Source: Solirubrobacteraceae bacterium (GTDB lineage: Bacteria > Actinomycetota > Thermoleophilia > Solirubrobacterales > Solirubrobacteraceae). From it: a stretch of 35,323 bases of DNA. The DNA lies in NCBI GenBank assembly GCA_025451035.1, contig JANWLE010000089.1, positions 1 to 35,323 of the forward strand, written 5' to 3'. Positions 1 through 35,323 of this stretch are shown in pieces. The notes under the pieces were generated by a model. That model was not told the DNA's origin and did not search any database. It saw only the letters and a program-made list of their open reading frames with translations. The position numbers and the translations under genes were made by a program. Numbering within the stretch: position 1 is the stretch's first letter; the number at the start of each line of letters is the position of its first letter.

Positions 1-135
1 ATCAACCTCGCGGCCGCGAAGAACATGATCACCATCGACGAGCTCGTCGTCTCCCTAAGCCCCCACCTCATCGCCACCGCCGCACGCATCTCCGCCCGCC
101 TCGGCTACCGCCGCGCAGACCAACGCAACAACTAG
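1..135 (+). CDS. C-terminal fragment of a probable IclR-family transcriptional regulator
   Basis: Frame 1 is open from the window edge to TAG at 133-135 and gives 44 residues, so the gene begins outside the window. The visible end reads as a helix finishing in ISARLGYRR. This resembles the last helix of the IclR effector-binding domain, which commonly ends in a similar I-(S/A)-x-x-LG sequence after a 'basic loop, E/D-x-L, helix' pattern. Codons are strongly C/G-ending, supporting a real gene. The DNA-binding domain is not visible, so the family call rests on the tail only; another regulator or enzyme with a similar final helix is possible. A GC-rich hairpin follows the stop. Confidence 0.5.
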   Translation: MNLAAAKNMITIDELVVSLSPHLIATAARISARLGYRRADQRNN

Positions 136-148
136 CGGCACGAACGCG

Positions 149-186
149 CCCGCCGCTGCGATCACGCTTCTTGTGAGCGCGGCGGG
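149..186 (+). terminator. Hairpin after the IclR-like gene, terminator-like without a U-tract
   Basis: CCCGCCGC (149-156) pairs with GCGGCGGG (179-186). An inner TCAC/GTGA pair (162-165 with 173-176) lies inside. It sits 13 nt after the stop codon of the fragment at 1-135. No T-run follows, so intrinsic termination is only a possibility. Confidence 0.45.
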
Positions 187-253
187 TACGCCCAAATCCG
201 CGCGGGGCTGCCCGCCTAGCGCGGGACGCCGCTGTCGAGCCGAGCCGCACGGC

Positions 254-259
254 TAGCCT
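254..259 (+). promoter_or_regulatory. TAGCCT -10 box for the glycosyltransferase gene
   Basis: TAGCCT fits TANNNT and lies 10 nt before the GTG at 270, the spacing also seen before valS and proB. A second TAGCCT at 281-286 lies 16 nt before the in-frame ATG at 303, so the true start is ambiguous. No -35 hexamer is convincing. Confidence 0.45.
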
Positions 260-269
260 CACCATTCGC

Positions 270-1670
270 GTGGGAACCTCTAGCCTGCGGCTCACCGTGG
301 CTATGCATCTGACACGCTTTCGGCCTCTTTCAGGACGCGACCTAGCGCTGCTTCTCATCGTCGCCGTGATCCTCGGCGGGGCTGTCGCACGCGCCGAGGT
401 GATCGGGACGAACACGTTCGTATCCGCGGATGAGATCGGCTACGCGGGCGACGCCAACCGCATCCTTGCGCACGAGCGGTACGGGTCGTTTAAGTGGGCG
501 CCCGGAACCCCTGCCGTGTTTGCGCTGTTCGCGCGCGCCGCCGGCTATCACTCTCTGAAGATCACGACTCATGCCCACGGGCCGGCTCAGGATGCGCAGC
601 TCGCGATCGAGGTCCTGACACTGGTTCTGGTCGCGCTCATCGCCTGGATGCTCGCCGGGCCGTGGGCGGCGCTCATCGCCGTGGCGCTGACCGCCGCATA
701 CATCCCGCTCGTCCTCGTCACCCGCAGCTACCTATCTGAGCCGCTCGGCGGGTTGATGCTGTTGGCGGCGCTGGCCAGCGGAGCGCTCGCGCGCACACGC
801 AGGCTCCCCTACATCGCGGGCGCGGGCGCCGTGGCGGGACTGGCCTGCTTGGCACGCAACGACCTGGCCGTCGGAATGGCGGTCATCGCAGTGGCGATCG
901 CGCTAGCCGGCAGGCCACCATGGCGCACGGCGGCGTGCCGACTAGCCGTATACCTCGGGTGTCTTGCGCTCGTCGTCGCACCATGGGTCATCTACGCCTC
1001 GCAGCGCAATGGGCGCTTCGTGCCGATCACGACCTCGGGGCCGAACGCGCTGTTCATAGGCACCTATCTTCCCGGCCACGGCGAGCAGTTCCAGACGGTG
1101 GCGACCTTCCGTGGCGCGGTCTGCGCACGTGAGCCCACGCAGTGCGCGCATTTCCGGCCCGGCTACACGGCGCCCATGTTTCGCCTGATCGCTTCGCGCT
1201 ACCCGCATCTCTCGGAGAACCGCGCCGCGACCGAAGCGGCGCTGGAAAACCTGCGCAAGTACGCGCTCGGCCAGCCATTCGCGTTCACCGGCATGATGTG
1301 GGAAAAGTTCTGGCACTTGTGGAGCTATCCCTGGAGCGGAGGCAACAGCGGCCTGCACCCGGACACCAGCCGCACCCAGCACGTCGTGTTCTTCCTGCTG
1401 GCCTGGGTCGGTCTGTTGGGTGGCGCCGTCGTTCTGCGTCGCTTTGAGCTCATCGCCGCGACGGCGGTCCTGCTTGCCGTCTCGCTGCTGAACATGGTCT
1501 TCGTCGCCCAAGCACGCGACAATGTCCGTCTCGCGCCGACGCTGCTGACCTATGGCGCGGCCGGCCTATGGCTGCTAATCACCAAGCGGCTTGTGCCTGG
1601 CCTCAAACGTCGCCGTGAAGCCGCGGCGGGGCCTCCGCAGAAGAGCACGGGGCCTGTCACGGTCGGCTGA
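270..1670 (+). CDS. GT-C fold membrane glycosyltransferase (PMT/ArnT-like, family 39/83 type)
   Basis: This 466-residue protein has about ten hydrophobic segments. An N-terminal membrane helix is followed by an external loop with an acidic motif (SADEIGY) at the position of the catalytic Asp/Glu of polyprenyl-phosphate-dependent GT-C enzymes. Such enzymes transfer a sugar from a lipid carrier to a protein, lipid or glycan on the outer face of the membrane. The middle contains alternating Leu/Ala/Val helices, then a soluble loop with two Cys (about residues 282 and 290) and a W-rich stretch. The last two helices precede a basic tail. GTG 270 is chosen because of the TAGCCT box 10 nt upstream; ATG 303 is the alternative. 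The 3' end overlaps the convergent LysR gene by 14 nt. Acceptor and sugar cannot be predicted. Confidence 0.75.
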   Translation: MGTSSLRLTVAMHLTRFRPLSGRDLALLLIVAVILGGAVARAEVIGTNTFVSADEIGYAGDANRILAHERYGSFKWAPGTPAVFALFARAAGYHSLKITTHAHGPAQDAQLAIEVLTLVLVALIAWMLAGPWAALIAVALTAAYIPLVLVTRSYLSEPLGGLMLLAALASGALARTRRLPYIAGAGAVAGLACLARNDLAVGMAVIAVAIALAGRPPWRTAACRLAVYLGCLALVVAPWVIYASQRNGRFVPITTSGPNALFIGTYLPGHGEQFQTVATFRGAVCAREPTQCAHFRPGYTAPMFRLIASRYPHLSENRAATEAALENLRKYALGQPFAFTGMMWEKFWHLWSYPWSGGNSGLHPDTSRTQHVVFFLLAWVGLLGGAVVLRRFELIAATAVLLAVSLLNMVFVAQARDNVRLAPTLLTYGAAGLWLLITKRLVPGLKRRREAAAGPPQKSTGPVTVG

Positions 1671-2595
1671 GTGGACGTGCGCGATAGTTGCCCGCGGTCT
1701 CTTCCAGCAAGCGCAGCATGGCCGAGGCCGCTGGTATCAGACGGGTCTTCGGCGGTAGCGCCGCCGTCACGCACCGCACCGGCGGATGCGGCGAGAGCGA
1801 ACGGATCACTATGTCCTCGCGCGCGGGGGAGAGCGCCAGCTCGGGGATGAGCGCCACGCCAACGCCGGCGGCGACGAGCCCCTGGATTGTCTGGTAGTCG
1901 TCGCTCTCAAAGGAGACATCCGGCTCAAAGCCAGCGGCGTGACAGCAACGCACGACATGGCGGGCGCACGGGCTGGAGCTAGAGGTTTGAATCCACGCCT
2001 CCCCACCCAGCTGCGACAGACGCAATGTGCGCTCGCGCGCCAATGGATGCTCGCGGGGCAGTGCGAGATACATCGGGTCCTCGAGCAGCTCAACGCGCTT
2101 CAGTCGGCTCGCATGAGAGCGGTGATCCGCTGCGCCCGTGCCACGGAACTCGAACAGCAGCGCCAGGTCGAACTCGCCGGCCGCCAGACGAGGAGCGATC
2201 TCGTGCGGTTCGCCCTCCGCCAGCGTCAGCGCGATCTCTGGATAGGCGGATCTGAAGCTCGCGATCGCAAGCGGCATCAGCGTCGCACCAGCGGTGGGGA
2301 ACGAGGCTACACGCAGCTCTCCTCCGCGCAATCCGGCGATCGCCGCGAGCTCTGCCTCAGCCGCCTGGATCCGGGCGAGGATGCCGTCGGTGTGCTCCAG
2401 CAGCGTTTGCCCAGCACCGGTTAGCGTCACCCCGCGCGCCTGTCGTTCGAGCAAAGGCACGCCAGCTTCGGCCTCGAGCGCCGCGATCTGTTGAGAGACC
2501 GCCGACTGGGTGTAGGAAAGCGCGTCAGCGGCGGCGGAGAACGAGCCGTGGTCGGCCACCTCACGCAAAACCCGGAGCCGACCGACATTCAACAT
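1657..2595 (-). CDS. LysR-family transcriptional regulator
   Basis: The 312-residue protein has the standard LysR layout. Residues 1-60 form the winged HTH, recognisable from FSAAADALSYTQSAVSQQI and the LLERQARGVTLTGAG wing. A linker helix follows, then a periplasmic-binding-protein-like effector domain (about 90-300) starting GGELRVASFPTAGATLMP. LysR proteins usually bind as tetramers between divergent genes and respond to a small molecule. The neighbour across 117 nt is the divergent universal-stress gene, the most likely target besides the regulator itself. ATG 2595 is preceded by TAAGTT 6 nt upstream, suggesting a leaderless message. The inducer is unknown. The 3' end overlaps the glycosyltransferase gene. 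Confidence 0.93.
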   Translation of the reverse strand: MLNVGRLRVLREVADHGSFSAAADALSYTQSAVSQQIAALEAEAGVPLLERQARGVTLTGAGQTLLEHTDGILARIQAAEAELAAIAGLRGGELRVASFPTAGATLMPLAIASFRSAYPEIALTLAEGEPHEIAPRLAAGEFDLALLFEFRGTGAADHRSHASRLKRVELLEDPMYLALPREHPLARERTLRLSQLGGEAWIQTSSSSPCARHVVRCCHAAGFEPDVSFESDDYQTIQGLVAAGVGVALIPELALSPAREDIVIRSLSPHPPVRCVTAALPPKTRLIPAASAMLRLLEETAGNYRARPLSRP

Positions 2596-2623
2596 TAGAA
2601 TAACTTATATCAACTATCTCTAA
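2595..2623. promoter_or_regulatory. AT-rich LysR/usp divergent control region with dyad TTAGA-N19-TCTAA
   Basis: TTAGA (2595-2599) and TCTAA (2619-2623) form an inverted repeat around an AT-rich core, unusual in this GC-rich window. The minus-strand TAAGTT (2602-2607) lies 6 nt before the LysR ATG and is a plausible -10. LysR sites are typically dyads of T-N11-A type in such divergent spacers, so this is a reasonable autoregulatory operator. Binding is inferred. Confidence 0.45.
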
Positions 2624-2712
2624 TCCGAGTGGTACTGATGGCAGGACGATGTCACTGTTAGATCGAAACAACCACCAAGCTTCGATCACTCAGACAACAG
2701 GAGACAGGGGCA

Positions 2713-3390
2713 ATGTCAGCTACAAAGATCATCGTGTCCTACGACGGGACAGCCAACGAGGAGGATGCCGTCGCCCTCGGGCGCGTCTTCGCGAAGGCGG
2801 GGGCTGAACTCATCCTCGCTTACGTGCGTCACGGCGAGCGGGGGCCAGACGACCCAGACGCCGAGACGCTACTGGCGCGCGGCGCCGAGCTGCTCGGCGA
2901 CCCCAATGTCGTGCGCAAGGTCGTAAACGACCGCTCCACGCCCGAGGGCCTGCGCAGGCTGGCGGAGGAAGAGAGCGCGAGCGTGATCGTGTTCTGCTCC
3001 GACTCGCACACCGCGCCGGGCAGCATTAGCATCGGCAACTCCGCTCAACGCCTGCTCGATGGCGGACGTTTCGCGATCGCCATCGCCCCCGTCGGCCTCG
3101 CCGACCACGAGGCGCACATCGGGCGGGTCGTGCTCGTGAGCGACGAGACCGATCAAGCGGCACGTGCCACGGCACAACGGCTCTCCGGGGCGTTTGGCGC
3201 CGAGCTGCAAGAAGACCCGGATGGCACCGACGCTCACCTGCTCATCGTCGGCTCGCGTCCGGAGGCGGGCGAGGGCCAGGTCGCGCTCAGCGCCGCGGCG
3301 ATCAACCTGATCGAGAACGCGACCGCCATCGTGCTCGTCGTGCCGCGCGCCAAGAGCATCGACTTCGACGGCATGGCTCTGAGCGCCTAG
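2713..3390 (+). CDS. Universal stress protein (UspA-like, tandem domains, second degenerate)
   Basis: The 225-residue protein contains a full UspA-fold domain (about 1-127). It starts with the core strand KIIVSYDGTANEEDA, and ends with a GSISIGNSAQRLL segment, which occupies the place of the nucleotide-binding G-x2-G-x9-G-S/T loop but departs from it. A shorter second copy (137-211) ends in IVLVVPRA and lacks a recognisable ATP loop. Usp proteins are cytoplasmic and modulate survival under stress, often by binding ATP or forming heterodimers. ATG 2713 follows a good Shine-Dalgarno (AGGAG, about 9 nt upstream). It is divergent from the LysR gene, suggesting control by it. Its TAG shares the palindromic CTAG with the stop of the convergent small ORF at 3387-3566. 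Confidence 0.8.
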   Translation: MSATKIIVSYDGTANEEDAVALGRVFAKAGAELILAYVRHGERGPDDPDAETLLARGAELLGDPNVVRKVVNDRSTPEGLRRLAEEESASVIVFCSDSHTAPGSISIGNSAQRLLDGGRFAIAIAPVGLADHEAHIGRVVLVSDETDQAARATAQRLSGAFGAELQEDPDGTDAHLLIVGSRPEAGEGQVALSAAAINLIENATAIVLVVPRAKSIDFDGMALSA

Positions 3391-3566
3391 CGCCCAGAGC
3401 TGATGGAATCCGAGCCGCGCCCGTGTCTGCGCCCACGGACGCGGTTCCAAAGCCAGCGCGCATAGGCGCCAAGGAGGTCGAGTCCGCCGCCGAGGAGATG
3501 GCCGACTGGGCCAGTCCACAGCCAGGCCTCCAGGCGTTCGATCAAGCGGCGAGGCGCAGGCGGCAT
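3387..3566 (-). CDS. Small 59-residue hypothetical protein between usp and tig
   Basis: A minus-strand ORF runs from ATG (3566-3564) to TAG (3389-3387). It starts MPPAPRRLIERLEAWLW, continues through a Gly/Leu-rich hydrophobic centre (TGPVGHLLGGGLDLLGAYA) and ends with a basic tail (RWLWNRVRGRRHGR). Most codons in the core are C/G-ending. A TACCGT -10 box lies exactly 8 nt before the ATG, matching the near-leaderless layout of other genes here. The hydrophobic, Trp-flanked stretch suggests a peripheral membrane or short hairpin-type membrane association. I know no function. It is short enough to be missed by usual length cut-offs. The competing plus-strand reading (upstream extension of tig) is much less protein-like. 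Confidence 0.6.
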   Translation of the reverse strand: MPPAPRRLIERLEAWLWTGPVGHLLGGGLDLLGAYARWLWNRVRGRRHGRGSDSISSGR

Positions 3567-3574
3567 CGGGCGGC

Positions 3575-3584
3575 ACGGTATCGT
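3575..3584. promoter_or_regulatory. Possible bidirectional -10 element between the small ORF and tig
   Basis: ACGGTATCGT is nearly self-complementary. Read on minus it gives TACCGT (3575-3580), 8 nt before the small ORF's ATG. Read on plus it gives TATCGT (3579-3584), about 80 nt before the trigger factor ATG. Both fit TANNNT. The minus use is better supported by spacing. Confidence 0.4.
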
Positions 3585-3665
3585 GGCGGACTACCGGCCG
3601 CCGCGAGGCTTCCCCCAAGCCGTCTCGCGAGGTCGACCCTGGCCCGATCGTCCATTCGCGAGCGC

Positions 3666-5063
3666 ATGCCACAAAACCTCACCACCACCGTCACAGACCT
3701 GCCCGAATCGCGCGTAAGCGTGCAGGTGCACGTACCCGCAGACATCGTTAGCAGCCGCGTGCAGAGCAAGGCTCGCCAGCTCGGACGCCAGCTGAAGATC
3801 CCAGGCTTTCGCAAGGGGAAGATCCCGCCAGCGCTAGTGATTCAGCGCCTGGGCCGCGAGTATGTGCTCGACGAGGCGATCAGGGACACCCTCCCGACCT
3901 GGTACGCCCAGGCCATCGTGGAGGCGGGCATCACCCCCGTCGGCGATCCGAAACTCGAGATCGGTTCCTCGCCTGCCGACGGCGAGGCACTTGAGTTCTC
4001 GATCGAGATCGGCGTGCTGCCCAAGGCGCAGCTCGGCGAATACAAGGGGCTCGAGGTAGGCCGCTCGGAGGCGCAGGTGAGCGAGGAGAAGATCGACGAG
4101 GAGATCGACAAGCTGCGTGAGCGCCTTGCGAAGCTCGAGTCCGTCAACCGCGAGGCTCAGACCGGCGACTTCTTGGTGATCGATTATGTCGGCTCGATAG
4201 GGGGCGTCGCGTTCGCCGACGGCGAGGGACGTGACCAGCTGCTGGAGCTCGGTGGCGGCAATCTCGTCGAGGGCTTCGAGGAGGGATTGATCTCATCGCG
4301 GGCCGGTGAGGAGCGCACCGTGGAGGCGACATTCCCTGCTGACTACGCCAACGAGCAGCTAGCCGGCGAGGCCGCCTCATTCGCGGTGACGGTCAAGGAT
4401 GTTAAGACCAAGGTGGTCCCGGAGGTGGGCGAAGAGCTCGCCGCCGACCTCGGCTTCGACACGCTCGAGGACCTGCGCAAGGACATAGGTGACCGTCTGC
4501 AGGAGATCGAGCAGGCCAGGGTCGAGAAGGAGTTCAGCCAGGCGGCACTGGACGCCGCGACCGCCGCTTCGAGCGTCGAGGTCCCCGATGCTCTGATCCA
4601 GGCGAGAGCCCAGGAAATGTGGGAGCGGACCCTGCACGCGCTCGAGCATCGCGGCATATCCAAGGACGCTTACCTGTCCATCTCCTCGCGCAGCGAGGAG
4701 GAGGTCCTCGCCGAGCTTGAGCCCGATGCGGAGCAGGTCCTGCGACGCGAGGCGGTGCTAGCCGCAGTCGTGCAGGCAGAGTCGATCAAGCCCACCGACG
4801 AGGACATCCGTGAGGTGCTCGCAGCGACCGCTGAGCGGGAGGGGGTGGATCTAGACGAGCTGCTAGAGCGCCTGCGTGGCAGCGCTCGGATGGAGGAGCT
4901 GCGGGAGGATCTCGCGGCCCAGCAGGCCGTGGAGCTGCTGGCCAAAGAGGCCAAGCCCGTATCGATCGAGCGCGTCGAGGCGCGCGAGAAGATCTGGACC
5001 CCTGAGAGCGAGGAGCCACAGTCAGCAGCGGCCTCCGGCGGGCTCTGGACCCCCGACTCCTAG
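3666..5063 (+). CDS. tig: Trigger factor, ribosome-associated chaperone
   Basis: This 465-residue chaperone binds the ribosome exit tunnel and shields nascent chains. The N-terminal ribosome-binding domain carries the signature loop PGFRKGKIP (residues 46-54). A FKBP-type peptidyl-prolyl isomerase domain follows (about 160-245, starting GDFLVIDYVG and including VEGFEEGL). The rest is the helical C-terminal substrate-binding domain. The frame is open back to 3423, but ATG 3666 is where the family's N-terminus begins, and the upstream part lies over the antisense small ORF. The C-terminus has an unusual duplicated motif, IWTPESE and LWTPDS, separated by an Ser/Ala-rich spacer. clpP and clpX follow, a typical proteostasis arrangement. 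Confidence 0.96.
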   Translation: MPQNLTTTVTDLPESRVSVQVHVPADIVSSRVQSKARQLGRQLKIPGFRKGKIPPALVIQRLGREYVLDEAIRDTLPTWYAQAIVEAGITPVGDPKLEIGSSPADGEALEFSIEIGVLPKAQLGEYKGLEVGRSEAQVSEEKIDEEIDKLRERLAKLESVNREAQTGDFLVIDYVGSIGGVAFADGEGRDQLLELGGGNLVEGFEEGLISSRAGEERTVEATFPADYANEQLAGEAASFAVTVKDVKTKVVPEVGEELAADLGFDTLEDLRKDIGDRLQEIEQARVEKEFSQAALDAATAASSVEVPDALIQARAQEMWERTLHALEHRGISKDAYLSISSRSEEEVLAELEPDAEQVLRREAVLAAVVQAESIKPTDEDIREVLAATAEREGVDLDELLERLRGSARMEELREDLAAQQAVELLAKEAKPVSIERVEAREKIWTPESEEPQSAAASGGLWTPDS

Positions 5064-5134
5064 CTCGCAAAGGCCGCTCAAGGCCGGCGAGGCCGCGCCA
5101 GGAAACTCGCAGATCAGACTCAACAGTGCACAAA

Positions 5135-5177
5135 CCTTGCGAAAGCATGCAAGGAAGGTGTAGGTCGTTGCTAGACT
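5135..5177 (+). promoter_or_regulatory. clpP promoter with inverted repeat over the -35 region
   Basis: A TAGACT -10 box (5172-5177) is preceded by the inverted repeat CCTTGC-N8-GCAAGG (5135-5154). The right arm lies 17 nt before the -10 box, i.e. where a -35 hexamer would sit. The transcript would have a leader of about 115 nt. The repeat does not match CIRCE, or HAIR at its proper spacing, so the regulator is unknown. Confidence 0.5.
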
Positions 5178-5300
5178 CGCCGCAGAGGCCGAGATCAAAA
5201 CTCAACTCGGCTCAAAGCGGCGCACGACTACGGTTTTCGGGCCATCTTCGTCGTCGGTCAGAAGGAATCGAGCCGAGTAAGCGAAACCAAAGCGAGGACC

Positions 5301-5885
5301 ATGAGCCCACTTGTCCCAATGGTCGTTGAGCAGACCTCGCGAGGCGAGCGCGCGTTCGACATCTACAGCCGTCTGCTCAACGAGCGGATCATCTTTCTCG
5401 GCACCCCAGTCGACGACCAGATCGCCAATCTCGTGGTCGCTCAGTTGCTGCACCTGGAGTCCGAGGATCCCGAAAAGGATGTCTCGCTCTACATCAACTC
5501 CCCGGGCGGATCGGTCTACGCGGGTCTTGCGATCTACGACACGATGCAGTTCATCAAGCCAGACGTGCAGACGATCTGCGTCGGCATAGCGATGTCGATG
5601 GGAGCACTGCTCTTGGCCGGCGGCGCGGCGGGCAAGCGCATGGCGCTGCCGAACGCGAAGATCCTCATCCACCAGGTGTCGTCGAGCTTCCAGGGCCAGG
5701 CGACCGACATCGAGATCCACGCCAAGGAGATCATCGACGTGCGCCGGCGTCTGGACGAGATCATCGCCAAGCACACCGGCAAGGATCTCGAGCAGGTGCG
5801 CAGGGACACCGAGCGCGACTACTTCATGAGCTCTGAAGAGGCTAAGGAGTACGGAATCATCGACCGTGTGATCGTCGAGCACTAA
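5301..5885 (+). CDS. clpP: ATP-dependent Clp protease proteolytic subunit
   Basis: The 194-residue serine protease matches the usual ClpP length. The catalytic triad is visible: Ser99 in GIAMSMGA, His124 in KILIHQ, and Asp173 in TERDYF. Hallmark motifs YINSPGGSV (64-72) and the handle helix around DIEIHAKEI are intact. ClpP forms a tetradecameric chamber in the cytoplasm fed by an unfoldase, here most probably the ClpX encoded 39 nt downstream. ATG 5301 has a modest GCGAGG upstream. Only one clpP copy is in the window; actinobacteria often have a second paralogue elsewhere. The long leader contains a palindromic element that may mediate stress control. Confidence 0.97.
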
Positions 5886-5924
5886 GGCAAATCACGTGGG
5901 CGGCATCTGAGGAGGAGGAGATAA

Positions 5925-7199
5925 GTGGCCCGGCCTACCGACTCAAACGAGCAACTCCTATGTAGCTTCTGCGGCAAGTCGCAGCGACAGGTCAAGAAGC
6001 TGATCGCCGGACCCGGCGTCTACATCTGCGACGAGTGCATCGATCTCTGCAACGAGATCATCGACGAGGAGTTGACCGCTCCACCAGCATTCGACCTGGA
6101 AAACCTCCCCAAGCCAAAGGAAATCTACGACGTACTCGACGAGTACGTCGTAGGCCAGGAGGCGTCTAAGCGCACGCTGTCTGTGGCTGTCTATAACCAC
6201 TACAAGCGTGTGCAGATGATGCAGTCCTCGGACTCCGACATTGAGCTGCAGAAGTCCAACATCCTGCTGCTCGGTCCGACAGGCTGCGGCAAGACGCTGC
6301 TCGCACAGACGCTTGCGCGGATCCTCAACGTCCCGTTCGCGATCGCCGACGCCACCGCGCTGACGGAGGCCGGCTACGTCGGCGAGGATGTCGAGAACAT
6401 CCTCTTGAAGCTGATCCAAGCCGCCGACTACGACGTCAAGAAGGCCGAGACCGGGATCATCTACATCGACGAGGTCGACAAGATCGCGCGCAAGGCGGAT
6501 AACCCCTCGATCACCCGCGACGTGTCCGGTGAGGGCGTCCAGCAGGCGCTTCTGAAGATCCTCGAGGGCACACAGGCGTCGGTCCCGCCGCAAGGGGGAC
6601 GCAAGCATCCCCACCAGGAGTTCCTCACGATCGACACCACCAACATCCTTTTCGTCTGCGGCGGCGCGTTCGCGAACCTCGACAAGGTCATTCAGCGGCG
6701 CATCGGCCACAAGGGTGTCGGTTTCGCCGCGGCGATCGAGAAGAAAGCGGAACACGATCCCGGCGAGATCTTCGAGCACTGTCTGCCGGAGGACCTCATC
6801 CAGTACGGGCTGATCCCCGAGTTCATAGGTCGCCTGCCTGTCGTCTCCGCCGTACACCAGCTGACGCGCGACGATTTGATATCGATCCTCGTGGAGCCCC
6901 GCAACGCGCTGGTCAAGCAGTTCCAGCGCTTCTTCTCGTTCGACGGCATCGAGTTGGTGTTCGCGGAGGAGTCGCTCGCCGCGATCGCCGACAAGGGCCT
7001 GGAGCGCGAGACCGGTGCGCGTGGCCTGCGGTCCATCATCGAGGAGATTCTGCTCGAGGTGCAGTTCGAGTTGCCGTCAAGACGCGACGTCAAGAAGTGC
7101 GTCGTGACGAAGGAGACCGTCGAAAAGGGCCTGACCCCGACGCTCGTCACCGAGGCCGCGCCCGAAGAGGAGCCCAGCTTGCGCGAGGAGTCCGCCTAG
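5925..7199 (+). CDS. clpX: ClpX unfoldase, ATPase subunit of ClpXP
   Basis: The 424-residue AAA+ protein recognises, unfolds and feeds substrates to ClpP. The N-terminal zinc-binding domain has Cys13, Cys16, Cys35 and Cys38 in CSFCGKS...CDEC. Walker A is GPTGCGKT (117-124) and Walker B is IIYIDEVDK. The ClpP-contacting IGF loop appears as VGF (265-267, in HKGVGFAA). The sensor-2/C-terminal domain ends in a non-conserved acidic tail. GTG 5925 is supported by a very strong Shine-Dalgarno (GGAGGAGG region, about 8 nt upstream). It follows clpP closely and is probably cotranscribed. A short hairpin and a new promoter follow. Confidence 0.97.
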
Positions 7200-7221
7200 C
7201 AGCATGGGCGCCGTTAGCGAG

Positions 7222-7239
7222 CGCACACCTGCGTGTGCG
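7222..7239 (+). terminator. Short hairpin after clpX
   Basis: CGCACAC (7222-7228) and GTGTGCG (7233-7239) form a perfect 7-bp stem with a CTGC loop, 22 nt after the clpX stop. No U-tract follows. The next gene's -10 box starts 7 nt downstream, so it plausibly separates the two transcription units. Confidence 0.5.
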
Positions 7240-7245
7240 GCGAGC

Positions 7246-7251
7246 TAGGAT
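7246..7251 (+). promoter_or_regulatory. TAGGAT -10 box giving a leaderless message
   Basis: TAGGAT lies exactly 6 nt before ATG 7258 and no Shine-Dalgarno is present, so transcription should begin at or next to the start codon. Confidence 0.55.
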
Positions 7252-7257
7252 CTGCAC

Positions 7258-7518
7258 ATGGCAAAGCTAGAGCGCCTGAAGAAGCTTCCCTGGAGCACGC
7301 TGCTGCAAGGTGGCGCGCTCGCCCGCAACCGCTGGCGTGAGCTCTCGGCGAAAGACCGCCGCCGCATCGCCGAGCTCTTGCGGCGCTCGCGCGGGCTGCC
7401 CGGGAACCTGACCGTCAAGGAGCGCAGCGAGCTGCGCAAGCTATTCGGCAAGATTGACCTCAAGGCGGCGGGACGCGACCTGCTGGCCGGCAAAAGCAAA
7501 CCGCGCAAGCGACGCTGA
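7258..7518 (+). CDS. Conserved-looking basic hypothetical protein
   Basis: The 86-residue protein is very rich in Arg, Lys and Leu and starts MAKLERLKKLPWSTLLQGG. The middle (ELSAKDRRRIAELLRRSRG) reads as an amphipathic basic helix, and a second segment (LTVKERSELRKLFGKIDL) is also helical. The end (KSKPRKRR) is polybasic. No membrane segment or catalytic motif is visible. The charge suggests nucleic-acid or ribosome binding, which is inference. It has its own leaderless-type promoter and is followed after 3 nt by the next gene, so the two are probably an operon. I do not recognise a named family. Confidence 0.75.
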   Translation: MAKLERLKKLPWSTLLQGGALARNRWRELSAKDRRRIAELLRRSRGLPGNLTVKERSELRKLFGKIDLKAAGRDLLAGKSKPRKRR

Positions 7519-7521
7519 GCG

Positions 7522-8163
7522 GTGCACGACGAGTTTCGCGTCAAGGTCCGGGCCGCTGACCCGCGCGCGGTGGTCGCGGCGCTGTACGGTCACGAGGTCG
7601 ACCAAGACGCGCAAGAGACGCTCGGACGCCTGGTCGTCACCCACGAGGACGACCACGTCTTCATCTACGCTGATGCGCTGAGCGCGGCGCAGCGCGCACG
7701 CCAAGCCGTCGAAGATCTCCTTGCACGAGACTCGCTGCAGGGAGAAGTGACATTGTGGCGCTGGCATCCTGAGGAGGAGCGCTGGGAGGACGCCTCGTTG
7801 CCGCTGCCGTCGAACGAGGTCGAGCGCGTCGCCGAGCACGCCGTGCGCGAGCGGCGTGAAACCGAAGAGTCTCTACAGAGCGGTCACGCGGAGTGGGAGG
7901 TGCGCATCACGCTGCCCACACATCACGACGCCCGCGCCTTCGGCGAGCGCCTGCGCGCGGAGGGGATACCAGTGGCCCAGCGCTGGCGCCATTTGCTGGT
8001 TGGAGCCAGCGACGAAGACGACGCGAGGGCTCTCGCCGAGCGCTTGCGCACCGAGGCCCCGCAAGGCAGCGAGCTGGAGGCGCAGGCCAGCGGTCTACCG
8101 TTCTGGCAGATGCTGCATGCGCCCGCCCAGCCGTTCGCGTTCTTCGGTGGCCTGGCTCAGTAG
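7522..8163 (+). CDS. Hypothetical protein with two alpha/beta repeats
   Basis: The 213-residue protein starts at GTG 7522, 3 nt after the preceding stop. It seems to contain two related small alpha/beta units. One (about 4-68) runs FRVKVRAADPRAVVAAL ... RARQAVEDLL, the other (about 124-180) runs WEVRITLPTHHDARAFGERL ... ARALAERLR. Each has a strand, a helix beginning after a D-x-R-A turn, further strands and a closing helix, reminiscent of SPOR or ferredoxin-like units. The C-terminus (FWQMLHAPAQPFAFFGGL) is short and aromatic. No catalytic residues are evident. It is probably cotranscribed with the basic protein upstream. Function unknown. Confidence 0.75.
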   Translation: MHDEFRVKVRAADPRAVVAALYGHEVDQDAQETLGRLVVTHEDDHVFIYADALSAAQRARQAVEDLLARDSLQGEVTLWRWHPEEERWEDASLPLPSNEVERVAEHAVRERRETEESLQSGHAEWEVRITLPTHHDARAFGERLRAEGIPVAQRWRHLLVGASDEDDARALAERLRTEAPQGSELEAQASGLPFWQMLHAPAQPFAFFGGLAQ

Positions 8164-8213
8164 CGCCCGCCAACACAGCCGCTGTGCGCTAGCCAGCTCG
8201 AGCCGGCCCAGCG

Positions 8214-8219
8214 TAGACT
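8214..8219 (+). promoter_or_regulatory. valS -10 box (TAGACT)
   Basis: TAGACT lies 10 nt before the valS ATG with no Shine-Dalgarno between, predicting an mRNA with a leader of about 3 nt. No T-box-like leader is possible in so short a space. Confidence 0.55.
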
Positions 8220-8229
8220 GCGCCTCTCG

Positions 8230-10827
8230 ATGAGCGATCTACAGGAACGTTCGCGTTTTGAACCGGCCGAGGTGGAGTCCCGGATCTCTGAGCGCTGGTT
8301 GAAAAGCGGCTTGTTCTCGCCGAAGGCGGAGGGCGCCGCGGCCGAGAACTACTCGATAGCGATCCCGCCGCCGAACGTCACCGGCTCACTGCACATGGGC
8401 CACGCCCTGAATGGCTCGATCCAGGACGTGCTGATCCGCTACCAGCGCATGCGTGGTCTACGCACGCGCTGGATCCTTGGCACCGACCACGCTGGGATCG
8501 CGACCCAGGCCAAGGTGGAGCAGGCGCTCCTGAAGGAAGGCGTGAGCCGCCAGGAGCTCGGGCGTGAGGCGTTCCTGGAGCGCGTGTGGCGGTGGCGCGA
8601 GCACTACGGCCACACGATCATCGAGCAGTTCAAGCGGCTCGGCGCATCCTGCGACTACGAGCACGAGCGTTTCACGCTAGACGAGGGCTACCACCATGCT
8701 GTGCTCGCCGTGTTCGTCGCGCTGCATGAGAAGGGCTACATCTACCGTGACCGCTACATCGTCAACTGGGATCCGGGCACGCGCTCGGCGATCTCAGACC
8801 TCGAGGTTGAAGAGCGCGAGCAGACCGACACGCTCTACTCGATCGTGTATGACCTGGTCGGCGGCGGCACCCTGACGATCGCCACGGTGAGACCCGAGAC
8901 GATGCTCGCCGACACCGCTGTCGCGGTGAACCCCAACGACGAGCGCTATACAGAGCTGGTCGGGCGCACCGCGGTCCTGCCGCTCGTAGGACGCCACATC
9001 CCGGTGATCGCCGACGACTACGTCAAGATGGATTTCGCCACCGGCCAGTTGAAGGTGACGCCGGCGCACGACCCAAACGACTTCGAGATCGGCGTGCGCC
9101 ACGACCTCGAGCAAATCTCGGTGATCGGTGAAGACGGGCGCATGACCGTCGAGGCGGGCGAGCAGTTCGCTGGGCTGACCGTGCTCGAGGCCCGTGAGGT
9201 GGTCGTCGCCGCGCTCGAGCGTGAAGGGCGGATCAGCGCCCGCGAGCCCTACAGCCACAGCGTCCCCTACTCGCACCGCTCCGGGGAGCGGATCGAGCCG
9301 CTGATCTCACTGCAGTGGTTTATGCGTATGGACGAGCTCGCTAAGCCGGCAATCGAAGCGGTGAAGAGCTCGCGTGTGCATATCGTCCCCGAGAACCACC
9401 GCGGCGTGTACCTGGAATGGATGCAGAACATCAGGCCATGGTGCATATCGCGGCAGCTGTGGTGGGGGCATCGTCTGCCGGTCTATTACTGCGACCGCTG
9501 CGGCGAGACGTGCGTCGCGCTCCAGCCCTCGCGCTGCGGGGGCTGCGGCGGCGAGATGCGCCAAGACGAGGATGTGCTCGACACATGGTTCTCCTCTGCG
9601 CTGTGGCCGTTCGTGACGCTCGGCTGGCCCGAGCAGACAGCTGAGTTCAAGGCGTTCTATCCGACAAACGTGCTCTCCACCGCGCGCGACATTCTCTTTT
9701 TGTGGGTCGCGCGGATGATCATGATGGGCATCGAGTTCACCGGCGAGGCTCCTTTCAAGGAGGTCTACATTCACTCTGTGATCCAGGCCCCCGATGGACG
9801 GCGAATGTCGAAGTCGCTAGGCACCGGCATAGACCCGCTGGATGAGATCGCCGCGCATGGCGCGGACGCCGTCCGCTTCGGCCTGCTAGCCATGTCCTCC
9901 ACGCAGGACGTGCGCTACTCCCCCGAGAAGATCAAACAGGGTCAGGCGCTCGCCAATAAGCTATTCAACGCCGCGCGCTTCGTGCTCGTGCGTGTCTCTG
10001 AGGTAGGGATGTCGCAGCTGCTCTCGGAGCGGCCCGCGCCCAGCCCGCGAACCGTCGAGGACCGCTGGATACTCGCGCGCCTGACGCGCATCCAGCAGCA
10101 GACGGCGGCGCGCATCGAGGCTTACGACTTCTCGCACGCGGCACTCGGCCTGTATGACTTCGTCTACGGTGAGCTGTGCGACTGGTATCTCGAGCTCGTC
10201 AAGCACCGTCTCGGCGACGAAGCGAGCACCGAGGACCGCCGCTTGTTGCTCGCGACGCTGCTGCACGTCCTGCGGGTCACCGTCGCGCTCGCTCACCCCG
10301 TCATCCCGTTCGTCACCGAGGAGCTGTGGCCGCTGCTCGGCGGCGAGGGCCTGCTCGCCGGCGCGAGCTACCCCGAGGCCGACGAGAGCCTGCTCGACGA
10401 GACAGCCGAATCGCAGGTCGGCCGCGTGATCGAGGCGATAACACGGGTGCGCGGCTGGCGTGACAGCGTCGGCGCGCGAGCGGCGCTGATAGTGAGGGCG
10501 AGGTTGAACGCCGATGGCTACGACAAGTCGATGACAGCGGCGCTCGTGCGCTTGGCGAGGCTCGAGCTGAACTCTTCTAACCGTGAGCAGCCAGTCGCCC
10601 AGGTGGCGGTTCCCGGCGGGGTCGTGGAAGTCACCTCCGACGAGGGGCTTGACCTGGATGCGGCGCAGCGAAGGCGTGGCCACGCTCGCGAGAAGCTCCA
10701 GCAGGAGATAGCCCGAGTCCAGGGCAAGCTCTCCAACCAAGGCTTCGTCGAGAAGGCGCCCGCTGCTGTCGTGAGCTCCGAACGCGAGAAGCTCGAGCGG
10801 CTGCAGGCCGAGCTCGGGGCTCTTTGA
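8230..10827 (+). CDS. valS: Valyl-tRNA synthetase
   Basis: The 865-residue class I synthetase charges tRNA-Val. The nucleotide-binding HIGH motif is HMGH (55-58, in PPPNVTGSLHMGHALN) and the KMSKS motif is RMSKS (525-529). The CP1 editing domain lies between them, with the GTDHAGIATQ and VRPETMLADTA motifs typical of Val/Ile/Leu enzymes. A Cys-rich knuckle (CDRCGETC ... CGGCGG) precedes the DTWFSSALWP motif. The anticodon-binding helical domain follows, and the C-terminal coiled coil (LQQEIARVQGKLSNQGFVEKAP) is the canonical ValRS tail. It overlaps folC by 4 nt (TTGA), implying translational coupling. Confidence 0.97.
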   Translation: MSDLQERSRFEPAEVESRISERWLKSGLFSPKAEGAAAENYSIAIPPPNVTGSLHMGHALNGSIQDVLIRYQRMRGLRTRWILGTDHAGIATQAKVEQALLKEGVSRQELGREAFLERVWRWREHYGHTIIEQFKRLGASCDYEHERFTLDEGYHHAVLAVFVALHEKGYIYRDRYIVNWDPGTRSAISDLEVEEREQTDTLYSIVYDLVGGGTLTIATVRPETMLADTAVAVNPNDERYTELVGRTAVLPLVGRHIPVIADDYVKMDFATGQLKVTPAHDPNDFEIGVRHDLEQISVIGEDGRMTVEAGEQFAGLTVLEAREVVVAALEREGRISAREPYSHSVPYSHRSGERIEPLISLQWFMRMDELAKPAIEAVKSSRVHIVPENHRGVYLEWMQNIRPWCISRQLWWGHRLPVYYCDRCGETCVALQPSRCGGCGGEMRQDEDVLDTWFSSALWPFVTLGWPEQTAEFKAFYPTNVLSTARDILFLWVARMIMMGIEFTGEAPFKEVYIHSVIQAPDGRRMSKSLGTGIDPLDEIAAHGADAVRFGLLAMSSTQDVRYSPEKIKQGQALANKLFNAARFVLVRVSEVGMSQLLSERPAPSPRTVEDRWILARLTRIQQQTAARIEAYDFSHAALGLYDFVYGELCDWYLELVKHRLGDEASTEDRRLLLATLLHVLRVTVALAHPVIPFVTEELWPLLGGEGLLAGASYPEADESLLDETAESQVGRVIEAITRVRGWRDSVGARAALIVRARLNADGYDKSMTAALVRLARLELNSSNREQPVAQVAVPGGVVEVTSDEGLDLDAAQRRRGHAREKLQQEIARVQGKLSNQGFVEKAPAAVVSSEREKLERLQAELGAL

Positions 10828-12179
10828 GCGACTTGCGCGAGGAAGCACGCACAGGCCCAGGCGGCGAGTGGGGCTCGCGCAGCGCCGAGCGGCACCTACG
10901 CTCACTCGAGCTGTTCGGCATGCGCTTCGGCCTAGATCGCATGCGGCGCATGATGACCGCGCTCGGGTCCCCCGAGCGCGGCTTTCAGAGCATCCACGTC
11001 GTAGGGACCAACGGCAAGTCATCCAGCACGCGCATGATCGCCGCGATCCTCGAGCGTCACGGATTGCGCACCGGTGCGTACCTATCGCCCCATTTGCGTT
11101 CATACACCGAACGTGTGCGGATCTCGGAGCGAGATATCTCAGAACACGACTTCGCCAAGGCTGTCGCGACAGCCGCACGTGCGGCCGAGCGCGTCAACCG
11201 GACGCTAGCCGAGGACGATCATGTCACCCAGTTCGAGCTGCTCACAGCCGCAGCCTTCTTCGAGCTCGATCGCCGCCGCGTACAAGTCGGCGTGATCGAG
11301 GCGGGGCTCGGAGGACGCTACGACGCGACCAGCGTGATCGACTCGAGCGTGACTGTGCTCACCGGAGTCGACCTGGAGCACACCCGCTGGCTCGGGCCCA
11401 CGCTGAGGGACATCGCCGCAGAGAAGCTCGCGGTGCTGAAAGAGGGCACGACGCTCGTGCTGCCAGCCGACGTCGACCCGGAGGTGCTCGCGCTCGCGCA
11501 CGACAACGCCCGCTCGAAGCGCTCGCGCGTGATCAGCCCCGATAAGGGGTATTGGGAGACGATGCTAGCGACCCAAGGCTCATTTCAGCGTCGAAACTTC
11601 GCGCTGGCGAGGGCCGCCGCCGAGGCGTACCTGACGGGCGCCGGGATGTCTCTCGAGGAGGACGCGGTGGCCGCCGCAGCGCGCGAGACGCTCGTGCCGG
11701 GGCGCCTGCAGCGGGTAGGCGAGAGCCCGCTAACGATCTTCGACGGGGCACACAACCCCGACGCGGTCAGGGCGCTATGCGAATCGCTGGACGAGCTCGC
11801 CGCTGACCGGCAGATCGTGCTCGTGCTCGGCGTGCTGGATGACAAGGACGCCGCGGGGATGCTGAAGCTGCTGCTTGGGCGCTGCGCGCGCGCATGGTTC
11901 ACCGCTCCACCCAGCGCCCGCGCTCTGTCGCCCGCGGCGCTCGAGTCGCTCGCTCGTCAGCAGGGCTTCGAGAATGCGGTCTGTGAGCCGGACTGCGAGC
12001 GCGCGCTTGACCAAGCGCGGGATTTCGCTTGCGAGAACGAGCGCGATACCCTGGTGTTGGCAACCGGTTCCATCTATCTGATCGGAGCGCTGCTCGCGCA
12101 CCTAGAGACGCCCCGGCCCGGCCTTCACGGCCCACATCGGCAGGAGGATCGTCCTATTCAGCGAAACACGACGAGGTGA
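10824..12179 (+). CDS. folC: Folylpolyglutamate synthase / dihydrofolate synthase
   Basis: The 451-residue Mur-ligase-family enzyme adds glutamate to folates, and in many bacteria also makes dihydrofolate from dihydropteroate. The P-loop is GTNGKSSSTRMIA, followed by the conserved SPHLRSYTERVRI block. The middle carries IEAGLGGRYDATSV and GVDLEHTRWLG, and the C-terminal domain has the Mur-ligase DGAHNPDAVRAL motif. The start is TTG 10824, overlapping the valS stop in TTGA; the family's conserved N-terminus (ERHLRSLELFGMRFGLDR) begins about 20 residues in, so no downstream start fits. It is followed directly by a tiny membrane-protein gene. Confidence 0.95.
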   Translation: MSDLREEARTGPGGEWGSRSAERHLRSLELFGMRFGLDRMRRMMTALGSPERGFQSIHVVGTNGKSSSTRMIAAILERHGLRTGAYLSPHLRSYTERVRISERDISEHDFAKAVATAARAAERVNRTLAEDDHVTQFELLTAAAFFELDRRRVQVGVIEAGLGGRYDATSVIDSSVTVLTGVDLEHTRWLGPTLRDIAAEKLAVLKEGTTLVLPADVDPEVLALAHDNARSKRSRVISPDKGYWETMLATQGSFQRRNFALARAAAEAYLTGAGMSLEEDAVAAAARETLVPGRLQRVGESPLTIFDGAHNPDAVRALCESLDELAADRQIVLVLGVLDDKDAAGMLKLLLGRCARAWFTAPPSARALSPAALESLARQQGFENAVCEPDCERALDQARDFACENERDTLVLATGSIYLIGALLAHLETPRPGLHGPHRQEDRPIQRNTTR

Positions 12180-12302
12180 GTGGAGTTGAACGACGACGGA
12201 CCCTCTGTGCTGTCCATGGTCGCTCTGGTGGCAGTCTCGGTGATGGTCATCATCCTGGTCTGTTTCGCCGCCGGATACGGATTTGGTCGTCTCTTTCTCT
12301 AA
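12180..12302 (+). CDS. 40-residue single-pass membrane protein after folC
   Basis: Immediately after the folC stop, in the same frame, GTG 12180 (or TTG 12186) opens a 40-codon ORF ending at TAA 12300-12302. The peptide starts MELNDDGPSVLSM, then has a strongly hydrophobic stretch (VALVAVSVMVIILVCFAAGY) followed by GFGRLFL. This is a single transmembrane helix with an acidic N-terminus and a short C-terminal tail. GAGGTGAG (12174-12180) is a suitable Shine-Dalgarno for the TTG and partly for the GTG. The overlap in context with folC suggests coupling. The length of the hydrophobic run and the clean stop argue for a real small protein; its role is unknown. Confidence 0.6.
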   Translation: MELNDDGPSVLSMVALVAVSVMVIILVCFAAGYGFGRLFL

Positions 12303-12344
12303 ACTCGGCCGACTGAGACCGTCGCTGTACACCAAAGGTTATTG

Positions 12345-13052
12345 ATGGCGCCACTCGCATACTTCGGAATCAGCAGCAGCGGTCTGACGATCGTCATAGA
12401 CCTCATGATCGTCTTCGCCGTCGTCTTGTACCTGTCGCTGATCTACTGGACGTTCGCCGACGCGCGGCGGCGGATTGCCGACCCCGCTCTCGTCGCCTGC
12501 TCGACTGTCGCGTCGATGTTCCCTTACGTCGGCACGATCATCTACATGGTGCTGCGCCCACCCGAGTACCTCGAGGATGTGCGCGAGCGGGAGCTCGAGA
12601 TGCAAGCCGCCGAAGCGCGCCTGTACCAGCTCGAGTACGAGCTGTGCCCACACTGTGACTACCGCGTCGAGCGCGACTTCGTGCGCTGCCCCAGCTGCCT
12701 GCGCAAGCTCAAGGACCGCTGCGTCAGCTGCGCGCGGCCCCTGGACCGCTCCTGGACGATCTGCCCCTACTGCGAGACGGAGGTGCCCGGCAGCGCGACC
12801 GCTGGCCGCAGCCGCCGCCGTCGTGCCGAGGGAGACACGGTAGCCGCACGAGAGATCACCTCGAGCGCTGCCCGCAGCTCTGAGGCGATCGGCTCACGCA
12901 GCAGGGCAAGGGCTGAACAGCCCACCTCGCCCGATCTGCTGGGCGAACCGCTCGCCCCCGGCGAGCTGGCCGCAAGCACGCGGGCTGCCACGGCGCCAGA
13001 GCCGGCGGCGCCCAGGACGCGCACCACCAGGCGCGCCACTCCGCCGAGCTGA
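12345..13052 (+). CDS. Membrane protein with PLDc_N-like N-terminus and double zinc ribbon
   Basis: The 235-residue protein has two membrane helices (about 13-35 and 48-70) separated by [10 protein letters not shown]. This layout and the G[13 protein letters not shown] ending resemble the PLDc_N domain. A charged helix (78-100) leads to two treble-clef/zinc-ribbon units with Cys pairs at 101/104, 115/118, 126/129 and 140/143 (CPHC, CPSC, CVSC, CPYC). The rest (150-235) is low-complexity Ala/Ser/Arg/Pro, probably disordered. The zinc ribbons would lie in the cytoplasm and could bind protein or nucleic acid. ATG 12345 follows AAAGG; an in-frame TTG directly precedes it. It may belong to the folC unit. 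Function is unknown. Confidence 0.8.
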
Positions 13053-13069
13053 AGCGCCCAGCACGACCG

Positions 13070-13075
13070 TAACCT
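13070..13075 (+). promoter_or_regulatory. ndk -10 box (TAACCT)
   Basis: TAACCT lies 17 nt before the ndk ATG, with GAAGGA as Shine-Dalgarno (13083-13088). This is the usual leadered arrangement with about 10 nt of leader. Confidence 0.4.
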
Positions 13076-13092
13076 CTAAAGAGAAGGACAAT

Positions 13093-13503
13093 ATGGACCG
13101 CACGCTGATCCTCGTAAAGCCGGATGCCTTCGCACGCTCGTTGACCGGGGAGATAATCGCCCGCTTCGAGCGCAAGGGACTGCGCATCGTCGCGCTGCGC
13201 CACATGACGGTGGACCGCGAGCTGGCCGAACGTCACTACGCAGAGCACTCCGAGCGGCCGTTCTTCGGCGAGCTCGTCGACTTCATCACCTCAGCACCGA
13301 TCGTGGCGATGGTGCTCGAGGGGGAGCAGGCAATAACAGCGGCGCGTCAGGTGATCGGTGCGACCAACCCGCTGGAGGCCGCGCCGGGATCGATTCGCGG
13401 CGAGTTCGCGATCGAGACCGGGCAGAACATGGTCCACGGGTCCGATTCGCCCGAGTCAGCGGCGCGCGAGATCGAGCTGTTCTTCGGCGAGCTAGCCGCT
13501 TGA
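13093..13503 (+). CDS. ndk: Nucleoside diphosphate kinase
   Basis: The 136-residue enzyme transfers the gamma phosphate between nucleoside tri- and diphosphates by a phosphohistidine intermediate. It starts with the family's [15 protein letters not shown], which includes the conserved Lys for ATP. The active-site His is His115 in NMVHGSDS. Length and motifs are canonical. ATG 13093 has a good Shine-Dalgarno. maf follows 46 nt downstream; the pair suggests nucleotide-pool maintenance. Confidence 0.97.
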
Positions 13504-13549
13504 GCGAACGCGGGTCGCCCTGGCGCAAGGTTGGCTGAAGCGCAGCGCG

Positions 13550-14110
13550 ATGAGCGAGCCTCGCCCTCTGATCCTCGCCTCGCGCTCGCCTCAGCGCAGC
13601 GCGATCCTCACGCGGCTCGGTGTTTCCTTCCGCGCGCTGCCAACCGACGTGTCCGAGATCGAGACGGGCCCGCCGGCGGCGGCTGCGCTGGAGAACGCGC
13701 GCCGCAAGGCGTGCGCCGCACACGACCCGCGGCGAGCGGAGCTCGTGCTCGGTGTGGACACCGTCGTCGAGCTGGCCGGACGCATCTACGGCAAGCCGGC
13801 CGATGAGCCCTCAGCACGCGCCACGCTAGAGGCCCTCAGCGACCAGACGCATACCGTGATCAGCGCTCTAGTGCTGCTCGAGGGGGGACAGGAGCGCTCC
13901 GCGCTCACGCACACCCAGGTCTCTTTCAGAGCGCTCACGCCACGGCTCATCGACTGGTATGTCGCGAGTGGAGAGTGGCGTGGACGCGCCGGCGGGTACG
14001 CGATCCAGGGCGCCGGCGCGGCACTCGTACGGAACGTCAACGGAGACTACGAGAACGTCGTGGGTCTACCAGTAGCGACCCTGCTTGACCTCCATCCAGG
14101 GCTTTTGTGA
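13550..14110 (+). CDS. maf: Maf-family nucleotide pyrophosphatase
   Basis: The 186-residue protein begins with the Maf loop LILASRSPQRSAIL, where the family usually has S-x-S-P-R-R. The conserved acidic motif LGVDTVVEL and the GKP motif (RIYGKPAD) follow, then GRAGGYAIQGAGA and NVVGLPVATL. Maf enzymes hydrolyse dTTP, UTP or modified nucleotides to monophosphates in the cytoplasm and are linked to the cell-wall and division genes in many bacteria. Here it lies directly before the mreB cluster. ATG 13550 has only a weak ribosome site. A 12-bp palindrome (CCGGCGCGCCGG, 14112-14123) follows the stop at once. Confidence 0.92.
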   Translation: MSEPRPLILASRSPQRSAILTRLGVSFRALPTDVSEIETGPPAAAALENARRKACAAHDPRRAELVLGVDTVVELAGRIYGKPADEPSARATLEALSDQTHTVISALVLLEGGQERSALTHTQVSFRALTPRLIDWYVASGEWRGRAGGYAIQGAGAALVRNVNGDYENVVGLPVATLLDLHPGLL

Positions 14111-14111
14111 A

Positions 14112-14123
14112 CCGGCGCGCCGG
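14112..14123. repeat. Perfect 12-bp palindrome after maf
   Basis: CCGGCGCGCCGG starts 2 nt after the maf stop. It could be a short hairpin in mRNA, but its loop would be minimal. Chance occurrence in GC-rich DNA is plausible. Confidence 0.35.
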
Positions 14124-14151
14124 CCACCGACAGGCGGCTTCAGCGACGTGT

Positions 14152-14188
14152 CCTGACAGTGCGGTTGTACTGCAAATCCGCTGTCAGG
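14152..14188. promoter_or_regulatory. Long inverted repeat between maf and mreB
   Basis: CCTGACAG-TG-CGG (14152-14164) pairs with CCGCTGTCAGG (14178-14188), giving 11 base pairs with a 2-nt bulge and a 13-nt loop. It lies upstream of the mreB -10 box by about 27 nt. It could terminate maf transcription, although no U-tract follows, or be an operator for the elongasome cluster. Confidence 0.5.
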
Positions 14189-14214
14189 CGTACCGGCCGC
14201 CCGAAGGCGTTCGC

Positions 14215-14220
14215 TAGACT
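14215..14220 (+). promoter_or_regulatory. mreB-cluster -10 box (TAGACT)
   Basis: TAGACT is identical to the clpP and valS boxes. Transcription from it would give a leader of about 83 nt containing two hairpins: CCGGG (14225-14229) with CCCGG (14237-14241), and TCACCG (14257-14262) with CGGTGA (14265-14270). Confidence 0.5.
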
Positions 14221-14270
14221 TGCGCCGGGCACGCCCCCCGGTTGCTGGCGCGTGAATCACCGTTCGGTGA

Positions 14271-15365
<1,095 letters not shown>

Positions 15366-15468
15366 GCAGCGCGCAGTGGCGTTGCTGCGTTTACCCTGCA
15401 ACTATTGGTTCGCGAGACCGTCGGGATGCCCAGCAGGCCTATCGAGGCGCTCCCGCGGTTGCCCTCCC

Positions 15469-15474
15469 TACTCT
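15469..15474 (+). promoter_or_regulatory. Possible internal -10 box before mreC
   Basis: TACTCT lies 31 nt before the mreC start within a 140-nt gap. It fits TANNNT but has no evident -35. Weak. Confidence 0.25.
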
Positions 15475-15505
15475 TAGCGGTGAATGCTCTCGAAGGTAGC
15501 CATCT

Positions 15506-16465
15506 GTGTATGACAAGACCGTTCGGCGCAGGCGAGTGGTGCTCACACTGCTCGTGGTGCTCTCCCTGATCCTGCTGACCGCATACTTCGGTGAGTCCTC
15601 GGGCGGCGGGTTGCACTCAGTGCAGCGAGGTTTCCTCACCGTCATCTCGCCCGTCCAGGACGGCGCAAACAAGGTTCTGAAGCCGGTGCGGGACCTGTTC
15701 GGCTGGGTTGGCGACACGCTCCATGCCAAGAGCCAGCGCGACGAGTTGATCAAGCAAAACGAGCGGTTGACCAAGGAGCTCATCGAAAACCAGGCCAACA
15801 ACCGCGCTTACCGCGAGCTGCTCAAGCTCGACAACCTCGACCACGAACTGAGCATCAGCGACTACCGACAGGTGAACGCGACGGTGGTCGGCGAGTCCCC
15901 CAACATCTGGTACTCGACGATCAACATCGACAAAGGCGAATCCTCTGGGATCCATCTCAACGACCCAGTCATCAATGGCGAGGGAGTGGTCGGCAAGGTG
16001 ACGCAGGTAGCACCCGACGGGGCGCAGGTGAGCCTCATCACAGACAGCAACATCGCGATCACGGTGAGGATCAACAAGACGGGCGTGATCGGCATGCTGC
16101 AGCCGAAGGTTGGGGATCCCAACGACCTGCTGGTCGAATACCTGCCTCCCAAAACGTCCGTGAACGTCGGCGAATACGTCGAAACCGCCGGCACGGTATC
16201 GATCGACGGCCAAGACACTTCGCTCTATCCGCCCGGTATTCCGGTGGGCCAGGTCACGTCGGTGAATCTCGGTAGCCCATACAAGTCGGTCAACGTGCAC
16301 CCCCGAGCGGATCTGCACAACCTCGACGTCGTGCAGGTGTTGACCCACACCGGTAACTCGACGCCGGCGCAGGTGAGCAGTCTCACCGCCAGCCTGGGCA
16401 CCGGCGGCTCGCGAGCCTCCGGCGGCGCGGCGCAGTCACTCGCCTCGGCCGGCGGTGGAGGCTGA
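15506..16465 (+). CDS. mreC: Rod-shape-determining protein MreC
   Basis: The 319-residue bitopic protein has a short basic cytoplasmic end, one membrane helix (about 11-28) and a coiled coil (about 71-110, with SQRDELIKQNERLTKELIEN). The two-barrel periplasmic MreC domain follows, with characteristic motifs such as DKGESSGIHLNDPVINGEGVVG and TDSNIAITVRI. The end is Gly/Ser/Ala-rich and probably unstructured. MreC links MreB with PBP2 and RodA. GTG 15506 is 8 nt after an AAGG. It is followed 5 nt later by mreD. Confidence 0.95.
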   Translation: MYDKTVRRRRVVLTLLVVLSLILLTAYFGESSGGGLHSVQRGFLTVISPVQDGANKVLKPVRDLFGWVGDTLHAKSQRDELIKQNERLTKELIENQANNRAYRELLKLDNLDHELSISDYRQVNATVVGESPNIWYSTINIDKGESSGIHLNDPVINGEGVVGKVTQVAPDGAQVSLITDSNIAITVRINKTGVIGMLQPKVGDPNDLLVEYLPPKTSVNVGEYVETAGTVSIDGQDTSLYPPGIPVGQVTSVNLGSPYKSVNVHPRADLHNLDVVQVLTHTGNSTPAQVSSLTASLGTGGSRASGGAAQSLASAGGGG

Positions 16466-16470
16466 TAAGC

Positions 16471-17055
16471 GTGCAGCGTGGCTTGGCCACCGGGCTATCG
16501 GGCGGGCTGCTCGCGAGGATCGCGGCGCTCTCGGTGGTGGTCGTCTTCATCCAGACGGGCGTCGTCTCAGAGGTGCCGGTGTTCGGTGTGCGCGTCGACC
16601 TCTCGCCGCTGGTCGTGGCGTTCATCGGTTTTCTCTGCGGCGCTGAGATAGGCGCGATCGTTGGCTTCGCGGTCGGCCTGCTGGTGGACCTAACGCTCGT
16701 GCAGACGCTGGGCGTGACTTCGCTCGTCTTCACGGTCATCGGCTACTGGACGGGGCGACTGCGTGAACTGCGCGACCCGCAGGCAGCGCTCACGCCGCTG
16801 CTGATCGGCGCGGCCGCCGCCGCGACGTCGATGATCGGCTACTCGCTGATTGAGTTCTTGCTTGGTGTGGATGCCCCGGTGAGCCTGGAGCTGTTGCGTC
16901 AGATAGTGCTCGGTGCCCTAGTCGACACGATCGTCGCCGTACCGTTCTGGGCGCTGGTTCGCCGGGCGCTGCAGCCGAGCCTGCCCGATGATCCGCGTCG
17001 TCGTCGCCGTCGCGCCTATACGACGGGTGGACTGTCGCCGCTGTCGCGCTCATGA
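16471..17055 (+). CDS. mreD: Rod-shape-determining protein MreD
   Basis: The 194-residue integral membrane protein has five or six hydrophobic helices. It has the MreD feel of a first helix after a basic start, FGVRVDLSPLVVAFIGFLCGAEIGAIVGFAVGLLVDL (a central Gly-rich pair of helices), and then TSLVFTVIGYWTGRL. It acts with MreC and the RodA-PBP2 synthase. GTG 16471 starts 5 nt after mreC. Its TGA overlaps the mrdA ATG by 4 nt. The C-terminus has a run of Arg (DDPRRRRRRAY). Confidence 0.9.
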   Translation: MQRGLATGLSGGLLARIAALSVVVVFIQTGVVSEVPVFGVRVDLSPLVVAFIGFLCGAEIGAIVGFAVGLLVDLTLVQTLGVTSLVFTVIGYWTGRLRELRDPQAALTPLLIGAAAAATSMIGYSLIEFLLGVDAPVSLELLRQIVLGALVDTIVAVPFWALVRRALQPSLPDDPRRRRRRAYTTGGLSPLSRS

Positions 17056-19244
17056 TCGGGCGCCTGGAGCAGGCATCCTCGCGCACCCCCGTCTCGCCGC
17101 AGCTTGCCGTGCGAGTCGCGATCCTTGGCGGCTTCGCGCTCGTCATGTTCGGGATCATCTTCTTTCGCCTGTGGTACCTGCAGGTGCTCTCCGGCCCTCA
17201 GTACCTGCAACAGGCGAACGCCAACCGCGTGCGCGATTTGCCGATCCCGGCGCCGCGCGGGGAGATCCTGGGCCGGGAAGGCAAGCCGCTGGCAACCACG
17301 CGGATCACGAATGCCGTCCAGATCGAGCCGACAATGATGCCTGTGGTGCTCGACGAACAGGCGACCGCGTACCAGGCCGCTCTGGTCAAGGCGCAGACAC
17401 GCGTGGAAGAAGCGAAGCAGCAGCTCAAGGGCTTCCTCGCGCGACATCACCGCTCAAGCCGCTTTTTGAGTCGCTCGCAGCGCACCGAACTCCGTCACCT
17501 GCAGCGGATGGCTGGCGCCTCAGCGGAAACGCCGGTGCCGCCTCTGCCACGCTCGGCCGTTGGCGTGCGGTCGCTGTTCTCGCGGCTCGGCCGCGTGATC
17601 GGCTTGAGCCCGCGCACGATCGACGAACGCGTGGTGCAGGGCATCACGGCCACTCCGTACGCGAACGTTACGATCAAGACGGACGCAGGGTGGGGTGCGC
17701 TGACGGTGCTCGCCGAGCGCCAGAACGAATTCCCCGGTGTTGTCAACCAGCCCGTCGCGGTGCGTCAGTACACATATAAGAGCCTCGGCGCCCAGATACT
17801 CGGCTATGTCGGGCAGATCTCCCCGGTAGAGCTGAAGCTGCCCGGCTTCCGCGGCGTCAGTCAGGGGACGGTCGTGGGCAAGGGCGGCGTCGAGTACTAC
17901 TACGACCGCTACCTGCGTGGCCAGCCCGGGATTCAGAGGGTCCAGGTGAACGCCAGTGGCCAGCCTGTACCCGCGTCGCTACAGCCGACCCCGCCAAAGG
18001 CCGGCTACGACCTGAAACTGACGCTCGATATCGGCCTGCAGCGAGAGGGAGAAACGGCACTCCAGCAAGGCATGGAACTCGCCCACTCGCTCGGCAATCC
18101 CGGCAACGCCGGGGCGTTCGTCGCGCTTGACCCGCGCAACGGGCAGATCCTCGCGATGGGGTCATATCCCACGTTTGACCCCAACGAACTGGTCAAGCCG
18201 CTGACCCCCGGGGAGTACCACCGGCTGATCGGCTCCAGCGGAGCGGCCCCCGCGCCGCTCGAGGATCGAGCTGCGGAAGGCGCCTACCCGACCGGATCGA
18301 CATTCAAGCCGATCACCGCCATGGCAAGCCTCGAAGCCGGGACGATCTCTCCTTCGGAAACCCTCGGCGCGGGGCAGTGCATCGTCGTCGGCGCCGAGGA
18401 ATTCTGCAATGCCGGCAAGACCGACTATGGCGCTCTGCCGCTTGTGGAAGCGCTCAAGGTCTCATCCGACACCTACTTCTTCGAAGTCGGCAAGCGCGAC
18501 TACTACCACGGCAACGGCGAGGCGGTCCAGGAAGAGGCGCACCGCCTGGGCATCGGCACCGAAACGGGCGTCGACCTGCCGGCCGACCCGCAGGGCGTCG
18601 TCCCCGACAGCGCTTGGCGTGATCGGCAGAACAAGCTCGAGCGCGAATGCGAGCAGCGCAAGCACATCCCCTCGTGTGGCATCGTCGCGGAAATCGCGCC
18701 GTGGCGGGTGGGCGACAACATGCACCTTGCCGTCGGCCAGGGCGATCTGGTGACCTCGCCGTTGCAGATGGCGGTCGCCTACTCAACGCTCGCCAACGCC
18801 TACATGAACCACGGCGACGGCGTCGTCGTGACACCGCACCTCGGCATGGACATCGAGGAACCGCAAGGCGGTCTGGTACAAACCCTCAGCTTCCCGCCCA
18901 AGCGGCACGTGCAGCTCGACTACGAACACCTCAGCCAGGTCATGGAAGGCATCCACGACGCCACCTCGCAGCCGGGAGGGACCTCCCAGGATGTGTGGAC
19001 CGGCTGGAACCAGTCGGAACACCCGGTTTACGGTAAGACCGGCACCGCCGAACGCGTCGGCCAGGTCGAACAGGCGTGGTACATGTGCTACATCTACGAT
19101 CCACGGCGGCCGATCGTCTTCGCGGTCACTGTCGAGCAGGGCGGCTTCGGTGACCAGGCAGCCGCTCCCGTGGCGCGCTTGATGGCCTCCGAGTGGTTCC
19201 ACGAGCCAGAGAAGCTGGTCTCCGGGTCTAACCCCGATCACTAG
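17052..19244 (+). CDS. mrdA: Penicillin-binding protein 2, class B transpeptidase of the elongasome
   Basis: The 730-residue protein crosslinks peptidoglycan during elongation. A membrane helix (about 20-42) is followed by the pedestal domain starting with PIPAPRGEILGREGKPLA. The transpeptidase motifs are Ser416-TFK (PTGSTFKP), Ser471-Ser-Asp (SSDTYFFE) in the SxN position as usual for PBP2, and Lys662-Thr-Gly (YGKTGTAE). The head domain contains a 40-50 residue charged coiled insertion (VKAQTRVEEAKQQLKGFLAR and following) relative to shorter PBP2s. The ATG overlaps the mreD stop, implying coupling; rodA follows after 6 nt, matching the obligate RodA-PBP2 pair. Confidence 0.95.
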   Translation: MIGRLEQASSRTPVSPQLAVRVAILGGFALVMFGIIFFRLWYLQVLSGPQYLQQANANRVRDLPIPAPRGEILGREGKPLATTRITNAVQIEPTMMPVVLDEQATAYQAALVKAQTRVEEAKQQLKGFLARHHRSSRFLSRSQRTELRHLQRMAGASAETPVPPLPRSAVGVRSLFSRLGRVIGLSPRTIDERVVQGITATPYANVTIKTDAGWGALTVLAERQNEFPGVVNQPVAVRQYTYKSLGAQILGYVGQISPVELKLPGFRGVSQGTVVGKGGVEYYYDRYLRGQPGIQRVQVNASGQPVPASLQPTPPKAGYDLKLTLDIGLQREGETALQQGMELAHSLGNPGNAGAFVALDPRNGQILAMGSYPTFDPNELVKPLTPGEYHRLIGSSGAAPAPLEDRAAEGAYPTGSTFKPITAMASLEAGTISPSETLGAGQCIVVGAEEFCNAGKTDYGALPLVEALKVSSDTYFFEVGKRDYYHGNGEAVQEEAHRLGIGTETGVDLPADPQGVVPDSAWRDRQNKLERECEQRKHIPSCGIVAEIAPWRVGDNMHLAVGQGDLVTSPLQMAVAYSTLANAYMNHGDGVVVTPHLGMDIEEPQGGLVQTLSFPPKRHVQLDYEHLSQVMEGIHDATSQPGGTSQDVWTGWNQSEHPVYGKTGTAERVGQVEQAWYMCYIYDPRRPIVFAVTVEQGGFGDQAAAPVARLMASEWFHEPEKLVSGSNPDH

Positions 19245-19250
19245 ACCGAT

Positions 19251-20462
19251 ATGTCGCCGCTGAGCCCGATCCAGACACCCGAGCCGACGCCCGTCCAGCG
19301 CCCACAAGCAGTGCGCCTCCCGCTCGACCCGTTGCTCACGCTTGCGGTGCTCGGCCTCGGCGTCTTCTCGATCGTGACGCTGCGCGCTGCCACGCGCAAC
19401 CTGATCCCGTCAAACCCGCACTACTACGTCGACCATCAGGTCATCTACCTGATCGTCGGGCTGGTCTTCATGCTCGGGCTCTCGCGCGTGGACTACGCCC
19501 GGCTGCGTCGGCTGCGCAACCCGGTCTACGCCATCCTGCTCTTGAGCATCCTCGCGGTGATCGCGCTGGGTCACACCGCTCGCGGCTCGCAGCGCGCGAT
19601 CAACTTCCCCTTCTTCTCCTTCCAGGCGTCCGAGCTCGGCAAGGTCCTGATGATCCTGTTCCTCGCGGCGTTCGTGGTCGATCGCTCGCGGCGCCTGCGT
19701 GAACGCGACACGACGGTACGGGTCATGTTGCTGGCGATCGGGCCGGCGCTGCTGGTGATACTCGAGCCAGACCTCGGATCGGGCATGGTCTACTTGGTGA
19801 TCGCGTTCGTGTTGCTGCTGGTCGCGGGGGCTCCGTTCAAGCACCTCGGGGCGTTGATCGCGCTCGCGGTCGTATCTATAACGCTAGTGCTGAGCGTCGC
19901 GCCGGCCGCCGGGGTTCACCTGCTGAAGCCCTACCAGGTGGACCGTCTGACGGCCTTCCTGCACCCCTCCAACGACTCGCAAAAGGAAGGCTATCAGCAG
20001 CAGGAGTCGAAGATAGCTATCGGCTCGGGCCAGAAGACAGGTCGTGGAGTGAACGCCACCCAGACAACGCTCAAATTCGTGCCCGAGGGGCACACTGACT
20101 TCATTTTCGCCGCCGTCGGTGAGCAGTACGGCTTCGTCGGCGCGGCCCTGCTGCTCTCGCTGTATGCGCTGCTGATATGGCGCACGTTGCGCATCCTGAC
20201 CATGGCCAAGGACCTGTTCGGCTCACTCGTGGCCGGGGGCGTGGCCGCTATGGTCATGTTTCAAGTGTTCGTTAATGTAGGTATGGCTATTGGAATCATG
20301 CCGATCACAGGCGTAACCCTGCCACTCATGAGCTATGGCGGCTCGTCGGTCGTGACCACGCTGCTCGCCGTCGGCCTGCTGCAATCGATTTACGTTCAGG
20401 CGCGTGCCTCAGACGCATGGAAGGGACGCGTGCCGCTCACCCCCGACAGGGTCCGCTACTGA
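19251..20462 (+). CDS. rodA: Peptidoglycan glycosyltransferase RodA (SEDS family)
   Basis: The 403-residue protein has about ten transmembrane helices. SEDS markers are visible: SRVDYARLRRL, the FQASELGKVLMILFLA helix with the conserved E-x-x-K, LEPDLGSGMVYLVI, and the C-terminal GMAIGIMPITGVTLPLMSYGGSSV signature (the last block spans about residues 341-366). RodA polymerises lipid II and works in a complex with PBP2, encoded just upstream. ATG 19251 is 6 nt after the mrdA stop. FtsW is the paralogous alternative, but the linkage with mreBCD and PBP2 favours RodA. Confidence 0.94.
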   Translation: MSPLSPIQTPEPTPVQRPQAVRLPLDPLLTLAVLGLGVFSIVTLRAATRNLIPSNPHYYVDHQVIYLIVGLVFMLGLSRVDYARLRRLRNPVYAILLLSILAVIALGHTARGSQRAINFPFFSFQASELGKVLMILFLAAFVVDRSRRLRERDTTVRVMLLAIGPALLVILEPDLGSGMVYLVIAFVLLLVAGAPFKHLGALIALAVVSITLVLSVAPAAGVHLLKPYQVDRLTAFLHPSNDSQKEGYQQQESKIAIGSGQKTGRGVNATQTTLKFVPEGHTDFIFAAVGEQYGFVGAALLLSLYALLIWRTLRILTMAKDLFGSLVAGGVAAMVMFQVFVNVGMAIGIMPITGVTLPLMSYGGSSVVTTLLAVGLLQSIYVQARASDAWKGRVPLTPDRVRY

Positions 20463-20575
20463 CATGCAAGCCGGGTACATCACATCTGAGGCGATAGACC
20501 GCGCGCCGACCGCTACGGCCAGGCGCCCCTACGCACGGGACCCGGCTCCCTCCAACACCGAAAGACTGGATTACA

Positions 20576-22702
20576 TTGAAAAAGCAAGTACTCGTCAGCG
20601 TCGACCGTGCAGAGACACGCGTCGCGCTCCTGGAGGCAACCACTGCGCGTGGGGCCTCCCCAAGTCGTCAACGCAAGCGCGGCAGCGCAGGCACAGACTC
20701 CCGCGCTGGCTACCGCATCGCCGAGCTCTACATCGAGCGCCGTGGTTCGCGCTCGATCGTGGGCAACATCTACAAGGGCAAGGTCGACAATGTGCTGCCC
20801 GGCTTGGAGGCCGCGTTCGTCGACATAGGCCTCGAGAAGAACGGTTTCCTGCACGTCGATGAGATAGTCCTCCCCGGCGTGCAGGCCGCCAAACGCGGTC
20901 GCGGGGGAGGTCGCCAGATAGCCGAACTGCTCAAGCCGGGCCAGGAGATCGTCGTCCAGGTCGTCAAGGACCCGCTGAAGACCAAGGGCGCGCGCCTGTC
21001 GATGGAGCTGACGATCGCCGGGCGCTACATGGTCTACGCGCCCACCGGCGAAGGCGTCGGCGTCTCCCGCCGGCTGGAGGACCGCGAGCGCGAGCGCCTG
21101 CGCAGACAGACAGCGAAGCTCGACCTCGGTGGCGGCGGGGTGATCGTCCGCACCGCTGCGCACGGAGCTAAGCGTGAGGACTTCGAACGCGAGCTCATGT
21201 ACCTGCACAAGCTGCACGAGGTGCTGATGAAGCGTGTTGAGCAGACACCTGCCCCAGGAATGGTCTTCCAGGAAGCGGACCTGTCGGTGCGGGTCGTGCG
21301 CGACATCTTCTCCGAGCACTTCGAGCGGGCGATCGTCGACGACGAGGGCCAGCAGCACCGCCTGGTCTCGTTTTTCTTGCGTACCGCCCCTGAGCTTGCC
21401 GAGCGCGTCGAGCTGTGGTCCGAGCCGACCCAGCTGTTCGACGCCTACAAGGTCAACGAGGCGATCGAGGGAGTTCTCGCACGCCGCGTGGACTTGCCCT
21501 CCGGCGGCTATCTGATGATCGACTACGCCGAGGCGCTTACCGTCATCGACGTCAACTCGGGCTCGTTCATCGGCCGTGGCAAGGGCTCCGGACTCGAGGA
21601 CACGATCACCAAGACCAACCTGGAGGCTGCCGAGGAGGTCGTCAACCAGCTGCGGCTGCGGGACATCGGCGGCATCATCGTGATCGACTTCATCGACATG
21701 GCGCGGGCACGCAACCGCGACGCTGTCATGGGCACGCTGCGCAAGGCACTGGACGAAGACCGCACCAAGACGTTCACCGCCGAGATATCAAAGCTGGGAC
21801 TGGTCGAGATGACCCGCCAGAACGTGACCGAGGGGGTGCGCGAGATAATGAGCCGCCCGTGCCCCACGTGCGACGGTGAAGGGGTCGTCCGCTCGGAGGA
21901 GACGATCGCGATCGAATTCGAGCGCCGCCTGCGGGAAGTCGCCACCGAGCACCCTGAAGTAGAGGCGTACCTCGTCCAGATCAATCCGCGCGTGACCGAG
22001 CAGTTCACCGGGCACAGCTCGCGGATGCTGCACGCGCTAGAGGCGCAGACAGGAAAGTTCTTTCATTTCGAGGGCTCAGAAGGACTTGCGCTCGACCACT
22101 TCGCGGTGACATTCATGGGCAGCGACGAGGAAGTCAGGGAGCGCGCCCTGCCATTCCACGAGGGCGATGAGGTCCTGGTCGAGATCATCGAGCCGCACAT
22201 GTATGACGTCGACGCTGCGGTCGCCAAGATCGATGGCTACATCATCTCGATCGCTGGCGCCGCCGCACGTGTCGGTGAGAAGCGGATGGTGCGCGTCGAG
22301 CAGGTTGGGCGTACCGCCGCCAGCGCGCTACTGCTGGACGAGAACGGGGAGGTGATCCAACCCGCCCCGCACAAGGAGGGCACGTCCCCGTCCGTCGCCA
22401 AAGAGCGCCGCGGACGCTCCCAGCGCCGTCGCCGGCGCGTCCCAGCTGACACCGAGGACTCCCGCACACGGCGGGAGGCGGGACTCAGCGACTCGCCGAC
22501 CAGCAGCGACTCCGACCCCGAGGAGGACGCGCTAAAGAGCGTCGTCGCTGTCAACGACAGCGATCAGGTCGCCGACGACAACCACGCCGCGCCTCCACAG
22601 GACGAAGCTGGGGAGGATGACCTACAATCAAAGCCTGGGCGTCGTGGCCGCAGAGGTCGACGGCGCCGTTTCATTGCCAGGTCCCCCAGCTCTTCGGAGT
22701 AG
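20576..22702 (+). CDS. rng: Ribonuclease G/E family endoribonuclease
   Basis: The 708-residue enzyme processes rRNA and mRNA. TTG 20576 opens the family's first strand (MKKQVLVSVDRAETRVALLE). A basic low-complexity insert of about 24 residues precedes the conserved RIAELYIERRG and the S1-domain motif GNIYKGKVDNVLPGLEAAFV. The catalytic Asp pair is Asp325 (VIDVNSGSF) and Asp371 (IVIDFIDM), and the Zn-link is Cys429-Pro-Thr-Cys432. The C-terminus is acidic, then ends in an Arg-rich tail (GRRGRRGRRRR), probably for RNA or partner binding. Upstream sequence CTGGA is only a weak ribosome site. L21 and L27 genes follow, a common actinobacterial arrangement. Confidence 0.95.
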   Translation: MKKQVLVSVDRAETRVALLEATTARGASPSRQRKRGSAGTDSRAGYRIAELYIERRGSRSIVGNIYKGKVDNVLPGLEAAFVDIGLEKNGFLHVDEIVLPGVQAAKRGRGGGRQIAELLKPGQEIVVQVVKDPLKTKGARLSMELTIAGRYMVYAPTGEGVGVSRRLEDRERERLRRQTAKLDLGGGGVIVRTAAHGAKREDFERELMYLHKLHEVLMKRVEQTPAPGMVFQEADLSVRVVRDIFSEHFERAIVDDEGQQHRLVSFFLRTAPELAERVELWSEPTQLFDAYKVNEAIEGVLARRVDLPSGGYLMIDYAEALTVIDVNSGSFIGRGKGSGLEDTITKTNLEAAEEVVNQLRLRDIGGIIVIDFIDMARARNRDAVMGTLRKALDEDRTKTFTAEISKLGLVEMTRQNVTEGVREIMSRPCPTCDGEGVVRSEETIAIEFERRLREVATEHPEVEAYLVQINPRVTEQFTGHSSRMLHALEAQTGKFFHFEGSEGLALDHFAVTFMGSDEEVRERALPFHEGDEVLVEIIEPHMYDVDAAVAKIDGYIISIAGAAARVGEKRMVRVEQVGRTAASALLLDENGEVIQPAPHKEGTSPSVAKERRGRSQRRRRRVPADTEDSRTRREAGLSDSPTSSDSDPEEDALKSVVAVNDSDQVADDNHAAPPQDEAGEDDLQSKPGRRGRRGRRRRFIARSPSSSE

Positions 22703-22744
22703 GGCGCCGGGCGAGGCTCAAATTCCGCTTTAGGACAAATCAAC

Positions 22745-23206
22745 ATGTACGCGATCGTCAAGACCGGTGGCAAGCAGTACCGCGTGGAGCGCGGCCAGAC
22801 GCTGCTGGTCGAGCGGCTGGCCGCCAATGAGGGGGCGAGCGTCTCGCTGCAGCCCCTCCTGTACCGCTCGGACGAGACGGTGCTCGACGAGGCGGGCCTC
22901 AAGAAGGTGAAGGTGACCGCGAAGATCCTCGCGCACGAGCGCGGCAAGAAGCTGCGCGTCTTCAAGTTCAAGCCCAAGCGCGGCTATAAGCGGCGCACGG
23001 GACACCGTCAGGAGCTGACCCGTATCCAGGTGACCGACATTTCCATGGGCGCCGCCAAGACCGCGTCCAAGGCGGCCACCAAGCCAGCCGCCGCGGCTCC
23101 ACGTGCCAAGGACGAGCAGGCATCCGCTCAGGCCAAGCCTGCCGCTGCGAAGACGTCTGCCTCACGCGGCACGCAGAAGACCAAGGAGGCCGAGGATGGC
23201 TCATAA
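22745..23206 (+). CDS. rplU: 50S ribosomal protein L21, with C-terminal extension
   Basis: The first ~100 residues are canonical L21: [18 protein letters not shown], then [22 protein letters not shown] and [23 protein letters not shown] further ~50 residues rich in Ala, Lys and Ser extend to residue 153, longer than the usual ~103. It binds 23S rRNA domain VI. AGGA lies 11 nt before ATG 22745. Its stop lies inside the rpmA gene (11-nt overlap), coupling L21 and L27. Confidence 0.96.
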
Positions 23207-23456
23207 GAAGGGGCTCGGGTCGAGCCGCAATGGCCGTGACTCAAACGCGCAGCGGCTCGGCGTCAAGACGTTCGCCGGCCAGGCCGTCACCGGCGGAGAG
23301 ATCATCGTGCGCCAGCGCGGGACACGCTTCAAGCCTGGTGCCGGCGTCGGCATCGGCAAGGACGACACGCTGTACGCGCGTGCCGCTGGGATCGTCCAGT
23401 TCAAGACCGGCCGCGCCGGGCGCATCGTCAGCGTGGTCGACGCCAGCGAGAGCTAG
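23196..23456 (+). CDS. rpmA: 50S ribosomal protein L27
   Basis: The 86-residue protein begins [20 protein letters not shown], the classic L27 N-terminus that reaches the peptidyl-transferase centre without a cleavable leader. [18 protein letters not shown] and a C-terminal VVDASES follow. ATG 23196 overlaps the end of rplU by 11 nt and has an AAGGAGG Shine-Dalgarno inside rplU (about 6-7 nt upstream). The gene normally adjoins obgE; here a reverse-strand SDR gene separates them. Confidence 0.97.
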
Positions 23457-23473
23457 CGCCCCGAGATCGCCGC

Positions 23474-24172
<699 letters not shown>

Positions 24173-24265
24173 CGTCACATACCTTTCTCGTGGGTTGGAT
24201 ACGGCCTTGCATCTACCCACATCCGGCGCTCATCCGCCACTCCGGGCTGTCACGATGGAGTGCTG

Positions 24266-25606
24266 ATGCTCTATGACCACGTCAGGATTCACGTGCAGGC
24301 AGGCCAGGGCGGCGACGGCTCGGCGAGCTTCCGCCGCGAAGCGCACGTGCCGCGCGGCGGCCCCGACGGCGGCGATGGAGGGCGCGGCGGTGACGTCCTA
24401 GTCAGCTGCGACGAGTCGCTGCGAGACCTGCAGAGCTTCCGCCGGCGCTCGCGCTACGCCGCCGGGCGTGGCGGGCACGGAGGCGGCTCTCAGCGCCACG
24501 GGGCGGACGGCGAGAACCTCGCGATCAAGGTTCCGCCTGGCACCCTCATCAGCGGCGAAGAGGAGGATCTCGAGGGCCGCCGCTACGAGCTGCTTGCTGA
24601 CGGTCAGTCGGTTGTCGTCGCTTGCGGCGGTTCCGGAGGCCGAGGCAACAAGCGTTTTGCCACCGCGACGCGCCAGGCGCCCCGGTTTGCCGAGCGGGGG
24701 CTGCCCGGCGAGCAGGGCTGGCTCGACTTGCGCCTGAAGCTGCTAGCTGACATCGGGCTGGTCGGGCTCCCGAACGCAGGCAAGTCCTCGCTGCTGGCGC
24801 GTCTGACCCGCGCCGCGCCGAAGGTCGCGAGTTACCCGTTCACCACGCTCGAGCCGATTCTCGGCGTGCTTGAAGGCGAGGAACGCCAGCTGGTGATAGC
24901 GGACATCCCGGGCCTGATCGAAGGCGCGAGCTCAGGGGCGGGCCTCGGGCACGAGTTCCTTGCGCACATCGAGCGCACGCGGCTGCTCGTCCATGTCGTG
25001 GACATAGCCCCAGAGTTGAGCGGTCCCGAACACGCGGACCCCGTGGACAACTACGAGATCATCGAGCGCGAACTGGCCGCCCACGATGAGCGGCTGTCGA
25101 GCCTGGACCGCGTGCTGGTGCTCAGCAAGGCCGATCTCCTGACGGCAGAGCAGGTTAGTTCCAGGGTGGGGGAATGGTCCAGTCGCCTCGGCGCAGACAT
25201 CCCCGTGCTGGCGACCTCCGCGGCGACCGGCGCGGGCGTCGCCGAGCTCGCACAGGAGCTGCTGCGGCGCGTCCCGGCCCATGCCGCGCAGGGCTCGGCA
25301 GGTCCCGACGAGGGCGCCCAGGCACGCGTGCAGGACCTCGTCGAGCACATGGTGTATCGACCCGTTGCGCACGAGGGCTTCACCGTCGAGCAGACGGCCC
25401 CGGGACGGTTCGCGGTCAGAGGCCGGGGGGTCGAGCGCCTGCTCGCCCGCTACGACATCGACAACGAGGACGCGATGTCCTACTTCGAGGGGCGGTTGCG
25501 GCGTATCGGCGTGCTCGGGGCGCTCGAAGCCAAGGGCTTTCAAACTGGCGATGAGATCGAAATAGCAGGCGTCGTGTTCGAGTTGGACCCGGGCGTCCCC
25601 TCTTAG
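24266..25606 (+). CDS. obgE: Obg GTPase, ribosome assembly factor
   Basis: The 446-residue protein has the glycine-rich Obg fold first (QAGQGGDGSASFRRE, PDGGDGGRGGDV). The G domain has G1 GLPNAGKSS (167-175) and G3 ADIPG (212-216), then a C-terminal OCT domain (about 355-430). It assists 50S maturation and stress responses. The frame is open back to 24161, but MLYDHVRIHVQAG at ATG 24266 is the family start, with a GGAG close upstream. It is the first gene of the obgE-proB-proA-nadD-rsfS run. Confidence 0.95.
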   Translation: MLYDHVRIHVQAGQGGDGSASFRREAHVPRGGPDGGDGGRGGDVLVSCDESLRDLQSFRRRSRYAAGRGGHGGGSQRHGADGENLAIKVPPGTLISGEEEDLEGRRYELLADGQSVVVACGGSGGRGNKRFATATRQAPRFAERGLPGEQGWLDLRLKLLADIGLVGLPNAGKSSLLARLTRAAPKVASYPFTTLEPILGVLEGEERQLVIADIPGLIEGASSGAGLGHEFLAHIERTRLLVHVVDIAPELSGPEHADPVDNYEIIERELAAHDERLSSLDRVLVLSKADLLTAEQVSSRVGEWSSRLGADIPVLATSAATGAGVAELAQELLRRVPAHAAQGSAGPDEGAQARVQDLVEHMVYRPVAHEGFTVEQTAPGRFAVRGRGVERLLARYDIDNEDAMSYFEGRLRRIGVLGALEAKGFQTGDEIEIAGVVFELDPGVPS

Positions 25607-25645
25607 CGAGCGCTGGCTCTCGCGTCACCGCGCAAGCCAAACATC

Positions 25646-25651
25646 TACGCT
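25646..25651 (+). promoter_or_regulatory. proB -10 box (TACGCT)
   Basis: TACGCT lies 10 nt before ATG 25662 and no Shine-Dalgarno is present, as in valS. Confidence 0.45.
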
Positions 25652-25661
25652 GCGTTGCCTA

Positions 25662-26759
25662 ATGAGAAGGGTCGTCATCAAGCTTGGCTCGAGCATCGTC
25701 GCGGATGACAGCGGCGAATTGCGCGAGGATGTGCTCGCCCGCATCTGTGACACGGTCGCCGCTCTGCACAGCGCTGGCGAGGACGTCGTGGTCGTCTCCA
25801 GCGGCGCTATCGCGAGGGGTATGCGCGTGATGGAGCTCGCCGCTCGCCCAAGCGCGATATCCGAGCTGCAGGCCGCGAGCGCCATCGGTCAGGGCAAGCT
25901 CTACCGCGTATATGACGAGCTGCTACGGGAGCGTGGCGTCACCAGCGCCCAGGTGCTGCTCACTTTTGGCGACCTGAGCGCCCGCACCCAATACCTCAAT
26001 GCCCGCCAGACGCTGTCCAAGCTGCTCGACTGGAAGGTCGTGGCGGTGATCAACGAGAACGATACGACCGCGACCGACGAGATCTCATTCGGCGACAACG
26101 ACTTTCTCGCCGCTCAGGTCGCGATCCTCCTCGCGGCCGATCTGCTGATCTTGCTCACCGACATCGACGGTCTGCACACCGCCGATCCGCGGGTCGATCC
26201 CTCCGCCAAGCTGATAACGCACGTCGGCGACATCGAGGAGCTGGACATGCTGCGGATCACCGATGGCACCTCTCCGCTGGGGTCGGGCGGTATGCGCTCG
26301 AAGGTCGTGGCCGCGGAGATGGCGGTCACCGCCGGCATACCGGCCGTGATCTGCAATGGCGTGCGCGCGGGCCCGCTCGAGGCCGTTCTCGTCGGCGAGC
26401 CGCATGGGACCAGCTTCCGGCCAGCCGCCAGCCCGCACTCATCGTTCAAGCTGTGGCTAAAGTACGCCAAGCCGACACATGGCAGGCTCGTGCTCGACGC
26501 CGGCGCGGCGAGAGCCGTGCAAGAACACGGCGGAAGCCTTTTGCCGGTGGGCATTCGTGACGTGCTCGGCGACTTCGACGCCGGGGATGCGGTCGAGATA
26601 TCCGAGCACGCCGACGGCCGACCGCTCGCGAAGGGAGTCTGTAACTACTCAGCCGAGGAGTTGCGCCGCGTAAAGGGACTGAAGTCGCAAGCCCTTCGCG
26701 AGATCCTGCCCCACGCGACCGACGAGGCTGTGCACCGCGACTACCTCGTGCTCGAGTAG
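25662..26759 (+). CDS. proB: Glutamate 5-kinase
   Basis: The 365-residue enzyme phosphorylates glutamate in the first step of proline synthesis. The amino-acid-kinase domain starts RRVVIKLGSSIVADD, and includes NENDTTATDEISFGDND and GSGGMRSKVVAAEMA. A C-terminal PUA domain (about 270-365) is present, as in the longer bacterial form. ATG 25662 follows a leaderless-type promoter. proA is 55 nt downstream with its own probable promoter. The reaction product is passed to ProA. Confidence 0.96.
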   Translation: MRRVVIKLGSSIVADDSGELREDVLARICDTVAALHSAGEDVVVVSSGAIARGMRVMELAARPSAISELQAASAIGQGKLYRVYDELLRERGVTSAQVLLTFGDLSARTQYLNARQTLSKLLDWKVVAVINENDTTATDEISFGDNDFLAAQVAILLAADLLILLTDIDGLHTADPRVDPSAKLITHVGDIEELDMLRITDGTSPLGSGGMRSKVVAAEMAVTAGIPAVICNGVRAGPLEAVLVGEPHGTSFRPAASPHSSFKLWLKYAKPTHGRLVLDAGAARAVQEHGGSLLPVGIRDVLGDFDAGDAVEISEHADGRPLAKGVCNYSAEELRRVKGLKSQALREILPHATDEAVHRDYLVLE

Positions 26760-26797
26760 GCCGTCACGCCCCGGCTGGTATGCGCTGCGAGCTGTCG

Positions 26798-26803
26798 TAC
26801 CCT
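26798..26803 (+). promoter_or_regulatory. proA -10 box (TACCCT)
   Basis: TACCCT lies 11 nt before ATG 26815 with no Shine-Dalgarno, suggesting an almost leaderless transcript separate from proB. Confidence 0.4.
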
Positions 26804-26814
26804 TTAGCTACAAG

Positions 26815-28095
26815 ATGGCCACCACACTCTCATCAGTCGCCGAGATCTGCCTGTCTGCGCGCCAAGCCTCGCGTCAGCTCGCGGTTAGCGACACAGCCAC
26901 CAAGAACGCCGCGCTCACCGCGATAGCGGACGCGCTATCGGAGCGCGGCGAGGAGATCCTGAGAGCCAATGAGCTCGACATGCAGGCTGGCCGCGAGGCG
27001 CAGCTCAGCGACGCGCTGCTCGACCGCCTGCTGCTCGACGAGGAGAGAATCCTCCAAATCGCGGGCGCGGTCAGGCAGATTGTCGCGCTGCCTGACCCGG
27101 TGGGGGAGGTGCTTGACGGCCACCGGTTGCCGAACGGCCTGGATATTCGCAAGGTCAGGGTGCCGCTCGGCGTCATTGCCGTCGTGTACGAGGCCCGCCC
27201 GAATGTGACGGTTGACGCGGCCGCGCTGTGCCTGAAGTCGGGTAACGCGATCGTGCTGCGCGGTTCGACCATCGCCGCGCACTCAAACGCAGCGCTCGCC
27301 GCCATTGCCTCAGACGCCGCGGTCCAGGCGGGCCTGCCGGCTGGGTGTGTCGGTCTCATCGCCGGTGGCGGCCGCGAGGAGTTGGCGGAGCTGGCAACCC
27401 AGAAGGAGACTGTGGATCTCATCATCCCGCGTGGGGGAGAGGGCCTGAAGGCGGCGCTCGAGGAGGTCGCGTGCGTGCCCGTCATCTACGCCGCCTCCGG
27501 CAACTGTCATGTCTACGTCGATGCGGCCGCCGAGCTAGAGAAGGCACGAAAGATCGTGCTTAACGCCAAGACGCAGCGTCCCGGCGTGTGCAACGCCGCT
27601 GAGACACTGCTTGTCCACACCGATGTAGCGAGCCCGCTGCTCGCTCGACTGCTCCCCGAACTGCACGCCGCGGGGGTGGAGTTGCGGGTCGATGAGCGTG
27701 CGCGCGCCGCCTACGCTGACGGCGGTGGCGGGGGGCTACCGCTGACGGACGCCACCGCGGAGGACTGGTCGACCGAGTACCTCGCGATGACCCTGGCGGT
27801 GGGCGTGGTGGACTCGGTGGGGCACGCGATCGAGCACATCGGGCGCTACGGGTCCGGGCATTCAGAGGCGATCGTCACGACCGACACCAACGCGGCGCGC
27901 GCATTCCAGCTCGGCGTGGACGCCGCGTGCGTGTATGTCAACGCCTCCACCCGCTTTACCGACGGCGGCGAGTTCGGCATGGGCGCCGAGATAGGCAACT
28001 CGACGCAGAAGCTGCACGCGCGCGGACCGATCGGACTGCGCGAGCTGTGCACCTTCAAGTACCTCGTCGAGGGCGACGGGCAAGTCCGCACGTGA
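26815..28095 (+). CDS. proA: Gamma-glutamyl phosphate reductase
   Basis: The 426-residue aldehyde-dehydrogenase-fold enzyme reduces glutamyl phosphate with NADPH to the semialdehyde. The catalytic Cys is Cys259 in KTQRPGVCNAAETLLVH. Other conserved blocks are LGVIAVVYEARPNVTVDAAALCLKSGNA (the first 20 residues of it are near-invariant) and ASTRFTDGGEFGMGAEIGNST. ATG 26815 gives the usual length. It overlaps nadD by 4 nt (GTGA). Confidence 0.96.
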   Translation: MATTLSSVAEICLSARQASRQLAVSDTATKNAALTAIADALSERGEEILRANELDMQAGREAQLSDALLDRLLLDEERILQIAGAVRQIVALPDPVGEVLDGHRLPNGLDIRKVRVPLGVIAVVYEARPNVTVDAAALCLKSGNAIVLRGSTIAAHSNAALAAIASDAAVQAGLPAGCVGLIAGGGREELAELATQKETVDLIIPRGGEGLKAALEEVACVPVIYAASGNCHVYVDAAAELEKARKIVLNAKTQRPGVCNAAETLLVHTDVASPLLARLLPELHAAGVELRVDERARAAYADGGGGGLPLTDATAEDWSTEYLAMTLAVGVVDSVGHAIEHIGRYGSGHSEAIVTTDTNAARAFQLGVDAACVYVNASTRFTDGGEFGMGAEIGNSTQKLHARGPIGLRELCTFKYLVEGDGQVRT

Positions 28096-28718
28096 GTGGA
28101 GCTCGCGAGCCGCGGCTCGGGATCCTCGGAGGCACCTTCAACCCGCCGCACCGCGGCCACCTGGTCCTCGCGCGCCGGGCCCTGTCGGAACTGTTACTGG
28201 ACAGCGTCACCCTAATGCCATCCAACCTCTCGCCACACAAGCGCGGCCAGCGCGACCCGGGCGGCGAGCACAGGCTCGAGATGTGCCGTTTGCTGGTCGA
28301 TCGTATGCCTGGGCTCGAGGTGAGCGACCGCGAGCTCAAGCACGCTGGCGTGTCGTACACGGTCGATACGCTCAGGGGCATCAAGCGCAGCCACCCCGAC
28401 GCTCAGCTGACGTTTATACTCGGCGCCGACATCGCCCGCACCTTGCGCAGCTGGCGTGAACCGCAAGATCTTTTGGAGCTCGCCGAACTGGCGGTGGCGC
28501 AACGCTCAGGGATTGACGGCGAGCAGCTGGTCGACGCTCTGGCACCGCTTCACACAGAGGGGCGCATACGGTTTCTAGAGATGCCGAGGGTCGACGTCTC
28601 CTCCTCGCAGGTGCGCGCACTGCTGGCCGAGGGCTCGCCGGTTGCGCATCTTGTGGGCGAGCCGATCGCCGCGTATATCTCCGAGCATGGGCTCTATGGC
28701 TCCGAGAAAGGAAAATAA
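28092..28718 (+). CDS. nadD: Nicotinate-nucleotide adenylyltransferase
   Basis: The 208-residue enzyme makes deamido-NAD from nicotinate mononucleotide and ATP. The nucleotidyltransferase motif is GGTFNPPHRGH (13-23). A second conserved block is SSSQVRALLAEGSP near the C-terminus (the ISSTxIR position). GTG 28092 overlaps the proA stop; the open frame extends to 27927, but that part is antisense-like proA sequence and not NadD. rsfS follows 7 nt after its stop. Confidence 0.95.
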   Translation: MSGAREPRLGILGGTFNPPHRGHLVLARRALSELLLDSVTLMPSNLSPHKRGQRDPGGEHRLEMCRLLVDRMPGLEVSDRELKHAGVSYTVDTLRGIKRSHPDAQLTFILGADIARTLRSWREPQDLLELAELAVAQRSGIDGEQLVDALAPLHTEGRIRFLEMPRVDVSSSQVRALLAEGSPVAHLVGEPIAAYISEHGLYGSEKGK

Positions 28719-28725
28719 GCAAGAC

Positions 28726-29079
28726 ATGGACTCATCCCAGCTCTCGCATGAGATCTCCCGCTACGCGTCGGACAAGAAGGCGCTCGACATCATCGAGCTG
28801 GATCTCCGAGGTGTCCTCGGCTACACCGACTATTTCGTCATCTGCTCGGGTAACACCGAGCGCCAGGTCAAGGCGATACACGACGGCATCCTGGCTGGCC
28901 TGAAGAGCGAGCACGGGCTGTTGCCCAGACGGGTAGAGGGATACTCGCAGGCACGCTGGGTCCTGATGGACTACCTCGACGTTGTCGTGCACATATTCAC
29001 GCCGGACACGCGTGGGTTCTACCGGCTCGAGTCGCTGTGGGGTGAGGTGCCGGTCAGGGAGCTGAGCCACAGCGCCTGA
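28726..29079 (+). CDS. rsfS: Ribosomal silencing factor RsfS
   Basis: The 117-residue protein has the DUF143 pattern: DIIELDLRGVLGYTDYFVICSG near the start, RQVKAIHDGI, then GYSQARWVLMDYLDVVVHIF and FYRLESLWG. It binds L14 on the 50S subunit and blocks subunit joining in poor conditions. ATG 28726 lies 7 nt after nadD with AAGGA upstream; the frame extends further but without family similarity. It closes the obgE-to-rsfS run. Confidence 0.95.
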   Translation: MDSSQLSHEISRYASDKKALDIIELDLRGVLGYTDYFVICSGNTERQVKAIHDGILAGLKSEHGLLPRRVEGYSQARWVLMDYLDVVVHIFTPDTRGFYRLESLWGEVPVRELSHSA

Positions 29080-29088
29080 AAGCCCCAC

Positions 29089-29103
29089 CGGGAAACATTC
29101 CCG
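29089..29103. repeat. Perfect inverted repeat after rsfS
   Basis: CGGGAA-ACA-TTCCCG begins 9 nt after the rsfS stop and 49 nt before the next ATG. It could be a weak terminator hairpin or an operator for the downstream gene. No T-run follows. Confidence 0.4.
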
Positions 29104-29151
29104 ATCCCTCGCTGCCAGAATGCGACGCAAACTTGGACTGGAAGGGTTGAC

Positions 29152-29646
29152 ATGGCTTCTGACCTGATACGGAAGATCAGTAGTGAAATCGAGGGCCGCC
29201 TCGCCGAGGTGAGGCCGTTCGTCGTCGAATACGAGCGGCTGAAGGCGGCGATTGAGACGCTCGCAACCGTCGACCCGTCGGCTGTCGCTGACGTCGCCGC
29301 CCAGGACGGTTCGCTGCGCACACCGGCAAGACGCCCCAGCAGCAGGTCACGCTCATCCGCGCGCGGCGCGACTAAGCGTGCCGCCTCGAGCCCGTCGAAG
29401 GCCGCCAAGGCGCAGCGCCCAAATCCGCGCCGCAGGGGACTCAGCGCGGCCGGGCAGGCCGTGCTCGACGCGCTCGACCACGGTTCACACACGGTCAGCG
29501 AGCTTGTGATGGTCACCGCGATCAGCGCCCGCGAGATCCGCTCAAGTGTGCGCCGCCTGCTGGAAGACGACGCCATTGTCAAGGTGGACCGAGACGGTAA
29601 GGCCGCCTATACGCTAGCGTCCCGCGCGAGCGCAAACGAGGCTTAG
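29152..29646 (+). CDS. Putative DNA-binding protein: coiled coil, basic linker, winged helix
   Basis: This 164-residue protein is not one I can name. Residues 1-40 are a heptad-like helix (IRKISSEIEGRLAEVRPFVV). Residues 55-96 are a Ser/Arg/Ala/Pro-rich basic linker with ARR and RGATKR steps like AT-hook or histone-tail sequences. Residues 97-156 look like a winged helix: GLSAAGQAVLDALDHG, HTVSELVMVTAIS (turn), REIRSSVRRLLEDDAIV and a wing VDRDGKAAYTL. ATG 29152 follows GGAAGGG. A dimeric nucleoid or regulatory protein is the likeliest reading, inferred only. It is convergent with the membrane protein gene at 29702. Confidence 0.75.
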   Translation: MASDLIRKISSEIEGRLAEVRPFVVEYERLKAAIETLATVDPSAVADVAAQDGSLRTPARRPSSRSRSSARGATKRAASSPSKAAKAQRPNPRRRGLSAAGQAVLDALDHGSHTVSELVMVTAISAREIRSSVRRLLEDDAIVKVDRDGKAAYTLASRASANEA

Positions 29647-29701
29647 CCGTTCTGCAGAGACGCGCTGTGAGCGCCCGGCAGCTGGCCCCTGCGGCGGCGT
29701 C

Positions 29702-31360
29702 TTACCAGGTCAGGGAGAAGCTCGCCTCGACGGTTAGCTTCTCCTGGCGCGGACAGTTGACGTAAGTCCAGCCGTCGCTGGTTTCGCTAATAGTGCCTTC
29801 GCCTGAGATGACCTGCCAGTACGGGGTGTAGTGGATACGCACCAGGAAGCCGCCCGCGTGGGTGGCTGAGAGCGTGAAGGCGTCGTCCCCCATCGCCAGC
29901 AGCCGCCCAGGTCCGCTGGCCAGCGGCATCGCACCGGCGACTTCATACACCCGCCAATGGCGGCTTGCGAACACCTCGTGTAGGAAGGGCAGACCGCCTC
30001 TGATCAGCCCCGCCTCCTGGCGGCTTGAGTAGTCCAGCGGAGCGTCCGACAGGGCGACGAAACGCACGGCTGTTCTCGACAGCCATGCGTGATAGGAGCT
30101 GGCTGTCAATTCACCCGAGTAGAACAGCGCGTCATCTCGCGTGTCCAACTGGCGCTCCCAGCCACGTGCGAGCGCGAACCGGCGTGCGAGGATAGCCGCA
30201 TCCCAATGGGAGCTAGTGAACGGAACCTCAATGCGCATCGGTTCCCCGTGAGACTTGCTTTCCAGGAAGCGGATCACGGGCGTGTAGTAGGAGACGCGTG
30301 TCGAGGGATCGGCTGAGGCTTCGAGTGACTGGACGACCGGCCCGTTGACCTCCCACAGCACGAGCCACAAGAGGATCGTCGCGAAAATGATCCTGGCGAC
30401 GGTGGGGTTGAGTGCTGGCGGCTCGCCGAGCCTGCCCGCCAGCCTTCGGCGCAGGCCGGTGAGGGCCACCGCGACCTGCTCGACGTTGATCGTGCCCGCG
30501 AATATGGCGGGCGCGAAAAGCACCCCCAGCCGCACTGAGTTGCTGCCCATCGGTGAAGGTACGGCGTAGCAAAGCCAGAGCACGCCTACGTACAGCCATG
30601 CCCCGCGGCGCAGCGCGACCTCGGTGCGTGGCAGCAGGATCAGCAGCGCGAGCGCTGCCCCACATGCCGCTAGCAGCGACAGGAACCCAAACGGCTCCTG
30701 TCCGCCTTCTGGGAAGAGGACCACCATCGAGCCGATCAGCGTCAGCGCTGGGACCCCCAGCAGCACAACGCGCGTCCACCGGTAGTGGGTGATCAGGTCT
30801 GCTGCAGCCACGAGCGCCAGGAACAGCCCCGCGACAGGGCTCGCCGCGGCACACGCGATCGCGGCGAGCGCCGCCAGCACATGGCGTCTTTTGGTCTCGG
30901 CGAGGAGCGCCAGCAGCGCGAAGCTCACACCGGTTGCGAACGTGATGCGCCCGATGAACAGGTCGCCGGTGGCGCTCACCGCGAACAGCAGGGTGGCGCG
31001 GGTCGCGCGTGCGCCGAACCGCATCGCGGCAAGGCGCGAGAAGCAGAAGGTTGACAGCGTGACGGCCAGGATCCCGGTCCCCTGTAGGCCGATGAACAGC
31101 GTGAGCGCGGGGAACAGCAGACTGTATGCAGGCAGGTAGTGACCGGCGTACCAGTTGTCGTCCCACAGGGTGAAGCCGTCGAGCGACACTAGGTGAGCCC
31201 GGTAAACCGCCGCCGCAAGATCAGGGCTGGGTGGAGCCCACGCAAGCCAAAGCACCAGCAGACCGGCCAGCGGCAGCGTCACCACCGCAGCGTTTCTACC
31301 CTTGCTGGCTGGAGCGCGGTTCACGGCCCGACCTTGGAGTGCTGCCGCGAAATGGCTCAT
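29702..31360 (-). CDS. Multi-span membrane protein, GT-C glycosyltransferase-like
   Basis: The 552-residue protein has about ten transmembrane helices in its first 380 residues and a long soluble C-terminal part (about 410-552) ending in beta-rich sequence. An early external loop has acidic and Trp residues (SPDLAAAVYRAHLV, LWDDNWYAGHYLPAYS), similar to lipid-sugar-dependent GT-C enzymes, but no diagnostic motif is certain. ATG 31360 is supported by TAGAGT exactly 10 nt upstream and by AAGGCGG next to the start; the frame is open further to 31576 but that stretch overlaps the CYTH gene. An envelope glycan role is a guess from architecture. Confidence 0.7.
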   Translation of the reverse strand: MSHFAAALQGRAVNRAPASKGRNAAVVTLPLAGLLVLWLAWAPPSPDLAAAVYRAHLVSLDGFTLWDDNWYAGHYLPAYSLLFPALTLFIGLQGTGILAVTLSTFCFSRLAAMRFGARATRATLLFAVSATGDLFIGRITFATGVSFALLALLAETKRRHVLAALAAIACAAASPVAGLFLALVAAADLITHYRWTRVVLLGVPALTLIGSMVVLFPEGGQEPFGFLSLLAACGAALALLILLPRTEVALRRGAWLYVGVLWLCYAVPSPMGSNSVRLGVLFAPAIFAGTINVEQVAVALTGLRRRLAGRLGEPPALNPTVARIIFATILLWLVLWEVNGPVVQSLEASADPSTRVSYYTPVIRFLESKSHGEPMRIEVPFTSSHWDAAILARRFALARGWERQLDTRDDALFYSGELTASSYHAWLSRTAVRFVALSDAPLDYSSRQEAGLIRGGLPFLHEVFASRHWRVYEVAGAMPLASGPGRLLAMGDDAFTLSATHAGGFLVRIHYTPYWQVISGEGTISETSDGWTYVNCPRQEKLTVEASFSLTW

Positions 31361-31370
31361 CGCCGCCTTG

Positions 31371-31376
31371 ACTCTA
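31371..31376 (-). promoter_or_regulatory. -10 box (TAGAGT) for the membrane protein gene
   Basis: On the minus strand TAGAGT lies 10 nt before ATG 31360, the same spacing as valS and proB. It settles the start choice. Confidence 0.5.
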
Positions 31377-31433
31377 CTGGCTGCAGAGCAACACCCGCTG
31401 TGCTCCAGTGGCCTGTGTGTGAGCGCGTGTCGT

Positions 31434-31970
31434 CTATGCGTCCGCCAGCAGCTGGGCGGCGTAGCCTGCTGCGACCGGACGCTCGTCGGTGATCGCGAAG
31501 ACCTCACGCAGCTCGCGCACGAGCGCGTACTCCAGGGAAAGGTCCGAGTCGCGCTGGGCGACGGCCTCAAGCTCAATGAAGCTGCCCAGACCCTCGACCT
31601 CGTCCAGATGAATGCGAACGCTCCGCCAGACGAATAGGTGGCGCCGCTTGAACACCGTCACCTTCACCCCAAGCGAAGTCGACAACGCCGCTCTGGTGAC
31701 AGCGCCGTCATCGACCTCGATAAGGCAATAGCGGCTTTCGCGCTCCTGCGGCTCATCGTCCCGTTCGAACTGGATCAAGTGGGCGCAGCCTGGAGTCTGC
31801 TCGCGCAGCTTCAAGCCGCCTCGACGGACATGAAAATACGTGTCGCGCTGCTCGAGCTCACCGTGGTCCTCGGCTCCCAGCGATTGACAGCAGCGCAGCG
31901 AGCGCGAAGGCGACGGGTCTCGCGCCTTGAGCTCAATGTTGCGTCTCTGGTCAGCGCGGCGGTCGCTCAT
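31434..31970 (-). CDS. CYTH-domain protein (class IV adenylate cyclase/thiamine triphosphatase-like)
   Basis: The 178-residue protein is a CyaB-type CYTH enzyme. It opens with RRNIELKARD (the E-x-K entry strand), continues with QRDTYFHVRRGGLKLRE and LIQFERDD, and ends with VTVFKRRHLFVW and VRIHLDEVEGLGSFIELE. These alternating charged strands line the triphosphate tunnel of the family, which includes adenylate cyclases and triphosphatases; the activity cannot be decided by sequence. No CHAD domain or partner is adjacent. ATG 31970 is fixed by TACGGT 8 nt upstream and by the family N-terminus; the frame extends to 32042. Confidence 0.85.
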   Translation of the reverse strand: MSDRRADQRRNIELKARDPSPSRSLRCCQSLGAEDHGELEQRDTYFHVRRGGLKLREQTPGCAHLIQFERDDEPQERESRYCLIEVDDGAVTRAALSTSLGVKVTVFKRRHLFVWRSVRIHLDEVEGLGSFIELEAVAQRDSDLSLEYALVRELREVFAITDERPVAAGYAAQLLADA

Positions 31971-31978
31971 CGCGGAGA

Positions 31979-31984
31979 ACCGTA
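31979..31984 (-). promoter_or_regulatory. -10 box (TACGGT) for the CYTH gene
   Basis: On the minus strand TACGGT lies 8 nt before ATG 31970 with no Shine-Dalgarno, predicting a leaderless transcript. Confidence 0.5.
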
Positions 31985-32055
31985 GCGCTCGGCCTTTGAC
32001 GTTAACCAAGTCGGCTCGCCGGTTTCGGGTTCGCGGGTGCACCAGCGCGCGAAGG

Positions 32056-32613
32056 TCAGTCGCGGGGTACGTGGACCCGCGCGAATCCCAGTAGCTCGCC
32101 CGGCGGCTCGCCGGTGAGCAACCACACCCCGTCGGTCGTCTCGACCAAACCCCGCCTAGCTAGCTGCGCCAAGGCGCTGGTGACCGTGGGGCGCCCGGCT
32201 GCCACCAGGTCCGCGAGGACGGAGTGGGTGAGGCGCAGCGGCAGCACCACGCAGTCGCGGCGGACCCGACCCCAACGGCCCGCGAGGTGCCACAGCAGCA
32301 TGTGCAGGCGCACATCGACACGTGCTTGATGCACGATCGCCATGTTCACCGCGAGGTTGCGCGAGCGCTGGACTGCTCTGCCCATCAGGCGCCCGATGAC
32401 CTGGGGGAAGGGCGCGAGCATACGCATGAAACGCTCGTCGAGAACCGCCACGCGGGTTGGTTGCAGAACTCTCCGGCCGGTTGTCAGTGGGAGAGTCGGC
32501 GACTCATCTTCGCCATGCCATGGGCGCAGCAAGTCGCCCTCTCCCAGCAACTCGGCACCGAACCGTTTGTCGATCCCGACACGGCGGATGAGCAGGCCGT
32601 CCAGGACAAGCAA
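32056..32613 (-). CDS. Crp/Fnr-family regulator with an apparently truncated or startless N-terminus
   Basis: From TTG 32613 the protein has 185 residues. It contains most of a cyclic-nucleotide-binding-type beta roll (AELLGEGDLLRPW, TRVAVLDERF), a dimer helix (RSRNLAVNMAIVHQ, VRLHMLLWHLAGRWG) and a Crp-type HTH (about 127-167, LTHSVLADLVAAGRPTVTSAL). Upstream of the TTG the same frame continues with family-like sequence (HVICLSPGRWIAQDAAELGD) for 38 codons back to the stop of the preceding gene, with no ATG, GTG or TTG. Full-length relatives begin about 40-60 residues earlier. Either the gene has lost its 5' end, or it starts on a rare codon or reads through. A GGACGGAGGA sequence lies just before this region. 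Confidence 0.7.
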   Translation of the reverse strand: MLVLDGLLIRRVGIDKRFGAELLGEGDLLRPWHGEDESPTLPLTTGRRVLQPTRVAVLDERFMRMLAPFPQVIGRLMGRAVQRSRNLAVNMAIVHQARVDVRLHMLLWHLAGRWGRVRRDCVVLPLRLTHSVLADLVAAGRPTVTSALAQLARRGLVETTDGVWLLTGEPPGELLGFARVHVPRD

Positions 32614-32727
32614 GCCGAGGCTGTCGCCGAGCTCCGCGGCGTCCTGCGCGATCCAGCGTCCGGGTGAGAGACATATGACATGGGTCCGGCATTCCTCCGT
32701 CCAAAGGCGACCTCGACTGGTCGTTGG

Positions 32728-33477
32728 CTAGCTCCTCGGCCGCTTGAGTTGGTGCACGGTCGTATGACCGGAGGCGACGACTTCGATGGCGAGCGCGCGT
32801 TGGGCGGGCCACCAGGCGAGATACCAGCCTTTGCCGATGGTCGCCGACACCCGCTTTCCGTTGGCGAGCACGAACCGCACGGCGCTGACGACCGAGCCGA
32901 CGCGGCCCTCGGTATACGTGAACGGCTGTTCGTTCTCGGCCCGCGTGAAGCCAATCGAGAATGCGCCGATCTGGTCGGGCGACACTTTGATCGTTATGGC
33001 GCTCGGCGAAGAGCCGCTTACGCCCATCGTTGAGGGCGAGGGCCACGGTCCCACCAGGCAGTTGGAGTCAGTGTTCCCGTCAGTCACCAACACCATCGTG
33101 TAGGGGCCGCGCGTATCGGCGAGCAGCACACGCAGCGGCCCGGGCTTGGTAAGCGGTGGCAGTTGGGGTTGCTTACTCACCGTCGTCCTACACACGGCTT
33201 CGGCTGCCGGCGTTTGGCCGGATGCGGCCGCACTCGGCACGGGCACCCAGCCCGCGAAGGCGCGCTGGGTGCCTCCTCCGCCAAATCCGATGATCGAGAG
33301 CGATACCGCAGCTGCGGCGATCAAAGCGGCCAGCCCGGCGAGCCCCATCCCGACGCGGTGAAGGGGTGATCTCGGACGGTAGTCGGTGTCCTGCAGGCGC
33401 TCATACGCGTCTGGTGGTAGAGCTGTGGCGCGCTGCTCAAACGCTTCTCGGAGCTGTCTCTCGAGATGCTCGCTCAT
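32728..33477 (-). CDS. Single-pass anti-sigma-like protein (protein A) with a novel extracytoplasmic domain
   Basis: The 249-residue protein has a short cytoplasmic part (1-40, LREAFEQRATALPPDAYERL ... DYRPR), one membrane helix (about 43-64) and an external domain. The start overlaps the sigma factor stop by 4 nt (ATGA), the usual sigma/anti-sigma arrangement. The external domain (about 93-247) has Cys96 and Cys140, a VLLADTRGPYTMVL strand and a GWYLAWWP motif (217-224). Its paralogue is protein B at 34267. The cytoplasmic part lacks the zinc-binding HxxxCxxC motif of ZAS anti-sigmas. Anti-sigma function is inferred from position and topology. Confidence 0.75.
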   Translation of the reverse strand: MSEHLERQLREAFEQRATALPPDAYERLQDTDYRPRSPLHRVGMGLAGLAALIAAAAVSLSIIGFGGGGTQRAFAGWVPVPSAAASGQTPAAEAVCRTTVSKQPQLPPLTKPGPLRVLLADTRGPYTMVLVTDGNTDSNCLVGPWPSPSTMGVSGSSPSAITIKVSPDQIGAFSIGFTRAENEQPFTYTEGRVGSVVSAVRFVLANGKRVSATIGKGWYLAWWPAQRALAIEVVASGHTTVHQLKRPRS

Positions 33478-34064
33478 GAATCTTCGCTCCCGGTCTCACC
33501 CGCGAAACCTGACGGTGGGTCGTCTTGTCCGCGCTCCGCGGCGGGCGTGGCCATCGCTTCGCGCAAACGGTCGAGCGCGCGTGAGGCTGTGCTCTTGACA
33601 GTACCGACCGAACAGCCGAGCGCCTCCGCGGCCTGAGCCTCGGAGAGATCGGCGAAGTAACGCAGCACGAGCACGATCCGTTGACGTTGGGGTAGTGAGC
33701 CCAACGCCGCGAACAACTCGCTACGCGTCTCAAGCTCGGTGAACTGGCCCAGCGACCTTGTGTCTGGCAGCGGATCCAGTGACCGGCCTTGGGCGTCTTC
33801 GAGCTCGAGTCTGCGCCGGGCACGCCGCCGTGAGCCGTCCAGCGCAAGGTTGACCAGGATGCGGCGAGCGTACTCCTCTGGGCGGGCCATACGGCGTACC
33901 TTGGGCCAGCGCCGGGCGACGCGCAGCAGGCACTCTTGCACCAGGTCCTCCGCCTCGGCGAGATCCCAGGTAACGAGATAACCCGTTCGAAGCAGATGCT
34001 TTCCATGCCGTGCAACAAAGCGTTCGAACTCCGCTCGCGTCTGGCCGCTGCGCAGGAAATCCAC
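33474..34064 (-). CDS. ECF RNA polymerase sigma factor, SigE-family type
   Basis: The protein (196 residues from GTG 34064) has sigma region 2 (FERFVARHGKHLLRTGYLVT, then AEAEDLVQECLLRVARRW, PEEYARRILVNLALD) and region 4 (LPQRQRIVLVLRYFADLSEAQ, EALGCSVGTVKSTASRAL). This is the pattern of the actinobacterial SigE-family ECF group. The frame is open to ATG 34175, but codons there include TTA, TCT, AGT and AGA, unlike the rest, and GTG 34064 has GAAGAGGG upstream. The C-terminus is a short Gly/Asp/Ser-rich tail. It is translationally coupled to protein A. Its promoter and targets are not identifiable by eye; protein B upstream is a likely one. Confidence 0.93.
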   Translation of the reverse strand: MDFLRSGQTRAEFERFVARHGKHLLRTGYLVTWDLAEAEDLVQECLLRVARRWPKVRRMARPEEYARRILVNLALDGSRRRARRRLELEDAQGRSLDPLPDTRSLGQFTELETRSELFAALGSLPQRQRIVLVLRYFADLSEAQAAEALGCSVGTVKSTASRALDRLREAMATPAAERGQDDPPSGFAGETGSEDS

Positions 34065-34217
34065 TATCCCGCGCCCTCTTCGCTCTCGCTGTTCATCTGC
34101 ACCACTTAACCTGCTAGATGCTCCAGAAGGTTGCGTGGGCTCATGGTCGCCACCGCCCGTTGGGCCACGAGGCATACAAGGCGACCGGCTATCTGCTCAC
34201 TTCCGGTGATACGCGTA

Positions 34218-34249
34218 GCGCTCGGGGACCTCGGCATGTCCCCGAGCGC
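34218..34249. terminator. 12-bp hairpin between protein B and the sigma gene
   Basis: GCGCTCGGGGAC (34218-34229) and GTCCCCGAGCGC (34238-34249) are perfectly complementary with an 8-nt loop. It begins 18 nt after the protein B stop on the minus strand and lies about 150 nt before the sigma GTG. No T-run follows. It probably terminates or attenuates transcription, so that B could be expressed above sigma/A. Confidence 0.6.
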
Positions 34250-34266
34250 GACCGACTGGTTTAGCG

Positions 34267-34986
34267 CTATTTGCCGAGAACCGGATCGCGCAACCGCTGT
34301 GTGCTCGTGCCGCCAGCGGTGACGACTTCTGCCGCGACGACCGGCTGCAAGTCAGGCCAGAAGGCAAGGAACCAGCCTTCCGCGATGGCTGCCGAGACGT
34401 GCTTGCCGCTTTCAAGCACGAACCGGATAGCCGTGACGCCCGAGCCTACGCGGCCCGCGGCGTACATGAACGGCTTTTCGTCGTGGGCTCGCGAGAATCC
34501 GAACGAGAGGGCTCCGATCTGGTTGGCTGGGACATTGACCGTGAGCGCGCTCGGCGAATCCCCACCGATGCTCGACGGGCGGGGAGATTCCGGTCCCATC
34601 AGGCAATCCGAGTCGGTGCTGCCGTCCGTCAAGAACACCAGCGTGTAAGGGCCGCTCGTATCGGCAAGGACGACCTGCAGTTCCCCATGGGACGCGGCTG
34701 ACCGCCGCCCATGCGTATGGCGCTTCTTGCCCTTTTTGCGTGAGTGCTTACGCGAGGTACGGCCCTGAGCCTGGGTCCGTTGCAGCGGAAACAGCTGTTC
34801 GGCGGTTTCGTCAGACCTCGCTACTTCAATCCTGCAGATTTCTTCCGCCGCAGCCACCTGGTCGCTTGAGCCCAGCGCCGCTTGGGCGCCGCTGTCATAC
34901 GCGAGGATCCCCAGCGCAGTTGTGCTGACAGCCGCGACAGCGACAAACCAGCGCCGCGCCAGCCCCATCTTGGCCTGTCTGATCAT
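34267..34986 (-). CDS. Exported paralogue of the anti-sigma outer domain (protein B)
   Basis: The 239-residue protein starts MIRQAKMGLARRW, then a hydrophobic helix (about 12-30) ending near SGAQAALG. This is a signal peptide or anchor. The mature part matches protein A's outer domain. Conserved are Cys51 (EEICRIEV) and Cys128 (TDSDCLMGP), VVLADTSGPYTLVF, GRVGSGVTAIRFVL, and GWFLAFWP (204-211). Between the Cys-bearing segment and the first strand it adds a Lys/Arg/His-rich stretch (about 74-97, GRTSRKHSRKKGKKRHTHGR) absent from A. ATG 34986 has an excellent AAAAGGAGAG Shine-Dalgarno. Function unknown; it may compete with or feed the sensor A. Confidence 0.7.
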   Translation of the reverse strand: MIRQAKMGLARRWFVAVAAVSTTALGILAYDSGAQAALGSSDQVAAAEEICRIEVARSDETAEQLFPLQRTQAQGRTSRKHSRKKGKKRHTHGRRSAASHGELQVVLADTSGPYTLVFLTDGSTDSDCLMGPESPRPSSIGGDSPSALTVNVPANQIGALSFGFSRAHDEKPFMYAAGRVGSGVTAIRFVLESGKHVSAAIAEGWFLAFWPDLQPVVAAEVVTAGGTSTQRLRDPVLGK

Positions 34987-35323
34987 GACCTCTCTCCTTT
35001 TCGGTATGTGATGTGTCGTTGGTCGACCATGCAGGTCGCGACACGCTGCTGTCGCCGCGCTTGATCAAGCCCGCAAAACACACGACCGCGTGCTCTCGGC
35101 GGTCGCAAGCCGACTGCGATGAGGTAGCAGTGAACGGTTAGCTCAACTGCACCTGTCCTCCTGTTGGGGCTAGCCGCGAAGCGCTCACGCCCTGCCTGTG
35201 TTCGCGCGCTAGGTCGGCAGGCGCCATTCCCCGGGTCTTGTTTGAAATTGATCATGCCACTCCGTTAAACCCCCCTTGGATGCAGAAAGGTTGAGCGCCA
35301 CTAGCCCGCCGCCGACAGCCATC
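34987..35323. promoter_or_regulatory. Leader and upstream region of protein B; no convincing gene
   Basis: In 337 nt I see no coding frame with normal codon use. A small minus ORF at 35209-35322 is open to the window edge but reads poorly. Close to protein B, the palindrome TGGTCGACCA (35020-35029) lies within a larger dyad GTGTCG (35013-35018) / CGACAC (35039-35044). These would suit an operator or the promoter of the B gene. No TANNNT -10 box is spaced to the ATG, consistent with use of an alternative sigma factor. Confidence 0.4.

What the first reader, a model, noticed from the sequence alone, without database searches (positions are those of the whole stretch)
32728..34986. ECF sigma factor with a membrane sensor and an exported paralogue of the sensor's outer domain
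Protein A (anti-sigma-like, coupled to sigma by ATGA) and protein B (exported, next upstream) share an outer domain. In the block around the second Cys I count about 21 identical residues in 31, and the second half (GRVGS, the RFVL strand, GW-L-A-W/F-WP) aligns as well. Both keep two Cys, one at the domain start and one after TDS-N/D. This is not a standard RskA or ZAS system. B could be a ligand, decoy or partner that binds the same signal or competes at the sensor. Sequence shows the homology; the signalling role is inference.
Basis: partly seen in the sequence, partly recalled or inferred. Interest (0 to 1): 0.75.

Follow-up and report, generated by a model that had tools for sequence, protein, structure and literature searches.

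The report
Exported twin of a stress sensor
A soil-type bacterium carries a gene switch (a sigma factor), the membrane protein that probably holds it in check while sensing the outside, and a probably exported copy of that sensor's outer part; the switch and the copy each carry what looks like the switch's own promoter, which suggests a built-in feedback loop that has not been tested.

Summary
A (32728-33477) and B (34267-34986) share an outer domain (57% identity over 134 codons) with two conserved Cys; sigma is a SigE-type ECF coupled to A by ATGA. No curated family scanned describes the domain.

New here: (1) The domain is a sensor module found behind several ECF groups of Actinomycetota. 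The cytoplasmic N-terminus has a DYxPR-type motif in 17 of 17 proteins behind SigE-type sigma (16 with this outer domain) and 0 of 11 behind other ECFs, so it tracks sigma while the outer domain does not. (2) A two-block promoter (CAACCTTT-N15..17-TTA) precedes sigma in 16 of 16 SigE-type loci held (one weak). (3) The window has two copies, one before sigma (P2) and one upstream of B (P1): the two best sites in the window. In the whole genome the strict pattern occurs once (P1), a looser one four times (P1, P2, two others not at gene starts). B is therefore probably a sigma target. (4) A and B are sisters from a lineage-specific duplication; B is intact and conserved.

An adjacent A/B pair was seen in 1 of 16 loci. 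Another genome independently has exported-looking orphan copies; a third carries a tandem sensor duplicate wired to another ECF. B as feedback decoy or co-sensor is inference.

The parts
35266..35293 (-). P1, promoter of the SigE-type group: CAACCTTT-N17-TTA, about 280 nt upstream of B
   Evidence: Weight matrix from 12 relatives: 27.2, best site in window; strict pattern AACCTTT-N13..18-TTA occurs once in the whole genome, here, reversed control 3; 0 in 100 shuffles of the window
34983..35255 (-). 90-codon frame whose ATG lies 10 nt after the P1 -10 element (leaderless position); its stop overlaps the B start (ATGA). Same layout as the short coupled leaders before sigma, but longer; composition not gene-like
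   Evidence: no significant profile similarity to sigma
34267..34986 (-). B: paralogue of the sensor outer domain, probably exported: signal-peptide-like start (basic n-region, 18-residue hydrophobic core, AQA-A), basic linker, all-beta domain, no cytoplasmic DYxPR segment
   Evidence: AAGGAG ribosome-binding site before ATG
34215..34252 (.). GC-rich inverted repeat between B and P2 (12-bp stem, 8-nt loop, no T run); possible end of the B transcript
   Evidence: core found once in the genome; no canonical terminator found in the region
34107..34133 (-). P2, second copy of the promoter (CAACCTTC-N16-TTA) before sigma, inside the apparent N-terminal extension of the sigma ORF
   Evidence: Second best site in window, 22.2; in the earlier matrix 22.4 with the next unrelated site at 12.2
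34064..34096 (-). Short leaderless leader frame (ATG 10 nt after P2, 10 codons) whose TAG overlaps the GTG of sigma
   Evidence: four relatives (G023, L155, L157, L158) have the same layout with leaders of 9-14 codons
33474..34064 (-). SigE-type ECF sigma factor, probable start GTG 34064 (longest ORF to 34175)
   Evidence: TIGR02983 5.6e-47, above cut-off; Pfam sigma70 r2 and r4; start:
33364..33477 (-). A, residues 1-38: short cytoplasmic N-terminus with DYRPR motif, two predicted helices (3-19, 24-30), likely sigma-binding
33280..33354 (-). A, about residues 42-66: single transmembrane segment
   Evidence: hydropathy peak at 45-47; low model confidence there
32728..33276 (-). A, residues 68-249 and stop: outer domain, helix 88-102 with Cys96, then strands 116-243 with Cys140
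   Evidence: AlphaFold2 model, block means 73 to 97 from residue 71 on; family alignment

Best explanation
A is a single-pass membrane anti-sigma factor of a SigE-type ECF. Its roughly 40-residue cytoplasmic end holds sigma, and its all-beta outer domain with a conserved Cys pair senses an unknown envelope or extracellular cue. Released sigma activates its own promoter (P2: sigma and A) and a second copy of it (P1: B). B arose in this lineage by duplication of the membrane plus outer part of A, without the cytoplasmic end, under a second promoter copy, and is exported. It most likely works on the same cue or on A itself: made when sigma is active, it binds the ligand or the outer domain of A and damps or resets the signal (negative feedback by a soluble sensor copy). 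Shown: homology, promoter copies, sister relationship, conservation of B. Predicted: membrane layout, export. Inferred: sigma binding, sigma-dependence of P1 and P2, the feedback role.
For: A/B homology; sigma assignment; DYxPR-type N-terminus in 17 of 17 proteins behind SigE-type sigma and 0 of 11 behind other ECFs, although 16 of the 17 and all 11 share the outer domain. Promoter before sigma in 16 of 16 SigE-type loci: 13 by pattern, 3 by score only (G359 20.4, L160 16.3, G111 14.9); best site of its own locus in 12 of 12 leave-one-out tests. An in-frame sigma start 6-10 nt after the -10 element in 11 of the 16, and in the other 5, window included, an ATG 8-10 nt after it opening a 9-14 codon leader that overlaps an in-frame sigma start. 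No site before sigma in the other-ECF loci scanned (best score anywhere 13.6). Window: P1 27.2 and P2 22.2 are the two best sites, and B sits behind P1 with the same coupled-leader layout. B: sister of A with 95/94 support, shorter branch (0.35 vs 0.51); at 20 conserved columns B matches the family consensus at 17 and A at 16; dN/dS about 0.4; all-beta model.
Against: No adjacent outer-domain-only copy in the other 15 SigE-type loci as far as held. In G134 the orphan copies have no such promoter in the stretches held. No ligand, interaction or transcript data. B could stay membrane-anchored. A dN/dS of 0.4 between paralogues does not by itself prove constraint on B. Across 146 genomes the promoter pattern is no commoner than its reversed control (37 listed matches against 44, my count), so it is informative by position, not by presence. 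Most relatives are draft MAGs, and the contig ends 30 bases beyond P1.
Confidence: 0.45

Rival explanations
1. B is a co-sensor that A needs: the two outer domains pair (heterodimer or ligand hand-over), as RseB guards RseA (recalled) or as has been speculated for the CseA lipoprotein and CseC, rather than a competitor.
For: Shared fold prediction and apparent co-regulation; conserved Cys and aromatic core in both.
Against: The 15 other SigE-type loci show no adjacent copy as far as held; B is a lineage-specific addition.
Confidence: 0.2
2. B is simply the output: an exported binding or wall-associated protein that deals with the stress itself (for example captures the molecule that A senses) and does not act on A.
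For: Predicted sigma target; the segment between its two Cys has 18 K/R/H in 76 residues, the highest count of 26 members, which could bind anionic envelope polymers.
Against: Derived from the sensor itself and keeps the sensor's conserved residues rather than diverging.
Confidence: 0.22
3. B is a by-product of a tandem duplication with no lasting role.
For: Seen in one genome; the 280 nt between P1 and B hold only an un-gene-like 90-codon frame; a truncated outer-domain copy exists in G023.
Against: Intact 239-codon frame, ribosome-binding site, signal-like start, promoter copy, conserved residues, shorter branch than A.
Confidence: 0.13

Closest known systems
Membrane-anchored ECF/anti-sigma pairs (general kind; PMC8103513, passages)
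   Same: ECF gene, translationally coupled one-pass membrane partner with cytoplasmic N-terminus and outer domain, autoregulatory-looking promoter
   Different: Outer domain and short N-terminus match no Pfam or NCBIfam model scanned; an outer-domain paralogue with its own promoter copy lies next to it
Class II (CnrY-type) anti-sigma domains (PMC7406223, passages)
   Same: Short cytoplasmic segment (under 50 residues) with two predicted helices
   Different: No relationship to CnrY was tested; the CnrYXH system has a sensor CnrX that is not a CnrY paralogue (recalled)
Streptomyces coelicolor SigE-CseABC (PMC6767563, passages)
   Same: Sigma of the subfamily NCBIfam calls SigE-fam_strep (link of that name to S. 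coelicolor SigE recalled); an extracytoplasmic accessory lipoprotein (CseA) whose loss raises sigE expression
   Different: There: two-component system, no anti-sigma, sigE promoter not a SigE target, many listed targets with CGTC-type -10. Here: membrane partner, self-type promoter with TTA-type -10
CpxP (search listing and abstract start only, PMC4160245) and RseB (recalled)
   Same: Proposed logic: exported accessory protein that acts on the outer domain of an envelope sensor
   Different: As far as I recall neither is a paralogue of its sensor's outer domain; B is

Membership tests
Class I anti-sigma (RskA, ZAS) | Recognised RskA or zinc-finger (zf-HC2) domain | tested here: not met
   No Pfam or NCBIfam hit for A at E<=1
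Class I anti-sigma (RskA, ZAS) | Cytoplasmic domain of 50 residues or more (threshold used in PMC7406223), Hx3Cx2C if zinc type | tested here: not met
   About 40 residues before the TM; the only Cys are 96 and 140, both beyond the TM
ECF anti-sigma factor (any class) | Encoded with the ECF gene, one TM, cytoplasmic N-terminus | tested here: met
   ATGA overlap and hydropathy; sigma-sensor adjacency in 16 SigE-type loci
ECF anti-sigma factor (any class) | N-terminus specific to its sigma group | tested here: met
   17 of 17 vs 0 of 11
ECF anti-sigma factor (any class) | Binds and inhibits sigma | not testable with these tools
   needs interaction and reporter assays
Class II (CnrY-type) anti-sigma domain | Short domain of two helices wrapping sigma | tested here: inconclusive
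   Length and two helices in the model; binding mode and homology not shown
SigE-type sigma (TIGR02983) | Score above curated cut-off | tested here: met
   159.6 bits vs 141.55; the only match over the cut-off in the genome
S. coelicolor SigE-CseABC system | cseA, cseB, cseC downstream of sigE | tested here: not met
   Downstream are A, a protein with a Crp-type HTH and a CYTH-domain protein
Exported accessory regulator (CpxP/RseB-like logic) | Induced by the pathway | tested here: inconclusive
   Promoter copy P1 upstream of B; no expression data
Exported accessory regulator (CpxP/RseB-like logic) | Acts on the sensor outer domain | not testable with these tools
   needs interaction and deletion data

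The most novel reading that the evidence does not exclude
A bacterial soluble decoy receptor: sigma induces an exported copy of its own anti-sigma's sensor domain, which titrates the extracellular cue and makes the ECF response self-limiting, with sigma, its membrane partner and this decoy as the main targets of the promoter in this genome.
Probability: 0.3. Interest if true: 0.75.

Novelty: new variant of a known kind. Interest (0 to 1): 0.5.

Why it matters
It gives a SigE-type ECF group of little-studied actinobacteria a candidate anti-sigma, a candidate promoter motif with leaderless or coupled-leader starts, and a candidate sensor module that recombines between ECF groups. If B damps the signal, it would be a soluble-receptor style feedback in a bacterial ECF pathway, testable with a small reporter set-up.

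Tried and rejected
Sigma remnant between P1 and B: single pairwise scores against 10 sigmas in three frames ranged from 0 to 0.98 of shuffles; pooled tests gave 0.018, 0.021 and 0.075; the sigma profile gave -1.0 bits while at least 15 of 999 shuffles scored higher. Not claimed. Wider regulon: the loose pattern has 4 matches in the genome against 3 for the reversed control; besides P1 and P2 the other two are not at gene starts. The pattern with a near ATG gave, in 12 genomes, 9 sigma or B promoters and 5 other places against 3 for the control; three of the 5 are at ORF starts (glutaredoxin in G359, universal stress protein in G023, MTHFR in the own genome), the last with a low score. Across 146 family genomes the pattern occurs at about the rate of its reversed control. 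Known fold: no PDB match with E<=0.001 for A or B, only weak partial matches, mostly to beta-rich proteins; no PDB sequence match. Weak profile hits in order and class searches include unrelated membrane proteins and were dropped, 3 of 17 genomes had only weak hits (G015, G084, G129). Loci L174 and L175, without a detected sigma, were not resolved; the neighbour of L097 was not checked as a sigma. A Pfam scan of ten neighbouring genes in relatives showed no recurring gene.

Full report
Observation. Sigma is a SigE-type ECF (TIGR02983, 5.6e-47, above cut-off), the only match over that cut-off in the genome. A has a cytoplasmic stretch of about 40 residues, one hydrophobic segment and an outer domain; B has a signal-like N-terminus and the same outer domain. 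Identity over the outer domain is 57% in protein and 68% in DNA. Neither has a Pfam or NCBIfam match at E<=1; in a Pfam scan of 26 aligned family members only two weak family matches turned up, one member each, best 0.0015. AlphaFold2 models of A (pLDDT 79.6) and B (76.4) agree on a helix carrying the first Cys followed by 11-12 strands with the second Cys. Foldseek finds no PDB match at E<=0.001.

A modular ECF sensor. Profile searches found matches in 17 of 146 family genomes (3 only weak), 22 of 232 order genomes and 32 of 399 class genomes, many of the last two being weak hits. I hold 16 distinct loci with a SigE-type sigma plus this outer domain (window, G023, G024, G111, G118, G120, G122, G128, G134, G136, G138, G359, L155, L157, L158, L160). 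Of these sigmas four were checked against TIGR02983 itself; the rest were assigned by similarity to them. The DYxPR-type N-terminal motif is present in 17 of 17 proteins behind SigE-type sigma (these 16 plus G138 C10, which has another outer domain) and in 0 of 11 carriers of the outer domain behind other ECFs. The cytoplasmic end goes with the sigma and the outer domain moves between systems. That is the best evidence here, short of binding data, that A is the anti-sigma. Its length fits class II rather than class I domains, which were filtered at 50 residues in PMC7406223 (passages).

A shared promoter. Upstream sequences of the relatives show CAACCTTT, a spacer of 15-17, then TTA. Patterns find it before sigma in 13 of 16 loci; a weight matrix built from 12 relatives finds it in the other three (G359 20.4, L160 16.3, G111 14.9). 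Leave-one-out recovers the site as best of its locus in 12 of 12. In 11 of 16 loci an in-frame sigma start lies 6-10 nt after the -10 element, which suggests leaderless transcripts. In the other five (window, G023, L155, L157, L158) an ATG 8-10 nt after it opens a frame of 9-14 codons that ends overlapping an in-frame sigma start, a leaderless leader coupled to sigma. In the window and G359, and marginally in G111, the site lies inside the apparent start of the longest sigma ORF. Eleven distinct stretches where the outer domain sits behind another ECF (one, L097, not verified) have no such site before sigma, best score anywhere 13.6. Two more distant SigE-like loci (L071, L074) have it (19.8, 22.0). 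The motif was first seen by eye in these loci, so the independent tests are the window, left out of the matrix, and the leave-one-out runs.

Two copies in the window. With that matrix the two best sites of the window are P1 (35266-35293, 27.2), about 280 nt upstream of B, and P2 (34107-34133, 22.2), just before sigma; in an earlier matrix from 14 relatives they scored 26.5 and 22.4 and the next unrelated site 12.2. The strict pattern occurs once in the 2.87 Mb genome, at P1, against 3 for the reversed control; the looser one four times, P1, P2 and two places that are not gene starts, again against 3. The first 37 codons of the sigma ORF, which hold P2, are not gene-like (GC3 0.43 vs 0.71), so sigma probably starts at GTG 34064, coupled to a 10-codon leader. 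P1 repeats the layout: an ATG 10 nt after TTA opens a frame, here of 90 codons, that ends overlapping the ATG of B. A strong hairpin without a T run separates B from P2 (91 nt fold at -40.6 kcal/mol, z -2.65, 4 of 200 shuffles as good). I read this as two sigma-dependent units, P1-B and P2-sigma-A.

Origin and condition of B. In a tree of 20 outer domains A and B are sisters (95/94) and B has the shorter branch. At 20 strongly conserved family columns A and B agree at 15; B follows the family consensus at 17 and A at 16. dN/dS between them is about 0.4. B is an intact, conserved, lineage-specific duplicate without the cytoplasmic end. Two parallels exist: in G134 two copies without that end (L023, L037; export judged by eye) group with that genome's sigma-linked sensor (92/92), at other loci and without the promoter in the stretches held; in an Acidimicrobiales contig (L157) the sensor is duplicated in tandem (51% identity over 240 columns including the TM) but with another N-terminus behind another ECF. 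No other SigE-type locus showed an adjacent outer-domain-only copy; for 11 of the 15 the whole genome was searched, for L155, L157, L158 and L160 only the stretch held.

How it may work. Sigma, freed from A, raises sigma-A and B together. An exported copy of the sensor can bind the same cue or the sensor; the simplest consequence is damping. I rate this at 0.45 with co-sensor, output and relic as rivals. A possible hint on the cue: in G359 a strong copy of the promoter (20.9) precedes a glutaredoxin gene, and in G023 a weaker one (17.3) a universal stress protein gene. With the conserved Cys pair this would fit redox stress, but these are among 5 places beyond sigma and B in 12 genomes against 3 for the reversed control.

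Literature. In S. coelicolor, SigE works with CseABC, has no anti-sigma and does not drive its own promoter (PMC6767563, passages). The passages I read of PMC8103513 and PMC7406223 mention no soluble paralogue of an anti-sigma sensor, and the listings of searches show none by title or abstract start; the library lacks most subscription papers, so this is weak evidence of novelty.

Noticed in passing
L180:1501-1787 (G359:C79): Strong copy of the SigE-type promoter with a near ATG before a glutaredoxin gene: possible further target and redox hint.
   Followed up: partly
L157:3393-6469: Tandem sigma-sensor pairs of two different ECF groups whose sensors share TM and outer domain (51% identity) but have different cytoplasmic ends: an apparent sensor swap.
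   Followed up: partly
34064-34096, and G023, L155, L157, L158: A leaderless ATG after the promoter opens a 9-14 codon frame overlapping the sigma start in 5 of 16 loci: a recurrent coupled leader.
   Followed up: partly
L092:4839-6340: Orphan copy of the outer domain directly behind a rhomboid protease gene in G134.
   Followed up: no
L030:896-2232 (G138:C10): SigE-type sigma with the same cytoplasmic N-terminus type but a different outer domain.
   Followed up: no
L084:700-1180 (G023:C26): Truncated duplicate of the end of the outer domain (137 bp at 74% DNA identity to the G023 sensor gene).
   Followed up: partly
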